From: Planctomycetota bacterium
Lineage (GTDB): Bacteria; Planctomycetota; Planctomycetia; Pirellulales; Pirellulaceae
Length of the DNA stretch: 64,000 nucleotides
Assembly (NCBI GenBank): GCA_963204915.1
Contig: CAUJHS010000113.1
Span: 1 to 64,000, forward strand
Direction of reading: 5' to 3'
Shown: positions 1-64,000 of the stretch, piece after piece
How the letters are laid out: every line of letters begins with the position of its first letter
How positions within the stretch are numbered: the stretch's first letter is position 1
Notes under the pieces: model-generated
Seen by the model: the letters and a program-made list of their open reading frames with translations, nothing else
Databases searched by the model: none
What the model was told of the DNA's origin: nothing
Made by a program: the position numbers and the translations under genes

Positions 1-264
1 GAGGTCCGGCTCACCGAGTTGTCGGGCCAGCTTCTGCCAAACGCCCAGCGCGCACCAACGAGGGAAGCGCCGCCAGACGCTGTTCCACTTCCCGAATCGC
101 TCGGGCAAGTCACGCCACGGAATCCCCGTCTTGGCGACAAATAGGATCGCATCCACGAAGAGACGGTTATCCTGCGCGGTTCGCCCCGGGTCGCCTGGCT
201 TCCCCGGCAAAAGGTCCTTGATCTGGCTCCACTGCACGTCGCTGAGTGCGTGACGTTTCGACAT
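1..264 (-). CDS. IS5-family transposase, N-terminal part (runs off the window)
   Basis: The minus strand reads an 88-codon open frame starting at an ATG at 264 and leaving the window at base 1. Its beginning (MSKRHALSDVQWSQIKDLLP) and the later segments AILFVAKTGIPWRDLPERFG and WNSVWRRFPRW match the N-terminal helical domain (DUF4096 type) of IS5-group transposases. This domain precedes the DDE catalytic core, which lies outside the window, so catalytic residues cannot be judged. The right end of the element should lie just beyond 264, but no terminal inverted repeat can be confirmed without the other end. It sits next to a decayed gene, so it may mark a rearrangement point. The family call is firm; completeness and activity are unknown. 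Confidence 0.85.
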   Translation of the reverse strand, partial: MSKRHALSDVQWSQIKDLLPGKPGDPGRTAQDNRLFVDAILFVAKTGIPWRDLPERFGKWNSVWRRFPRWCALGVWQKLARQLGEPDL

Positions 265-401
265 CGCTAGCCTTCCTTGACGCGGTTGTGATCCACTCAG
301 GATGCATTTTCCCCGGAATTATGCCAAGGTCAATGTCCACACTGCCTAGGCGGGGAGCCAAGGAATCGCCCGACCTGCTCGCCTTGCGTTCGGATGCGTC
401 G

Positions 402-1203
402 ATGACGTCAAGCGCCGAACCCTGGGGCCCGGAATTTCAAGTCACTACCTTTACTGCGAGCGGGCAGTCGCTGGCCATAGCCGGGGATCGCTGTGTGGCG
501 ATGAATCTCGCGGGTGAGACGATTGTCGTATGGACGAGTTGGAGCCAGGACGGCAGCGATTAGGGCGTATTTGCCCAGCGCTACGACGCGCAAGGCCTTC
601 CCCAAGGAGGCGAGTTTCAGGTCAATACGTTCGTTACTGGCTCGCAGACCGACCCTCAAGCGGCGATCGACGACGCGGGCAATGCGATGATTGCGTGGAC
701 AAGCCCGCGCCCGGAAGGAGACGGCTATAGCGTTTTTGCCCGTGGCTTTGACCCTCACAATGAGCCGCTGGCCACAGAGTTTCGAGTTGACGAGGACAAA
801 GATAAGAAGAACACCGACGCTACTCAAGTCGCCCCCGCGGGCGAGAACCGGTTCCTGTTCGTCTGGCGCCAAATGCGGAAAATAAATCCACCTAACGAGG
901 ATATTTTCGCTCAGGGGCGCAATGCCCACGGCAATTTGATCGGCGACAGGTCCCTCGTGAGCGCCGAGGCGGGCGGCCTGAAGCAAAGGCCGTTCTTGGC
1001 AAAGTGCCCCCCGGGCGATGCTGTAATTGCTTGGTCAACGGGCAACGAAATCTATGTACAACAAATCAGTGCCAGCGGCGAGCTTGCAGGACGAAAGATT
1101 CCTGTCAGCACCGCCCCCCGGGGCTAATCAAACTAACCCTTCAGTGGCCATGGACGTCCAGGGGAATTTCGACGTTGCCTGGCGAGGCGAAGATCAGCCC
1201 TAG
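402..1203 (+). pseudogene. Decayed repeat protein (EFQVNT / VFAQRYD-type surface repeats)
   Basis: This frame encodes tandem units of about 50 residues of the type seen in secreted bacterial repeat proteins: EFQV-[NT]-TF, then an aspartate-rich loop, then VVWTSWSQDGSD, then GVFAQRYDAQGLPQGG. The frame is interrupted by TAG at 561-563, exactly between GSD and GVFAQRYD, and resumes in the same frame to 1127. The position is often tryptophan in such repeats, so TGG to TAG is a one-base explanation. Near 1113-1123 a run of six C and four G precedes a frame change: the next repeat (NPSVAMDVQGNFDVAW) is read one frame over and ends at a TAG at 1201-1203. The true start is not visible; an ATG at 402 is used for convenience. 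No signal peptide is seen. The family type is clear, the function is not. It is called a pseudogene because of the stop plus the frameshift, although sequencing error could explain either one. Confidence 0.6.
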
Positions 1204-1291
1204 CATTGCCGTTGGACGGTGTGCGGTTATATTTCCTGGCGGCGTTAATTGCGTGCGGTGTCGAGGTTCAACAGCCCAGGAGTCAAACGAG

Positions 1292-3547
1292 ATGATCGAC
1301 CAACTTACCCTGCGAACGCGCGTTTTCGTTTTCTGGATGCTGATAGCCACGGTGCGGCTCCAAGCTTCGCTCCTTCTGGCCGATGAGGAAACGGAGACGT
1401 GGGCGTTTACTCCCCCTAAGGATTCCTTTGCTGACGATGCATTGCTGGACCTGCGCTGGATGAACGAGCCACAGTCCGGCCAATCCGGGTTCATTCGGCT
1501 CGCTCCTGACGGAAACAGCTTTGTGCGCGGCGACGGTCAGCCGATTCGATTTTGGGCCATCGGCAGTGATCTGTACCGGCGTTCGCCGGATGCTATGGAC
1601 GAACATTGCCGCTTCCTGGCCAAAATGGGAGTTAACATGGTGCGGCTCCATGCGACAGTGGCCAACACCGAAGAAGGGGCCGAAGTGACCGACGTGAACG
1701 AGAAGGAGATCGACGGCGTCTTTCGCTTCATCAAGGCTGCCAAGGAAAATGGAATCTACGTGACCATCTCGCCGTACTATGGGCACCACAACACGCCGCA
1801 AAGTTGGAAGGTGGAGGGTTACAAACCGGATCAAATGCCCTGGGGCGCTTTGTTCGTCGACCCGCAAATGCAAACGGGATACCGCGCCTGGACCCGCGCT
1901 TTGTACACCCGCATGAACCCGTACACGGGGCTGGCCATCAAGGACGATCCGACCGTCGCCATCCTGCAAGTGTATAATGAAGACAGCCTGTTCTTTTGGA
2001 CGATGCAAAGCCTGCCAGAGCCGCAAGTTCGTCGGCTCAGCCAGTCCTTTACGCAGTGGCTCACAGCCAAGTACGGCTCGCTTGACAAGGTGCAAGCGGC
2101 TTGGGAGGGCCACCAAGAGGCCGGCGACGACCTTGCCGCGAGTCAGGTCAAGCTGCTGAGCACCTGGCATTTGACGCAAGACTGGCAAGGTCCGCTCAAT
2201 ACGCGTCTTAGCGATCAGGTGCAATTCCTGGCCGAAACCCAACGCGCGTTTTACGCCACGATGGGCCGTTACCTGCGCGATGAGCTAGGTTGTCGGCAGC
2301 TCTTGAACGCGACGAACTGGCGCACCGCGAACGACTTGAAACTAAAAGACGTGGAACGCTGGACCTATGCCGCCCTTGATTGCGACGCGGAAAACGAATA
2401 CTACGGCAGCGACTATCAGCACGTGGGCGAGAACAACGGCTACCGGATCGACCCTGGGCATTTTCTGGTGAACGAGTCGTGCTTGCACAAACCACTGGAG
2501 TTGACGACAAACTTCAAACAGCACCGGGGCCATCCGTTTCTGGTGACCGAAACAAGTTGGAAACACCCGAACTTGTATCAAAGCGAAGGGCCGTTCCTGA
2601 TCGCCGCGTATCAGTCGCTGGGAGGCGTGGACGCGGTATATTGGTTCTCGGCCGATGAACCGACCTGGCTGCTCGACCCGCGGAGACTGTTCTGGAAAGT
2701 CGGCGACTCTTACGCGCTCAACAAATGGAGCTGTTCCACCCCAATGCTGCTGGGAATGTTTCCTGCGGCGGCAACGGTGTTTCGGCGAGGATACTTGCGC
2801 GAAGGCGATCCCGTGGTGGAGGAATTCCGCTCGCTCGACGATCTATGGCGCCGCAATCCGCCGCTGATTGACGACAACGAAATTTACGGCGTTCGCACGA
2901 GGGCGGAGGATCTCACGTCGGTGCGCGTCGCAGGAGACCGCGTGTCTCGGGTCGCGTACCTGGTGGGGCCGGTGCAGGTCCAGTACGGCGCAGCCGGAAA
3001 GAGTCGAGTCACGGACTTAACGCCCTTCCTCGATGCGCAGCGAGGGCGCATCACGAGCCATACGAAACAACTGAGCTGGAATCATCAAATCGGCTTGTGT
3101 GAGATGAATACTTCTCGGGCGCAAGGTGTGACCGGTTTTCTCAAATCGGCCGGCGGAACCTTTGCCTATGACGACGTGATGATCGAATCCGATAACGACT
3201 ATGCGACCGTCATTGTCGTCGCGCTCGACGACCGGCCGCTGGCGGAGTCACGCAAAGTGTTGGTCCAAGTGGGCACAACCGCGCGCCTGTCGGGCTGGCG
3301 CACGGAGCCGACCCAATTCGACTTTGCGAAACAAACCATCGAAGGTGAGCGCATCGTCCATACCGGCAGCCCGCCGTGGAGAATCGCCAACAGTCAGGTC
3401 ACCGTCGCCATTGACAATCCACATTTGCAACGCGCCACTCGATTGAACGTGTCGGGTTATCGTGCTGAGGACGTTTCGGTAACTCGCACCGGCGACTCGC
3501 TACGTTGCCGCTTGCCCGCCAATACCATGTATCTCATCCTCCACTAA
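1292..3547 (+). CDS. Secreted glycoside hydrolase (GH5/GH42-like clan A fold)
   Basis: A 751-residue protein. The ATG at 1292 is preceded by AGGAG and opens a hydrophobic export signal (about residues 8-30), so longer upstream starts are rejected. The N-terminal half reads as a TIM-barrel glycosidase: GQPIRFWAIGSDLYRR, HCRFLAKMGVNMVRLHA (the first barrel strands of GH5/GH42-like enzymes), and ILQVYNEDSLFF with N229-E230 as the expected acid/base pair. TETSW with E420 near the end of the barrel fits the nucleophile. The C-terminal 250 residues look like beta-sandwich accessory domains (VALDDRPLAESRKVLVQVG). The substrate cannot be deduced, but export and the neighbouring sulfatases fit polysaccharide use. 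The gene stands alone downstream of a pseudogene. Glycoside hydrolase is secure; the family number is not. Confidence 0.75.
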   Translation: MIDQLTLRTRVFVFWMLIATVRLQASLLLADEETETWAFTPPKDSFADDALLDLRWMNEPQSGQSGFIRLAPDGNSFVRGDGQPIRFWAIGSDLYRRSPDAMDEHCRFLAKMGVNMVRLHATVANTEEGAEVTDVNEKEIDGVFRFIKAAKENGIYVTISPYYGHHNTPQSWKVEGYKPDQMPWGALFVDPQMQTGYRAWTRALYTRMNPYTGLAIKDDPTVAILQVYNEDSLFFWTMQSLPEPQVRRLSQSFTQWLTAKYGSLDKVQAAWEGHQEAGDDLAASQVKLLSTWHLTQDWQGPLNTRLSDQVQFLAETQRAFYATMGRYLRDELGCRQLLNATNWRTANDLKLKDVERWTYAALDCDAENEYYGSDYQHVGENNGYRIDPGHFLVNESCLHKPLELTTNFKQHRGHPFLVTETSWKHPNLYQSEGPFLIAAYQSLGGVDAVYWFSADEPTWLLDPRRLFWKVGDSYALNKWSCSTPMLLGMFPAAATVFRRGYLREGDPVVEEFRSLDDLWRRNPPLIDDNEIYGVRTRAEDLTSVRVAGDRVSRVAYLVGPVQVQYGAAGKSRVTDLTPFLDAQRGRITSHTKQLSWNHQIGLCEMNTSRAQGVTGFLKSAGGTFAYDDVMIESDNDYATVIVVALDDRPLAESRKVLVQVGTTARLSGWRTEPTQFDFAKQTIEGERIVHTGSPPWRIANSQVTVAIDNPHLQRATRLNVSGYRAEDVSVTRTGDSLRCRLPANTMYLILH

Positions 3548-4217
3548 TACGATTTTCCGCAGGACATGGTCTGCTCCTTGACTCTCCGGAGTTGAATTAA
3601 CAACCCTTCCAGCGGCGAAATTTGCAGCGACAGATCGAACACCGGCTCGGAGCCGCGATGTTGGTGGATGGAATGGACTTGAAATGCCCCATGCTTGAGA
3701 GGTAGTGATGCTAGAATGCCACCTCAGCGTCTCCTGGTTGTCGGCCTAATGCGCCACCGCCGCGACATTTGACGCTCCCGATAGGTAACTCCTTGCTGTT
3801 TGGCACATGGGGTGAAAAGGTCTTTGTTGGCGTGCCGAACTCGCTGAGCTGGGAAAGGCCAAAAACCTTAGAGGTGGTGGCTACCCACAGCGATATTTCG
3901 TATGGTCTCGCGATCTGTTTCCCTAACTTGCGGACGAGCCGCCGGAAGCGCGGAGCGGGTAGGTGCGCGGCCCGTCCGACACTTCTCCATCAAGCCAAGA
4001 TGATCGCTGCAGCCTGGGCCGGCAACATGGTCCACCATACCGCCGCCCCGCACCGCCTCGACCAAGCCGCCTCACCCGCAGAAACGGGAATGCATCTGTT
4101 TGGGCTGGTGAGTTTACGGCTTACTCTTAGAATGAAGTAGATAACTTTTTGGCCTGGAGACTGCCCTCGAAATGTAGATCTCACGTCACCCTTTTGAGTT
4201 TGCGAGCGAACACAACA
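3548..4217. other. Intergenic region without a supported gene
   Basis: About 670 bases. An open frame at 3769-4140 on the plus strand has no recognisable domain, start signal or protein-like composition. On the minus strand, 3541-3695 reads a short open stretch containing HSIHQHRGSEPVFDLSLQIS followed by a stop, which could be the tail of a lost gene, but nothing upstream supports it. A promoter for the operon starting at 4218 is expected here; no convincing -35/-10 pair was identified. Confidence 0.5.
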
Positions 4218-4994
4218 GTGTGGAAACGCCTGGAACTGGATATTCTGCGACAACCCGACAATGTCACCTGTGGGCCCACGTGCTTGCATGCAGTGTATCG
4301 ATATTACCAGGATGAAATGCCTTTAGATTTGGTAATCCAGGAAACGCCGCAGTTAGAACAAGGGGGCACGCTTGCAGTTCTCTTGGGACGGCACGCCTTG
4401 ATGCGCGGCTATCGAGCGTTGATTTACACCTATAACCTGCAAGTTTTTGATCCCACCTGGTTCTTGCCCGGCGGGCCCGACTTGGTGGAACGTTTGGAAG
4501 CCCAAATGCAGGTCAAAGATTCAGCCCGGTTGCACATGGCCAGTCGAGCTTATATCGACTATCTCCAGGCGGGCGGAAAAATTGTGATGAAGGACCTAAC
4601 GGGTGGACTGATTCGCCGCTACTTGAACCAGTCGACCCCGGTGCTAGTCGGGCTAAGTTCAACGTATTTGTACGGATGTTCTCGCGAAATTGGCCACTCG
4701 TGCGAAGCTGACGACATTCGTGGCACAGCGGCCGGCCATTTCGTCGTTTTGTGTGGTTATGACCGCAAACGTCGTAAAGTGCTCGTCGCAGATCCGTATT
4801 TACCCAATCTTGCCGGATTAGCGCATTATTATGAGGTCACGCTTGAGCGACTCGTGTGCGCCATCATGCTAGGCGTGTTGACGTACGACGCAAACTTACT
4901 GATTATTGAACCAGGACGGGAATCCCAACAACGAATCCAGCGTGTCGTTCCTCAGGAGGATGCCGACGATCATTTGGGTATAGAACTGTCTTGA
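4218..4994 (+). CDS. C39-like cysteine peptidase or amidase
   Basis: A 258-residue soluble protein if the GTG at 4218 is the start. The frame stays open to a TTG at 4149, so the N terminus is uncertain, but homology-like sequence begins at about LELDILRQPDNVTCGP. It carries the papain-like C39 pattern: glutamine Q12, then DNVTCGPTC with catalytic C18, GHFVVLCGYD with H174, and VADPY with D192. There is no ABC-transporter fusion and no signal peptide, so it probably acts in the cytoplasm on a peptide or amide bond. It leads a same-strand series with a RimK-like ligase (144 bases downstream), a GCS2 ligase and a BshC-like protein. Such peptidases recur next to amidoligases, where they are thought to trim or hydrolyse the ligation product; that role here is inferred from context. 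Confidence 0.75.
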   Translation: MWKRLELDILRQPDNVTCGPTCLHAVYRYYQDEMPLDLVIQETPQLEQGGTLAVLLGRHALMRGYRALIYTYNLQVFDPTWFLPGGPDLVERLEAQMQVKDSARLHMASRAYIDYLQAGGKIVMKDLTGGLIRRYLNQSTPVLVGLSSTYLYGCSREIGHSCEADDIRGTAAGHFVVLCGYDRKRRKVLVADPYLPNLAGLAHYYEVTLERLVCAIMLGVLTYDANLLIIEPGRESQQRIQRVVPQEDADDHLGIELS

Positions 4995-5137
4995 TCGAGC
5001 GCACGCCGGAGTTTAGCCGCGAGATACTTTTCCAGCAGGCGTAAGTACGATCAAGCGGCCCGTCGTCGTTATCCCTCATTAAATCCCCCTGTTCAGAAGC
5101 CAGGTGGATAGGAAGTCCGCCTCCGGAGTAAGACGGA

Positions 5138-6607
5138 ATGCCGATATTGATCGTTACGAACAATCCCAAGGATTGGCCCACCCCCATTGACAATGTCGAG
5201 GTCGTCGACGCTCGCGCTTATTTGACGAATCCTGCCTATAGCGAGATGCGCGGCGTCAAGGTCTTCAATCTTTGTCGCTCCTACCGGTACCAGACAACGG
5301 GCTACTACGTTTCTTTGCTAGCGGAGGCGCGCGGACACAAACCGCAGCCGAGTATTACGGCAATTCAAGATCTAAAGACTCAGGCGATCGTTCGGCTCGT
5401 TTCCGACGATCTCGAGGAGCTAATCCAGCAAAGTCTTGCTCCCATTAAATCCGACCGATTCACGCTGAGCATTTATTTTGGTCGCAACTTGGCGAAACGT
5501 TATGAGCGATTGAGTTTGAAGCTTTTCAGTCAATTCCAGGCGCCGTTGCTGCGGGCAAACTTTTCCAAGGAGAAAGATGGGTGGGAGTTGCGGAAACTTG
5601 GCGCGATTGCCGCAAATGAAGTGCCCGACGCCCATTGGCCGTTTGTCGTGCAAGCCGCTTCCGAGCACTTCGCGGGCCGACGTTCCAACGTTCGGCAACG
5701 CTCCCATGCCCGATTCGACCTCGCGATTTTGCACAACCCCGCTGATTCTCAACCGCCTTCGAACGAGAAGGCGCTGAAAAAATTCATTAAGGCGGCCGAG
5801 TCAATGGACATGAGCGCCGAGTTAATTACGCGCGACGACTATGGTCGCATCGGCGAGTTCGATGGTCTCTTCATTCGAGACACAACCTTTGTTAACCGCT
5901 ACACGTATCGCTTTTCCCGGCGCGCGGCAAGCGAAGGTCTGGTCGTCATTGACGATCCTCAATCGATTGTCCGGTGCACCAACAAGGTTTATCTGGCCGA
6001 GTTGCTCGCCCGGCATAAAGTGCCTGCTCCTAAGACACTTGTCGTACAACGCGAGACGGCCGATCTCATCGCACTGGAGCTTGGCTTTCCCTGCGTACTG
6101 AAAAAGCCGGACAGCTCCTTTTCCCAGGGTGTTTCGAAGGTAGAAACTCCCGAAGAATTGAACGCGTGTCTCGGGCGTTTTTTTGAAGAGTCGGATTTAG
6201 TTGTCGCCCAGGAGTTTCTGCCAACATCCTTTGATTGGCGCATTGGCATACTCGACAAACAACCGCTCTATGCGTGCAAATACTACATGGCGCCAAAGCA
6301 CTGGCAAATCATCAAGCAGGACGCGGCGGACCGAAACAGCCGTTATGGAAACTTCGAGACGCTACCTGTCGAACTGGCGCCGCGTCGCGCGGTGGCGGCT
6401 GCCCTAAAAGCTGCGAATCTTGTAGGCGACGGTTTGTATGGCGTTGATGTGAAGCAGTCGAACGGCCATTTTCACGTGATCGAAGTCAACGAAAACCCAA
6501 ACATCGATGCCGGCTGCGAAGATGCGATTCTCAAGGACGAACTATATCGCCGCGTGATGGCGGTGTTCCTACGTCGTATCGAACGCCGTAAAGCTGGAGT
6601 TGCCTAG
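5138..6607 (+). CDS. RimK-like ATP-grasp ligase with RLAN N-terminal domain
   Basis: A 489-residue protein starting at ATG 5138 behind a CGGAGTAAG ribosome site. Residues 1-160 correspond to the RLAN domain that precedes some RimK ligases (KVFNLCRSYRYQTTGYYVSL at 41-60). Residues 190-300 form the pre-ATP-grasp region (FDLAILHN, then DDPQSIVRCTNKVYLAELL). Residues 300-485 are the ATP-grasp fold: GFPCVLKKPDSSFSQGVSKV (317-336) contributes the nucleotide-binding lysines and flexible loop, and VIEVNENPNIDAG (447-459) the metal-binding E and N residues. Enzymes of this type join an amino acid to a carboxylate through an acylphosphate, as RimK does when adding glutamate to ribosomal protein S6. With a GCS2 ligase 110 bases downstream and a peptidase upstream, a role in making or modifying a small peptide is likely; the substrate is unknown. 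It is not canonical RimK, which lacks RLAN. Confidence 0.85.
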   Translation: MPILIVTNNPKDWPTPIDNVEVVDARAYLTNPAYSEMRGVKVFNLCRSYRYQTTGYYVSLLAEARGHKPQPSITAIQDLKTQAIVRLVSDDLEELIQQSLAPIKSDRFTLSIYFGRNLAKRYERLSLKLFSQFQAPLLRANFSKEKDGWELRKLGAIAANEVPDAHWPFVVQAASEHFAGRRSNVRQRSHARFDLAILHNPADSQPPSNEKALKKFIKAAESMDMSAELITRDDYGRIGEFDGLFIRDTTFVNRYTYRFSRRAASEGLVVIDDPQSIVRCTNKVYLAELLARHKVPAPKTLVVQRETADLIALELGFPCVLKKPDSSFSQGVSKVETPEELNACLGRFFEESDLVVAQEFLPTSFDWRIGILDKQPLYACKYYMAPKHWQIIKQDAADRNSRYGNFETLPVELAPRRAVAAALKAANLVGDGLYGVDVKQSNGHFHVIEVNENPNIDAGCEDAILKDELYRRVMAVFLRRIERRKAGVA

Positions 6608-6717
6608 CATGCAGCATCGGTCCCTTGACGACGGCGCTCAGCACACACCAGTCGGTTGACGTTTTTCGTATGCTTGGCTGAACTCGGCTCCATTTCACTT
6701 TTTGACTTGTATCGCAC

Positions 6718-7983
6718 ATGGCGACTGTGGCACCTTTGAGTTTATTTCAAGCCTTTGGCGTTGAACTAGAATATATGATCGTCGACGCGAAGTCGCTTTC
6801 CGTGCGACCGATCGCGGACGAGGTTTTGCGAATTGCGGCGGGCGAGATCGTCAATGAAGTGGAGTGCGGCAACGTTGCGTGGTCGAATGAGCTTGCTCTA
6901 CACGTGATTGAACTAAAGACAAACGGCCCAGCCAATTCTCTTGCGCCGTTACCAGAGTTGTTTCAATCCCAAGTCGCTCGGATTAATGAAATTCTTGCTG
7001 CGTATGACGCGCGGCTTATGCCGACCGCAATGCATCCATGGATGAACCCCGATCGAGAATTGAAACTCTGGCCGCATGATTACAACCCCGTGTACGAGGC
7101 TTACAATCGCATCTTTGATTGTCGCGGCCACGGATGGGCGAACCTGCAAAGCGTGCATTTGAATTTGCCGTTTGCCAATGACGCTGAGTTCGGCCGTCTT
7201 CACGCTGCGATTCGATTGCTGTTGCCGCTTATGCCGGCGTTGGCGGCAAGCTCCCCAGTTGTCGACAGCCGGTTATCGGGCCTGCAAGACACTCGAATGG
7301 AGGTTTACCGTAGGAACTCGGAGCGGATTCCGTCGATTACCGGACGCGTCATACCTGAACCTGTATTCACGCGCCGTGACTATGAGCGAATCATCTTTCA
7401 GCGGATGTACGAAGACATTGCCCCATTCGACCGGGAAAAGACGCTCCAGTTTGAATGGCTCAATTCACGCGGCGCTATCGCTCGTTTTGACCGCAACACT
7501 ATTGAGATTCGTGTGTTGGACGTACAGGAATGTCCTGCGGCCGATGTTGCAATTTGCGCCGCCATCGTAGCGGCGCTCAAGGCGCTTACCGACGAGCGTT
7601 GGACTCGATTGGCGGAGCAACAATCGTTCGCGACGGACTCGCTCGCGGATATATTTCTCTCCACGGTACAAAGCGCTGATCAGGCCGAGATTACCGACCG
7701 GCGTTACATGTCGCAGTTTGGCGTCGGCGAGGATTCAATTTCATCAGGCGAGTTATGGCGTCGGATCTTGGGCGATGCCATGCCCTCTTTCGAATCTTGG
7801 TCGACGTCGCTAGAAACTATTTTGCAACAGGGACCGCTTGCAAGACGCCTTACTCGTGCGATTGGAACGTCGGAGCCGTCTTCGGAAACGCTTGCAAGGG
7901 TATATGAAGAGTTGTGCGGGTGTCTGGCCGAGGGACGCTTATTTCCCACCCTTGCTGTTAAGGCGTCGGCAGGACAAACTTGA
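6718..7983 (+). CDS. GCS2-type glutamate-cysteine ligase family amidoligase
   Basis: A 421-residue protein. The N-terminal FQAFGVELEYMIVD contains the paired glutamates that bind metal in the glutamine-synthetase-like GCS2 fold. NELALHVIELKTNGP and HGWANLQSVHLNLPFAN follow the usual order of active-site strands, and NRIPSITGR-like and TIEIRVLDVQECPAADVAI segments close the fold. Family members condense an amino acid amine with a carboxylate using ATP, classically glutamate with cysteine. It shares direction and close spacing with the RLAN/RimK ligase upstream, and its TGA at 7981-7983 is directly followed by the GTG of the next gene, so the two are surely co-transcribed. The family call is firm. 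True gamma-glutamylcysteine synthesis is not implied, since GCS2 proteins in RimK neighbourhoods probably act on other substrates. Confidence 0.85.
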   Translation: MATVAPLSLFQAFGVELEYMIVDAKSLSVRPIADEVLRIAAGEIVNEVECGNVAWSNELALHVIELKTNGPANSLAPLPELFQSQVARINEILAAYDARLMPTAMHPWMNPDRELKLWPHDYNPVYEAYNRIFDCRGHGWANLQSVHLNLPFANDAEFGRLHAAIRLLLPLMPALAASSPVVDSRLSGLQDTRMEVYRRNSERIPSITGRVIPEPVFTRRDYERIIFQRMYEDIAPFDREKTLQFEWLNSRGAIARFDRNTIEIRVLDVQECPAADVAICAAIVAALKALTDERWTRLAEQQSFATDSLADIFLSTVQSADQAEITDRRYMSQFGVGEDSISSGELWRRILGDAMPSFESWSTSLETILQQGPLARRLTRAIGTSEPSSETLARVYEELCGCLAEGRLFPTLAVKASAGQT

Positions 7984-9645
7984 GTGAACACGCCCCGGGT
8001 TTTGGTCCCACGCATAGTCACGCCTTTTACGCAATCGAATCGGATGATTGAATACCGGCGGCTGCGCGCGCCTGTGCATGATCGTGAGGCGTTTTTCGAC
8101 CCTCCGTGCAGTGTGGCGGACGAAGTTTTCGAGCAAAACATTGCTCGACAACGCGCGACAACCGTGGAGTTTGCAGGACGCCAAATGCGAGAACTCGCTG
8201 CGGAAGCGCGGCGGGAACTCCTGGCCGACGCATTGACATATACGCGCGAATACCGCGACGCTCCCGATTATAGTCCCGATGAGGCGGGACCCGTGTTGCT
8301 CGCCGGTCATCAACCTCAGTTGTTTCATCCTGGCGTGTTATTCAAAAACTTTGCGCTGTCAGCTTTGGGCGAGCGGCTGAACGCGACTGCCGTCAACTTG
8401 GTGATTGACAATGACGCCGCCGGTCCACCTTCGATTCGCGTTCCAACTGGATCTCGCGAGGCACCGCGCGTGGAGGCGATTCCGCTGGATGAGCCGACTT
8501 CGAAAGTTCCCTATGAAGAGCGCGGTGTAGTCGACCGTGAATTGTTTCAAAGGTTTGGATCACACGTTCAGAAGTCGTTGCAACCCTTCGTCCCCAATCC
8601 CCTTGTGACTCGGCTTTGGCCTTACGCCATTGAGGCGCTTAGTCGAAGCGGAAATCTCGGCCATGCTGTCGCCCAGGCGCGCCACCGGCTTGAGGCGGAT
8701 TGGGGCTTGAAGTCGTTAGAGCTTCCTCTAAGCCGCGTATGCCGAACCGCCTCATTCGCTTCCTTCGTTGCGACGGTATTAAGAGAATTATCGCGCTTTG
8801 CGGAGATTCATAATCGCGCCGTTCATGAGTACCGTCGGGTTCACCATTTGCGCAGTCATACGCATCCCGTGCCTGATTTAACCACGGATAGCGACTGGCA
8901 AGAAGCGCCGTTCTGGGTTTGGTCGAGCGAGGAGCCTATTCGGCGTCGACTTTTCGTCCGGCATCCGGCTCCCAATAAAATCGAACTTACGGATCGAGCG
9001 TCGCAACGGCATTGTCTCTCGCTTCCTGCCCACGATGACGGTCAGGCGGTCGCCAACCAATTGCTTCATCTAGCGGAGCGCGGAATCAAATTACGTCCTC
9101 GGGCGTTAATGACGACACTCTACACTCGTTTGTTCCTCGGCGATTTGTTTCTCCATGGCATAGGCGGCGCAAAGTACGATCAGTTGACCGACGTTTTAAT
9201 GAGCCAGTTTTTTGGGGTATCTCCACCCCAGTTTTACGCGGTCACGGCAACTATGCTTTTACCCGTCCAGCGAGCATCCGTTACGAAAGAGGATGTTCGA
9301 CGTATTGAACAACACCTACGTGAACTGCGGTTCCATCCTGAACAGCATGTCGATTCGTCCTTGCCAAACGTTGCAAAGCTTTGTGAAAGTAAACGGCAAT
9401 GGATTTCAAATGATGCGCCGCGCGGCTCGCTGCATGAACGGCATCTCGCAATCCAACAGGTGAATGCTGCTCTTCAACCTTACGTCGAAGGGCAGCGCAC
9501 GCGGCTCGAACACGAGCGACAAGAGTTGAGCGAAATCTTGCGGCGCGACCGCGTGCTTGCCTCGCGTGAGTTTTCATTCTGTCTTTTCCCTGATGATTAT
9601 TTGCCCGCGGCATTACAGGGATTGCTTCGCAATTGTGTCGCTTGA
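7984..9645 (+). CDS. BshC-like protein of unknown substrate
   Basis: A 553-residue protein whose GTG start directly abuts the stop of the GCS2 gene. Length and motif order resemble BshC, the enzyme that adds cysteine in bacillithiol biosynthesis: LLAGHQPQLFHPGVLFKNFA (around 100-120) parallels the TGQQPGLFTGP-type loop of BshC, NLVIDNDAAGPPS (about 138) the following Rossmann strand, GGAKYDQLTDVLMSQFFG (about 400) the GPGE-type segment, and the end (EHERQELSEILRRD) is a predicted coiled coil as in BshC. Similarity is remote, and BshA/BshB partners are absent from the window. As the last gene of a peptidase, RimK, GCS2 series it may perform a third condensation in the same pathway. Membership of the wider BshC superfamily is an inference from these motifs; a cysteine-adding role is a hypothesis. 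Confidence 0.55.
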   Translation: MNTPRVLVPRIVTPFTQSNRMIEYRRLRAPVHDREAFFDPPCSVADEVFEQNIARQRATTVEFAGRQMRELAAEARRELLADALTYTREYRDAPDYSPDEAGPVLLAGHQPQLFHPGVLFKNFALSALGERLNATAVNLVIDNDAAGPPSIRVPTGSREAPRVEAIPLDEPTSKVPYEERGVVDRELFQRFGSHVQKSLQPFVPNPLVTRLWPYAIEALSRSGNLGHAVAQARHRLEADWGLKSLELPLSRVCRTASFASFVATVLRELSRFAEIHNRAVHEYRRVHHLRSHTHPVPDLTTDSDWQEAPFWVWSSEEPIRRRLFVRHPAPNKIELTDRASQRHCLSLPAHDDGQAVANQLLHLAERGIKLRPRALMTTLYTRLFLGDLFLHGIGGAKYDQLTDVLMSQFFGVSPPQFYAVTATMLLPVQRASVTKEDVRRIEQHLRELRFHPEQHVDSSLPNVAKLCESKRQWISNDAPRGSLHERHLAIQQVNAALQPYVEGQRTRLEHERQELSEILRRDRVLASREFSFCLFPDDYLPAALQGLLRNCVA

Positions 9646-9685
9646 ACGCTGCACCGACTTCCGATTCTCGCGCACAAAGCGCCGC

Positions 9686-10924
9686 TCACCTGATCCGACG
9701 CGTATTACGGCCCAAAAGATAGATCCCGCAGATCGTAGCGAGGGTTGCAAGTCCAGCCAGTGCGCCATACTTTTGCCAGTCAAGCTCCAGGTGTCCGGCG
9801 AGGGCAGCGCCAAAACCTCCAAGTCCAAATGTCATCGTAAAGCTAAGCCCATACGCGAAACTGCGCCGCTGGCGCGCCGAGTACTTCGAGATCAGGCTAT
9901 TGTAAATCGGCTGATACATAAAATGCGTGAGTGCGAATACAGCAGCAGCCATCACTCGCCAATAACCTTCGGCCATCGCCATCAGAATTAGGCAAGGGAC
10001 GTTCAATCCTGTGACCATCATAAGCTGACGTTCTAGCACGGCGGGATTCGCAATTCGGCCCGCGATGTACTGCCCGAGGCACCCGACCAACAAAACCGCG
10101 CTGGACCAAAACGCGCCCTGGTCAACGATCGCGCCAAGCGACAAATGATTCGGTGCTGGCGATTCGCTCAGGTACCGTACCATGAAACTAAGCGCTCCTG
10201 CGTACACCATCCCCTGGAATACGCCAACGGCAGAAAGCCCGGCGAACGACGCCCAGTCGGTCCGAGCTTCGACATCGGATCGTGAATCAAAGCGTTGCCG
10301 ATGACAAGAAACCAAAGTTCTTCGTTCATGCAACAGAAAGCGCCATCCGAGCAACACGCCAGGTATGGCAAGTAGCCAATAGTAATGCTGCCAGGAGAAT
10401 CCCCGCGAAAAAACAACCCATGCTACAAAGGGCGCCGCGGCGATTCCGACCGAGCCAAATACCCCATGGCGGCCGAGAACTCTACCGCGGTCCTCCGGCG
10501 TCGTAACGTGCGAAATCAAGGCGAGGCCCGCTGGGTGATAAATTGACGCCGCCATTCCCATCCCAAACATGATTATGAATAGGATTGGCAACGGCGCGGT
10601 AAAGCCTACGAGGAAACTCAATCCAGCACAGGCGAATAAGAACAACGCGAGCATTCTCGCGCCACCGAAGCGATCGACGAGAAAACCCGCAGCCAACGCG
10701 CCGAACCCCCAGGGTAAACGCCAACACACAATCAACCAGCCGGTCGTAGCTGGCGTTACGCCGTAATCGCGGGTTAACTGCGGTTCTACACTCGGTAAAG
10801 AAAGCTCGTAAAAATGCGCCATCGCATGTGCGCAGCAAATCAAGAAGATCAAACCGGATGGTCCGCGCGCCACTTGGTCATGCCGTGACGCTTCGCTTTG
10901 CGTGATGGATGGAGTCGATGTCAA
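9686..10924 (-). CDS. Major facilitator superfamily transporter
   Basis: A 412-residue integral membrane protein with about twelve hydrophobic segments. The loop between helices 2 and 3 reads GFLVDRFGGARMLALF, close to the MFS GxxxDRxGRR motif, and FGMGMAASIYHPAGLALI is the helix-4 region. The C-terminal half repeats the six-helix unit (FALTHFMYQPIYNSLISKYS). A TTG at 10924 gives the fullest N terminus; no ATG lies upstream of helix 1, so this start is chosen on coverage. It converges with the BshC-like gene (41 bases apart) and lies 93 bases downstream of the gene at 11018-12391 on the same strand. Position suggests transport of a lysine-pathway compound or of the upstream cluster's product. 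The substrate cannot be told from sequence. Confidence 0.8.
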   Translation of the reverse strand: MTSTPSITQSEASRHDQVARGPSGLIFLICCAHAMAHFYELSLPSVEPQLTRDYGVTPATTGWLIVCWRLPWGFGALAAGFLVDRFGGARMLALFLFACAGLSFLVGFTAPLPILFIIMFGMGMAASIYHPAGLALISHVTTPEDRGRVLGRHGVFGSVGIAAAPFVAWVVFSRGFSWQHYYWLLAIPGVLLGWRFLLHERRTLVSCHRQRFDSRSDVEARTDWASFAGLSAVGVFQGMVYAGALSFMVRYLSESPAPNHLSLGAIVDQGAFWSSAVLLVGCLGQYIAGRIANPAVLERQLMMVTGLNVPCLILMAMAEGYWRVMAAAVFALTHFMYQPIYNSLISKYSARQRRSFAYGLSFTMTFGLGGFGAALAGHLELDWQKYGALAGLATLATICGIYLLGRNTRRIR

Positions 10925-11017
10925 AGGCGAAATAAAAAAGTGAGAGATCGGCGCGTCTGACGGTAATAAGCTAACGAGGTTGCCTATTCCAACGATCGCC
11001 GGACGGAAACACGATGA

Positions 11018-12391
11018 CTAATTGAGGGACCCGGCATGACGCGGATCTGTGCGTTGAATGATCTCACTCACCCCCGTTTGATTAAATCCCTTATAACCTT
11101 GATCACGCTGAAGAATCTCCAAATGCGATCCGAGTGCGCCCTCGTTTCGGAACTGTTCAGCCTGGTCGCGCGTAATAAATCCTTCCGCCAGCGCAGCCTC
11201 AAGCCGACGAGATTCGACAGTCCATTGTTCACCTTGAGTGAATGCCTGTCGCAAAAACTCGAAATCTGTAAACGGCTTCATGGTCGACACACCTGCCTCG
11301 GCAAGCTGGATGCGAGCGGCATCGAAGTTGAATTGACATTCGAGGTGGTGCATTCCTGCCTGCAAGAACGCTTCGCCGTGTAGTTTGCACCATAAACCGA
11401 CGGTGCCTAACTTTCGCCGTGGTGGTAGGGGTTGGTGGGAAAAATCACCTGCAACTTCGTCCGGGGCCAAATCGACATCCGCGAATACAACAATACGTGT
11501 TCGTGGTTGCTCCATGACCTGAGCGCCCCAACCTGCTTCGTGCCCCGCATAGAACCGCTCGCGACACACCAAACCCAACGCCTCCAAGGCGGCAGTCAAG
11601 CGCCAAAAATGCTCTCGGCTCGAACGATACGTATGATGGTCATGGTTACCCCATCCTAAACCTAACTGTTGCTGCCGCGAGTACTGGATTTGCGCGGCGC
11701 GATTTCGACGCATCCAATACGACCGCTCTGCGGCGAAGAACAGGTCACACGTCCGGTCGACTCCCAGTTCGTTCGTAGCTCCGTGGATCAAATTCATCGC
11801 ATGGGCAAAACCGTCTTCCTCACGGTCGAAGTCTCTTCGTCGCAGGCGAAATGCTTCCTGATGGCGCAAAACGGTTGACGCATCTCCCGACGGTGTTGCG
11901 CGAGGGGTGAATTCGGCGTCCCCGTGACGTTCGACGATCCAAAATTCGACCGCACTCTCCGTGAAGACGTTCGCCATGCGAAGGGGCGCAAGCGGATCGC
12001 CAAAGATCTTTATTCGCTCGTCCAATCGATGAGCCGTCAGGAAGTCGCATATTGATTCCACGTGAATCGTGATACGCCATTCCGGGGACGCGTGCAAAAT
12101 TACCGCTGGAAATAATCCTTCAGGCTGCCGCCACACCTCCTGGTTTGATTGGTTTGAACGTCGATATCCAACAGTCGCCAGACGATTTGCCTGAGAGGCC
12201 GTCTCGGGAATCGTGAAGCTGTCGATCCAGTCGATCAGGCGCGTGCCCGTCGCTTGCAGCAACCGTGCTTCCCATTCGCGCAATCGCGGAGATTCGCCCA
12301 AGCATGCTTGAAGAATTTCTATTACGAGCGCTTCGGCGTCGGGTTGTGGCGTCCACTGGTGTTTGTGGATTTCACTGAAGTTCGTCGCCAT
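11018..12391 (-). CDS. Conserved protein with VOC-like metal-site segment, possible lysine-catabolism dioxygenase
   Basis: A 457-residue soluble protein. The ATG at 12391 follows a GGGAG ribosome site and starts MATNFSEIHKHQW; the longer frame to 12457 lacks such support. It is not a family I can name. The central part reads LGWGNHDHHTYRSSREHFWR, FYAGHEAGWGAQVMEQP, IVVFADVDL and GMHHLECQFNFDAARIQLAE. This spacing of histidines and glutamates over short strands resembles the vicinal-oxygen-chelate (VOC) fold used by non-heme iron dioxygenases, including 2-oxoadipate dioxygenase/decarboxylase of lysine breakdown. It is divergent (126-base gap) from a lysine or saccharopine dehydrogenase followed by ALDH7, which produce 2-aminoadipate. 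A dioxygenase acting on 2-oxoadipate would complete that route. The gene is real; the fold is a moderate inference and the reaction a hypothesis. Confidence 0.6.
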   Translation of the reverse strand: MATNFSEIHKHQWTPQPDAEALVIEILQACLGESPRLREWEARLLQATGTRLIDWIDSFTIPETASQANRLATVGYRRSNQSNQEVWRQPEGLFPAVILHASPEWRITIHVESICDFLTAHRLDERIKIFGDPLAPLRMANVFTESAVEFWIVERHGDAEFTPRATPSGDASTVLRHQEAFRLRRRDFDREEDGFAHAMNLIHGATNELGVDRTCDLFFAAERSYWMRRNRAAQIQYSRQQQLGLGWGNHDHHTYRSSREHFWRLTAALEALGLVCRERFYAGHEAGWGAQVMEQPRTRIVVFADVDLAPDEVAGDFSHQPLPPRRKLGTVGLWCKLHGEAFLQAGMHHLECQFNFDAARIQLAEAGVSTMKPFTDFEFLRQAFTQGEQWTVESRRLEAALAEGFITRDQAEQFRNEGALGSHLEILQRDQGYKGFNQTGVSEIIQRTDPRHAGSLN

Positions 12392-12517
12392 GGTCCCACT
12401 CCCGGCTAAGAAGAAGATTACGCGGACTGAAATGAATCCCGCGATGAGCGGCCGCACTCTATAATTGTATGACGATTTGTCGCATATCGGAATTCTTGTT
12501 CGTGAGAAACCATCCTA

Positions 12518-13642
12518 ATGCACCGCGTGCTCCTACTAGGTAGCGGAAAGATTGGACGGATGATCGCAACACTCCTCCACCAAACAGGCGATTATCACGT
12601 GTGTGTGGGTGATGTGGATGCGACCTCCTTAGCCCGACTCGAGAAGCAGTTAGGCGTCGAAACACAGGTGCTGGACGCAACCGATGCGGGGCAACTCGCA
12701 GCCGCAATGGCGACGCGACACAGTGTCTTGTCCGCGCTAAGCTTTCGTTTTAACCCGAGTGTGGCGCAAGCCGCGCTGGCGTCCGGTTTAAGCTATTTTG
12801 ATTTGACGGAAGACATCGCCACGACCAATATTGTCCGCCAGATTTCCCAGAACGCGGCTCCGGGACAGGTCTTCTTGCCTCAGTGCGGTTTGGCGCCCGG
12901 ATTTATTTCGATTGTTGGTTACCATCTTACGAAACAATTCGATCGGCTCGACCGGGTTCATCTCAGGGTCGGCGCTTTACCTCAATTCCCTTCAAACAAT
13001 CTAAAGTACAATCTCACGTGGTCGACCGACGGATTGATCAACGAGTACTGTAACTCATGTGAAGCGATTCACGAAGGGAAACTCATTCATGTGTTGCCGT
13101 TGGAAGGTCTAGAGCACTTTTCGCTCGATGGCGTGCGTTATGAGGCGTTCAATACGTCCGGAGGATTGGGTTCACTGTGCGAATCCTTGGAAGGCCAAGT
13201 CAACGAACTCAACTATCGTACAATTCGTTATGTCGGACATCGTGACTTAATGCATTTCCTGTTGCGCGAGTTGCGTCTTAGTGAACGGCGCGAATTGCTG
13301 AAGGACATTTTGGAGCACGCGATCCCCATCACCTTTCAAGATGTTGTCGTCGTCTTTTGCGCCGTGACGGGATGGCGGAATGGGCAGTTCGTGCAATTGA
13401 GCGACGCCAGGAAGATCTACATGCGCGCAATTGACGACGAGCCCTGGAGCGCAATTCAGATCACCACGGCATCGGGCATTTGCGCCGTCGTCGATCTGCA
13501 TGTGGCAGGAAAACTACCTTCGCGCGGTTTTGTGCGACAAGAACAAATCGACTTTAACGACTTCATTCAGAATCGTTTTGGTCGCAATTATGAAGGCGAG
13601 GGCGCTTCGCGTTTCAGTAAAATCGCTGCCCCCCAGCCGTGA
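12518..13642 (+). CDS. Saccharopine/lysine 6-dehydrogenase family protein
   Basis: A 374-residue cytoplasmic oxidoreductase. It begins MHRVLLLGSGKIGRMIATLL, a Rossmann GxGxxG nucleotide site, followed by the second strand ending in VGDVD, which suggests NAD binding. ATRHSVLSALSFRFNPSVAQ, SGLSYFDLTEDIATT and FLPQCGLAPGFISIVGYHL are the conserved order of saccharopine dehydrogenase C-terminal type enzymes. Length is close to both saccharopine dehydrogenases and L-lysine 6-dehydrogenases, which yield aminoadipate semialdehyde with or without saccharopine. The ALDH7 gene starts 49 bases downstream and would oxidise that semialdehyde, so these two form the core of a lysine degradation operon. Which of the two substrates is used cannot be decided from sequence. 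No lysine-ketoglutarate reductase is present in the window, which slightly favours the direct lysine dehydrogenase. Confidence 0.75.
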   Translation: MHRVLLLGSGKIGRMIATLLHQTGDYHVCVGDVDATSLARLEKQLGVETQVLDATDAGQLAAAMATRHSVLSALSFRFNPSVAQAALASGLSYFDLTEDIATTNIVRQISQNAAPGQVFLPQCGLAPGFISIVGYHLTKQFDRLDRVHLRVGALPQFPSNNLKYNLTWSTDGLINEYCNSCEAIHEGKLIHVLPLEGLEHFSLDGVRYEAFNTSGGLGSLCESLEGQVNELNYRTIRYVGHRDLMHFLLRELRLSERRELLKDILEHAIPITFQDVVVVFCAVTGWRNGQFVQLSDARKIYMRAIDDEPWSAIQITTASGICAVVDLHVAGKLPSRGFVRQEQIDFNDFIQNRFGRNYEGEGASRFSKIAAPQP

Positions 13643-13678
13643 AAGATCGCTCTCCGGCGCATCACGCGAGTTTCTCAC

Positions 13679-13686
13679 AAAGGAGG
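13679..13686 (+). promoter_or_regulatory. Strong ribosome binding site of the ALDH7 gene
   Basis: AAAGGAGG lies five bases before the ATG at 13692. It fixes the start of the ALDH7 gene, whose reading frame is otherwise open back to 13431 through the end of the dehydrogenase gene. It is the best Shine-Dalgarno match noticed in the window and suggests high translation. Confidence 0.85.
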
Positions 13687-13691
13687 ATGTA

Positions 13692-15233
13692 ATGCACGAC
13701 GCGCTTCATCTCGCTTTAGAACGATTAAATACGCCACGAGCACTCCAGTCGACTGCGATCGATGGACATTGGCGTTCGGGCCAAGGCGTCGAAATCTCGG
13801 TACGTTCGCCAATCGATGGTTGGCGGTTGACGACGTTTCCCTCGGCGACCGCCGCTGATGTGGCTAACGCCGTCGCCAGCGCGGTGAACGCATTCAAAGT
13901 GTGGCGTCAGACGCCCGCGCCGGTGCGAGGCGAATTCGTTCGCCGATTGGGCCAAAAATTGCGTCAACATAAGGAAGATCTCGCGTGCATCGTCACGTGG
14001 GAGACTGGAAAGATTGTGCAAGAAGCACTAGGTGAAGTTCAAGAGATGATCGATATTTGCGATTTCGCCGTCGGATTGAGCCGTCAACTTTATGGCAAAA
14101 CGATTGCCTCGGAGAGGCCGCGGCATCGATTGATGGAGCAGTGGCATCCGTTGGGCCCGATTGGCGTGATTACGGCGTTCAATTTCCCGGTCGCGGTTTG
14201 GGCGTGGAACGCCGCCATTGCACTTGTATGCGGCGACACGGTCGTTTGGAAACCTTCTGAGAAAACGTCGCTGTGCGCCATTGCGTGCCAAACACTTGTC
14301 GACCGAGTGGTGGACGAGATGAGTGAAGTTCCTCCCGGTCTCTCCAATTTGGTGATCGGGGAAGGTCCTGTAGTTGGGCGGGCCATTGCCGAATCTTGCG
14401 ACTTACCTCTCATCTCGGCGACTGGCTCGATACCTATGGGACGCGACGTCGCCCAGCGCGTCGCAACTCGTTTTGGTCGGTCGCTGTTGGAGCTTGGAGG
14501 GAATAATGCGGCAGTCGTAGCGCCCAGCGCCGATCTTGAACTTGCCATTCGCTCGGTTGTCTTTGCGGCGGTGGGCACTTGCGGTCAGCGTTGTACTACG
14601 CTTCGCCGCTTGATCGTTCATGATTCAATCTACGATCGCATGCGCGATCGCTTGCTCGAAACGTACGCCAAACTGCCAATTGGCGATCCGCGTGATCCCC
14701 AAACCCTGGTCGGGCCGCTAATTGACCTCGCGGCGGTGGAGAAGATGCAAGACGCACTCCTTCAAGCGAAACAACAGAGCGGATTTGTCCACGGGGGCAA
14801 TATTCTGAGGAATCACGTGCCGGAAGGCGGCGTGTATGTTGAGCCCGCAATCGTGGAAATAGCACACGACCAGGCCGTTGTACGCGAGGAAACATTTGCA
14901 CCCATTCTGTACGTATTTCGGTATGAAACCCTTGCCGACGCCATTGCCATAAATAACGGCGTTCCACAGGGGTTGGCTTCGTCGATCTTTACCAGCGATG
15001 TCCGCGAAGCGGAGATTTTCTGTTCGTCCGAGGGCAGCGACTGCGGAATTGCGAATGTGAATATCGGAACAAGCGGAGCTGAAATCGGCGGCGCGTTTGG
15101 CGGTGAGAAGGAGACCGGCGGCGGACGCGAATCGGGCTCCGATGCGTGGAAGTTTTACATGCGGCGTATGACCAGCACGGTCAACTATGGCGACACGCTT
15201 CCTCTGGCACAGGGCATCAAGTTCCACGTGTGA
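13692..15233 (+). CDS. ALDH7-type alpha-aminoadipic semialdehyde dehydrogenase
   Basis: A 513-residue aldehyde dehydrogenase. Key sites are present: TAFNFPVAVWAWNAA with the substrate-site asparagine (about 164), KPSEKTS for NAD, LELGGNN with general base E267, and GTCGQRCTT with nucleophile C301. The C terminus (GGAFGGEKETGGGRESGSDA, then WKFYMRR and NYGDTLPLAQGIKF) is the signature of the ALDH7 (antiquitin) subfamily. This separates it from betaine or succinate-semialdehyde enzymes. It oxidises 2-aminoadipate 6-semialdehyde to 2-aminoadipate in lysine degradation. It follows the saccharopine/lysine dehydrogenase by 49 bases on the same strand, giving two consecutive pathway steps. The start is fixed by the AAAGGAGG site. 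The subfamily call is very secure. Confidence 0.93.
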   Translation: MHDALHLALERLNTPRALQSTAIDGHWRSGQGVEISVRSPIDGWRLTTFPSATAADVANAVASAVNAFKVWRQTPAPVRGEFVRRLGQKLRQHKEDLACIVTWETGKIVQEALGEVQEMIDICDFAVGLSRQLYGKTIASERPRHRLMEQWHPLGPIGVITAFNFPVAVWAWNAAIALVCGDTVVWKPSEKTSLCAIACQTLVDRVVDEMSEVPPGLSNLVIGEGPVVGRAIAESCDLPLISATGSIPMGRDVAQRVATRFGRSLLELGGNNAAVVAPSADLELAIRSVVFAAVGTCGQRCTTLRRLIVHDSIYDRMRDRLLETYAKLPIGDPRDPQTLVGPLIDLAAVEKMQDALLQAKQQSGFVHGGNILRNHVPEGGVYVEPAIVEIAHDQAVVREETFAPILYVFRYETLADAIAINNGVPQGLASSIFTSDVREAEIFCSSEGSDCGIANVNIGTSGAEIGGAFGGEKETGGGRESGSDAWKFYMRRMTSTVNYGDTLPLAQGIKFHV

Positions 15234-15344
15234 TAGGCGCCAGGTTCACGTCCTCAGATTTTTCTTGTTAGGCGAAATCTTTGGTGCGCAATCACCAGTG
15301 GTAACAACTCATTTGCACCACGTCTCGCGCACCTTTCTCCTCAT

Positions 15345-15986
15345 ATGGATTTTGCAATGATTCGTGTAAAACCTCACCCGGGCTTAGATTTGCGGGCTTT
15401 TATTACGGAATTCCCAACTCCGCTGGGAAATTTGACGTCCTCGGATGAGCTACTTGCTCTGCTCCGGCAAGCGGGTGATGCGCCGATGCAAAGCTCCGAT
15501 GAAGTTCGCGCCGCCGTGAGGGATGTGCTTCGACATGGCGGTTTTAAGCCAACAGGGCGTAGCAAGCCGGCATCGGAGTATTTGTTACGAACAGCCCAGG
15601 AACGAGGCGTTTCGACAATTAACGTCGCGGTTGACTGCTGCAACGCTGTGTCGCTGCACAGTGGCTTGCCGATTAGCGTTGTTGATGTTGATCGGGCTAA
15701 GCCGCCATTCTATGTAGAGATCGCCGCCGTTGGGTCATCCTATGTGTTCAATCCAACGGGACAAGTCATTGACATCGGCGGACTCGTGTGCTTGTTTGAC
15801 GCGGATGGCCCTTGTGCTAATGCCGTCAAAGACGCGCAGCGGACAAAAACCGACGAGACTACGAAAACAACGCTTTCGTTGATTTGGGGGGCGACGACGT
15901 TAAAAAGCCGCACTTTGGAAGCGGAAGGATGGTATCACCACATTCTGCAGGATCACGGTGCGAAGGTTCGTGCCGTTTACCCGTGA
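15345..15986 (+). CDS. Stand-alone B3/B4 domain protein (tRNA-synthetase editing-like)
   Basis: A 213-residue protein corresponding to the B3/B4 domain of the phenylalanyl-tRNA synthetase beta chain, found free in many bacteria. Recognisable parts are AVRDVLRHGGFKPTGRSKPA, INVAVDCCNAVSLHSGLPIS (usually VDANNLVSL-x-GLP-like), FDADGPCANAVKDAQRTKTD and the closing TTLSLIWG strand. In PheRS this domain hydrolyses mischarged Tyr-tRNA; free forms are suspected to deacylate tRNAs or free aminoacyl esters but are poorly characterised. It lies 111 bases after the ALDH7 gene on the same strand and may be co-transcribed. A link to lysine or to the amidoligase cluster is only positional. The start at ATG 15345 is assumed; a second ATG is four codons in. 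Confidence 0.8.
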   Translation: MDFAMIRVKPHPGLDLRAFITEFPTPLGNLTSSDELLALLRQAGDAPMQSSDEVRAAVRDVLRHGGFKPTGRSKPASEYLLRTAQERGVSTINVAVDCCNAVSLHSGLPISVVDVDRAKPPFYVEIAAVGSSYVFNPTGQVIDIGGLVCLFDADGPCANAVKDAQRTKTDETTKTTLSLIWGATTLKSRTLEAEGWYHHILQDHGAKVRAVYP

Positions 15987-16019
15987 ATGGCCTATCGCTG
16001 TGAATAAGCACGTCGACGA

Positions 16020-16040
16020 GGCGCGGCAAACTGCCGCGCC
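16020..16040. terminator. Hairpin between convergent genes
   Basis: GGCGCGGCA pairs perfectly with TGCCGCGCC across a three-base AAC loop, nine base pairs almost all G-C. It lies 34 bases after the stop of the B3/B4 gene and 46 bases after the stop of the convergent gene at 16086-17465, so it can serve both. No long T-run follows on either strand. A second small dyad, ATGTCA-A-TGACAT, sits directly beside it at 16041-16053. Confidence 0.6.
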
Positions 16041-16085
16041 ATGTCAATGACATAAGAATCGAACAACGTCGCGTATCCCTGTAGT

Positions 16086-17465
16086 TTACTGTGCCGCTTG
16101 CACACCGACCTGTGGCGCCAAAATTCGCAGATTGGTCGAAAGATGCAGCGACGGTGAGTCGCCGTTCTCGTAGACCGCTTCCGCAAAGAGCGCGGTAAAC
16201 CCTTCCTCTGGAAACGGCAATTCGCAAATGAATCCCTCGCCGTTTGACTTCGCTGGCTGGGAGCTCCATGAAGCGTTACGGAAATCCCGCGTTGCCGCTG
16301 ACGCCACCCAAGCCTGAACTTCACGCGGCTTTTGATCCGACGACACATGTAGTCGCAAACGATCGTCACCGTTCTCGAATTTCCAGCTAAGTTTTGGCAA
16401 CGGTTTACCGCCCGCAGCCTGCTCATGCAATGCCGTGAGCGCGCCAATAATACGTGGGTAATCTTTCAAGCCATGACCATTGTTAGGGATGTACAACAGA
16501 TGCTTCTGACCTTCGAGTTTGTCCCAGTACAAATTGGCCGCATCCAACGGCCAATATCGATCATTCGTCCCAAAGAGCAATAATTTTGGCTGGGTTAACA
16601 ACTCGCGATAGGCGTAAGGATCTACGATTTGCACCAAGTTCTTGCCTTCTTCGGACGAGAGTTGTTTTTGCAGTCCACGTTGCGTGTAGTCGCCAATCTC
16701 GTCCGAGTATTCACCCCAAGTCGCCACTTGGTGTTTCATTTGAGCGCTCATGTTGAGCATATCAATCACCATCGGCGCGATCGCCGTTGCGCGGCGGTCA
16801 ATGGCGCCCGTGAGCCAAGTGGTCCAACCACGTTTTGATGCTCCCGTTACGGTGAACGTCTTCAAATCCATGGACCAATGCGTTTTTGCATATTCTTGGG
16901 TCGCATCCATTCCGCGAACGGCGCTTTTCACCATGGGCAACAGCAGGGGCCAATCCCCCTCGCCGGTGCGAAGGAATTGTTCGAAGGTATAGGCAATCGC
17001 GGCGTCCTCGTGCTTGCCATCCAAGATCGGTTGGTGCGGCACATGCAATAACAAGGCAACGGGCGACTTCAATTGTTCTGCGATTGCGGCAAAGAGTTGC
17101 GCTTCACGCGGGAGTTGTTGTTCGTGATTCGGATCGTCGAGTTCAGCCCGCCAGCTACCGCCCGTGATAAACAGCATCGCATGGCGAGCCTCGTCAGTAG
17201 CAGTTGACGGCTTGAGCAGGAACAGCTGGTGTTTCCAAGCAATTCCTCGCCATTCCTGGGAGACGAGGCGCAACTCGACAAACTCCGTTGCGCCGAGTCG
17301 GCCTTGGCGGTGTTCCTTCCAGTGGTAGGCGGGGTCTTCCTTGGCCACGTATTCCGTCAAATGGCCAGGAATGTTCCGTAACGAGACGGCGACTTCCTCA
17401 GCACGGCCATAAGAGCACAACAGTAACACGCCCACAACAATCGCCGGCAGCCAAAATGGTCTCAC
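16086..17465 (-). CDS. PhoPQ-activated pathogenicity-related-like secreted alpha/beta hydrolase
   Basis: A 459-residue protein with a clear export signal (MRPFWLPAIVVGVLLLCSYG, cleavage near AEE). It fits the PhoPQ-regulated protein family (PqaA-like): AMLFITGGSW early, LLLHVPHQPILDGKHEDAAI, then TVTGASKRGWTTWLTG around residue 220 carrying the presumed nucleophile serine in GxSKRGW, TNDRYWPLDAAN for the acidic residue and NNGHGLKDY for the histidine. Family members are predicted alpha/beta hydrolases or peptidases acting outside the cytoplasm; their substrates are mostly unknown. Planctomycetes often carry several copies. It lies 66 bases downstream of the DUF1080 gene on the same strand and may be expressed with it. 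The family call is firm; the reaction is undefined. Confidence 0.88.
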   Translation of the reverse strand: MRPFWLPAIVVGVLLLCSYGRAEEVAVSLRNIPGHLTEYVAKEDPAYHWKEHRQGRLGATEFVELRLVSQEWRGIAWKHQLFLLKPSTATDEARHAMLFITGGSWRAELDDPNHEQQLPREAQLFAAIAEQLKSPVALLLHVPHQPILDGKHEDAAIAYTFEQFLRTGEGDWPLLLPMVKSAVRGMDATQEYAKTHWSMDLKTFTVTGASKRGWTTWLTGAIDRRATAIAPMVIDMLNMSAQMKHQVATWGEYSDEIGDYTQRGLQKQLSSEEGKNLVQIVDPYAYRELLTQPKLLLFGTNDRYWPLDAANLYWDKLEGQKHLLYIPNNGHGLKDYPRIIGALTALHEQAAGGKPLPKLSWKFENGDDRLRLHVSSDQKPREVQAWVASAATRDFRNASWSSQPAKSNGEGFICELPFPEEGFTALFAEAVYENGDSPSLHLSTNLRILAPQVGVQAAQ

Positions 17466-17531
17466 GAAATCCTCCCTCGCAGTGAATTGATAGAAAACGT
17501 CATCGATCGCAAAGGCCGTGACGAACCCAAA

Positions 17532-18359
17532 TTACTCGTTGTTTGGTTCGTCGGTCATATCAGTAGGCGTCGCTTCCCCTGGCGTTGCATCATCGGGCTG
17601 TTTTCCCACCAACGGATGAATATTCTCGCGCACCCAAATATTCCTGAAACGCACACGATTTCCGTGAAATTGGAGCGAAAATGGTTCTTTCTCGGCATGT
17701 CGCGTGTACTTGGGCGCTTCGATATAAGACGTCGAACCCTGTAGTTCATAGTGATTGTGAATCACGACGCCATTGTGTAGCACCGTAACATAAGCGGGCT
17801 TCGCCAAGCCGCCCCCTTCATCGAAACGTGGCGCAGTAAAAATAATGTCATACGACTGCCACTCGCCAGGTTTGCGCGAGGCGTTGACCATCGGGGGTTG
17901 CTGCTTGTAGATGGATCCGCATTGCCCATCGACGTAAGTTTCATTTTCGTACGAATCGAGGATTTGCAGTTCGTAACGTCCCATCAGGTAGACGCCGCTG
18001 TTTCCGCGACCTTGGCCTTGGCCCTCCACTTTCTCGGGCGTGGCGAACTCCAAGTGAAGTTGACAGTCGCCAAACGACTGCTTGCTGCGAATGCCATTGT
18101 TTCGAGCAACTGCGTAACCGTCCTTGATCTCCCACTGATCGCCGCCTTCAAATTCCGATAAATTGGTTCCGTCGAAAAGCACAATCGCGTCTGCGGGAGC
18201 GCCGCCCTGAGACCCGGCATCGACAATTGGCGGCGTCGGCCATTCGATTCCGCTTTTCCATTCATCCACCCATGCGAAAGTCGCCGCCGACGCCAGCAAC
18301 ACCGTGCTGATGGGGGCGAACACCCTTGAAAATCGGTACGTTTTTGCAAAAGAATTCAT
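17532..18359 (-). CDS. Secreted DUF1080 (3-keto-disaccharide hydrolase-like) protein
   Basis: A 275-residue protein with an N-terminal signal-like segment ([20 protein letters not shown]). The body is a DUF1080 domain, a concanavalin-like beta sandwich: [20 protein letters not shown], then [29 protein letters not shown] and [20 protein letters not shown] are the standard motifs in order, followed by [18 protein letters not shown]. Members act on 3-keto sugars in the periplasm or bind glycans; the annotation as a hydrolase is family knowledge. An acidic tail follows the domain. The Gfo/Idh/MocA oxidoreductase immediately upstream (89 bases) is a frequent partner, since such enzymes oxidise sugar C3 hydroxyls, so a shared role in sugar breakdown is plausible. 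Confidence 0.88.
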
Positions 18360-18448
18360 GGTGTTGGACCTGTTTCACAATCGGCGTGGGAAATCGCAAC
18401 GTGGCAGTTCGGTTGGATGACGAAGACGCTGGGGGCGACGCGCTTCGG

Positions 18449-19468
18449 CTATTTTCCATCGAGCTCCGCCAAGCGCTTGGTGGCTTTATCGCGCGCCATC
18501 GACATGACTTCGTCTAATCTGACTGGCGCGCCGTCACGGCGCTTACTCTCGTCGGCCGCTTCCATAAAGGCGTAGATCTCCAACGTTTCTTCAGCGCTTA
18601 CTGGGGGTTGCTTCGAGCGGAAAAACTTTACAATCTCGACCACAAGCGGTCGGTAACCGCCATAGGGGCCGACAGGCTGGATCCCTTGCTCTCCGAAAAC
18701 GGTTCCACCATAGCCCGAAGCGCCTTGACGAATACCGCGAAAAACGCCAATACGGCCATCTTTCCACGTCCCGGCGACGACATCAAAATCGGGCGAGTTT
18801 GAACGGACCACGGACTCGCATCCCCCGCCCATTACGGTAAACAATGTTTCAACGCCATGAATTCCGTACCAGAAAAGATCGGGATGCGTTGTTTCCAAAG
18901 AGCAAGGGCTATACACATCCGCTCCCAGAACGCGACCGGCGCTGCCTCCACGCAACGCTTGAGCGCCCTCGGCGTAGCGAAGCGATGACGAGCTAAACAT
19001 CGGCGTGTCGTATTTCTTCGCCGCTTCATAAATTGCGATCGCGTCGGCCAGAGAACCTGCGACAGGTTTATCGATGAATACTGGTTTCTGCGATCGAAAG
19101 ACCGCCAAAGCTTGTTCCAAATGCGGACGTCCGTCATTCGTTTCCAAAAGGACGACATCAACTCGTTTTAACAACTCCTCGATCGATTCAACGATCTCGA
19201 CGCCTAGCCCGCGCACTTGCTGCGTGTATTCGGGAACGCGTCTGACGCTCGACTCAATATCAGGGCTGCCCTTGGGATAGGCCGCGACAACACGGCAATT
19301 TGCAAGCTCCGATGGGGCCGCCGAATCATTAAGTAGTTTGGTAAACGCCACGGCATGCGAGGTATCCAGTCCGATTATCCCAACCTTTAGGGATCCAGGG
19401 GCGCCTTGCGCTAACGCCAAAAATGGCGTCAGTGCGAACACCATGCAAACGACAAATCGAGTGATCAT
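18449..19468 (-). CDS. Exported Gfo/Idh/MocA family oxidoreductase
   Basis: A 339-residue protein. ATG 19468 is preferred because it opens a signal peptide (VVCMVFALTPFLALAQG) directly before the Rossmann strand SLKVGIIGLDTSHAVAFTKL; the frame extends to 19591 but that extension is not needed. The nucleotide-site glycines are GIIGLD rather than a full GxGxxG, as in the planctomycete secreted subgroup. VVLLETNDGRPHLEQ and VFIDKPVAGSLADAIAIYE supply the EKP-like lysine motif (here DKP) of the family. GVETLFTVMGGG lies in the C-terminal substrate domain. Such enzymes interconvert sugar hydroxyls and ketones with tightly bound NAD(P). It is upstream of the DUF1080 and PhoPQ-type genes on the same strand. 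The substrate is unknown. Confidence 0.85.
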   Translation of the reverse strand: MITRFVVCMVFALTPFLALAQGAPGSLKVGIIGLDTSHAVAFTKLLNDSAAPSELANCRVVAAYPKGSPDIESSVRRVPEYTQQVRGLGVEIVESIEELLKRVDVVLLETNDGRPHLEQALAVFRSQKPVFIDKPVAGSLADAIAIYEAAKKYDTPMFSSSSLRYAEGAQALRGGSAGRVLGADVYSPCSLETTHPDLFWYGIHGVETLFTVMGGGCESVVRSNSPDFDVVAGTWKDGRIGVFRGIRQGASGYGGTVFGEQGIQPVGPYGGYRPLVVEIVKFFRSKQPPVSAEETLEIYAFMEAADESKRRDGAPVRLDEVMSMARDKATKRLAELDGK

Positions 19469-19608
19469 TATGCAAACTCTCGCGCTAATTAACTTCATTA
19501 CAGGCAGCCGATCGAAGGTCATGCTCCAGCAAGTCGGTATCGACGAGTCGGACCGAAAGGCAATGGTAACCGGCCGGTTGCCCAATAGCAATCAACCTCC
19601 ACCCTGAC

Positions 19609-20040
19609 TCATCCCCAGTTCGGCGCAGCGCGGGCGAGAGTTCGAGCGACGGTAATTAGGGCGGCGCGGGGCACGATTTCGATCTCGTCCAGCATGCGAC
19701 CGATGGTGAACGCGCGGCATTCGCGGAGCCGCGGATTGGGGCACTGCGTGTTCGACAGGGCCGAGCCACTGCGGCAGCCCTCGCCGTCGCGGCAGAACTC
19801 CTCAGTGCGCCAGTCATACTCCGTCCTAAGTTAAGACTTGTCATAAAGACGGCGCAGGACGCGGGGAGCGACGGAGTGGGAAATGGTTTTGGAAGTGATC
19901 AATTCCGCCGGGTAGGGTCGCGGCCAGCAACGTGGCGCGTATCGCAGATGGCAGAGACGAAGCAGTTCGTCCACATCGACGTTCCCTGTCCACCAGCCGC
20001 TTAACGCCTTGGATATGCGCGCGACGAATCGGCCCGGAAT
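19609..20040 (-). pseudogene. Unrecognised gene remnant with a cysteine-rich C-terminal segment
   Basis: On the minus strand one frame is protein-like from 20040 to the stop at 19609-19611, broken by a TAA at 19831-19833. The first part includes NVDVDELLRLCHLRYAPRCW and ITSKTISHSVAPRVLRRLYD. After the stop the same frame continues TEYDWRTEEFCRDGEGCRSG, then LSNTQCPNPRLRECRAFTIG and LDEIEIVPRAALITVARTLA. The spacing of cysteines (FC, GC, QC, EC) suggests a metal or disulfide site. I do not recognise the family, and no start codon or upstream domain is visible, so this may be the surviving end of a longer gene. The remaining bases up to the sulfatase start at 20526 show nothing convincing. It is low confidence as a gene, but better than chance as a remnant. 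Confidence 0.35.
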
Positions 20041-20525
20041 TCAGGGGTTCAAGGGGGAGCAAGCGAATAGGATTTTGGCGCCGACTGCGCCACGAGGCGA
20101 TGGCCCTGTTCATCGGTGGAGCGGCAAGAGCCCTTTCCGAGGATTCGCCACTCTGAAGCCGCATAGCGGTTCTTTCTGCGCCATCCGATGCATTGCGCCA
20201 AGCGGCCAGCTACAATCGCCCTATTGTTCGTTCGATTCGACGACGTCCGTGGAGCGTGTAATTCGGCCGATTTGTGTTGAGGCGTTCGATCACGTGGTCG
20301 TCTTCGCCCCTCGGCGTCCCGACCGTATCCTGCCTGGTCTCGAAACTGTTTACAGTATGCGTATAGAAAAACGCCGTCCCCATATCCATCGATGGACCAC
20401 GCGACTCTTTCCCGAGCCACCGCCACGACCGCAGAGCAGAAACATCGCATTTCCGTTGCCGTGAAATATCACGATATCAGTCCTCTCCACCTGTCCGCTC
20501 GTTAGCCTGCCCGCCGTGATTCGTC

Positions 20526-22328
20526 ATGAGAACAACAACCACCTTGCTGGCCGCACTTCTCGCCCTTGGCTCCGCCGCGGCGTCCGCCGCACCGCCCAAT
20601 CTGGTCATCTTCCTTGCAGATGACGCGGGCTGGGGCGACTATGGTCACTCGGGCAACCAGATGGTCGCGACGGCAAACATAGACTCCATCGCCCAACGAG
20701 GCGTGTCGCTCGACCGCTTCTTCGTGCAGCCGGTCTGTGCGCCGACCCGCGCGGAGTTTCTGACCGGACGTTATCACCCGCGCGGCGGCGTGCGCGGCGT
20801 ATCTACCGGCCAGGAACGGCTCGATCTCACCGAGAAAACCTTCGCAGAGGCTTTTCAGGCCGCTGGCTATGCTACGGGCTGCTTCGGCAAATGGCACAAT
20901 GGCAGCCAGTGGCCGTATCACCCGATGGCGCGAGGCTTCGACGAGTATTTCGGCCACACTTCCGGGCACTGGGGCGAATATTTTGACGCGCCGCTGGAGG
21001 AAAACGGCCGCATGGTCCGCACGCGCGGCTACATTGTGGATGTCTGCACGGATCGCGCGCTCCGTTTTATCGATCGGAACAAGGACCAACCCTTTGTCTG
21101 CTACATTCCGTTCACCACGCCACACTCGCCCTGGGCGGCGCCCGAGTCGGACTGGCGGCGCTTTCAAGACAAGCCGCTCACGCAAACCGCCACCGACCCA
21201 ACGAAGGAAACGGCTGACGAAACTCGCTGCGCTCTTGCAATGATTGAGAATCAGGACATGAACGTGGGTCGTGTGCTGTCGCGGCTTCAACAGTACGGCC
21301 TTGAGGACAACACGATCGTCGTCTATTTCTCCGACAACGGCCCTAACTCGCTGCGCTGGACCGGCGGTATGAAGGGAAAGAAAGGCAGCACCGACGAAGG
21401 CGGTGTGCGCTCGGTCTGTTATATCTGCTGGCCGGCGAAACTCCCCGCCGGTCACATTGTCACGCAGATCACCGGCGCGATTGACCTGCTCCCCACGCTC
21501 ACTTCCCTGGCCGGTGTGAAGCGCGTCGGCGACCAACCGCTCGACGGCCGCGACCTCACCCCGCTGCTAATGAAGCAGAGCGCCGAATGGCCCGAGCGCA
21601 TGATCTTCTCCACCTGGGCGACGAACGCCAGCGTCCGCACGCAAACACACCGCCTCGACTCTGCGGGGCGGCTGTTCGATATGATCGCTGATCCAGGCCA
21701 GACCACGCCCGTCAACGACAAAGAGCCCGAACTGGCCGCGGAACTCACCCGCGCACTCCAGGCCTGGCGGCAGGAAATGTATGGTGCCGCGGCCACACCG
21801 TCGCAAACGAAGCGTGGTGGGAAGAAAGCCGACGCAAACGCCGTCGATCCGCGTCCCATCCCGGTCGGTTACCGCGAGTTTCCCATCACCATGCTTCCTG
21901 CCCGCGATGGCGAGCCGCGTGGCGGAGTACAGCGCAGCAGCGGCGCGCCGAACTGCTCCTATTTCGTCAACTGGACCAGCAAAGCTGACCGAATGGTCTG
22001 GCTGCTCGATGTTCACACCGCCGGGACGTATTCCGTCTCCATCGACTACACCTGCAAGCTGCCTGACGCCGGCTCCACCATTGAGTTGAGTTTCCACGAC
22101 GCCAAACTCCGAGGCCAAGTCCGCCCCGGCTGGGATCCGCCGCTTTACACCAATCAAGACACGCTTCCTCGCCCACATGGGGAGAGCCAGATGAAAGAGT
22201 TTCGCACGCTTGAACTCGGCCAAATTACGCTGCCTGCCGGCCAAGGGCAGCTCACCCTACGCGCTACGGACATTCCTGGCGCAACCGTCATGGACGTGCG
22301 CCGCGTTACGCTTACGTTACAACGTTAA
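20526..22328 (+). CDS. Secreted type I sulfatase with C-terminal accessory domain
   Basis: A 600-residue protein with a signal peptide (MRTTTTLLAALLALGSAAAS, cleavage near APP). The sulfatase fold starts at NLVIFLADDAGWGDYG, where the paired aspartates bind calcium. The active-site motif VCAPTRAEFLTGRY has C71, the residue converted to formylglycine, in the CxPxR pattern. GKWHNG, TPHSPW and VVYFSDNGPNSLRW complete the metal and sulfate site. After about residue 440 a separate beta-rich domain follows (YFVNWTSKADRMVWLLDVHT, STIELSFHDAKLRGQ), resembling a carbohydrate-binding module. It would release sulfate from sulfated polysaccharides in the periplasm or outside. A second sulfatase follows 249 bases later. 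No sulfatase-maturating enzyme is in the window. Codons are markedly C/G-ending compared with the 4-16 kb region. Confidence 0.92.
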   Translation: MRTTTTLLAALLALGSAAASAAPPNLVIFLADDAGWGDYGHSGNQMVATANIDSIAQRGVSLDRFFVQPVCAPTRAEFLTGRYHPRGGVRGVSTGQERLDLTEKTFAEAFQAAGYATGCFGKWHNGSQWPYHPMARGFDEYFGHTSGHWGEYFDAPLEENGRMVRTRGYIVDVCTDRALRFIDRNKDQPFVCYIPFTTPHSPWAAPESDWRRFQDKPLTQTATDPTKETADETRCALAMIENQDMNVGRVLSRLQQYGLEDNTIVVYFSDNGPNSLRWTGGMKGKKGSTDEGGVRSVCYICWPAKLPAGHIVTQITGAIDLLPTLTSLAGVKRVGDQPLDGRDLTPLLMKQSAEWPERMIFSTWATNASVRTQTHRLDSAGRLFDMIADPGQTTPVNDKEPELAAELTRALQAWRQEMYGAAATPSQTKRGGKKADANAVDPRPIPVGYREFPITMLPARDGEPRGGVQRSSGAPNCSYFVNWTSKADRMVWLLDVHTAGTYSVSIDYTCKLPDAGSTIELSFHDAKLRGQVRPGWDPPLYTNQDTLPRPHGESQMKEFRTLELGQITLPAGQGQLTLRATDIPGATVMDVRRVTLTLQR

Positions 22329-22577
22329 TCCCTGTGAAAACCCTCGGTGGCCTGCATGCATGTTTCATTATGATCATCGGCCGTTTGCTCAGCGGTCGTG
22401 GGGCGCCGCGCTTCCAAACCTTGCCAAAATCATCGCTAACCTCGCCGCGAGTTTTAATGAAAGGCGGCTTGTCACCCCGCGCCACATGCGGACGCAGCAA
22501 ATCGACGAGCCGGGACGCTGGAAACAAGGCTCAATCGAGGCATGCTTTCTTCAATCCACCTCACTGAGAGAACGATC

Positions 22578-24176
22578 ATGAGACACATCCTCGCGATCTT
22601 CGCGCTTTTTGGGCTCGCTTGCGGCGGAACTCGCGCCGCGGCCGACAAACCCAACATCCTGTTCATCTTCTCCGACGACCACGCGCAACACGCGATCTCC
22701 GCGTATGGGTCCAAGGTGAACCAGACGCCGCATCTTGATCGTCTCGCCCGAGACGGCGCTCGCTTCACCAACAGCTTCGTCACCAATTCCATCTGCACGC
22801 CCAGCCGAGCCACACTGCTCACAGGACAGTATTCGCATCTCAATGGCGTGCCGGTTTTCAACCGCTTCGATGGCGGCCGGGACCATGTGGCGAAGCATCT
22901 GCAAACCGGCGGCTACCACACGGGCATGATCGGCAAGTGGCATCTGGGCAGCGACCCCACCGGCTTTGACCGCTGGATTGTGCTGCCCGGTCAAGGCGCG
23001 TATTGGAACCCGCAGTTCCTGCTGCCTGGAAAGAAGAAGCTCACCATCGAAGGCCATTGCACGGACATCACCACGGATCTGGGGATCGAATGGCTGAAGA
23101 CACGGCCTAAAAACCAACCCTTCTTTCTGATGCTGCATCAAAAGGCGCCCCATCGCGCCTGGGAGCCCGCCACGCGGCATATCGAGATGTTTAAGGACAA
23201 GGTTATCCCCGAGCCTGAAACTCTCTGGGACGACTACGCCACGCGCCCGGTCGCTTTGCCCATCAATCGGCAAACTATCGCTCGTGATCTGACGCGACGC
23301 GATTTGAAGCTCACTCCTCCTGCCGACCTCAAAGGTCCCGCTCTGCAAAAATGGCTGAATGAATCGCCGATGGAGCTAGAGGTCGACGGCAAACTCCTCC
23401 GCGGCAAGGAGCTTGTGCAGTGGAAGTATCAAAAATACATGCGCGACTACCTTGGCTGCGTACAGGGCGTGGACGATGGCGTGGGTAAAGTGCTCGACTA
23501 CCTCGATGAGACGGGTTTGGCCGAGAACACCATTGTCATCTACTCCGCCGACAACGGTTGGTTTCTCGGCGATCTCGGCCTCTACGACAAGCGGTTCATG
23601 TACGAGCCCGGCTTGCACACGCCCCTCATCGTCCGTGGTCCCGGCGTCAAAAAAGGCATCGAGCCCGAGCAATTCGTCCTGAACCTTGATCTCGCCCCCA
23701 CGTTTCTGGATCTCGCGGGCCTGGCGGCGCCGGAGTCGATGCAAGGCCGCTCGGTCGCGCCGCTAATGCGCGGGGAGTCGCCCCAGGACTGGCGCACGGC
23801 AATGTATTATCGCTACTACCACGACCCTGGGCATCATAACACGGTGGCTCACCTCGGCGTGCGCACCGCCACGCACAAGCTGATCCACTACTGGAAGCAA
23901 GACGCGTATGAGATGTTTGATCTCACCGCCGACCCAAACGAGCAGCGCAATCTCCTGCATGCGCCAAGCGAGGCGCAAAAGGCGGCAATCGCGGCCAAAT
24001 TCTCGGAGTTGAAAGCCGAACTCTCCCGGTTGAAGCAGGAATACCAGGACACCGATGACCTTTACGCCAATCCCGCCACCTGGCCCGCCGGGAGCGCCGA
24101 TGGCCCCTGGGACGCCTACCAGCCCACAGGCGTCAAGACCGTCGCCGAAGCGATCCGGGCCGCGGTACAGCATTGA
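22578..24176 (+). CDS. Secreted type I sulfatase
   Basis: A 532-residue protein. ATG 22578, behind GAGAG, begins a signal peptide (MRHILAIFALFGLACGGTRA). NILFIFSDDHAQHAISAYG gives the calcium-binding aspartates and ICTPSRATLLTGQYSHLNGV carries C73, the formylglycine precursor in CxPSR. GMIGKWHLGS, LMLHQKAPHRAW, IVIYSADNGWFLGDLGLYDK and YEPGLHTPLIVRGPG are the usual downstream motifs, and the C terminus (MFDLTADPNEQRNLLH) is the typical sulfatase ending. An unusual central insertion of about 60 residues (from 240, LTRRDLKLTPPADLKGPALQ) may shape the substrate pocket; similar insertions occur in heparan-type sulfatases. It forms a tandem pair with the preceding sulfatase, though the two are different subfamilies. 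The substrate is unknown. Confidence 0.92.
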   Translation: MRHILAIFALFGLACGGTRAAADKPNILFIFSDDHAQHAISAYGSKVNQTPHLDRLARDGARFTNSFVTNSICTPSRATLLTGQYSHLNGVPVFNRFDGGRDHVAKHLQTGGYHTGMIGKWHLGSDPTGFDRWIVLPGQGAYWNPQFLLPGKKKLTIEGHCTDITTDLGIEWLKTRPKNQPFFLMLHQKAPHRAWEPATRHIEMFKDKVIPEPETLWDDYATRPVALPINRQTIARDLTRRDLKLTPPADLKGPALQKWLNESPMELEVDGKLLRGKELVQWKYQKYMRDYLGCVQGVDDGVGKVLDYLDETGLAENTIVIYSADNGWFLGDLGLYDKRFMYEPGLHTPLIVRGPGVKKGIEPEQFVLNLDLAPTFLDLAGLAAPESMQGRSVAPLMRGESPQDWRTAMYYRYYHDPGHHNTVAHLGVRTATHKLIHYWKQDAYEMFDLTADPNEQRNLLHAPSEAQKAAIAAKFSELKAELSRLKQEYQDTDDLYANPATWPAGSADGPWDAYQPTGVKTVAEAIRAAVQH

Positions 24177-24217
24177 TCGCCAACGCCCATGATCGTAGCA
24201 AGCATCCTAGCCGACCA

Positions 24218-25501
24218 TCACGCGCACACTTCGCGGATCACGCGCCCATCGCGCACCAAAGTGATGGGACGACCAGCATCGGTCTGATACTCCGTGGATG
24301 GCGGTATGCCCAGAGTATGATAAAAGGTTGCCGCCAGATCCTCGGGCGTATAGCCGACGCCGTCAGGTTCCGCGGCATGAGCGTCGGTCTGTCCGACAAC
24401 GACGCCCTGTTTCACTGGGCCTCCGGCGAGAAGCGCAAACATCGCACGCGCCCAGTGGTCCCGCCCCGCGGCCCCATTCGTCTTGGGCGTGCGTCCGAAT
24501 TCTCCTGTCACGAGAACTGATGTCGTTGTAAGCAGCCCTTTCTCTTCGAGTGTTTGCAGGAGCGCCGACAAACCTTGATCGAAACTGGGTAGTAAAGTTT
24601 GCTTTAAGGCGGTGAAGTTCCCGCTGTGGGTGTCCCAGCCATCCACCAGCACCGTAACGAAACGCGCTCCCGCTTCGATCAGTCGGCAGGCCAATAGATA
24701 ACTATGACTATGCTCGTGTGCGCCAAATCGCTCCAATATCTTCGGGGATTCCCGAGCCACGTCAAACGCGGTGCGCGTCCGAGGCGAACTGATGATCGCG
24801 TGAGCCTGCTGCGAGAAACGGTCGAGGCCGCGCACTTCGTCATCGAGCTGTTCAAAGCCGCGGAAGGCTGTGCCGAGGTCGCGCGCCAACGACTGTCGGC
24901 CTTGAAACTGCCGCAGGGTAACGCCGTCGCCAAGCGTGATCCCACGCACTTCAAACGGTCGATTCGGGCGAGGGTGTTCGCCAGTCGCGAGTGCTCCGTG
25001 TTGGACCCCCAAATAACCCGGGCCTTCGGGATCATGATCGATCGCCACATAGGCGGGCACGTCCTTTGCCGCTTTGAGTTCGCGACTGGCGACCGACCCG
25101 AATGTGGGATGCCTGAGTAGCGGGTTCGGGCGATTGCCCGTCATCACATAACGTGTTCCCAAACCATGGTCCGCCAGATTGTGGGTGATGCCGCGGATCA
25201 GCGCGTAGCGATCCGAAAGTTAGGACAATCGCGGCAAATGTTCGCAAATTTCGATTCCCGGGACGACCGTCGAAATTGGTCGAAACTCGCCACGATATTC
25301 AGACGGAGCATTCGGCTTGAGATCGAACATGTCTTGATGGGCCGGTCCTCCTTGCAGAAAGATCAAGATGCCAGAGCGTCCCGAGTCAGCGCCATTCGCA
25401 GCATGCGACAAGCGGAGGAATCGGCTCAACGAGAGGCCCATTCCGACGGCTCCCGCTTGGAGAATGGTACGGCGGTTCGGCGCAAGCGGCGAATTCGACA
25501 T
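24218..25501 (-). pseudogene. DUF1501 protein gene interrupted by an in-frame TAA
   Basis: The frame from ATG 25501 begins MSNSPLAPNRRTILQAGAVG, a TAT-like leader, and continues through ILIFLQGGPAHQDMFDLKPN, the usual N terminus of DUF1501 proteins. At 25220-25222 it meets TAA, after EICEHLPRLS. Immediately beyond, in the same frame, the expected sequence resumes (LSDRYALIRGITHNLADHGL) and runs to 24218 with VLVDGWDTHSGNF, VLVTGEFGRTPKTNG and GRDHWARAMFALLAGGPVKQ. Without the stop the protein would have 427 residues, normal for the family. One substitution (for example GAA, CAA or AAA to TAA) explains the break, so it is a recent pseudogene, an assembly error or a readthrough case. DUF1501 proteins are exported and pair with DUF1549/DUF1553 proteins, whose gene lies 23 bases upstream here. 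Confidence 0.8.
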
Positions 25502-25524
25502 GGCAACGGTCCGTGCGGATGGCG

Positions 25525-27942
25525 CTAGTGATTAAGCAAAAATTCTTTGGAATTGAACAATGCCCAGATGAGGTCGCCCATTCCTTCGGCCACAGAGCTT
25601 GCCGAGTTGACGTGCGCGCTGGCGCGGGTCGCTTCTTCGTCCGTCGGAGGGCGACTCACGGTGCGCAGGTATGCCGCACGAACGAGTGAGGCGACCTCGA
25701 CAGGCGGCGTCGCGACTTCGGTGGCCCCGATTTCCGCCAGCCATGGGCTCTCCTCCAGTCGCATTGAAACAAGCGGGTCATTCTGCATGAAAATCGACTG
25801 CAATAAACTGGGGGCGTTCGTACGCTCGCAGTCGCAATTGGTCGCGCGTGTCGGTTTGCCAAACACGTGCATCGTGTAGGTTCCCGCCATGCGCATGGAT
25901 AAGTGCCCAATCGCCCGTGTCGTCAGGTCGAGGCGAACATGTTCTTCGTTGCCTTCGGCGGCTGTGGCCTGTTTTAACGCGTCGTAAAGCACTTCCGCCG
26001 GGAGCCGCCGCGGGATAAAGCGGCTGTAATTGCGACGGTCTTGAGCATTCGTTTCGTTGGGTCGCCAACTGCGCTGGTAGGCGTCGCTTGTGGCGATCTC
26101 GCGATGAAGCCATTTCAGATCGTACTTGTGCTTAATGAAACCGCGAACGAGGTAGTCAAGCAGCGGTTCATTCGACGCCGGATTCGCCAGGTTGAGGTCA
26201 TCGGTCGGTTCGATCAATCCGCGGTGAAAATAGCCGGCCCACACGCGGTTGACCAACACACGGGCGAAGTACGGGTTGTCGGCTTGCCGTAGCCAGTCCA
26301 TCAGCGGTTTGCGCGGGTCCAATTGCTGCGAACGTTCTTCGATCGTACTTGCGTCGGTCGTGTCGCCGGGAAGGTCGTGTTGCAGCACACGTTTTAACGG
26401 AGTCGCGCGCGGCGTCACAAACAACTCCCGCCAAGGAATCGTCCGGCCGTCTTCGGCCATCGCCATCATCTCCATCGACATACCGCCGCTGTTCATCTTC
26501 GCCCCCGACGCATTGACCAGTTGCTGAAAAGCGTTTTGCGCATCGCTACGTACGCCATACTGCACGCCTGAAAACAGGTTGCAGAATTCGCGAAAGTCGT
26601 TTTGCGTCCAGCGATCGAAAGGATGTTTGTGACATTCGGCGCATTGCAAGCGAATTCCCAAAAAGCTGTGGGCGAACGCCAATGCTTTCTCTTGGGGTTT
26701 CGCCACGGTCTGACGCGTCCAGTAATGCGGCATGGTTCGCCGCTGAGAAAAGTCGGCGGGGTTTTGATCGCGATAATATGAAGACATCTCACGCGCGTAT
26801 TCTTCGTACGATTGCCCCGGCTCGCGCCCCGTGGCGAGAATGATTCGCGCGGCTAAATCATCGTACGGCGTGTTCTCGCGCAGTCGGGCGTACATCCACA
26901 TGTACCATTGCACGGCCGTTTGTTGACCGCCGTCCTGCCGCATGGGGTTACAGCCCGTATAGTCGCAAAACCGATTGGCCCACCAGGCCGCGTAGGTCGG
27001 TCGATCCAAAAGTTCATCAATTTTCCGTTCTCGTTTGTCGGTAGAAACATCCTTCAGAAACGCTTCGACTTCCGCCGATACGGGAAGGGTTCCCGTGATA
27101 TCGAGTGACGCGCGGCGAAGAAATTCCGCGTCGGTGCAAAGTTCGGATGGCGCAACGCCAAGAGTTCGTAATTTGGCGACGATGAATTCATCAACCCGCG
27201 TTCGAGACGTCGCCAGCGGATAACGCACGCCGGATTTGTCCGTCACGGGAATAAGAACGGGAATCGCCAGCACGCCGTTGTCGTAAAAGACGATGATGTG
27301 GGAATCGCCTCGCCCCACGGCCGTCACATGTCCCTCGGGCGAGACCTCGGCCAGAGCGTCGTCATTCGTTTGAAATCGACAGAGGCATGTGACATCTTCG
27401 GCCGTCCCGTCCTCCCACCGTGCGATGATTCGCAGGGCCTGATGTTCGCCCGGCGCGGCGAACGTCAATTCCGGCGGGTCGGCTTCCAAATGAAGCAGCG
27501 GCTGTTCTTGCGAAGTGCGCCTCGCGCCCGCCTCAATCCACCGCACGAGCAGCCGATACTCCCACCCATCCTTGGAAAAACGCTCGCCGCCTTCATGGTC
27601 CATGGCGAGCGTTGGCTTTTGAAGAATCAGGCTTTCTGCCGGCTGCGCGAGATTCACCCGAGTCGCGCCAACACTGGGGGAGTCGGCCATCAGTGCTTGG
27701 TGGTCCGCAGCGAAATCGTATCCAAACAGCGAGAGCTGAAATCCTCCTTGTCCTTGAAACGACCCATGGCACGCACGGCCGTTGCACCCGAGTCGCGACA
27801 AGAGCGGCGAGACATGGCGCTGGAAGTCGGGGATTTCTTGCGCATTCGCCTGCGCGAACCGGTCGCGCGCCGGCGGTGTGATTTCCGCCGCATTCGTGGT
27901 CGACAGGAGGGCGAAGCTCGCCAGCAACAGACCCAATCGCAT
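25525..27942 (-). CDS. Secreted DUF1549/DUF1553 protein with Ig-like and heme-like motifs
   Basis: An 805-residue planctomycete protein with a signal peptide (MRLGLLLASFALLSTTNAAE). Near the start HVSPLLSRLGCNGRACHGSF has the CNGxACHG pattern common in this group, a C-x4-CH heme-like site. Residues 170-250 form an Ig-like (BIG2-type) domain (RIIARWEDGTAEDVTCLCRF, EVSPEGHVTAVGRGDSHIIV). DUF1549 follows (VDEFIVAKLRTLGV, AEFLRRASLDITGTLP), then LQCAECHKHPFDRWTQNDF with a CxxCH motif, and DUF1553 at the end (PYFARVLVNRVWAGYFHRGL, RRLPAEVLYDALKQAT). The biochemical role is unknown; a secreted redox or polymer-degradation complex is suspected because it is nearly always beside DUF1501. Here that partner, 23 bases downstream, is broken. 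The family call is very secure. Confidence 0.9.
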   Translation of the reverse strand: MRLGLLLASFALLSTTNAAEITPPARDRFAQANAQEIPDFQRHVSPLLSRLGCNGRACHGSFQGQGGFQLSLFGYDFAADHQALMADSPSVGATRVNLAQPAESLILQKPTLAMDHEGGERFSKDGWEYRLLVRWIEAGARRTSQEQPLLHLEADPPELTFAAPGEHQALRIIARWEDGTAEDVTCLCRFQTNDDALAEVSPEGHVTAVGRGDSHIIVFYDNGVLAIPVLIPVTDKSGVRYPLATSRTRVDEFIVAKLRTLGVAPSELCTDAEFLRRASLDITGTLPVSAEVEAFLKDVSTDKRERKIDELLDRPTYAAWWANRFCDYTGCNPMRQDGGQQTAVQWYMWMYARLRENTPYDDLAARIILATGREPGQSYEEYAREMSSYYRDQNPADFSQRRTMPHYWTRQTVAKPQEKALAFAHSFLGIRLQCAECHKHPFDRWTQNDFREFCNLFSGVQYGVRSDAQNAFQQLVNASGAKMNSGGMSMEMMAMAEDGRTIPWRELFVTPRATPLKRVLQHDLPGDTTDASTIEERSQQLDPRKPLMDWLRQADNPYFARVLVNRVWAGYFHRGLIEPTDDLNLANPASNEPLLDYLVRGFIKHKYDLKWLHREIATSDAYQRSWRPNETNAQDRRNYSRFIPRRLPAEVLYDALKQATAAEGNEEHVRLDLTTRAIGHLSMRMAGTYTMHVFGKPTRATNCDCERTNAPSLLQSIFMQNDPLVSMRLEESPWLAEIGATEVATPPVEVASLVRAAYLRTVSRPPTDEEATRASAHVNSASSVAEGMGDLIWALFNSKEFLLNH

Positions 27943-27977
27943 ACCAAGTCTCCGGCAACAAAAATGCGACGAACGGG

Positions 27978-28757
27978 CTAATCAACCTTCTTCAACCACT
28001 CTTGCACGAAGTCGAGTGCTTCGCCGCGGTTGTGGAAGGCTTCGACCTCGATACGATCGCCCGGCTTTAATACAAGCAGCACATCGAGCCATTTGCCGGC
28101 AATCCCGTTCACCTTAAGAATCTTGCCTTTGCTGTTGGCGGGGTTCTTTGCCTTGTTTTGCGGCCACACGTTTTTCACCGACTCCGCTTCGAACAACAGC
28201 ACGCCGTTTTCCACGTCGGTTTTGACCACTTTGCCCACGAAAATTCCACGAAAACCTTCCAGGCCCTCGGGAAACTTGCGTTTGTCGGCATCAGCGCCCG
28301 CGGGTTGATCCTTCGCGGTTTCCGCCTGTAGTTCAGAAACGGGTTCGACTTTCTTGAACACCTCGCCTAGGAATTGCAATTGATCGCCGCGAACATGCTT
28401 CGCCTCGAGCAAAACGGTGTCGCCAGGTTTGACCACCAGTAACACATCTAAAAACCGACCAAAAAATCGTTCGACCGGGACGGTACGTCCGACAAGGTCT
28501 TGTGGTTTTTCCGCCTTGTTGTTTTTCCAAACGCGGGGAACTTGCTGAACCTTAAGGACCAGGCTGGCGCCGTCTGTGTTCTTCGAAACGACAGTGCCCA
28601 CAATCTCTCCGCTGAAACCGTGAACGCTTACAGGAACTTTCAGCTCGGCGGCGGCTGGTGCGGCCTTGGCTGATTCTGCCCGAGTTTGTGCATCGTCCGC
28701 CGTTGCTGGCGCCGCCAGTGCAGCGGCCAACGTTAAAGTGGTAAAGTAACGATTCAT
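27978..28757 (-). CDS. Secreted protein with two tandem copies of an unknown beta-rich domain
   Basis: A 259-residue protein. ATG 28757 is chosen because GGAGAG precedes it by seven bases and it opens a signal peptide (MNRYFTTLTLAAALAAPATA). Two copies of a roughly 90-residue unit follow. Unit 1 has GFSGEIVGTVVSKNTDGASL, VPRVWKNNKAEKP and FLDVLLVVKPGDTVLLEAKH. Unit 2 has GFRGIFVGKVVKTDVENGVL, VKNVWPQNKAKNP and WLDVLLVLKPGDRIEVEAFH. Each ends with a short helix (FKKV, WLKKV). The alternation suggests a small beta barrel with one conserved tryptophan loop. I do not recognise a named family. It lies 168 bases downstream of the M56 peptidase stop codon, on the same strand and in the same frame, so it may be regulated by the BlaI system. 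Confidence 0.7.
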   Translation of the reverse strand: MNRYFTTLTLAAALAAPATADDAQTRAESAKAAPAAAELKVPVSVHGFSGEIVGTVVSKNTDGASLVLKVQQVPRVWKNNKAEKPQDLVGRTVPVERFFGRFLDVLLVVKPGDTVLLEAKHVRGDQLQFLGEVFKKVEPVSELQAETAKDQPAGADADKRKFPEGLEGFRGIFVGKVVKTDVENGVLLFEAESVKNVWPQNKAKNPANSKGKILKVNGIAGKWLDVLLVLKPGDRIEVEAFHNRGEALDFVQEWLKKVD

Positions 28758-28925
28758 GTCAGACTCTCCAGGCTGCGAAGGATACGAAAAATCACTTTGA
28801 ATACGGGGCGCGACGGCCACGAGCACCGCCAGAAATCCCGTTGCGCCCACCCGCAACAGACAACGTCGCGCGAAGGTGGCCCTCATGTGAAACAGCCGGC
28901 CGGTAAGCAGCGACTCGACGCGTTG

Positions 28926-29903
28926 CTACAAAGCGGAATGGCCGGCAAAAAGATAAACGGTGGCCACGTGGGGTTGCCCATCGCCTTGCGTATGTATCCA
29001 TTCGGCCAGGGCGGCGAGGCAACGGGCCAGTCCCAGACCATCGCCAAGCGTACGATAAGCAATGGCGTCGGCCAGGTGTTCGGCGTCGCGACGCATATTG
29101 CGGCGAACCAGGCGCAACAGCGGTTGAAACCAAAAAGCGTGAACGCTGAGATGGGCAAGCAAGGCCCACAGAGGATCGCAGCGCCTGTGGTGCGCCAGTT
29201 CGTGCGCCAGCATCCCTTCGATTTGCTTGGCGTCAAGTCGTTCGACGAGCGTCATGGCGGGCAAGATCACGCACGGCCGGAAAACGCCGGTCGCAAAGGG
29301 AAGCGTCACCTCCTGCGAGACATACAGGCTCGTCCATCGTGGCAGTCCAAGTTGCACGTTCAAACGCCGAAACACGCGGCAGACCGCCTTATTCGGACAA
29401 GGTTTCGCTCGGCGAACCAATTTGTGTATTTCCATCATCGCCGAAGCGGCGCGGACAAGCCCGATCAACAGTCCCACGACAAAACAGCCGACAAGTCCGA
29501 CGTTCATCACGCGGAACGTCGTGGTTGCCACGCGCCCGTTTGCATATGAGAAGAATTGCGGCGATTCGGACGTTTCGGAGGCAATCTGAGCGTCAAATAA
29601 ACTTGTGTTCGAAAAACTTAAGGGCCCCTGCGCATCAAGCAACAGGTCGGAGTTCGTCGAAAGGGACGTCGTCATGAAGCTTGTCGGCGGCGAGAGAACA
29701 ATTCCCCAGGCTGTCTCCGGCCAGATGTATTGGGCAACGCTCGACACGAGCGCGCCCAAGAGCGCCATTTTCCAGGCGATATCGCGCAACTCGCATCGCG
29801 ATACGCCCACAACCCAGGCGAACAGGAGCGCTACCGTGGCAAGGATTGTCGAATGAATCCAGAATGTTGCGAGCCAGCCGCCGCTGACGATGATACTATT
29901 CAT
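28926..29903 (-). CDS. M56 (BlaR1/MecR1-like) membrane metallopeptidase, C terminus cut by TAG
   Basis: A 325-residue membrane protein. Hydrophobic segments lie at about 10-32, 42-60 and 133-152; HELAHHR at 234-238 is the HExxH zinc site and RRDAEHLADAIAYR provides the third ligand region, as in M56 peptidases that cleave BlaI-type repressors. The frame stops at TAG 28926-28928 after LFAGHSAL. The same frame then continues QRVESLLTGRLFHMRATFAR and VGATGFLAVLVAVAPRI, the usual RVExLL segment and final membrane helix of the family, before reaching the next gene. So the gene lacks its last transmembrane segment because of a single stop codon. Its ATG overlaps the stop of the BlaI gene (ATGA at 29900-29903), a classical translationally coupled sensor/repressor pair. 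No beta-lactam binding domain is present. Confidence 0.8.
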   Translation of the reverse strand: MNSIIVSGGWLATFWIHSTILATVALLFAWVVGVSRCELRDIAWKMALLGALVSSVAQYIWPETAWGIVLSPPTSFMTTSLSTNSDLLLDAQGPLSFSNTSLFDAQIASETSESPQFFSYANGRVATTTFRVMNVGLVGCFVVGLLIGLVRAASAMMEIHKLVRRAKPCPNKAVCRVFRRLNVQLGLPRWTSLYVSQEVTLPFATGVFRPCVILPAMTLVERLDAKQIEGMLAHELAHHRRCDPLWALLAHLSVHAFWFQPLLRLVRRNMRRDAEHLADAIAYRTLGDGLGLARCLAALAEWIHTQGDGQPHVATVYLFAGHSAL

Positions 29904-30310
29904 GACGACTTCTTCCTTCTTGTGGATTTTGAGGAAGAGCCTTCAGCGGAGATATGCTCGTCAATCATATGCTTAATGCGCGCGAGTTCATCGCCTTGCA
30001 TCTCATGGCTTTCCAGCAGATGGCTCACCAACTCGGACGGCCGCCCCGCAAAGACGTTCTCCACCAGGTCGTTCAAGACCGAGTACCCCACCTGATTCGC
30101 AGCGACGACCGGTTCGTAGATGAACGTCCGCCCTTCAACCACGTGACGCACGACGCCTTTGCCTTCCATGCGCTTGAGAATAGTCGCTAGTGTGGAATAG
30201 GCGAGCGGCCGATCCGCATCTAGAGAGGCTTGAACCTCCGCCACGGTGGCGCGGCGCAGGCGCCACAGCACCCGCATGACCGCCAACTGTAAACCGCTCA
30301 ATCGTTGCAT
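29900..30310 (-). CDS. BlaI/MecI/CopY-family transcriptional repressor
   Basis: A 136-residue DNA-binding protein. The start at 30310 (MQRLSGLQLAVMRVLWRLRR) matches the normal N terminus of the family; the frame reaches 30385 without further similarity. The winged-helix domain covers residues 1-75: ATVAEVQASLDADRPLAYST is the recognition region and LATILKRMEGKGVVRHVVEG the wing. The C-terminal part (LVENVFAGRPSELVSHLLES) forms the dimer helices. Cleavage of such repressors by the partner M56 protease releases DNA. The stop overlaps the M56 start, so the two are translationally coupled. A TACA-AA-TGTA operator-like dyad lies 58 bases upstream of the start codon. Targets in planctomycetes are generally not beta-lactamases and are unknown here. 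Confidence 0.9.
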   Translation of the reverse strand: MQRLSGLQLAVMRVLWRLRRATVAEVQASLDADRPLAYSTLATILKRMEGKGVVRHVVEGRTFIYEPVVAANQVGYSVLNDLVENVFAGRPSELVSHLLESHEMQGDELARIKHMIDEHISAEGSSSKSTRRKKSS

Positions 30311-30367
30311 AGCGACTCGGTGAATTCTCGCGACTTTATAAGTTAGCAAATACGACGGATGTAATAC

Positions 30368-30377
30368 TACAAATGTA
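30368..30377. promoter_or_regulatory. BlaI-type operator dyad
   Basis: TACAAATGTA with flanks AC and AG, that is ACTACA-AA-TGTAAG, closely matches the ACTACA-N2-TGTAGT-like sites bound by BlaI/MecI repressors. It lies 58-67 bases upstream of the repressor start codon, where it could block the promoter of the repressor, peptidase and duplicated-domain genes. A further TGTA half-site occurs at 30360-30363. Binding is inferred from the consensus only. Confidence 0.55.
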
Positions 30378-30884
30378 AGACACAAGCGTCAAGCAGATTC
30401 TCATGCCAGGCGCGCCTGGCTTTCTGATTCGCGAATCGCTTCAACCCGAACGCTGGCAGGACGTACGGCATGTTGCAGGTGCGAAATGACCTGCGGGCAT
30501 GCTGGCGGGGCATCGAAACAGTTCGTGGCGGCGCTCGATCGCCAAACACACTCTGTGCGAAAACGATCGCTACTGCGTGGCTGATTCTTGCGAAGACAAC
30601 AGCCCGCCACTAGCGGCAGCTATGTCCAGGGCATTCCCGGCGCTAAGCCGCGCTGTACGTTTCCGTTGTACGCTCGCAAAGGTGATGGAGCCGTTGGGTC
30701 TGCCAACTACCAACGCGTCAGACGTTGTGCTGAGGGTCCGATCAACTCAATGCCGTCAGAATCTGCGAGATCGTAAGCTCCGCGGGACCCCACGCCGCGC
30801 CGTTCACGCTGGGGCCAAAGCGAATCCAAACTCCCACGGTGAACTCGCTCGCAAAGGTGGTCAGGCGAATTCGAGCACCGGCCG
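30378..30884. other. Intergenic region without a supported gene
   Basis: About 500 bases between the BlaI-type operator and the end of the YebC gene. Short open frames on both strands show no recognisable domains or start signals. A minus-strand stretch near 30745-30885 (TTFASEFTVGVWIRFGPSVN) looks somewhat protein-like but has no start and no family. Confidence 0.5.
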
Positions 30885-31607
30885 TTACGTAGGTAACGCG
30901 ACGTTGTGATAAACTTCCTGCACGTCGTCGCAATCGTTCAACATGTTGAGAAGTTTTTCGAACATGGGCCGGTCTTCCTCACTGATCGTCTTGGTGGACT
31001 GCGCAAGGAACGCGATTTCTTGGACATCCAGTTTGATGTCGGGAAACGCCTCCAACAACGCCGTTTTCGCTTTGTAGAACTCGTCGGCGGGAGCGAACAC
31101 CGTAACGTTCCCTTCTTTGCATTCGATTTCGTCAACATTCACGTCGGCGCCCAACAGGGCCTCCAGCACCTGCTCTTCGTTGTTTCCCTTGAACGACAAA
31201 ACTGTCAGGTGGTCAAACCAATGGGTGACGGAGCCCGCCGTTCCCAGTTTTGAACCGGTCTTCGTGAAACAGTTGCGAACCTCGGTAATCGTTCGATTGT
31301 TGTTATCCGTCAAACATTCGACGATCACCGCAGAGTTGCCGGGACCGAAGCCCTCGTAACGGGCGGGCACAAAATCTTCGCCGCCAACACCCTTGGCCTT
31401 CTCGATCGCTTTTTCAATCACGTGCGCCGGGACCTGGTCACGTTTGGCTTTCTCGATCAACGTTCGCAAGGCTGGATTCGCGTCGGGGTCCGCGACCCCG
31501 TTCTTGGCGACGGCGTACAACTGCTTGCCATACTTGGCGTACAGCTTTGTTTTCTGGCCTGCGGTTTTGAAAATCGCAGCCTTGCGGTTTTCGAAGCTTC
31601 TTCCCAT
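30885..31607 (-). CDS. YebC/PmpR family protein (ribosome-associated or transcriptional regulator)
   Basis: A 240-residue cytoplasmic protein of normal family length. It starts MGRSFENRKAAIFKTAGQKT (most members begin MAGHSKW, so this is the variant subgroup) and contains NPALRTLIEKAKRDQVPAHV, then EKAKGVGGEDFVPARYEGFG and PGNSAVIVECLTDNNNRTIT, the hallmark segments of YebC. The C-terminal domain ends LLNMLNDCDDVQEVYHNVAL, also diagnostic. Family members were described as DNA-binding regulators (PmpR) and, more recently, as factors that relieve ribosome stalling on proline-rich sequences. It is transcribed alone here. Confidence 0.93.
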   Translation of the reverse strand: MGRSFENRKAAIFKTAGQKTKLYAKYGKQLYAVAKNGVADPDANPALRTLIEKAKRDQVPAHVIEKAIEKAKGVGGEDFVPARYEGFGPGNSAVIVECLTDNNNRTITEVRNCFTKTGSKLGTAGSVTHWFDHLTVLSFKGNNEEQVLEALLGADVNVDEIECKEGNVTVFAPADEFYKAKTALLEAFPDIKLDVQEIAFLAQSTKTISEEDRPMFEKLLNMLNDCDDVQEVYHNVALPT

Positions 31608-32064
31608 CGGATTTCCTTTGAAGTTTTATTGGCGCATGTTCTATGTCGTCGGGATTGCGCCTTTCCAGAATAGTGCAGCGTCACGAATGGCAAAAGGCGG
31701 ATGTCCAACGGAGCGATTACAGAAGTTCCCGCCCGATATATGGCGCGATGATGAGCGATACCGTACATCCCCTGCCGACCGTCATTTCAAAGCACCCGCC
31801 CGGCCGCGGTTAGGGCGTTGATCCAATTGCTCGTACCTCAATCAGGTTTCAACGGCATTGAATCGCTGACCTGCCGGAAACTTCGTACTTGCTGACCCAC
31901 GGCGGTCTGTCCCTGAATCAAATTTTCTCACACGCTTAATGCCAATGTACTCCCGCCCGTCAGTAGCATCTGTTAACCCTGCGTCTTACACTAAGCGTTG
32001 CTGGCGGCGCGATATTCTCGCGCGATCACATCGTCTGCGATGCCCTCATTTCCGAGGTGGCGCG
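31608..32064. other. Divergent intergenic region, YebC versus CHAT gene
   Basis: About 450 bases between oppositely directed genes, so it should hold both promoters. An upstream extension of the CHAT reading frame to 31939 exists but encodes a sequence unlike a protein start. No operator or RNA element was recognised. Confidence 0.4.
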
Positions 32065-35000
32065 ATGCCAAACTTCCCTAGAACAGCGCTGGCGCCATAC
32101 GTGGCTGCGTTTTGGGTGGCTGCGTTTGGCTGGGACCAAGTCCGCCGAGCCGAAGCGCAAGAGGCGCTTTCGCCGCAAACCGTTGTCGTCACGACAGACC
32201 AGGCGCCGCTGCAAGACGGCCCGAAACTGTTGGCCCGAGTAAGGCAAGGCGCGCGACTGAACGTGGTGGAGACGAACGGCGAGTGGCTCAAGATCGCGAT
32301 TCCCAATCAGTCGCGCTACGGTTGGATCCACCGTAAGTTTGTCCAAACGAAGGTAAGTAATAAGGCGGCGCCCTTGACTCAGACGGACAAAGAGCGGCTT
32401 GCCGCGGAGGCGAAGGCCCTACGCGCGCAAGCGAATCAGCTTTGGGAGGAGGGAGAGAAACAGGCCGTAATCGCCCTCAATCAAAAGGCCGTCGCCCTGT
32501 ACGAGCAATCGCTCGGCCCCGACAATCCAGACACTGCGGAAGCCCTTCAAGCGCTAGGGATCGCACTCCAGCACGTAGGGCGCCACGCGGAAGCCCGTTC
32601 CGCTCACGAGCAGGCGTTGGCGATTCGTAAGCGAGTGCTAGGAGCACAGCATGCCGACACAGCCGATTCGCTCCTCTATCTTGGCGATACGCTCTTGTCG
32701 CTGCACAAACCCGCGGAGGCCGAACCGCATGTGAAAGATGGTCTGGCAGTGGTGCGTCGAGTGCACGGGGAAAAACATGCCACAACCGCCGCGGCCCTGG
32801 CGCAAATGGCGAGTCTCTGTTTCGCACTGGGCGACTATCCCAATGCGCGGCGTTTTCAAGAGCAGGCGTTCAAGATACGCGAAGAAGTGTCGGGAAAGAA
32901 ACACGAAGAGACGGCCAACGCGCAAATGTGGCTTGGCGCGATGTTGTGGCGCATGGGCGATTACGACGAGGCCCGGCGCCATCTTGAGCAAGCCGTGGCG
33001 GTATTTCAGGAGCAGAAAGGCGGACGCGCGGCTACCGCCCGGGCGCTCAATTTTCTTGGCGGTGTTCTCCAGTCGTTGGGCGATTTTCCTGGAGCGCGAA
33101 ATTGCCATGAGCAAGCCTTAACCATTCGCCGCACGTCGGAGGAGAAGAATGAACGCGATGTCGCCGAGTCGCTACATAATTTGGGTTGTGTGTTGATGGA
33201 TCTGGGCGACTATGCCGCGGCGCGGCCTCACTTAGAGGAATCGCTGCCGACTTTCCAAGACCCCGAGCAGACTGATCCTCGCGAAACCGTTGCTGCGCTT
33301 AACAATTTGGGTTTGCTCTATTCCCGTTTGGGCGACTACGCTCAAGCGCGGCGCACCTACGAACAGGCTCTGGAGATTGCGAAAAAAACCTACCCCAAGA
33401 ACCACCCAGAACTCGCCAGCCACCTGAATAATCTCGCCGTGTTGCTGTGTACGATACACGACTACCGCGCCGCCCGGCCGTACCTGGAAGAGGCCCTGGC
33501 GATTCGCAAGACGATGTTGGGAGAAAAGAATCCGGAGACGGCGTTATCGTTGCACAACCTGGCTGCCCTGCTCGACGGCCTGGGCGACTTCGCGGCGGCG
33601 CGGCGCTATTACGAACAGGCGCTCGCAATCCGAAAACAAATGCTGGGCGAAACGCATCCTGACACTGCCCGATCGCTGAACGATCTTGGCGTGTTGCTCT
33701 CGCAAAGAATGGGCGAGCATGCCGTGGCGCAGAGTCGCCAAGAACAAGCGTTGGCGATCTACCAGGCCCTAGGAATGGAATCGAACGCCGAGGCGGAACT
33801 GACCCTGTCGAGTCTCGCCGTCACCCTCGCCGCCCAGGATGAATGGGGCTTGGCCGCGGAACGCTTTGATGAGGCGCGCCGACTCGCCCGGCGGCAGACG
33901 GCGCGGCTCTTACCGACCCTCTCGGAGCCGGAGCAGTTGCAGTACCTGCAACTCAGCTTCTTCCGCTTCGAGCAAGCGTTGTCACTAGGCTGGCAGCGCC
34001 GCAGCGAGTTGCAAGCCCGTGAGCGTTCGGCCGAGTGGCTGCTTAATGGCAAAGCGCTCGCGCACGAAGCGCTCGCGCACCGCAGTCGCCTTGCCAAACC
34101 CGAATCCGCCGCCGTGCTGGCCCAATTGCGCCGCACGCGCAGTGACTTGGCGCGTTTGAGCGTCCAAGCTCCCTCCGCCAACGAAGCACCCGCACACCGT
34201 CGCAAACTCGACGCGCTGCGAGCGCAGGAAGACCGCTTGATCCGCAAGGTCGGCGCGATAACGCTCGGCGCGGGCGACGCCGATCCTTGGATGACGCTGC
34301 CCGCGGTGCGCGACGCGCTCGACCGCGACGCCGTGCTCATCAATATTGCGCGGTTCGGCATGTTTGATTTTCCCTCCGGCGCCAAGCCGTACCGCTGGGG
34401 CGCCGCGCGCTACGTCGCCTGGATTATCCGACCGACGGCGAAAGGCGATATCGCGGTGGTCGACTTGGGCGAGGCCGAAGCGCTAGACGGCGCCGTGCGC
34501 GAGGTTCGTCAGGCGATCCAATCGGCGCCGAGCCTGATCCCGGCGCAGGGCGAAGAGGCGGCGGAGCAATCACTGCGTCGCTCGCTGGAAAAACTGGCCG
34601 CATTGACCCTCATCCCCCTGGCGCCGCACCTCGGCGACGCGCCGCGACTCGTCCTCAGCCCCGACGGTCAGTTATGGCTCGCGCCTTGGGCGGCCTTGCC
34701 TTTGGGGGATGGCCGGTATGCAATCGAACAATACGAGATCAGCTACTTGATCAGCGGTCGCGAACTCGCCGCGCCGCAACGTTCGCCTGTCGACCGGCAA
34801 CCGCCGCTCGTAATCGCCGATCCGGATTTCGACGCGTCGCATACAGACGTAACGAAGAGCAATGAGCCAACCTCGGCGCGCACGACTCCGCAGGACGCGT
34901 TTCGCAGCACGCGAACCGACGAAGGATTGCCGCGCTTCGCCCGCTTGCCAGGAACGGCGCTAGAGGCCGAAGCAATTCAACCCAGCCTGAAGCAATACGC

Positions 35001-35622
35001 CGGCGCCGCTCCGCAAGTCTATTTGGGAGCCGAGGCGCAAGAACGCGCCTTTAAGGCTGTAATTCGGCCCCAAGTCTTAGGGCTCGCCACGCATGGTTTT
35101 TTCTTCGGCCCTCAGCAGGTCGCTCGGCAGGAGGCGCACATAACCTCCAAGGGTGCGCTCCCCGCGACAATGTCGGTTGCGGGTGAGCCGCTAGTAAATC
35201 CGCTCTTGCGCTGCGGTCTGGTGCTGGCGGGAGTTAATCGCCGCGATCAGGCGCCTCCTGGAGCCGAAGACGGCGTGCTGACGGGGTTGGAAATCGTCGG
35301 CGCCGATCTCCACGGCACAGACTTAGTCGTCCTCAGTGCGTGCGAGACCGGCGTTGGCGAAGTCCGCAATGGGGAAGGCGTGGCGGGACTACGGCAGGCG
35401 TTTCAACTGGCCGGCGCCGAAGCCGTGGTCGCCAGCCTCTGGAGCGTGCCCGACTTGGAGACCGCCCGACTCATGAAATCGTTCTTTGAGCACCTTGCAG
35501 CGGGCAAGAACAAAGCGGCCGCATTGCGCGCTGCACAACTCGAACGCATCACTAGCCGGCGCGACCGTTCCCAAGCGGCTCATCCTTACTTTTGGGCGGC
35601 ATTTACCGTGACCGGCCGTTGA
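32065..35622 (+). CDS. Secreted SH3 - TPR (kinesin-light-chain type) - CHAT protease-like protein
   Basis: An 1185-residue protein from ATG 32065, which follows GAGGTGG and starts a signal-like segment ([20 protein letters not shown]). Residues about 45-105 are a bacterial SH3 domain ([30 protein letters not shown]). About ten TPR units of 42 residues follow to residue 590 (for example [20 protein letters not shown]), of the KLC/TPR_10-12 type. The C-terminal 350 residues are a CHAT domain: [31 protein letters not shown] with the catalytic histidine and [20 protein letters not shown] with the catalytic cysteine. CHAT proteins are caspase-like proteases, sometimes activated by partners held on the TPRs. 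Export is unusual for those tied to intracellular defence and suggests a periplasmic role. No other defence genes adjoin it. Confidence 0.88.
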   Translation: [1185 protein letters not shown]

Positions 35623-35989
35623 GACATGTTGGAAAGATCATTCTCGGCGTTAGCCAATCCTCGCCGATGAGGCAGAAATGCAGACACCGGGGCGAGTTGC
35701 TCGCCGTCCCCCTCGAAATGCAGGCGGCTACCAATTCCATCAAGTTCTGGAACTCGGTCGCCATGTTGCAGTTTGGCGCAGCATTCGCGCCCGCCGCATC
35801 GGCGCCATCGAAGAAAGTCGATTCCTGGCCCTTTGTCCAACAGAATGGCGCCGGCAAATGACCTCGCAAGCGTCTGGAAACCGGCGGCAACGGTGTGAAG
35901 TAATCGTCGCGCTGATGCCCTGTCCTTCACGGTTCGCTACACTGAGGGCAACGACAAGCACCTTGGTTTGCTGGAAGGCGCCAGTTTCA
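35623..35989. other. Intergenic region without a supported gene
   Basis: About 370 bases. Frames on both strands are open for 90-115 codons, but none shows family motifs or a ribosome site; they mirror each other, as expected for GC-rich non-coding DNA. A promoter for the ScdA-N/MOSC pair is expected near the 3' end. Confidence 0.4.
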
Positions 35990-36235
35990 ATGACCGACTG
36001 CAATCTCGATACGTCTGTGCCCGACTGGATCATCGAACATCCCGAAACCTTGAGCGTGTTTCAGGCTTTCGGTATCGATGTGTCGTGCGGCGGGAAGTCG
36101 CTAGGCTACATTTGCGATCATGAGGGCGTTGACGAGGCGCTTGTGCTGAACGCACTTCACCAGCAGATCGAGTCTTCCGCATGTCGTCAGCAGAGAGAAG
36201 AAGGTAGTTCTTGGAGACAATTGCGCGGTGAGTGA
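35990..36235 (+). CDS. Stand-alone ScdA/RIC N-terminal domain (DUF542) protein
   Basis: An 81-residue protein starting at ATG 35990 (MTDCNLDTSVPDWIIEHPET). VFQAFGIDVSCGGKSLGYIC corresponds to the N-terminal domain of ScdA/YtfE-type iron-sulfur repair proteins, which reads F-x-KY-x-ID-x-CCGG-x-x-L; the CGG motif is kept with a single cysteine before it replaced by serine. In full-length proteins a hemerythrin di-iron domain follows; it is absent here, so this is the free short form seen in several bacteria. The stop overlaps the next gene by eight bases, so the two products are probably made together. A role in iron-sulfur repair or nitrosative stress is inferred from the domain only. Confidence 0.75.
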   Translation: MTDCNLDTSVPDWIIEHPETLSVFQAFGIDVSCGGKSLGYICDHEGVDEALVLNALHQQIESSACRQQREEGSSWRQLRGE

Positions 36236-36938
36236 GCCTTTTCTGGCGTCCATCCAAGTGGGCCTGCCCCGAGAGTTCGGACAGGAAGGGGCGGCCGATC
36301 CAATGGACCGGCCTTGGACGACCGGCATTTATAAAGAAGTTGTCGCAGGGCCGGTTCGCCTGCGCCTGAAGAACCTCGATGGCGACGGTCAGGCCGATCT
36401 TGTTCACCACGGCGGGCCGGACAAGGCCGTGCTGGCTTATTCCGCCAAGCATTACGCGGATTGGCGACAGTCGATGAACAACCCAACGCTCTCGTTCGGT
36501 GCGTTTGGCGAGAATTTCACGCTCATCGGATTGACCGAAACCGATGTGTGCATCGGCGACATTTGGCAGGTCGGTGATGAAGCGGTCGTGCAGGTGTCAC
36601 AACCTCGTCAGCCGTGCTGGAAATTGGCCCGTCGTTGGCGAATCAAGACGCTGGCCTTGGCAGTGCAGCAGTCCGGACGAACGGGATGGTATTTCCGGGT
36701 ACGGACGGAGGGCGTGGTTCAAGCCGGAATGCCTTTGGTGCTTCGGGAGCGTCCTCATCCTGATTGGACCGTCGCGCGGGCTAATCGGGTAATGCACTTG
36801 GACAAGTCGGACTTTGCCGCCGCTTTGGAGCTAGCGGCGGTCCCATTGCTCTCAGAAAACTGGAGAGCAACACTCGCTCGCCGGACCGCCAATGACGAGT
36901 CCGATCCCCAGAAGCGGCTCCTCGGTGAGAATGCGTGA
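36228..36938 (+). CDS. MOSC domain protein (YiiM-like)
   Basis: A 236-residue protein from GTG 36228, inside the end of the preceding gene (sequence GGTGAGTGA). It has the YiiM order of motifs: ASIQVGLPREF, GPVRLRLKNLDGDGQADLVH with HGGPDKAVLAYSAKHY, FGAFGENFTLIGLTETDVCI, VVQVSQPRQPCWKLARRW with the conserved molybdenum-site cysteine, and GRTGWYFRVRTEGVVQAGMP. MOSC proteins bind the molybdenum cofactor or transfer sulfur; YiiM reduces N-hydroxylated compounds. Overlap with the ScdA-type gene suggests a shared role, perhaps in metal-sulfur or nitrosative stress chemistry. GTG is favoured because MSEPFLASIQVG places the start where family members begin. Confidence 0.9.
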   Translation: MSEPFLASIQVGLPREFGQEGAADPMDRPWTTGIYKEVVAGPVRLRLKNLDGDGQADLVHHGGPDKAVLAYSAKHYADWRQSMNNPTLSFGAFGENFTLIGLTETDVCIGDIWQVGDEAVVQVSQPRQPCWKLARRWRIKTLALAVQQSGRTGWYFRVRTEGVVQAGMPLVLRERPHPDWTVARANRVMHLDKSDFAAALELAAVPLLSENWRATLARRTANDESDPQKRLLGENA

Positions 36939-37116
36939 GTAAATAAGTCGTGTTGCCTTGAACATTATGGTGCACATCCTCAAGCAGCCGCAGACGCCCT
37001 GCTTTGGTTAAGGAACGCGGGGCGCCGAAAATCACCCTCGCATTACGAACTCGCTGGCATGACAATGCGCATTCGTAGTATCAAACCGGAGCCGGATGTT
37101 GTCTTATTCAACCCGA

Positions 37117-37154
37117 ACGCCTAGGCGCCACGACGAAGTTGGCGCGCTAGGCGT
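37117..37154. terminator. Long hairpin downstream of the leader-peptide gene
   Basis: ACGCCTAGGCGCCA at 37117-37130 pairs with TGGCGCGCTAGGCGT at 37140-37154, fourteen base pairs with one bulged G and a nine-base loop. It lies 13 bases past the stop of the minus-strand peptide gene, and the convergent MOSC gene ends 178 bases away. T-rich sequence on the minus strand is modest. It is a good terminator candidate for the peptide transcript and could also stabilise its 3' end. Confidence 0.65.
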
Positions 37155-37167
37155 CAGGCTGCGGGCG

Positions 37168-37392
37168 CTACGGAATGGAAACCCACCCTTGGAGCGCCTG
37201 TGCCGCGGCTTCGTCGAGGTTTTTGGGGTTGAATAAATCGCCGTACTGGGCGTTCTTGCGCTCTTCCAACATCGCTCCCAGGATGCCCAGGCGATTGGAA
37301 TAGTCCCAGATCCCGCCGCTGACCTGAAGCAACTCCGACATTCCGACCGCCTCGAACGTAAATTGGGCTTCTTGGTTCAGTCGTTGATTCAT
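37168..37392 (-). CDS. Double-glycine leader peptide, bacteriocin-like or signalling precursor
   Basis: A 74-residue peptide from ATG 37392, six bases behind AAGGAAA. The longer frame to 37551 is not protein-like. It divides into a 27-residue leader ending MSELLQVSGG and a 47-residue remainder (IWDYSNRLGILGAMLEERKN, then AQYGDLFNPKNLDEAAAQAL, then QGWVSIP). The leader fits the GG-processing consensus: E at -8, L at -7, V at -4, G at -2 and -1. The mature part has no cysteine, no long hydrophobic or GxxxG-rich stretch, and is roughly half charged or polar, so it need not be a pore-forming bacteriocin. A C39-peptidase ABC exporter starts 430 bases away in the opposite direction and an HlyD adaptor follows it. 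Function (toxin, signal or surface factor) cannot be told; the cleavage-site reading is strong. Confidence 0.7.
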   Translation of the reverse strand: MNQRLNQEAQFTFEAVGMSELLQVSGGIWDYSNRLGILGAMLEERKNAQYGDLFNPKNLDEAAAQALQGWVSIP

Positions 37393-37821
37393 GAATGTTT
37401 CCTTTCCACGGTTACCCTTCGTTGACGGATCAGCCCGCGCCGTAAGGGCGACAACAGCGCATGCCGTGTGATCGCAGGCTCGCGGCCTGTTCGACCTTCC
37501 TACGCTTACATGCGTAGCAACGCTCCATCCGTTACGGAAAAAAATCCACACTTGGCGTCTCGCTCAGAAATGACTGCTCCTAGGGCGACGTCTTGCACGT
37601 CACACCGCAGAGTACCGCGTGCATTCTGGGTTAAGGCCCTGCCAAGCGTGTAACACGCCTCGCTCGTTTACGCATGAAGCGTGGTACGACGGTTGCCCGT
37701 GAAAAGCGTGAGTCAAGGTTTCGGTCGCCCGCTGCCTAAGCGAGGGTGTATTCACGTCGACTCCCTCGTTGACACGTCGGATGACCAATCCCCCCGGGCG
37801 CTGAAATTGAGGACGACACGT
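37393..37821. promoter_or_regulatory. Divergent promoter region of the peptide secretion locus
   Basis: About 430 bases separate the peptide gene (minus) from the exporter (plus), so both promoters should lie here. CTACGC-TTACAT-GCGTAG at 37500-37517 is a perfect six-base inverted repeat with a six-base centre and might be an operator. The exporter's reading frame is open upstream to 37681, but the sequence there is not conserved-looking. No second leader peptide was found in this gap. Confidence 0.4.
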
Positions 37822-40020
37822 ATGTTCGCACGATTTCCTTGCGTTCGGCAGGCCGACGGCAGCGATTGCGGCGCGGCGGCGCTGGCCACCATCGCCCGCT
37901 GGCACGGCCGGACTTTCGGCCTGCAAACCCTGCGCGAGTTGGCCGGGACAGACCGGGTTGGCGCCAACTTGCTCGGGCTGGTGCAGGCTGCTGAGCGAAT
38001 CGGGTTTGTTGCTAAGGCGGTCAAGGGCCCATACGAGGCGTTGGCCGGAGCGCCGCTTCCCGCGATCGCTCACGTCAAGAACGACCTTGGCTGCGGACAT
38101 TATGTAGTGCTCTACCAGGTGCGCCGCAATTGTGTGGTAATCGCCGACCCAGCCCGCGGCGTGCTAAAACTGCCGCGCGACACGTTTTGCGGCATGTGGA
38201 CCGGCTACCTGCTCTTGATGACGCCCGAGAACACGCGTCGTCGTCACGATGGTCCCCAAGGCGCGACGAGTCCCGCGCGGCGGTTCTGGGAGTTATTACG
38301 GCTTCATCGCGGCCTCTTGTTGGAAGCGATCTTTGCAGCGCTCCTGATGACGCTCTTGGGGATCTCCACTTCGTATTTTGTGCAGCATCTGGTGGACTCG
38401 GTGTTGGTGCGGGGCGAGACGCCGCTGCTGAACGCGCTGGGCGTGGGGATGGCGGCCCTGATGGTCTTCCGCACGCTGTTCGGCATGGTGCGGCATTACC
38501 TTTTGGCGCACCTCGGCCGCAATGTGGATTTGTCGCTCATTGCCGGCTACTCCCGGCATATCCTTTCGTTGCCCATGAGTTTCTTCGAAATGCGGCAGGT
38601 GGGCGAAATCCTTTCGCGCGTGAACGACGCAGCGAAGGTTCGGCAGGCGATTGGCGGGGCGACGTTAACGGCCGTCGTCGACGGCGTACTGGTGGTGTTC
38701 ACGACCGCCGTGCTATGGATGTACGACCTTCCGTTAGCAATGCTGGCCACCCTGTTCGCGCCGCTCCTCATGGCGGTGGTGCTGGCGCATCACCCGGCGT
38801 CGCGGCGCCGCTCGCGCGAGGCCATGGAGCACGCCGCCAGACTTTCCGCCCATCTGGTCGAAAATATCTCCGGTGTGGAAACCATCAAGGCCTACGGCGC
38901 CGAGCGGTTGCGCGCCGACGAAGGAGAGCAACGGCTGGTGCGCGTCGTTCAGTCGATCTTTTCCTTGCAGAAACTTTCCATCAGCGCAACGGCTCTCGGC
39001 GGATTGGTCAGCGGGCTGGCCGGGATCGTCGTCCTCTGGTACGGCGGCCATCGTGTGATTGACGGCGCGTTGACGATCGGCGAGTTGATGTTCGTCTACA
39101 CGCTCTTGGGCTATCTCCTGGAACCGCTAGAGCGCTTGGCGGGGGTGAATTTGCAAATTCAGGACGCCCTTATCGCGGTCGAGCGATTGTTCCAAGTGAT
39201 GGATCTGGAAACCGAACCGCGCGGCGAACGGAAGGCGGCCTTTCCAGGAGTGCGCGAGGGGATCGAACTGCGTAACGTGAGTTTTCGCTATGGTTGCCGC
39301 GACCAGGTGCTGCGGGAACTCAAGCTGCACATCCCCGCTGGCGCCACCGTGGCCATTGTCGGCGAAAGCGGCTGCGGTAAATCGACGCTGCTGAAGCTGC
39401 TGATGCGGTTTTACGATCCGACTGAGGGCCAAGTGGTCATTGACGGCGTCGATCTGCGAGACTTCGACCTGGCCAGCCTCCGTAGTCGCATAGCCATCGT
39501 CTCGCAGGAGCCGTTGATCTTCAACGGCACGGTGCGGGAAAACATTGCGTTAGGCGCTCCCGATGCGGAATTAAATCAGATTATCGCGGCAGCCCGGGCA
39601 GCCGGCTTGGAGGAGTTCATTTCCCGCTTGCCCGACCGATACGACACGCTCCTTGGCGAGCGAGGCGCCAACCTTTCCGGCGGCCAGCGGCAGCGTTTGG
39701 CCATCGCCCGTGCGCTATTGCGGCAGCCCGACGTGCTTATTTTTGACGAGGCGACCAGCCATCTCGACACTGCCACGGAACGCGCCATTCAGGAAAACCT
39801 GCGCGGCGTGTTCGCCGACAAAACCGCGTTGCTCGTGGCCCATCGGCTTTCCACGGTGCGAGAAGCCGACCTGATCTATGTCATGCACCAAGGTCGCGTT
39901 GTGGAGCAAGGCGATCACCCTAGCCTGATGGCCCTCGGCGGACGCTACGCCCAATTGTGGCGGTCGCAAATCGATGAGCCGTCCTTGGCAGAGCCAATCG
40001 CCTGTTGTCCGGCGGCGTGA
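37822..40020 (+). CDS. Peptidase-containing ABC transporter (C39 - membrane - ATPase)
   Basis: A 732-residue exporter. ATG 37822 follows GAGGA and places RFPCVRQADGSDCGAAALAT at the N terminus. The C39 peptidase domain (1-140) keeps Q10, C16, H92 (CGHYVVLYQV) and D109 (ADPARG), so it should cut double-glycine leaders. Six membrane segments follow (about 160-440), with EMRQVGEILSRVNDA as the typical coupling region. The ATPase domain has Walker A GESGCGKST, Q-loop VSQEPLIFNG, signature LSGGQRQRLAIARALL, Walker B VLIFDEATSHLD and H-loop LVAHRLS. This is a complete bacteriocin-type maturation and export protein. The adaptor gene starts 67 bases after its stop, and the probable substrate is the GG peptide encoded divergently. 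The best-supported member of this locus. Confidence 0.95.
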   Translation: MFARFPCVRQADGSDCGAAALATIARWHGRTFGLQTLRELAGTDRVGANLLGLVQAAERIGFVAKAVKGPYEALAGAPLPAIAHVKNDLGCGHYVVLYQVRRNCVVIADPARGVLKLPRDTFCGMWTGYLLLMTPENTRRRHDGPQGATSPARRFWELLRLHRGLLLEAIFAALLMTLLGISTSYFVQHLVDSVLVRGETPLLNALGVGMAALMVFRTLFGMVRHYLLAHLGRNVDLSLIAGYSRHILSLPMSFFEMRQVGEILSRVNDAAKVRQAIGGATLTAVVDGVLVVFTTAVLWMYDLPLAMLATLFAPLLMAVVLAHHPASRRRSREAMEHAARLSAHLVENISGVETIKAYGAERLRADEGEQRLVRVVQSIFSLQKLSISATALGGLVSGLAGIVVLWYGGHRVIDGALTIGELMFVYTLLGYLLEPLERLAGVNLQIQDALIAVERLFQVMDLETEPRGERKAAFPGVREGIELRNVSFRYGCRDQVLRELKLHIPAGATVAIVGESGCGKSTLLKLLMRFYDPTEGQVVIDGVDLRDFDLASLRSRIAIVSQEPLIFNGTVRENIALGAPDAELNQIIAAARAAGLEEFISRLPDRYDTLLGERGANLSGGQRQRLAIARALLRQPDVLIFDEATSHLDTATERAIQENLRGVFADKTALLVAHRLSTVREADLIYVMHQGRVVEQGDHPSLMALGGRYAQLWRSQIDEPSLAEPIACCPAA

Positions 40021-40087
40021 ATGGCCATCAGAAGCGTCATTCCGCGTTATCTCGCCCCGTCACAAACTTATCTCCCGGAGAGAAATG

Positions 40088-41386
40088 ATGTCCCGCGGTT
40101 TGTATTTTGACCTTGCCGATTGCTCCGAGTTTCGCCAAACCGTGGCCGCTCGTCCGCCGAGGATCGTTCACGGCACGATGCTGTTGCTCGTGATCGTACT
40201 CTCCGCCGGCTTCGCCTGGTCGGCGCTGGTGCAGGCGAACTTAGTGGTGCGGGCGACGGGGCGCGTACGGCCCATCGAAATCCCCACGCGAGTGTTTACT
40301 TCCGCCAGCGCCGATTTGGACGGCCGTGTCGTCGAGGCCCACTTTGAAGAAGGCGACTTCGTACGCCAAGGCGACGTACTCGTTCGCTTGGATACGGCGC
40401 ACCTCGACAACCGGATCGCCAAATTGGAACGCACGATCGAAGCCGCGGAAGCAGAGTTTGCAAAGTTGACGGGACTGGCCTTGTTGCTCGATGGGCAGCT
40501 CATTTCGGCTAAGGCGAAAGCCCAAGCCGAGTTGGCTCAGGCTGAGGCCTTGCTGGCCGACGCCAGCCAGCGCCGAGCCTCTGCCATCCGTGCGGCGCAA
40601 GCCAAGGTCCAAGCAGCCGAGGACCACCGGCGGCGGATCGCTCAACTGCGTAACTCGCGAGCAGCGGGGGAACAAGAGTTCGTGAAGGCCGAAACTGACC
40701 TCCGCCAAGCACAGGAACAATTAGTGCAGGTCGAGCTTCCTGTAGATGAAACCCAGATCATCATTGCCCGGCGCGCCTTGGACCTTGTGGAGCGAGACTT
40801 CGCCGTGCGACGCGCCGAGTTAGAAACCCGCAAGCTGGTCAAACAAGGTGAAGTCGAAGCGAGTCGCAAAGAGCTTGCCAATTTGCATCTCCAGCGGACC
40901 GAGGCGGTGCTGCGGTCTCCCATTGATGGCGTGGCCGTGGCCGGCCGCATTCAGCCCGGCGATGTTTTGCAGCCGGGCAAGGCAGTGCTGGAAATCGCTC
41001 CTCAGAACGACTTTCGTTTTGAGGCGTTGGTCCCCAGCCAGGATGTCGGCAACCTGCGCGTCGGAATGCCCGTGCAAATTAAGTTCGATGCCTTCGACTA
41101 CCAAAAATACGGCGTGCTCGAAGGGACAGTCGCCTTCATCTCGCCCGACTCCAAAATACCGGAAGCGGGGGACGAACGGCCTGACTCGGAACACCGTAAC
41201 GCCAAACGCTCTCCGTCTGCCGATTTCCTGGTCCGCATCGAACTGCACGGCGACGAGGTCGGCCGCGGCGCGCTGCGCGGCCGAGTTAAACTCGGTCTTG
41301 GCGGCACGGCGGAAATCGTCACCGGACGCGAAAGCCTCTTGGCCATTCTGGTTCAGCGGATTCGGCAGACCATTAGTCTAGGCTGA
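40088..41386 (+). CDS. HlyD-family periplasmic adaptor of the peptide exporter
   Basis: A 432-residue type I secretion adaptor. Of two neighbouring ATGs, 40088 lies seven bases from GGAG and is preferred to 40085; the frame extends upstream into the exporter gene but without a start signal. One N-terminal membrane helix (TMLLLVIVLSAGFAWSALVQ) is followed by a lipoyl-type half (RVRPIEIPTRVF, GRVVEAHFEEGDFVRQGDVL), a long coiled coil with strongly alternating A/Q/E/R residues (KAQAELAQAEALLADASQRR), the second lipoyl half (LRSPIDGVAVAGRIQPGDVL) and a beta domain ending in a basic tail. It would bridge the exporter and the outer membrane. No TolC-like gene is in the window, so the outer-membrane partner must be encoded elsewhere. 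Confidence 0.92.
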   Translation: MSRGLYFDLADCSEFRQTVAARPPRIVHGTMLLLVIVLSAGFAWSALVQANLVVRATGRVRPIEIPTRVFTSASADLDGRVVEAHFEEGDFVRQGDVLVRLDTAHLDNRIAKLERTIEAAEAEFAKLTGLALLLDGQLISAKAKAQAELAQAEALLADASQRRASAIRAAQAKVQAAEDHRRRIAQLRNSRAAGEQEFVKAETDLRQAQEQLVQVELPVDETQIIIARRALDLVERDFAVRRAELETRKLVKQGEVEASRKELANLHLQRTEAVLRSPIDGVAVAGRIQPGDVLQPGKAVLEIAPQNDFRFEALVPSQDVGNLRVGMPVQIKFDAFDYQKYGVLEGTVAFISPDSKIPEAGDERPDSEHRNAKRSPSADFLVRIELHGDEVGRGALRGRVKLGLGGTAEIVTGRESLLAILVQRIRQTISLG

Positions 41387-41554
41387 CGTGCGCGACGCCT
41401 ACGGATCCGATCGATCACACGGAAGGTGATCTGGCGCAGGTCGTACGCGTTTGGACCGAGCTCAATCGCTGACTCTTCCTCGACGCCCGTCCAATCGTTG
41501 ACGTCGCGGACTGATGGAGCGAGCAGCGAAAGTTTTGATTCCTCACGCACCCCG

Positions 41555-42226
41555 TTAGCCCTGCCGTTTCACCATGGCCTCGACCCACACCGGGACATAC
41601 GGAGGCGTACAGCCTTTGGACACCGGCCAGTCGCGGTACAGGCCGATTTTCTCGCCAAGGGCTACGGCGCGCTGGCGGTGCTCAGGGTGGTGGATGCCAA
41701 TCGCGGCCAGGGTGTTATTCATGGTCCACTGCACCTCGGGTTTCGCCTTGGGCATCTCTTTCTCGATGCGATCGAGCAACGCAGCCACATTGAGGTCGTC
41801 GGTTCCCTTGCCCTTGTTCACGCGGCTGGCAGTGAGATTCCAACCCGCGCGGGCGGCCCAACGGTCCTTGGCCTTCATCCACTTCTCACGCAGCGCTTCT
41901 TTCTCAGGATGTTCCGCGACGACATACGAGTTTAGCCAGTCGGCCACTTGCGCGCACGTGGTGGAGCGAGTCAACTTGTCAAGTTCGTCCGCCGAGAGGG
42001 CCTTGGGCTTGATGATAAGCGCTGCCAGGAGCTGCGCTTCGACGTTGCCGGTGTCCCAAAGATCGAGCGCGAGCTGATGATCCGTCTTGATCTTCTCGGC
42101 CAGCGCGCGGATGTCGCCAAGTTTCACGCCGAACTGGTTGTCGGGCGCGCCCGCCTTCGTGTTATGCTTGCGCCGCGCGTCATCGCCTAGGGACTGAAGT
42201 TGCGCGAATATTTCATGGACAGTCAT
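41555..42226 (-). CDS. AlkD-like DNA alkylation repair protein
   Basis: A 223-residue all-helical protein. ATG 42226 gives MTVHEIFAQLQSLGDDARRK, the usual N terminus; an ATG six codons earlier (42244) is possible. QFGVKLGDIRALAEKIKTDH, LALDLWDTGNVEAQLLAALI and CAQVADWLNSYVV are the HEAT-like helices of the AlkD/AlkC family, and WNLTASRVNKG with WTMNNTLAAIGIHHPEHRQR belong to the C-terminal part. Related proteins remove alkylated bases by a glycosylase mechanism without base flipping, although many members, including this shorter type, have no proven activity. It faces the HlyD gene (168 bases between stops) and is unrelated to it. The family call is firm, the enzymatic role uncertain. Confidence 0.8.
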   Translation of the reverse strand: MTVHEIFAQLQSLGDDARRKHNTKAGAPDNQFGVKLGDIRALAEKIKTDHQLALDLWDTGNVEAQLLAALIIKPKALSADELDKLTRSTTCAQVADWLNSYVVAEHPEKEALREKWMKAKDRWAARAGWNLTASRVNKGKGTDDLNVAALLDRIEKEMPKAKPEVQWTMNNTLAAIGIHHPEHRQRAVALGEKIGLYRDWPVSKGCTPPYVPVWVEAMVKRQG

Positions 42227-42290
42227 GCCGAAGATTATACTCATGGTTCGAAGCTTGCCAACCTGAAAGTTCGACTCCTGTAGTTCGGTC

Positions 42291-42797
42291 ATGTCCATTG
42301 CCGCAGAATATGTCCATTGCCGGAGACCAGGGCACTTGAGTCCGACATCGGAATTAACGCGGCGGGGCAGGCTTATCGCCGCGCTGCGATGGATCTGCGT
42401 TGTGCCGGCGGCCATGCTTGCTGATTTCACCGTGCGGGCCATGATAGGCAGCCTTGTCCGCGTTGTCGGCGGTTGGGGCGGCCTCGGCGACTTGAACCTC
42501 CTGTGGTTGATGCTCTGCTACATGCTTCCCCAATTCATCTTTGTCGTTGTCGGAGCGAAGGTGGCGCCGCGGAATCAAGTCAAAACCGCGATCGCTCTGA
42601 TGAGCGTCGGTATTGCGGTATCGCTGATGATTCATGTTATTGGCCAGCATCTTGCCGGGAATGAGGTGGGACTCGTGAACTACGCGCATCTAACCTGTCA
42701 GTTGTCGGGCCTTTTGGGCGGGTTGGCGTATGTCGTAGGGCGGCAAGGGAGAATTCGACGGAACGCCTCGTTCTCTGACGGCAATGATGAGGTTTGA
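42291..42797 (+). CDS. Small hypothetical membrane protein
   Basis: A 168-residue protein that I do not recognise. After a polar first 30 residues it has about four hydrophobic segments: AALRWICVVPAAMLADFTV, NLLWLMLCYMLPQFIFVVVG, TAIALMSVGIAVSLMIHVIG and LTCQLSGLLGGLAYVVG, ending in a charged tail. The arrangement is a plain four-helix membrane protein without catalytic motifs. The ATG at 42291 lacks a good ribosome site and the true start may be later. It is divergent from the AlkD-like gene with only about 64 bases between, so the two share a promoter region. Coding is likely from the hydrophobic pattern and length, but the role is unknown. Confidence 0.55.
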   Translation: MSIAAEYVHCRRPGHLSPTSELTRRGRLIAALRWICVVPAAMLADFTVRAMIGSLVRVVGGWGGLGDLNLLWLMLCYMLPQFIFVVVGAKVAPRNQVKTAIALMSVGIAVSLMIHVIGQHLAGNEVGLVNYAHLTCQLSGLLGGLAYVVGRQGRIRRNASFSDGNDEV

Positions 42798-43288
42798 AGG
42801 CCTTGGGTGACTACCGTGGGCCAAGCGATGACCGGTACGTCGGCGCGAATGAGCATTGATTCTTCGCTCCAGGACTTCACATTCGACGACGACACAGCCA
42901 CGCGGGAGACCGTCACCGGTGCGTAGGATAGATTTCAAGATTCGGTCGCGGTCGCAGCGGAACTCAATCATTGGCATTGGAGAAGCGCGGTTGCTGCACA
43001 TACAACCAACGAGGTTCAAGAATCGTGACTCTGGGACCGTCCGGCGACCTTCGGCGTAAAACAATGCGGCGCGTTGGGCTGCTCATTTGAGATAACCAGC
43101 GCGCGTTCACGATACTGGATTTCTGTTCGCTCCGCGCCGTTTTGTCATTGAACTAAGTGGGAGAAGCGTAGGACTTTCGCAAAAAAGCTTTGCAATCGGC
43201 TCCGCGCAAACACAAACTACACGTTGTTCTCTAATTCGCTCGCTCGAGCAATGCGGTAAGAGCCATCGCGTATCGGAGGTCTCACGCC
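42798..43288. other. Intergenic region upstream of the YD-repeat gene
   Basis: About 490 bases. A minus-strand open frame (42690-43064) and shorter plus-strand frames lack motifs and start signals. AT-rich runs near 43180-43230 may belong to the promoter of the following gene, which has a clear GGAGG site at 43275-43279. Confidence 0.4.
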
Positions 43289-46200
43289 ATGTTCCTTCGT
43301 CGGCGCGCGTTACGGACTCGGTTCTTTCGACGGTCTTTCGCTTTTGGCCCGCGAGCAAGTTTGCTGGAAGCGTTGGAGTCGCGGCAATTGCTCGCCGGAG
43401 ACTTTCAAAACCCGGCTGTGGCCGAAGATGTGGATGCTTCGGGGTTTGTGACAAACAATGACTTGCTGGAAGTGGTGCAAGATTTGCGCACGTTCGGCAA
43501 TCCACACATCTTGACCTTACCGCCGCCCGTGTCCGAATCGCCCCCGTTTGTCGATGTCAACGGCGACGATGTGGTTGATCCGTTCGACCTGCTGCGCGTC
43601 GTCACGTCGCTGCGGGACGGAGTGAACATGCCCCAACCCTCGGTCATGGCCGCCCTCTTGAACGACACCGGCACCAACCGCGCCGACAACGTCACCGCCG
43701 ACGCCACCCTCGCCGGACGGATTACCTCCGGTTTGACGAGCGCTACCGCGCTAGCGGCCCGACTGGACGGCGGTTTGCCGTTCCGCGTCGCACTCAATGC
43801 GATGGGAGAATTCGCCTTCGATGCCGCGGCTGCTCCCTTGACCCAAGGACCGCACACCGTCCAGTTGTTCGCGCAGAACAAGGGTGGGCCGGTCGGCGAG
43901 GCGCTGGCGGAGTTTTCCTGGGTCACGGATTCGTTGGTCTTCGATCCCGTTGGCCCGTTGACCGTGATGGCGGGGGAGTCGATCGAAACGCTTCTTACAG
44001 CCACCGCCCCGGAAGGACGCAAAGTGGCGTTCTCGCTGGATAGCGAGACGATGCTTCCTAGCGGCCAGTTGCGAGCCGACAACGTGTTGGCGTTCTCACC
44101 CACCGCTTCGCAAACGGGTGAGTTCACCTTCGACGTCATCGCCCGAGATGGCGTGTTTGAGGCGCGCCAAACGGTCTCGTTGGAAGTGGTGGGCGATCCC
44201 GTCACGACCACGCGACTTTCGGGCGTGGTGATGAATACCGCCGGCGAACCGCTAGACGGCCTGCCTTTGGACCTGGGACCGCTGCGCGCCGTGACCGACG
44301 CCGAGGGCCGGTTTACCTTCGATGTGGGAATCGGCGCCTTTCCCGCCGAGACGCTCAAGATTCGCGGCGAGTTACGTCCGGGCGCCCAGCCCTATCCCTT
44401 TGTGGCCGAGCCGTTGCCGCTGCTCTTGGGTCGGGAACCGATCACCGGCATGCACAACCGCATCGAGCGGCCCATCTTTCTGCCAGTGCTGGATGTGGCG
44501 GGAGGCACGCAGGTTGATCCCGCGCAAGACACGCTGGTTCGGCAGGAAATCGCTCCCGGCGAGTTTGTGGAGATCATGGTCAAGGCAGGCACGTTGTTTA
44601 CACCCCAGGGGGAATTGTTCGACGGCGTGTTCAGCATCACCGAGGTGCCGCTTGAGTTCACGCCCGCGGCGATGCCCGCCGATTGGGCGCCGAGCCTGGT
44701 GATTACCACGCAACCGGCGGAGATGATCTTTTCCGAGCCGGCGCGGGTCACGTTTCCCAATCGCGGCCGCTGGGCGCCGGGCTTTCAGATTGATCTGTGG
44801 TTCGTGAGTCCCGTCACGGGCGACTTCCAGGATGTGGGGGACATGGTGGTGAGCGCCGACGGGCTGCGCGTGGAAACCGTCTCGGGCGGGATGCGCAATA
44901 CGAGTTGGGGGACCGATACGCCGCCCCCGCCGCCCCCGAATCCCTCTCTCGATTCCTCGGATTGCGATCCCTGTAAAGAAGGCGGCGGTCTGGCGTCCGA
45001 CGTCAGTTTCGCCACCGGCGCCGTGACCGAAACGCACGATTTAACCACCTATCGCTCGTTGGGCGAATCGCGCGGCGTCTCGCTTACCTATGACTCGTTG
45101 CGGGCCGATCCGCGACCGATCGCCCATGCGGGGTATGACGACCTGGACCCCAACGTCATCTCGATCCTTCCGGACGGATTGTTGATCGAGGCGCGGTTCG
45201 CGGTCGAGGTCAATGGCGTGCGCGTGGCGGCGCCGGGGTTCGATCAGCCCGGTCAGTTCGGCTTCCGCGGCGGCGAAAACTTTTTCGACATTCCCACGGG
45301 TAGTGGACCGGTCGATGTGGGCCTGCAAATCGACCTCCGTCAGCAGCCCACGGGCGTTTATCAATACAGCTTCAGCAGCGGCATTCGCAACCGGATTGGT
45401 GAGGTGTTCGTCGGCTCCTCGCAGACCCAGCGCGACGTATTCACGCACGTGAACGCGATGAACAGCCCCTTCGGCGCCGGCTGGGGATTAAACGGACTCA
45501 AGCAAATTGTGGAAGGCGCCGCGGGAGCGGTGGCGATCGTCGACGGCGACGGAACCGAGTTGTTGTACCAACCTGCTCAGCGCCGCGATTTCTTCCTCCA
45601 GGGCATCTTTCCCAACAATCCGCTGAATAACACCGTCTTACGCTACAACGGCAGGACGGGCGAGTTGATCGGTCCATTCGTAGCCAGCGGCGCCGGTGGA
45701 TTAAACCAACCGCACAATCCCACCTTCGGCCCTAATGGCGATTTGTATGTAGTCAGCGGCGGAACCCAACAAGTCCTGCGCTACGATGGACAAACCGGCG
45801 AGTTTCTGGAAGTGTTTGTCGATCAAGGCGAAGGCGGATTCGCGGGAACCGCCGAGTTGCTGTTCGATGCGAATGGGAACCTCTACGCCCCCAGCGCCAA
45901 TGGCGTGCACCGCTACGATGCGGCCGGGCAGTTTATTGATGCCATCGCCGGTCCCGCCGACGGCGTACAGCAGGCATGTGGAATCGAGTTTGGCCCCGAC
46001 GGCAATCTGTACGTCTACGACACCTTCGACGAACAGATGCGACGGTTCAATCCGCAGACCGGAGCGCTCGTCGACGTCTTCATCCCTTCGGGAAATCTGG
46101 CGAACGCCTGCGATTTCGATTTTGGCCCCGACGGCGACATTTACATTACCGACGCCACCTTCCGCGATGTGCGCCGTTTCTCTGGCGTGGATGGCTCGTT

Positions 46201-49200
46201 GGTGGGCGTGTTCGCCACGACGAACGGCTTTCCGAGCGGCATCACGCTTGGTCCTGACGGCGACTTCTACGTGAACGTCTCCGGAACCACGCAAGTTTTC
46301 GACGGTCAAACGGGCGAGTTGGTCGACACCTTCATCGCCAACAACGGCGGCTTCGGCAACTTTGGACCCGCGGGCGATGCGGCCGATGAGTCGCGGTTCG
46401 TTTCGCCGCCGGGCGATTTCTCCACGCTGGAGAAACTTCCCAATGGCACGTATCGCAACACGCTGCCCGACCAGACGGTCTACCAATTCAACGAAAACCA
46501 CCAACTGGCGACGGTCACGGATCGGCAAGGAAGAGTCACGACCTACACCTACGATGCGCAGGGAAATCTCACGACGATTACCGACCCGGTAGGATTGGCG
46601 ACCACCTTCGCCTACACCGGAGGGCGCGTGAGTACGATTACCGACCCGGCCAACCGCGTGACGCAGTTTGAGTACGACGCTGTCGGCAACCTCCAGCGCA
46701 TTACCGATCCAGACGGCTCCGCGCGACAGTTCGCCTACGACGACCGGCATTTGATGATCCAGGAGACCACGCCCCGCGGCTTCGTCGAACAAATTAACTA
46801 CGACGAGTTTGGCCGAGCCACGACTGCGGTGCTGCCCGACGGCAGTCAGCGCACGATTACGCCGCGGCAGGTTCGCGGCGTGTATCCCGTTAGCGCCACC
46901 GTGGATCCTTTTAATCCCCCATCGGCCATTCGCACGACGGGCGGCGATTCGATCTATACCGACGCCAACGGCAACGTGGTGCGAACCGTGCTGGACCGCG
47001 AAGGCCAAGCGCTCTCGTCGACCGACGGCGTGGGAACGCTCCCCGTCGTGGGTCGCGATCCGGCTACAAACCTCGTCACGCAAGCCACCGACGGACGAGG
47101 CAACGTCTCCACCTTTACCTATGATGACCGCGGCAACCTCTTGACGGTGCAAGATGGAATTTCCGTTTCACAGCAGTTTACCTACGACCCGGTCTTCAAC
47201 CGCGTTCTCAATTATACCGACGCCTTGGGACGACATACGATATACGAGCGCGATCCGGCGACCGGCAATACGCTCTCGGTCACGCAGGTCGTCGGCGCCT
47301 TGGGTGGAGGCGACGACCGGACCGTGCGCTACACTTACAACGCCCAAAACCTGCTGGCCACCGTCACCGATCCGCGCGGCGTGGTGTACGACTATGGGTA
47401 CGACGCGATAGGCCAACTCACCCGCATCACGTATGCGATAGGATCGCCGGACGAAGCCACACGTCGCTTCGAGTATGACGCCGCCGGGAATGTGAACGCC
47501 TTCGTCGACGAGCGCGGCCATCGTACGGAGTTCACCTACGACGCCCAGAACCGCTTGACGCGACTCGTCGAAGCCGACCCCGACGGCGCAGGGCCGCTCT
47601 CTGCGCCGTTCACGCAGTACGCCTATGACACGGCGGGAAACCTCACCCAGGTGATCGACCGCGGGGGAGCCATGTTGCGGTTCGAGTACGATTCGCGGAA
47701 CAATCTGACGCGGGTCATCGACCACGAAGGACGTGCAACGCATTACACCTATGGCGGCGAAGGGAATGTGCTTTCCGCTACGGATCCCTCGGGCGCCGCC
47801 ACGCACTTCGTCTACGACGCCCGCAATCGCCTGGTGATGGCGACCGACTCCGACGGCGTGCAAAACCGTGTGGCGTACGATCTCGACGATAACCTCACGT
47901 CGATTACCGACCCCTTGGGCAACGTGACGCAGTTCGAGTACGACGCCCGCAACCGCCTCGTGCAACGCCTCGACCCGCTCGGCCACGCGGTGTTGTTCTC
48001 CTATGACGCCGCCGATCGATTGATCGACAAAACCGATCGGAATGGCCGGTCAACGCAATACGCGTTTGACGACCTGGACCGCATGGTGCGCGAAACCTGG
48101 GTCGGCGCCGGCACGGTGTTCGAGTACGCCTTCGATCAGAACAATAATTTGCTTTCGGCCAGCGACGGCGCCAGCAGCCTGGCGGTTGCCTACGATGAGC
48201 GCAACCGCGTCGTGAGCATCGACAATCTCGGTACGCAAGGCGTTCCGCGGGTGGTCCTCGGTTATACCTACGATGACGAAGGAAATGTGCTCTCGCGATC
48301 CGACACGATCAACGGCGTGGCCGCGGGCCTCTCGCAATTTATGTATGACGTCCAAAGCCGGTTGACGCAGATTGTTGAAAGCGGCACGGGAGTCTCCGCC
48401 AAGCGCGTGGACTTTCACTATGACGCACTCAGCCGCTTCACGGCCATCGAGCGATTTGCCGACGCCGCGGGAACGCAACCCGTGGTCGCTTCGGCGTACA
48501 CGTACAATTCGCTCAACCTGTTGGAGTCGCTCACCCATAGCAATCAGGTGGGCGAGGTGGCGTTTTACGACTTGGCGTACGATCCGTCGTACCGCATCGC
48601 GGAAATCGCCCGCACGGACGGCGTGGTGTCTTATACCTATGACGAGTTGAATCAACTGCTCTCCGCCGACAACGACGCCATGCCTGGTTTAGAGGAGTCG
48701 TATGAGTACGACGCCAACGGCAACCGCACCGCTTCACACTTGCACGATGACGATTACACGACCGGAGCGAGCAACCGTTTGATTTCGGACGGAAACTTTT
48801 CCTACGAGTACGACGCCGAAGGGAACCTGACGCGTCGCACGCATCTCGCCACCGGCGCCCGGCGCGACTTTGCGTGGGATCACCGCAACCGGTTGGTTGC
48901 CGTGACCGACCGGGACGAGAATCAGGCGGTGGTGCAAACGGTCGAGTTCGGCTACGACGCGCTGAACCGACGCATCGCCAAAACGGTGACCGTCGGCGGA
49001 ACGAGCGAGACGACGCACTTCGTTTACGACTTTTCCAACATTCTTTTGGAATTCCACGATGCCGATGCCGAGGGTCCGAACGCCGCGCAGTTGCAACGGC
49101 GGTACTTGTACGGTCCGGCGGTCGATCAAGTCATGGCCGAAGACGACGGAGCAGGCAACGTGCTGTGGTACTTGAACGACCACCAAGGCACAGTGCGCGA

Positions 49201-49966
49201 CGTGGTGGACTCGGCGGGCAATCTGGTCAATCACCTGAGTTACGACGCCTTCGGCAATTTGTTGGCCGAAACCAATCCCGCCGCAACTCCGCGTTACGGC
49301 TACACCGGCCGCGAGTTCGATGAAGAAATAGGCTTGTATTACTATCGCTCGCGCTATTACGACCCTGCGCTGGCCCGTTATCTTTCGGAAGACGCAATCG
49401 GCTTCCACGGGGGCGACGCCAACCTGTACCGGTATGTGGGCAATCAGCCGGTCTCGCAAATCGATCCCTCGGGACAGCAAGCGGCCAGTTACGGCGACTA
49501 CAAAGGCTACAACCCGAGCGATTCCGGCGACAACTTCAACGGCGGCGACGCCTTCTCGCCCGGTCCAGGAGGGCAGGGAGAATTCAACTCGCTTGGTCCG
49601 CCGGGCACGATGACCTACGGCGATTCTGAATTCTATCAACCGACCGATCCCAACGGTGCAGGTCAAGGGCAAGGCCAAGGCCAGGGAAGCGGGTCCAAGA
49701 AGAAACCGCCCCACGATCCCAACGGTCCCACCAAGTGCGACCCCAAGCAAAAAGATAAGGATAAAGATAAAGACAAGAACAAAGAAGAGACGCGACGAGA
49801 GGAACCTCAAACGAAAGAGTCTCCTCAACCGGAAGTGATTCCTCCGGAAAAGCCCCAACCTCAACCCAAACCCAAGACCGATCCCGTCGACAACTTCCTG
49901 GAGGGGCTATTCGGCAAACGCAATCCCAACCCCATCATCGACGGTCCCGGGGCGTTTTTCCCCTGA
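43289..49966 (+). CDS. Giant secreted YD/RHS-repeat protein with planctomycete surface signature, NHL-like beta propeller and RHS core
   Basis: A 2225-residue protein from ATG 43289 behind GGAGGT. The N terminus (LLEALESRQLLAGD) has the LE-x-R-x-LLA motif marking large planctomycete surface proteins. Residues 37-115 are dockerin-like (DVDASGFVTNNDLLEVVQDL, then DVNGDDVVDPFDLLRVVTSL, two calcium-loop repeats). Cadherin/Ig-like and carboxypeptidase-regulatory-like domains follow (VVMNTAGEPLDGLPLDLGPL), then an NHL-like propeller at about 790-1030 (FGPNGDLYVVSGGTQQVLRY repeated) and some thirty YD repeats (TYTYDAQGNLTTITDPVGLA). The RHS core ends near residue 2065 with YGYTGREFDEEIGLYYYRSR and YLSEDAIGFHGGDANLYRYV. 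The tail of about 150 residues is low-complexity and carries no recognisable toxin domain. It is probably a surface or shed protein; no immunity-like gene follows. Domain calls are secure, the role is not. Confidence 0.9.
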   Translation: MFLRRRALRTRFFRRSFAFGPRASLLEALESRQLLAGDFQNPAVAEDVDASGFVTNNDLLEVVQDLRTFGNPHILTLPPPVSESPPFVDVNGDDVVDPFDLLRVVTSLRDGVNMPQPSVMAALLNDTGTNRADNVTADATLAGRITSGLTSATALAARLDGGLPFRVALNAMGEFAFDAAAAPLTQGPHTVQLFAQNKGGPVGEALAEFSWVTDSLVFDPVGPLTVMAGESIETLLTATAPEGRKVAFSLDSETMLPSGQLRADNVLAFSPTASQTGEFTFDVIARDGVFEARQTVSLEVVGDPVTTTRLSGVVMNTAGEPLDGLPLDLGPLRAVTDAEGRFTFDVGIGAFPAETLKIRGELRPGAQPYPFVAEPLPLLLGREPITGMHNRIERPIFLPVLDVAGGTQVDPAQDTLVRQEIAPGEFVEIMVKAGTLFTPQGELFDGVFSITEVPLEFTPAAMPADWAPSLVITTQPAEMIFSEPARVTFPNRGRWAPGFQIDLWFVSPVTGDFQDVGDMVVSADGLRVETVSGGMRNTSWGTDTPPPPPPNPSLDSSDCDPCKEGGGLASDVSFATGAVTETHDLTTYRSLGESRGVSLTYDSLRADPRPIAHAGYDDLDPNVISILPDGLLIEARFAVEVNGVRVAAPGFDQPGQFGFRGGENFFDIPTGSGPVDVGLQIDLRQQPTGVYQYSFSSGIRNRIGEVFVGSSQTQRDVFTHVNAMNSPFGAGWGLNGLKQIVEGAAGAVAIVDGDGTELLYQPAQRRDFFLQGIFPNNPLNNTVLRYNGRTGELIGPFVASGAGGLNQPHNPTFGPNGDLYVVSGGTQQVLRYDGQTGEFLEVFVDQGEGGFAGTAELLFDANGNLYAPSANGVHRYDAAGQFIDAIAGPADGVQQACGIEFGPDGNLYVYDTFDEQMRRFNPQTGALVDVFIPSGNLANACDFDFGPDGDIYITDATFRDVRRFSGVDGSLVGVFATTNGFPSGITLGPDGDFYVNVSGTTQVFDGQTGELVDTFIANNGGFGNFGPAGDAADESRFVSPPGDFSTLEKLPNGTYRNTLPDQTVYQFNENHQLATVTDRQGRVTTYTYDAQGNLTTITDPVGLATTFAYTGGRVSTITDPANRVTQFEYDAVGNLQRITDPDGSARQFAYDDRHLMIQETTPRGFVEQINYDEFGRATTAVLPDGSQRTITPRQVRGVYPVSATVDPFNPPSAIRTTGGDSIYTDANGNVVRTVLDREGQALSSTDGVGTLPVVGRDPATNLVTQATDGRGNVSTFTYDDRGNLLTVQDGISVSQQFTYDPVFNRVLNYTDALGRHTIYERDPATGNTLSVTQVVGALGGGDDRTVRYTYNAQNLLATVTDPRGVVYDYGYDAIGQLTRITYAIGSPDEATRRFEYDAAGNVNAFVDERGHRTEFTYDAQNRLTRLVEADPDGAGPLSAPFTQYAYDTAGNLTQVIDRGGAMLRFEYDSRNNLTRVIDHEGRATHYTYGGEGNVLSATDPSGAATHFVYDARNRLVMATDSDGVQNRVAYDLDDNLTSITDPLGNVTQFEYDARNRLVQRLDPLGHAVLFSYDAADRLIDKTDRNGRSTQYAFDDLDRMVRETWVGAGTVFEYAFDQNNNLLSASDGASSLAVAYDERNRVVSIDNLGTQGVPRVVLGYTYDDEGNVLSRSDTINGVAAGLSQFMYDVQSRLTQIVESGTGVSAKRVDFHYDALSRFTAIERFADAAGTQPVVASAYTYNSLNLLESLTHSNQVGEVAFYDLAYDPSYRIAEIARTDGVVSYTYDELNQLLSADNDAMPGLEESYEYDANGNRTASHLHDDDYTTGASNRLISDGNFSYEYDAEGNLTRRTHLATGARRDFAWDHRNRLVAVTDRDENQAVVQTVEFGYDALNRRIAKTVTVGGTSETTHFVYDFSNILLEFHDADAEGPNAAQLQRRYLYGPAVDQVMAEDDGAGNVLWYLNDHQGTVRDVVDSAGNLVNHLSYDAFGNLLAETNPAATPRYGYTGREFDEEIGLYYYRSRYYDPALARYLSEDAIGFHGGDANLYRYVGNQPVSQIDPSGQQAASYGDYKGYNPSDSGDNFNGGDAFSPGPGGQGEFNSLGPPGTMTYGDSEFYQPTDPNGAGQGQGQGQGSGSKKKPPHDPNGPTKCDPKQKDKDKDKDKNKEETRREEPQTKESPQPEVIPPEKPQPQPKPKTDPVDNFLEGLFGKRNPNPIIDGPGAFFP
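49661..49789 (+). repeat. Low-complexity coding repeats in the YD protein tail
   Basis: Short imperfect hexamers encode GQGQGQGQG at 49661-49687, and further on AAGATAAGGATAAAGATAAA-type repeats encode a KDKDKDKDKNKE run at 49748-49789. They replace the variable toxin domain usually found after an RHS core, suggesting a spacer or wall-interacting tail. Confidence 0.7.
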
Positions 49967-50408
49967 GTGATGGAGAGGGCGCGATGATGCACGAACTTGC
50001 ATTGAAGCGCGAGCCCGTCGACTGTGCGCCGCTCGCTAGGCGGTCCGAATGACGCGTAGGGCCAGCTCGTTACCTTTGTCCACATGTGGTCGGACGCACC
50101 GCGCTTAGTGGACGAATTCACTTAGCATCCGAAAGTCACGAGTGGGCTGGGCGCCGGAGAGAGGAAGGAATTGATGCGATTATGGCGATGTTGCGCTAAC
50201 CTGCAGCGCCGGGCGGCCCAGCTGCTTTGAGAAGGTCGGCCCGTTCGCTGGCTTCGCCCAGGCGTTCAGGATTTACCAGGCAATCCTTCCGCGCTCGCCG
50301 CTACAGACTTGCGGCCCGCGTGATGGCGGTTAATGATACGAACCTGGGACAATGGACGAAGGTAGGGTTTTATGGTTCAACCTCAGTCGTTTGTCGAAGG
50401 AGCTCGTC
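49967..50408. other. Intergenic region without a supported gene
   Basis: About 440 bases between two plus-strand genes. Open frames here are short or run into the next gene in another frame. AAGGAG at 50397-50402 is the ribosome site of the following gene. No strong hairpin after the YD gene was found. Confidence 0.4.
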
Positions 50409-51839
50409 ATGGACCGTCGCGAATTCCTCACACGCAGCGGCCAGCTTAGCGCGGCGGCGTTTGGTTTGTCGACCGCGTGGTCCGCTTCGCGGATCGTTGG
50501 TCAGGAATCGGACAAGCCCAAGCCGATGGCGACGGGCCCCTTGCGCGTCTCCGACCAGAACCCGAGGTACTTCTGCGACGCGCAAGGCCGCGAGGTGTTG
50601 CTGGTTGGCTCGCACACGTGGAATAGCCTGGTCGACATGGGCCGCAGCGACCCGCCAGAGGCGTTTGACTTCGACGCCTACCTGGACTTTCTCGGCCGGT
50701 ACGGCCACAACTTCATCCGGCTTTGGGCGTGGGATTCAACAACCTGGGACACACGCGCTAATGGGCGATTGGGCAAAGACTTCATCCATCATGTCGCCCC
50801 CTTGCCATGGTTGCGGGCCGGGTCGGACATGGCGCTGGACGGCCGACCCAAGTTTGATTTGAAGCAGTTCAACCCCGACTATTTCGAACGGTTGCGGGAT
50901 CGGGTCAGCGCTGCCGGGCGGCGGGGCATTTACGTGTCCGTCATGTTGTTCGAGGGGTGGGGTATGTTTCACGGCAATCGTCGCCGGGGAACACAAGAAG
51001 CGTGGGCATGGCGCAGCCACCCCTTCCATCCCGAGAATAACAGCAATGGCGTCGATGCAAATGAAAACGTGCATAGCCAAGCCAATCCGGCCGTGAACGC
51101 AATCCAAGCCGAATACATCCGCAAGGTGGTCGATACTGTCAACGACCTGGACAACGTGCTCTACGAGGTGATTAACGAAGGCGGCGAAAAAGAGTGGGAC
51201 TGGTGGGTCGTCGATACGGTGCATCAATACGAACGCGCGAAACCTCGCCAGCATCCGGTCGGCATCACGGGCCACGGTGCGGAAGGTTTGGACAGCATGC
51301 TTGCCAGCCCGGCCGATTGGATTTCGCCTGGCCGCAACGATGGCTTTGGCGACGATCCGCCCGCCTGGGACGGCAAGAAAGTCAGCCTGTTGGATACGGA
51401 TCACGTGTGGGGCGTGGGCGGCAACGGCGCGTGGGTGTGGAAAAGTCTGATGCGCGGCCACAACCCGTTATTTATGGATCCCTACGACGGGTCCGTGCTT
51501 GGAAAACGGTTCGATGCGCAATGGGAGCCGATCCGCCGCAACCTGGGTCACGCGCTCCGTCTGACCCAGCGCCTGAACCTTGCATCCATGACGCCGCAGA
51601 ACAAACTCGCCTCGACCGGGTACTGCCTTGCGGACCCCGGCAAAGAGTACGTGGTTTATATCGCCACCGGCGGCAAGGCGACGATAAATTTACAGGAGTC
51701 GCCCGCCCGCTTTGATGTAGAATGGTTTGATCCATCCCGTGGGAAAACCACCGCGGGCGAACGGATCGCAGGCGGCGCGGAACGCGAATTCATGGCCCCC
51801 TTCGATGGCGACGCCGTGCTGCGGTTGTCCCGCGCGTAA
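50409..51839 (+). CDS. TAT-exported glycosidase-like protein (GH5/DUF4038-type barrel)
   Basis: A 476-residue protein. ATG 50409 is preceded by AAGGAG and begins MDRREFLTRSGQLSAAAFGL, a twin-arginine leader of the form seen in planctomycete secreted enzymes. The mature part reads as a TIM-barrel glycosidase: RYFCDAQGREVLLVGSHTWN, FDFDAYLDFLGRYGHNFIRL, then LYEVINEGGEKEWDWW with N256-E257 as the acid/base pair, and SLLDTDHVWGVGGNGAWVWK near the expected nucleophile region. The last 90 residues resemble the collagen-binding-like C-terminal domain of these proteins (STGYCLADPGKEYVVYIATG, RFDVEWFDPSRGKT). The substrate is unknown. Folding before TAT export suggests a bound cofactor or metal. No operon partner is close. 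Confidence 0.78.
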   Translation: MDRREFLTRSGQLSAAAFGLSTAWSASRIVGQESDKPKPMATGPLRVSDQNPRYFCDAQGREVLLVGSHTWNSLVDMGRSDPPEAFDFDAYLDFLGRYGHNFIRLWAWDSTTWDTRANGRLGKDFIHHVAPLPWLRAGSDMALDGRPKFDLKQFNPDYFERLRDRVSAAGRRGIYVSVMLFEGWGMFHGNRRRGTQEAWAWRSHPFHPENNSNGVDANENVHSQANPAVNAIQAEYIRKVVDTVNDLDNVLYEVINEGGEKEWDWWVVDTVHQYERAKPRQHPVGITGHGAEGLDSMLASPADWISPGRNDGFGDDPPAWDGKKVSLLDTDHVWGVGGNGAWVWKSLMRGHNPLFMDPYDGSVLGKRFDAQWEPIRRNLGHALRLTQRLNLASMTPQNKLASTGYCLADPGKEYVVYIATGGKATINLQESPARFDVEWFDPSRGKTTAGERIAGGAEREFMAPFDGDAVLRLSRA

Positions 51840-52109
51840 CGCGCACCCAACGGTCTTTGCCGCCGCCAGCAGGTCTTCCTTTGCAGTGTTCTTCAACGAC
51901 CGGAGCATGCGGGCCGTCCGGCTCCGATCACGGACACAGGCGGAAAGGGCGCCACGCATCGCTTAACGCATTCGCTTGGCGCGCTCATGCCCTGAGGACC
52001 ATCATACGCTTCGCCATCGCCCATGTCGTGTTGTTACAATCATGCAACGGGTTTCTCGGGCGATGCCGTCGTTCCAAAGTACGTAACACTCCGACCAGGT
52101 TTTCCTCGA

Positions 52110-55100
52110 ATGCGTTATTTCAATGTCGTCGTAGTCGGCACCGTCGCGTTGTTCACTCTCCACGGTGGCCGTTCTTTGGCTGCAGCCGAAAAGGTCTTTC
52201 ATGCGGGGGTGGCGGCCGTCGATGTGACGCCTACGATGTTTCCCGTCCTTGTGAATGGCATGTTCGAGGAACGAACGGCCGCCGGCGCCGTCGATCGCCT
52301 GATGTCCCGCGCAATCGTGCTTGACGATGGTGAAACCCAACTGGCGATTGTGGTAGTGGACAACTTGATGTTGCCGCGCGATCTGTTGGACGACGCCAAA
52401 GAACAGGCGTCCCAGGCGACGGGCATTCCCACGGATCGCATTTTGATCTCGGCAACGCATACGCATTCCGCCCCGTCAGCCATGGGCTGCCTTGGTAGCA
52501 ATCCGGACTTGGAGTATCAACGTTTTCTGCCGCCGCGTATCGCCAGGAGCATCGCGCTGGCGGCCGAGCGAGTCGTCCCTGCTCGGATTGGATGGAACGT
52601 CGTACAGGCTCCGGAGCACAATCATTGTCGGCGTTGGATCTTTCGTTCCGATCGTACGCAGGACGACCCATTTGGCGTACGCAACGTGCGGGCGAACATG
52701 CACCCGGGTTATCAAAGTCCGAATCATGTCGGCCCTTCCGGGCCTCCCGACCAGGATCTAACGCTGGTTTCGCTGCAAACCCAAAGCGGCGAACTTTTGG
52801 CTGTGCTCGGCAATTACGCCATGCACTACTTCGGCTCGCCGCTTGTTTCCGCCGATTTTTGCGGCCAGTTTGGCGATCATCTGGCGAACGTGGTTGGCAA
52901 GGACAAGATCGACCCCTCGTTTGTCGGCATCATGGCGCAGGGAACCAGCGGCGACAGCATGTGGATGGATTACAGTCAACCGCAGCGGCGCATTTCGCTC
53001 GACGAATACACCGCGGGCGTCGCCAAGATTGCTCATGCAGCGATACAAAAGATTAAGTATCACGACCACGTTCCCCTGGCGATGGCCGAGAGCAAGCTTT
53101 CGCTGCGCCGTCGCACACCGGATACCGCGAGATTGGAATGGGCGCGTCAGTTGGTTGCCGCCCATGGCGACCAACCCTTTCGGGCGCGTGAGGCGATTTA
53201 CGCGCGCGAGCAGATTCTTCTGCATGAGCAGCCGGAAGTCGAACTAAAACTCCAAGCCATTCGCATCGGCGACCTGGCGATCTGTGCATTGCCTAATGAA
53301 GTCTATGGTCTTACCGGCTGGAAGCTGAAGGCGCAAAGTCCCTTCGGTACGACGTTCAATATCGTGTTGGCGAACGGAGCCGAAGGCTATATTCCGCCGC
53401 CGGAACAACACGATTTGGGAGGATACACCACGTGGGCTGCGCGAACGGCAGGATTGGAAGTCGACGCCGAGCCGAAGATCGTCCAGCGGCTGTTGGATAT
53501 GTTGGCAGGTCTCGCCGAGAAGCCATTGAAGAAACTGAGCGACGAGCCATCCGCATATAGTTGCGCTGTCATGCTCACACAGCCCAAAGCCTTCTGGCGT
53601 CTGGGCGAAATGGAAGGGCGCATGGCGCAGGATCACGCCGGAAACTCCCCTGCGAAGTATGAACCGGGAGTGGCCTACTATTTGGAAGGGGATCCGGCGA
53701 GGGGATTACAGTCAGGTCTGCGAGGCAATCGCGCGGCGCACTTCGCGGGCGGACGCGTCGTGGGTTCCGCCGCGGGCATCGGCGACGAATACACCGTCGA
53801 AGGCTGGTTGTGGAATGGTCTGCCGCATGACGCGCGCGCCGTGACCGGCTACTTTTTTTCGCGCGGCCCCGCCAACGATCCGCAAGTCCCCGGCGATCAT
53901 GTGGGCGTCGGCGGCGTCTACCGACCCGAGTGGACCGGCAAACTCATCGTTTTCAATGGCAACGCGCGAGATGAAGTCGTCGTGGGTAAGACGGTCCTCC
54001 CTCTGCGCAGTTGGCATCATCTTGCGTTCGTGCGGAAGAAGAATCAGGTTGCGATTTATCTCAACGGCCATCACGAACCGGAAGCCGCAGGTGAACTGGC
54101 AAACACCATACCGAATGGCGACGTCAATTTCTTTCTCGGTGGGCGAAGCGACAACCTGTTCAACTGGGAAGGTAAACTCGATGAATTCGCATTGTACGAT
54201 CGGGCGCTAACCGCGGACGAAATTGCCGCGCATTATGCGTCCGCCGAGCGTGGGCCGGGGAAATCCGCGACGACAACGCCGGCCGAGCCATCTCCTGCCA
54301 TGGATCCGGCGCCCATGTCGCCCGCGGAATCGCTCAAGGCGCTGAAGATCCGGCCCGGCTTTCAGGCCGAACTCGTGGCCCATGAGCCGCTCGTCCTTGA
54401 TCCGGTCGCGATCGACTGGGGCGCTGACGGCAAATTGTGGGTCGCCGAAATGGCCGACTATCCGCTGGGCGTCGATGGCCAAGGCAAACCCGGCGGGCGC
54501 ATTCGCGTCCTGGAAGACACCGATCATGACGGTCGCTATGACCGCGGAACCGTATTCCTCGAGGGACTGAGTTTTCCAACGGGAGTGCTTACCTGGGGCA
54601 AAGGGATTCTCGTCACGGCAGCGCCGGAAATTATCTATGCCGAGGATACCAACCACGACGGCCAAGCCGACGTGCGGCGGACGCTCTTCACGGGTTTTCT
54701 GGAAGGGAATCAACAACTGCGCGTGAATGGCCTGCGGGTCGGGCTGGATAACTGGGTTTATTGCGCCAGCGGAAGTCATCACAGCGGCTACGGAGCCAAG
54801 AGTCAGATCAAATCGGAGATTACCGGTGAAGAGGTCTACATTGGGAGCCGCGACTTTCGTTTCCAGCCCGACACGGGCCGCATGGAGCCGCTTTCCGGAC
54901 CATCGCAATTTGGCCGCAACCGCGATGATTGGGGACACTGGTTCGGGGTTCAGAACAGCCATCCGATCTGGCACTATGTTCTGGAAGACCGTTATACGCG
55001 GCGGAATCCGCACGTGATTCCTCCCGATCCGAAGCGACACCTGCTGCCAACGAATCCGCCGGTCTTTTCCGCGAAGCCGCCCGAGAAAAGGTTCCACAGT

Positions 55101-57155
55101 TTTCAGGAATCGGGTCGCTTCACCTCCGCATGTTCGGCGATGATCTATCGCGACTCCCTGCTGTTTCGCGGAGTGCATGCGTTTACTTGCGAGCCGTTTC
55201 ATAATCTCGTGCAGCACAATGTGCTGACTCCGGACGGCGTTTCGTTCCGCGCTGCGCGCGATCCGGCGGAGCACGACCGCGAATTCCTGGCGTCCGAGGA
55301 TCGCTGGTGTCGCCCGGTGATGGCGATCACCGGACCCGATGGCGCGCTGTGGATCGTCGACATGTATCGTTACATGATCGAACATCCCGAATGGCTACCG
55401 CCCGAAGGCAAAGAGGAGCTACGACCGTATTACCGCGCAGGAGATGATCGAGGACGGATCTACCGAATCTACCCAGCCGACCGTAGACCAACCGCCGCCG
55501 TCGTCCGCATGGATCAGCTTTCCACTTCGGAACTCGTCGCCCGGCTGTGCAGCACCAACGGATGGCAGCGCGACATGGCGCAGCGGCTGCTGATCGCCAA
55601 ACAAGACTCGGCCTCCGTCCGACTGCTGGAGGAACTCACGATTGGCGAAGAACCTCTGGGGCGACTGCACGCGCTTTGGACCTTAGCCGCCTTGGGCCAG
55701 TTGCGGGCGGAAGTCCTGGCAGCGCGTTTAGCAGACTCCCATCCGCAGATTCGCCGCAACGCATTACTGCTCACCGAAGGACGTCCTCACGATGCGGCTT
55801 TTCTCCTACCAAGGGTGTTGTCCTTAGTCGACGATCCCGATCCGCAAGTGCGGTTGCAATTGGCCTGCACCCTGGGAGAGTTTCGCGACCCGCAGATTGG
55901 ACCTGCGCTGGCCCATTTGGCGATCGCCCACGAACACGACCCCGTGATCTCCGGCGCTGTGGTTAGCAGCGTCACGAAAGAAAACATCGCCGCAGTTCTC
56001 ACGACGATTCTCTCTCACGCAGAGAAAGCGGGGCTGCAGTTCAGGTTATTCGATACCTATCTCGCTTTGGCCATAACGCTGGGGGCCGACGATGCGGTCA
56101 CGCAAGCGCTCGCCCAAATCGTCCAGGATCTACGTCGCCAACCCAGGGCCTGGCACTTCACAGCGATTGCCGGCGCGCAAGAGGCGATGCGACGGCGAAC
56201 GACCGCAACCTCGCCGCCTCAACCGACGTGGATGACGCAGATTCACGAAGTTCAATCCGTCGCACGGCGAATTGTTGTCGATGCCGCCACGTCCGAAGCA
56301 ATGCGCTCGAAAGCGGTGGACATCCTGGGACGTGACGCAGGGGCTAATCAAGCGGCCGATTGGGAAATATTTCGCACGTTGCTTACGCCGCAAACGCCCG
56401 CAACGGTTCAAACCGCGGTCGTGGCGCAACTTGCGAAAGCGCCGGATCCCCAGGTGGCCGCCATGCTGCTCCAAGGTTGGAGGTCGCATAGCCCCGCACT
56501 GCGCAGTCAGATTGTGGCGACTCTCGCTACGCGCCCGCAGTGGGCCGCCTACCTCGTCGAGCAAATAGAAAATCAGCATCTCCTCGTGGGAGAAATCGAT
56601 GTCTTGTCGCGCGGGCTGCTCTTTGCAACGAAGGATGAATCCCTCCGCCAGCGCTTGGAAGCACAGTTCGCCAACACGACATCTGAGGATCGCAAGCAAG
56701 CGATTGCCGTATTTCAATCCGCAACGCAACTCAAAGGCGACTTCTCCCGAGGTTCGGCCGTTTTTCAGAAACATTGCGCTTCCTGCCACAAGTTGGGCGG
56801 CTTCGGCCAGGAAGTCGGACCGAATTTGGCTGCCCTTTCGAACAAGACCCCGTCCGCCTTGTTAGTGTCGATCCTTGATCCGAGTAGCGCGGTCGATTCG
56901 AAATTTGTCAGCTACTTAGCCGTCACGACCGATGGCCGAAGTCTCAGCGGGATCGTGGCGACCGAAACCGGCGCGAGTGTTACCCTGCTCGCCGCCGACG
57001 GCAAGCGACAGGACATTTTACGGAGCGATATTGAATCGTTACAAAGTACCGGGAAGTCGCTGATGCCTGACGGATTCGAACGGGATCTGATTCCGCAGGA
57101 CCTGGCCGACTTAATCCAGTTCGTCGCGCAGGCTGGTGCGGAGAAGGTCGAATGA
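52110..57155 (+). CDS. Ceramidase-like - LamG - PVC dehydrogenase - HEAT - cytochrome c fusion protein
   Basis: A 1681-residue exported protein. ATG 52110 starts a signal peptide (MRYFNVVVVGTVALFTLHGG); the frame extends to 52023 without need. Domains in order: neutral/alkaline ceramidase N-terminal type, about 28-480 (FHAGVAAVDVTPTMFPVLVN, RILISATHTHSAPSAMG); LamG/concanavalin-like, about 560-730 (DEYTVEGWLWNGLPHD, WHHLAFVRKKNQVAIYLNGH); PVC-type dehydrogenase propeller, about 755-1150 (FQAELVAHEPLVLDPVAIDW, LWVAEMADYPLG, GHWFGVQNSHPIWHYVLEDR); HEAT-like helices, about 1170-1530; and a heme c domain with KHCASCHKLGGFGQEVGPNL (CxxCH near 1555) ending in the GIVATETGASVTLLAADGK module of PVC cytochromes. 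The parts are usually separate proteins. It may couple lipid or amide hydrolysis to oxidation. The domain boundaries are approximate, the whole reading frame is unbroken, and function is unknown. Confidence 0.85.
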   Translation: MRYFNVVVVGTVALFTLHGGRSLAAAEKVFHAGVAAVDVTPTMFPVLVNGMFEERTAAGAVDRLMSRAIVLDDGETQLAIVVVDNLMLPRDLLDDAKEQASQATGIPTDRILISATHTHSAPSAMGCLGSNPDLEYQRFLPPRIARSIALAAERVVPARIGWNVVQAPEHNHCRRWIFRSDRTQDDPFGVRNVRANMHPGYQSPNHVGPSGPPDQDLTLVSLQTQSGELLAVLGNYAMHYFGSPLVSADFCGQFGDHLANVVGKDKIDPSFVGIMAQGTSGDSMWMDYSQPQRRISLDEYTAGVAKIAHAAIQKIKYHDHVPLAMAESKLSLRRRTPDTARLEWARQLVAAHGDQPFRAREAIYAREQILLHEQPEVELKLQAIRIGDLAICALPNEVYGLTGWKLKAQSPFGTTFNIVLANGAEGYIPPPEQHDLGGYTTWAARTAGLEVDAEPKIVQRLLDMLAGLAEKPLKKLSDEPSAYSCAVMLTQPKAFWRLGEMEGRMAQDHAGNSPAKYEPGVAYYLEGDPARGLQSGLRGNRAAHFAGGRVVGSAAGIGDEYTVEGWLWNGLPHDARAVTGYFFSRGPANDPQVPGDHVGVGGVYRPEWTGKLIVFNGNARDEVVVGKTVLPLRSWHHLAFVRKKNQVAIYLNGHHEPEAAGELANTIPNGDVNFFLGGRSDNLFNWEGKLDEFALYDRALTADEIAAHYASAERGPGKSATTTPAEPSPAMDPAPMSPAESLKALKIRPGFQAELVAHEPLVLDPVAIDWGADGKLWVAEMADYPLGVDGQGKPGGRIRVLEDTDHDGRYDRGTVFLEGLSFPTGVLTWGKGILVTAAPEIIYAEDTNHDGQADVRRTLFTGFLEGNQQLRVNGLRVGLDNWVYCASGSHHSGYGAKSQIKSEITGEEVYIGSRDFRFQPDTGRMEPLSGPSQFGRNRDDWGHWFGVQNSHPIWHYVLEDRYTRRNPHVIPPDPKRHLLPTNPPVFSAKPPEKRFHSFQESGRFTSACSAMIYRDSLLFRGVHAFTCEPFHNLVQHNVLTPDGVSFRAARDPAEHDREFLASEDRWCRPVMAITGPDGALWIVDMYRYMIEHPEWLPPEGKEELRPYYRAGDDRGRIYRIYPADRRPTAAVVRMDQLSTSELVARLCSTNGWQRDMAQRLLIAKQDSASVRLLEELTIGEEPLGRLHALWTLAALGQLRAEVLAARLADSHPQIRRNALLLTEGRPHDAAFLLPRVLSLVDDPDPQVRLQLACTLGEFRDPQIGPALAHLAIAHEHDPVISGAVVSSVTKENIAAVLTTILSHAEKAGLQFRLFDTYLALAITLGADDAVTQALAQIVQDLRRQPRAWHFTAIAGAQEAMRRRTTATSPPQPTWMTQIHEVQSVARRIVVDAATSEAMRSKAVDILGRDAGANQAADWEIFRTLLTPQTPATVQTAVVAQLAKAPDPQVAAMLLQGWRSHSPALRSQIVATLATRPQWAAYLVEQIENQHLLVGEIDVLSRGLLFATKDESLRQRLEAQFANTTSEDRKQAIAVFQSATQLKGDFSRGSAVFQKHCASCHKLGGFGQEVGPNLAALSNKTPSALLVSILDPSSAVDSKFVSYLAVTTDGRSLSGIVATETGASVTLLAADGKRQDILRSDIESLQSTGKSLMPDGFERDLIPQDLADLIQFVAQAGAEKVE

Positions 57156-57211
57156 CCTGATAAGATCGCAACGCACTCCCTCGTCGAAACATCCGGCCAG
57201 GGCGAAGCCGC

Positions 57212-57229
57212 CGCGAGCGAACACTCGCG
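57212..57229. terminator. Small hairpin between convergent genes
   Basis: CGCGAG-CGAACA-CTCGCG is a perfect six-base stem with a six-base loop, 56 bases past the stop of the fusion gene and 45 bases past the stop of the convergent serine hydrolase gene. No T-run is present, so it is only a weak bidirectional terminator candidate. Confidence 0.4.
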
Positions 57230-57273
57230 AGGGCGCACCATGGGCCCGAGGGACGAGCCTTCTGCCGCGCGAT

Positions 57274-58383
57274 TCATGGCTTTACCGGGAGGTAGTGCTG
57301 GATGAGCGCGCCGGTGGCTTCGTCGCAGGCTTTCGCCGCTGCGGCGCCTCCTTGATTGCAGGCAACCAGCGTGGCGAAGTTGCGCTGCGGCGCAATCCAC
57401 ACCGTGGCGAACCATGCCGTATTGCTGCCGCTATGTGTGAGCGCTTTGCCGTCAGCCCACGGGCGCTCCACCACCATCCAGCCGCAAGCATAGTCTTCGT
57501 TCGCGGGCGGCGGCGTGTGCAACTTCTCCCAGGTGGCGGGCTGGAGGAGATCGCCTTTGCCCTGGGCGCCTTGGAGATGCAGAATGACGAACTTCGCCCA
57601 GTCCGACACACTGCAATGCACGGTACCCGCAGGACCGATCGACGGCGCATTATCCATCTGCGTCGGCTTCCCGTCGGCCGTGTGTCCCCAAGGTTGGTCC
57701 AGTGAGTGTTTCGCGCCAGGAGGACCGAAGCCCGCCGTTTTCATGTTCAAGGGTTGGAACATACCTTCGGTCATCAACTCTTCCCATGAATGGCCCGTCG
57801 CCTGCTCCGCCATTAAGCCGGCGAAGGCATAGCCGGCGTTCGAGTATTCGAATTTGGTTCCCGGCGGGTTGGGCGGTTCCCATTTCGACCACTGCTTCAA
57901 GAGATTTCGTCGTTGCTCCGTCGTGGAGTCTCCTTGCAACAGTCCCCACGGCCCGTTCGCCGGTAGCCCTGAGCGATGCGTTAACAGATGCTCCAGCGTG
58001 ACGCTGCCGAGGTTTTCGTGAAACTGCGGCTTGAACTCGGGAAAGGTTTCAGCCAGGGCCGACTCCCACCGCAGCTTGCCGGTCTCGATCAACATGGCGA
58101 TGCGCGTCGCGGTCATCGCTTTGGTGCACGAGCCGATGTGAACGTGGTCGGCAATCGTGATTTTTTCCTCGGCGCCGAGCTTTCGCACGCCGACGGCCCC
58201 CAACGCCGTTAGCTTGCCATTGACAATCACACCGCCAATTATTCCCGGCAGGTTATGCTTCGTGCGGATTGGCTGAAGCAACTCAATCACCTTCGGATCC
58301 GGGTGCAACTCGTCGTCGGCAAACATGAGCCGTCCATCGCATAAAGCAAGCACCATGGCGCCAAGCAGCATAACTCGAATCAT
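57274..58383 (-). CDS. Exported serine beta-lactamase-fold hydrolase (class C/esterase-like)
   Basis: A 369-residue protein. ATG 58383, behind CGAGG, starts a signal peptide (MIRVMLLGAMVLALCDGRLM). The penicillin-binding-protein fold is clear: HIGSCTKAMTATRIAMLIET contains the S-x-x-K nucleophile pair, LEHLLTHRSGLP follows, FEYSNAGYAFAGLMAEQATG gives the Y-x-N motif, and LTHSGSNTAWFATVWIAPQR the H-S-G (KTG-equivalent) strand. Proteins of this group include class C beta-lactamases, D-aminopeptidases and esterases; HSG and the spacing favour the esterase/peptidase side, so antibiotic resistance should not be assumed. It shares a 160-base divergent promoter region with the DUF1501 gene and is not near the BlaI system. 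Confidence 0.88.
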   Translation of the reverse strand: MIRVMLLGAMVLALCDGRLMFADDELHPDPKVIELLQPIRTKHNLPGIIGGVIVNGKLTALGAVGVRKLGAEEKITIADHVHIGSCTKAMTATRIAMLIETGKLRWESALAETFPEFKPQFHENLGSVTLEHLLTHRSGLPANGPWGLLQGDSTTEQRRNLLKQWSKWEPPNPPGTKFEYSNAGYAFAGLMAEQATGHSWEELMTEGMFQPLNMKTAGFGPPGAKHSLDQPWGHTADGKPTQMDNAPSIGPAGTVHCSVSDWAKFVILHLQGAQGKGDLLQPATWEKLHTPPPANEDYACGWMVVERPWADGKALTHSGSNTAWFATVWIAPQRNFATLVACNQGGAAAAKACDEATGALIQHYLPVKP

Positions 58384-58543
58384 TGCGAACCTCGATGTTT
58401 CCGGGGGCAAGGCCGCGAAGCGGCAACGGCACACTGCCAATATAGTGGATGATTGGCGGTCGCCGCTGCCAAGCTCAATCCAGCTTGCATTTCGCGCCGC
58501 AAGGCCTCATACTTCGCGAATCGAAATCTATAAGGATGCGCTT

Positions 58544-59947
58544 ATGAATACCTTCGAGCTGAATCGGCGGCAAGCGTTGATTGTGGGAGGCATGGGAGCG
58601 CTTTCGCTGGGCATGCCGGGCGCGGTGATGGGCGCCGACAAACTCGACGCCAGCGGCAACGCGGTGGCGGCGGACAAATCGTGCATCTTCGTCTTGCTCT
58701 GCGGCGGGCCAAGCCACATTGATACCTGGGACATGAAGCCCGAGGCGCCCGACACCATCCGCGGACCCTATCGGCCCATCGCCACGAAGGTCCCCGGCAT
58801 GCGCATCAACGAGATGCACACCGAGTTGGCCAAGCTGACCGATCAGTTCACGCTCATCAACTCGATGACGCACCCCGGCGCCATCAGCAATCACTTTGAC
58901 GCGATGCACAACCTGCTCAGCGGGCAGTCCGCCAAGCGCGTGGCCGAGGGCGTGCCCGACGATCAGCCTTACCTCGGCTCCTTCGTCGCCAAGCATAAGC
59001 CGAGCAAACGGAACCTCGTTTCCAACGCCTGGCTCATCAAGTGCGTTGGCCCGCCCGTGTTTTGTGCGCCCAACATCGGCCTGGGCGGTTATCTTGGCTC
59101 GGCTTATGCGCCGGTGTTTGTCGGTTCGGCGCAAAACCATCCGGCGATGGACAACTTCACACCGCCGGAGATCTATGATCTCGGCGACCAGGCTCGGCTC
59201 GACCAACGCCGCGAGTTGCTCGTCAAACTGGAAAGCAAATCGCTAGCCAGGGATGCGCGCGGCGCCGACTGGGCCGCCTTGCGCGAAAAGGGTTACGACG
59301 CCATGACGCGCCCCGAAGGCCGCGATGCGTTCAAGTTGGATCGTGAACCAGACAAGGTGCGCGACCGCTACGGCCGCCATCCGTTGGGACAAAATCTGCT
59401 GCTTGCCCGGCGGATGGTCGAAGCGGGCGTGCGGTTCGTCACGGTGAACGGCTGGACCGGGCAGGCCCCGCATGACACGGCTGGCCCGCCCAGCAGTAGT
59501 TGGGACATGCATGGCGGCAACATGGGCATGGGCGACGCCTTCGGCGATGGCTCTTACGGCATGGGCTTCTGCCTGCCGCGGCTCGACCAGGCGCTCTCCG
59601 CGCTGCTCATCGACTTGAAAGACCGCGGCATGATGGATAACACATTGGTGGTGGTCACCGGCGAGTTCGGGCGCACGCCCAACGTGCTGACCCAGCTGCC
59701 GCCGGGCCGCCAGCACTGGCCGAGTTGCTTCTCGGCCATCCTGGCCGGCGCGGGCATCGGCGGCGGCCACGTGTACGGCAAGTCGGACAAGCATGGCGCG
59801 TACGTCGAAAGCAACCCCATCCGCCCCGAAGAACTAGCCGCCACGATTTACCACGCGCTGGATATCCCCCTCAACGAACCCCAAAACAACAGCGGCATCT
59901 CCCGGCCCATCGCCACGGGAAAACCTGTCATGGAACTGTTCGGGTAG
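58544..59947 (+). CDS. DUF1501 secreted protein, intact copy
   Basis: A 467-residue protein from ATG 58544 after AAGGATG. The leader MNTFELNRRQALIVGGMGAL is TAT-like although only an N-R-R pair is present. The body follows the DUF1501 order: SCIFVLLCGGPSHIDTWDMK, APDTIRGPYRPIATKVPGMR, LINSMTHPGAISNHFDAMHN, RRMVEAGVRFVTVNGWTGQA, VVVTGEFGRTPNV and YVESNPIRPEELAATIYHAL. The family resembles alkaline-phosphatase-superfamily hydrolases, but its reaction is unknown. Unlike the copy at 24218-25501 it is unbroken and has no DUF1549/DUF1553 partner beside it. It is preceded divergently by the serine hydrolase gene. The family call is very secure. Confidence 0.92.
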   Translation: MNTFELNRRQALIVGGMGALSLGMPGAVMGADKLDASGNAVAADKSCIFVLLCGGPSHIDTWDMKPEAPDTIRGPYRPIATKVPGMRINEMHTELAKLTDQFTLINSMTHPGAISNHFDAMHNLLSGQSAKRVAEGVPDDQPYLGSFVAKHKPSKRNLVSNAWLIKCVGPPVFCAPNIGLGGYLGSAYAPVFVGSAQNHPAMDNFTPPEIYDLGDQARLDQRRELLVKLESKSLARDARGADWAALREKGYDAMTRPEGRDAFKLDREPDKVRDRYGRHPLGQNLLLARRMVEAGVRFVTVNGWTGQAPHDTAGPPSSSWDMHGGNMGMGDAFGDGSYGMGFCLPRLDQALSALLIDLKDRGMMDNTLVVVTGEFGRTPNVLTQLPPGRQHWPSCFSAILAGAGIGGGHVYGKSDKHGAYVESNPIRPEELAATIYHALDIPLNEPQNNSGISRPIATGKPVMELFG

Positions 59948-60076
59948 CCAATGCGGCGTTGATCTGTCATCTGCGAACTAACATTGAAACGCGATCGCTC
60001 TTGCACGGCGTGTCGCTAGTTGATCGATTGACGATTCTCCGTCGGTCGCTGCTCCTGGGGCATGTCGGTAAGAAAC

Positions 60077-63000
60077 TTAATCCCACCAGAAGAACACGCG
60101 GCGGGTGGATTCCACGTGCTGCGCCAACTTGGCCAACGATCCGGCGCCTTGATGCACGGTATCGGGGCAGAAGCGGAAAATGCGTTGGGCGAGCGCGTGC
60201 GCTTCGGTTGCGTTAAGGGGCCGATTGAACTCGATGTCCACGAAGTCGCGCCCAGCGCCCCAGAGCGTGAAGGGGAACTCGGCATCGAGCGCGCGGAACC
60301 ACGCGACCACGTCGGGCCGATTCAAACCGCCTTCCTCGCCATAGTCGCCGCCCGGCGACGGACCGCACGCAGCCAACACCGTGAAACGATCGGTGGTAGG
60401 GAGGAGCAGCAAATACTTGCCTGAAGGTCCGCACCCCACGGGCCGCCCCAAATCGAGAATGCTCGCTCCCAGCTCATGAACCCGGGGACGCAACTCGCCA
60501 ATCAGGCTACGAACCTTCGCGTCAAGCACGTTCCACTCGACCCCGAAACGCGCCACGTCGGTTGGCGCATGGCGCAGGGCGGCATCGGTTTCGCACTCCG
60601 CCGTGACAAAAAACGCTTTCATGGCAGGGCGGTCGGGCATGGGTTGCGGCGTTTCGCCGGTGGTCGTTCGCACCAGTTCCACCGCTTCGTGGAAAGACTT
60701 CGACTCGTCTTCCTTGGCCATGGCCAAAGCCGCTAAGAAGTGCGCAGCCAAGGTATCGTCTTCAAGGCGTGCGCCGGCGGCGAGCAAGTCTTCGATGATC
60801 GCAGCATGCCCCAGCCAGGCGGCGACCATCAGCGGCGACCAACCGCGGCGGTTGCGCCTGTTCGGATCGGCGCCGGCTTGCAAGAGCCGCGCGACGAGTT
60901 TCGTCTTCCCCTTTTCACTCAATTGCTGTTGTTCGTTCGCCAAGGCGACGAAGAGCGGTGTCGGAAAAAGCGCGGACGAAATCTGACGATTTACATCGGC
61001 GCCCGCTTCGATCATCATCGCGACCAGATCCGCATTCCCTTGCGCGACCGCGAGCGAAAAGGCGTCGCTGCCGCGGCGCGGAGCATGCGAGTCGGCGCCG
61101 GCTTGCAACGCGGCTTTTGCGCGCTGGAGATCGCCCCGTTCGATCGCCCGAAAGAGGTCTTGCTGCGATGGCGGCGCTCCCTGGGCGCCGGCATGCTTCA
61201 GCAGTTTGGCCGTCTTCGAGGCCCGTTGCTCGCGCGCCAAGTCGAGGACCGTTTTTCCGTCGGCATCGCGCGCATTGACATTCGCTCCGGCCTCAAGCAG
61301 CGCGCGCACGTTGTCCGGTTCGTCGCAGCCGCTGCCGACCACCATCAGCAACGGGGTGTGTCCGGTGTGATCTTCCGCATTCGCGTCGGCGCCTGCCGCC
61401 AAAAGCAGGGAAAGCGCCGACGAGCGGACCTGGCACGCATCGAAGAGTGCGGTCCGGCCTTGATGATCGCGCTGGTTGACCGTGGCGCCTGCCTCCAGCA
61501 GCGCGTGAATGACTCCTTCCGGATTGGACGCCCAATCGGGATTCACGCGACAGGCCAACATCAGCGGCGTCACGCCCTCTTGATCTTGCGCGTTCGGATC
61601 GGCGCCGTGTTCCAGGAGCAGTCGCACGATGGGTGCGGTGTCAATCTCGTTCGACGTGTGCAAAACCACGTCATCACTCGCCACATGTCGGCACTCGACG
61701 TAAGTCTCCATCGCCGCCGCCGCGTGCAAGGGCGTGCGTCCCTGCGCATCGCGAGCGTTGGGGTCAGCGCCCGACTCCAGCAGCAACTGGACCGTTTCCG
61801 CTTGCCGCGCGGCCGCGTGTTCGCGGTAGGGATGATCTTCCGCTTCGAGCAGATCCACTTGCGGGTCTTGTTCGTACACGGTTGTTTGCAATGCGCACGC
61901 CGCGTGAAGCGGGGTGGCGCCTTGGGAGTTTGCGCCGTTGCCCTCCAACCCCAGTTCGAGCAGTCGGCGCACGGTCCCGGCGCTTCCCCGGCGCGCGGCG
62001 ATTTCCAGAGCTTGCTGGGTTGGCTGCACTCCGGCTTCGCGAAACACCTCAAGCAGGCCGAAGTGATCTTTCTCAAAAGCCCGCTCCAACGGGTGCGAAG
62101 ACGGTTCTTCGTTCGTCTCGGAATCGAACTCATCCTCGTTGGTTTCGTCAAAGTCTTCCGACTCGACTGGAACTTCCGGCATGACCGAGACGCACGTCGG
62201 ATCAGCGCCCGCGGCCAGCAAGGCGCGGACGATTTCGGCATGGCCGATTTCCGCCGCATGCAAAAGCGCCGTGTCGCCTTCGGGACTGCGCGCGTTCGGA
62301 TCCGCGCCGGCGGCCAGCAGCGCGGCGACAATCGTTGCGTGCCCTCCGGCAACGGCCGCCGTAAGCGGCGTGCTGCTTGACATAAACCAGGTCGGTTCGC
62401 CCGACGACAATTCCACATCGGCGCCCGCCTCAAGCAGAGCCTGCACGCACTCCCTATGTCCTTCCTGACAGGCGGCGAGCAGCGCCGTGCGGTGCTCGGC
62501 GGCAGGGCGGTCATCGCGATGGTTCGGATCGGCGCCCTTGGTCAATAGCGACCGAACGTCGTCGACAAGACCTTTGGCCGCAGAGCGGATCAGGCGCGGG
62601 CCAAGCGACTGCTTGTTGTTCGATGGAGATGGCGATTTCGTCAAGGGCGCCAGGCGGTCAATGACCTCACCGTGACCAAGCGCCTCGGCCACGTCCCGCG
62701 GAGTCTGCCCGCGGTCGTTCCGGAGGTTTGCGTCGGCGCCGGCCTCTAACAGCGCTTCAACCAGTTCGAGTTTGCCCTGGTGGGCTGCAACGTGCAACGG
62801 TGTAGCTCCGATCGTCAACTCCGCCTGGAACGAGTCGTTCTTGCGGTATTCGAGATTCGGATCGGCTCCCGATCGCAGCAGAAGCCGTACCAGGTTCGCG
62901 CGACCGCGCATCACGGCGTTCAGCAGCGGCGTGTCGCCATCGCTTGCGGCGGCGTTGGCGCAGGCGCCGTGAGCAAGCAGCAGTTCGACGATTGACTTTT

Positions 63001-63436
63001 TGCCTCGGGTCACGGCGTAATGCAGTGCAGTGACGCCCTGGGAAGTGGTTGCGGCGACATTGGCGCCGTGATCTAACAGGAGCTGGACGATCGCCGGCTT
63101 GCCGCCCGATGCGGCGAGCATCAGTGGCGTCGCGGCGTTCATGTCGCCGTCATCGACCAAGGCGCCCGCTTCCAGCAAGGCGCGGATGATTTTCGTTTGC
63201 CCCAACCACACCGCCTGGCGCAGCGGCGTAGTCCGCGGGTCCTGGCTGGCGTTGGGGTCGGCGCCAGCTGCAAGCAGCGCGCCGATGACTTCCTGCCGCC
63301 CGCCTTCGATCGCATGGATAAGGGCGGTCTTTCCGTTTTCATCCACCGCATCAACCGGCGTTCCCTGGCTGAGCAAGACCTGCAGTTTTGCGACATTGCC
63401 TGCGGACGCCGCTTCGAACCAGTGGCGAGCTTTCAT
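60077..63436 (-). CDS. Large ankyrin-repeat protein with DUF4253-like C terminus
   Basis: A 1119-residue cytoplasmic-looking protein, without signal peptide. About 24 ankyrin units fill residues 1-900, for example TPLHVAAHQGKLELVEALLE and TALLHAAEIGHAEIVRALLA, with an acidic linker around 425-445 (ESEDFDETNEDEFDSETNEE). The last 190 residues are different: MKAFFVTAECETDAALRHAP starts a small beta domain, and FTLWGAGRDFVDIEFNRPLN with FRFCPDTVHQGAGSLAKLAQ and a final FFWWD matches what I recall of DUF4253. DUF4253 occurs in proteins of unknown, sometimes immunity-like, role. A 141-residue gene lies 40 bases upstream on the same strand and probably shares its transcript. The ankyrin assignment is certain; the C-terminal domain name is moderately sure. 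Confidence 0.88.
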   Translation of the reverse strand: MKARHWFEAASAGNVAKLQVLLSQGTPVDAVDENGKTALIHAIEGGRQEVIGALLAAGADPNASQDPRTTPLRQAVWLGQTKIIRALLEAGALVDDGDMNAATPLMLAASGGKPAIVQLLLDHGANVAATTSQGVTALHYAVTRGKKSIVELLLAHGACANAAASDGDTPLLNAVMRGRANLVRLLLRSGADPNLEYRKNDSFQAELTIGATPLHVAAHQGKLELVEALLEAGADANLRNDRGQTPRDVAEALGHGEVIDRLAPLTKSPSPSNNKQSLGPRLIRSAAKGLVDDVRSLLTKGADPNHRDDRPAAEHRTALLAACQEGHRECVQALLEAGADVELSSGEPTWFMSSSTPLTAAVAGGHATIVAALLAAGADPNARSPEGDTALLHAAEIGHAEIVRALLAAGADPTCVSVMPEVPVESEDFDETNEDEFDSETNEEPSSHPLERAFEKDHFGLLEVFREAGVQPTQQALEIAARRGSAGTVRRLLELGLEGNGANSQGATPLHAACALQTTVYEQDPQVDLLEAEDHPYREHAAARQAETVQLLLESGADPNARDAQGRTPLHAAAAMETYVECRHVASDDVVLHTSNEIDTAPIVRLLLEHGADPNAQDQEGVTPLMLACRVNPDWASNPEGVIHALLEAGATVNQRDHQGRTALFDACQVRSSALSLLLAAGADANAEDHTGHTPLLMVVGSGCDEPDNVRALLEAGANVNARDADGKTVLDLAREQRASKTAKLLKHAGAQGAPPSQQDLFRAIERGDLQRAKAALQAGADSHAPRRGSDAFSLAVAQGNADLVAMMIEAGADVNRQISSALFPTPLFVALANEQQQLSEKGKTKLVARLLQAGADPNRRNRRGWSPLMVAAWLGHAAIIEDLLAAGARLEDDTLAAHFLAALAMAKEDESKSFHEAVELVRTTTGETPQPMPDRPAMKAFFVTAECETDAALRHAPTDVARFGVEWNVLDAKVRSLIGELRPRVHELGASILDLGRPVGCGPSGKYLLLLPTTDRFTVLAACGPSPGGDYGEEGGLNRPDVVAWFRALDAEFPFTLWGAGRDFVDIEFNRPLNATEAHALAQRIFRFCPDTVHQGAGSLAKLAQHVESTRRVFFWWD

Positions 63437-63476
63437 GACGCGGATCTACCTGATGAATAAGGGAGGATTTGCTTGC

Positions 63477-63902
63477 TCACACAACGCCGTAAAACTCTCG
63501 CTCTTGCTGAAGAACATGCTCGACGCGAAACTCTGCGAAATCCGACTCGCACGCCCGGAGGTATTGCATCGCGTCTTTGGCAAGGTCGCTGCCATGGTCC
63601 TGAAGGAATTTCATCGTCGGCTCCCAACCTCCTCCGCAGAGGAGCTGCACGTCGACACCACAGTGCGTATCAAAGTTGCACTCTTTGGCGCGCCAGACCC
63701 ATAGCGAATCTTCCACCACGCCAAGCGAGAACACCTGCGCGCACAACAACCGCAGGAGGTGCGGATCGCCAGCGTCGGCCTTGATGAGGTCGGTTTGCTC
63801 CGCCAGCGCCGCGATGATCGTCGGCCGATCCGCGGGCCGGGCCGGCAAACCAAACCGCGCCAGAGCGGCATCTACACCCATCCATTCGTCGTCGGTCGTC
63901 AT
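63477..63902 (-). CDS. Hypothetical protein, partner of the ankyrin gene
   Basis: A 141-residue soluble protein with no family I recognise. The start at 63902 is chosen because GAGGA lies five bases upstream; ATGs further up (63914, and the 63992 frame limit) are possible. It begins MTTDDEWMGVDAALARFGLP and contains LLRLLCAQVFSLGVVEDSLW, CNFDTHCGVDVQLLCGGGWE and LRACESDFAEFRVEHVLQQE. The helical ends and a central cysteine-containing strand suggest a small alpha/beta protein. It is followed after 40 bases by the large ankyrin gene on the same strand, so the two are likely co-expressed. Small proteins of this size and composition next to DUF4253 proteins are sometimes immunity or adaptor proteins, but that is only a guess here. 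Confidence 0.6.
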   Translation of the reverse strand: MTTDDEWMGVDAALARFGLPARPADRPTIIAALAEQTDLIKADAGDPHLLRLLCAQVFSLGVVEDSLWVWRAKECNFDTHCGVDVQLLCGGGWEPTMKFLQDHGSDLAKDAMQYLRACESDFAEFRVEHVLQQEREFYGVV

Positions 63903-64000
63903 TCGGATCCTCATCCGATCGAGACGGGTTGATAGAATCGTTGCGAAACAGGAACGCCGCTTGCAGCCGACAACGCAAGCGGGACTCGGCATATTCCTGA

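Follow-up and report, generated by a model that had tools for sequence, protein, structure and literature searches.

Two probable units in a four-gene planctomycete locus: a conserved amidoligase module and a BshC-like gene

Four same-strand genes that follow one another on a planctomycete contig very probably form two functionally separate units lying side by side. The first (4218-7983) would be an amidoligase module made up of a C39-like peptidase, an RLAN-RimK protein and a GCS2 ligase, with its usual fourth member, an N-formylglutamate-amidohydrolase-like gene (FGase, PF05013), on another contig. The second (7984-9645) would be a gene of predicted BshC fold, ancestrally the second gene of an operon with a family-2 glycosyltransferase (GT2) and only later located downstream of GCS2. 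A preliminary description of the locus had proposed one pathway of four genes; this is replaced here by two leads, the pair of BshC-fold protein and GT2 in the order and class of the source organism, and canonical pairs of BshA and BshC in roughly half of the phylum genomes sampled.

The locus and its setting

The window, that is the whole stretch of DNA analysed, comprises bases 1-64000 of contig C113 from a planctomycete genome of 9.24 Mb. Most of its relatives among named records belong to Pirellulales. The four open reading frames are as follows.

4218..4994, + strand: C39/papain-like cysteine hydrolase, first gene of the module (Pfam Peptidase_C39_2, E 6e-10 to 8e-10)
5138..6607, + strand: RLAN-RimK, an RLAN domain with a RimK-like ATP-grasp ligase (Pfam RLAN E 2e-49, RimK 2e-8)
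6718..7983, + strand: GCS2 carboxylate-amine ligase (Pfam GCS2 E 2e-30)
7984..9645 (likely start ATG 8044), + strand: single-copy protein of predicted BshC fold (AlphaFold model, structure match 4wbd)

The longest version of the C39 frame begins at TTG 4149, and a start near 4218 is favoured by relatives; no signal peptide is apparent in this hydrolase. For the last gene, a start at GTG 7984 would leave no gap after GCS2 and a start at ATG 8044 (MIEYRRLRAP) a gap of about 60 bp. Most relatives align only from around residue 21, and the ATG is a likely start; the direct abutment of the last two genes reported previously holds for the GTG start and not for the ATG. The gaps between the four genes are thus 143, 110 and 0-60 bp. 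Promoter and terminator signals at the locus showed no excess over shuffled sequence. In the window strain this spacing permits co-transcription of the four genes, which may have a strain-specific functional link. The gene order in the window is real; the place of the BshC-like gene within that order is not conserved.

Further along the window, a saccharopine-dehydrogenase-like gene is followed by an L-piperidine-6-carboxylate dehydrogenase (12518-15233; NF050084 over cut-off), a pair whose sequences indicate a probable role in lysine catabolism. Beside them, on the minus strand (11018-12457), lies a 479-aa protein with no Pfam or NCBIfam match and a single-sequence AlphaFold model of pLDDT 35; our guess is a divergent 2-oxoadipate-type enzyme.

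The amidoligase module and its usual fourth gene

Searches against Pfam confirmed the domain assignments first proposed for the C39-like, RLAN-RimK and GCS2 proteins, whose genes constitute a collinear module conserved across Planctomycetota. The recurrence of such RimK/GCS2/peptidase neighbourhoods, also part of the preliminary description, is borne out by 28 loci outside the window in which RLAN and GCS2 are adjacent. A C39 gene lies immediately upstream in 23 of these, in the same order as in the window stretch 4218-7983, and FGase lies downstream in 18. The BshC-like gene occurs in none of the 28. RLAN-RimK orthologues in other Pirellulales are 55-87% identical.

Neighbour clustering and family searches identify FGase as the normal occupant of the slot after GCS2. 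Loci of this kind include those of distant planctomycete families, and FGase is frequent in them, not universal. In the window genome the slot is taken by the BshC-like gene, and FGase is found at C94:113850-114461. A GNAT-containing gene is present near RLAN-GCS2 in some of the 28 loci. In four genomes (G196, G201, G226, G254) RLAN domains lie within open frames of about 1000 aa and are possibly fused to another domain. A second type of locus, recurring in several Pirellulales, couples a divergent ATP-grasp protein of GshB-like type to a further FGase-like gene (G020:C1:1835077-1838885, G014:C15, G045:C2, G025:C172, G068:C27).

Enzymes of the GCS2 and RLAN-RimK families form amide bonds via acyl-phosphates. 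In the first unit, GCS2 and the ATP-grasp enzyme would activate carboxylates in this way and join amino acids, probably of glutamate type, into a small peptide or amide, which FGase and the C39 enzyme would hydrolyse or mature. The identity of the usual fourth partner as an FGase-like amidohydrolase constrains what the module could produce.

The BshC-like protein: predicted fold, distribution and partner

The last reading frame matched nothing in Pfam or NCBIfam at E 0.1, including PF10079, PF24850 and TIGR03998. An AlphaFold model built from an alignment of 34 relatives (pLDDT 94.7, pTM 0.90) matches 4wbd, the BshC of B. subtilis, best among PDB entries (Foldseek probability 1.00, E 1.5e-13, 12% identity). 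VIA-align 2 places the two structures together with Z 27.3 over 450 residues, spanning residues 5 to 533, in agreement with the BshC fold of a Rossmann core, connecting peptides and a C-terminal coiled coil. Class I LysRS (Z 20.8 over 281 residues at 3.3 A) and MshC (Z 10.1-10.6) ranked behind it in the same comparison. Against canonical BshC of planctomycetes, the profile-profile score is low (hhalign probability 17%, E 0.0015), yet the same motifs are paired: GHQP..HPG..K with GQQ..G..K, DxD with DHD, and GIGGxxYD with VGGPxEIxY. An hmmsearch against the PDB, with the family alignment as query, gave no match, so the relation to BshC rests on structure and motif correspondence. The earlier recognition of the last protein as BshC-like is thus upheld by the structural comparison, and the HMM-HMM comparison contributes the motif pairing and a weak score. 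By its predicted structure the fourth protein has the BshC fold, and its family is not described by any Pfam or NCBIfam model.

All 79 related genomes carry the gene, almost always as a single copy. Of the same 79, about 23 have strong matches to RLAN-RimK and GCS2; where these share a contig with the BshC-like gene, they are separated from it by tens of kilobases or more. Loci were retrieved from named genomes (n=42, up to 10 kb either side) and from the wider phylum (n=32). Within these stretches no C39, RLAN, GCS2 or FGase gene lies near the BshC-like gene in any locus of either set. Together with its absence from the 28 module loci, this shows that linkage between the BshC-like gene and the ligases is not conserved, an outcome which the preliminary description had itself named as refuting, and the four-gene pathway is thereby refuted as a conserved system. 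Since the gene is not linked to the ligases, the cysteine-containing or thiol product suggested for them in the preliminary description loses its support.

The conserved partner is instead a GT2 gene (about 255 aa, PF00535, PpgS/DPM1-like). In all 41 named loci with enough flanking sequence it has the same orientation and ends immediately before the BshC-like gene, and the two often overlap by 4 bp. The pair occurs in 18 of the 32 phylum loci (it is missing in 14) and reaches branches with only 23-27% identity. Other recurrent neighbours are GNAT/SCP2 in 11 loci and NIF3 in 8. A bacillithiol-like operon would be expected to include a PIG-L deacetylase, but none was recognised among the conserved neighbours. 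In some deep branches (L145-L150, L155) the GT2 partner has been lost, and the genes found beside the BshC-like gene instead read from sequence as guaA (GMP synthase) or purD-like.

The window genome carries its GT2 orthologue (67%) on a different contig, at C60:193994-194731, and the position of the BshC-like gene after GCS2 therefore looks like a lineage-specific rearrangement. A strong GT2 match was obtained in the remaining 18 genomes searched and a weak, paralogue-level match only in G001, the sole congener compared, whose assembly is 72% complete and fragmented. Upstream of its BshC-like gene are a gene resembling the PEP-synthase-regulatory type and a small protein, not GCS2; its GCS2 gene is at a contig end, with the downstream region out of view. 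The genus of the window thus seems to have lost the ancestral linkage of GT2 and the BshC-like gene.

Thiol genes, candidate chemistries and known systems

The distribution of known thiol genes was assessed in one set of 199 phylum genomes. The BshC-like family is present in 33 of these, canonical BshC (PF10079) in 106 and BshA over cut-off in 102, the last including 100 of the 106 genomes with canonical BshC. None of the 33 genomes with the BshC-like family has canonical BshC or BshA. For the mutual exclusion of the two BshC types Fisher's test gives p 3e-13, a significance exaggerated by common descent, as the two types divide along deep clades. In the window genome and 19 relatives PF10079 is absent, and glutathione synthase over cut-off was found in none of 79 Pirellulales relatives. 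A survey of 2018 placed Planctomycetes among the major lineages without a documented or predicted low-molecular-weight redox thiol (PMC6282198). Canonical BshA and BshC over cut-off occur in about half of the 199 genomes, and bacillithiol synthesis is therefore predicted there. The two genes are often close together, for example in G089:C98; the 2018 survey listed none (PMC6282198).

In the second unit, the Rossmann core of the BshC-like protein would, like that of BshC and MshC, activate an amino acid, which would then be attached to the amine group of a conjugated sugar whose synthesis involves GT2. Cysteine is the leading candidate, although a cysteine or thiol chemistry is proposed only tentatively, and an aminoacyl-sugar or lipid product is plausible and about as likely.

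Two proposals for the pair are compatible with two separate units. One possibility, at modest odds, is that the pair transfers some amino acid, not cysteine, onto a lipid-linked sugar or a different amine, the BshC-like protein acting as a tRNA-synthetase-like ligase of the envelope. The close match of its core to class I LysRS and the PpgS/DPM1-like character of GT2 are consistent with this, although the whole-length match, C-terminal part included, is best to BshC. A similarly speculative proposal is that Planctomycetia owe their missing low-molecular-weight thiol to the pair: GT2 and other enzymes would provide a sugar conjugate to which the BshC-like protein adds cysteine, taking over the role of BshA and BshC. 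The exclusion of canonical BshA and BshC, the lack of any thiol documented or predicted for planctomycetes in the 2018 survey, the lack of canonical glutathione synthase over cut-off, and the universality of the gene in Pirellulales relatives all point in this direction, and a glycosyltransferase partner parallels the BshA/BshC and MshA/MshC pairs. However, the exclusivity tracks deep clades and may reflect lineage history only, GT2 resembles polyprenyl-phosphate sugar transferases and not the GT4 enzymes BshA and MshA, and the recurrent neighbours include no deacetylase. A single new pathway, in which GCS2 and RLAN-RimK make a glutamyl peptide, the BshC-like protein adds cysteine and C39 trims the product, agrees with the common strand, the short gaps and the BshC fold but is very improbable, given the lack of conserved linkage across 74 BshC-like and 28 module loci, the universality of the BshC-like gene even where the ligases are absent, and FGase as the actual fourth gene of the module.

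Under the preferred interpretation of two units, the part that deserves specialist attention is the BshC-fold family, which is near-universal, has GT2 as its partner and occurs in lineages without known thiol genes.

Neighbourhoods of RLAN-RimK, GCS2 and peptidase genes were reportedly described by Iyer, Abhiman, Burroughs and Aravind in 2009; no open papers on RLAN or PF14401 were found in the literature. The window resembles these neighbourhoods in the collinearity of C39, RLAN-RimK and GCS2, to which relatives often add FGase as a fourth gene, and differs from them in having FGase elsewhere and the BshC-like gene in its slot. With MshC and the class I aminoacyl-tRNA synthetases (CysRS, LysRS-I) the BshC-like protein shares the class I Rossmann catalytic core, whereas structural coverage is below that obtained with BshC and the tRNA-binding context is lacking. 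The activity of BshC itself had, according to a review of 2015, never been shown in vitro (PMC4360819). Compared with this bacillithiol synthase (4wbd, PF10079/PF24850, TIGR03998), the family is distinguished by 9-12% identity, by the lack of a match to any of the three profiles, by its own conserved histidines (His 89, 95 and 371, numbered from ATG 8044) and by a GT2 partner in place of BshA, while the fold over the whole length and the spacing of the GxQ...K, DxD and GG(x)xxY motifs are alike in both.
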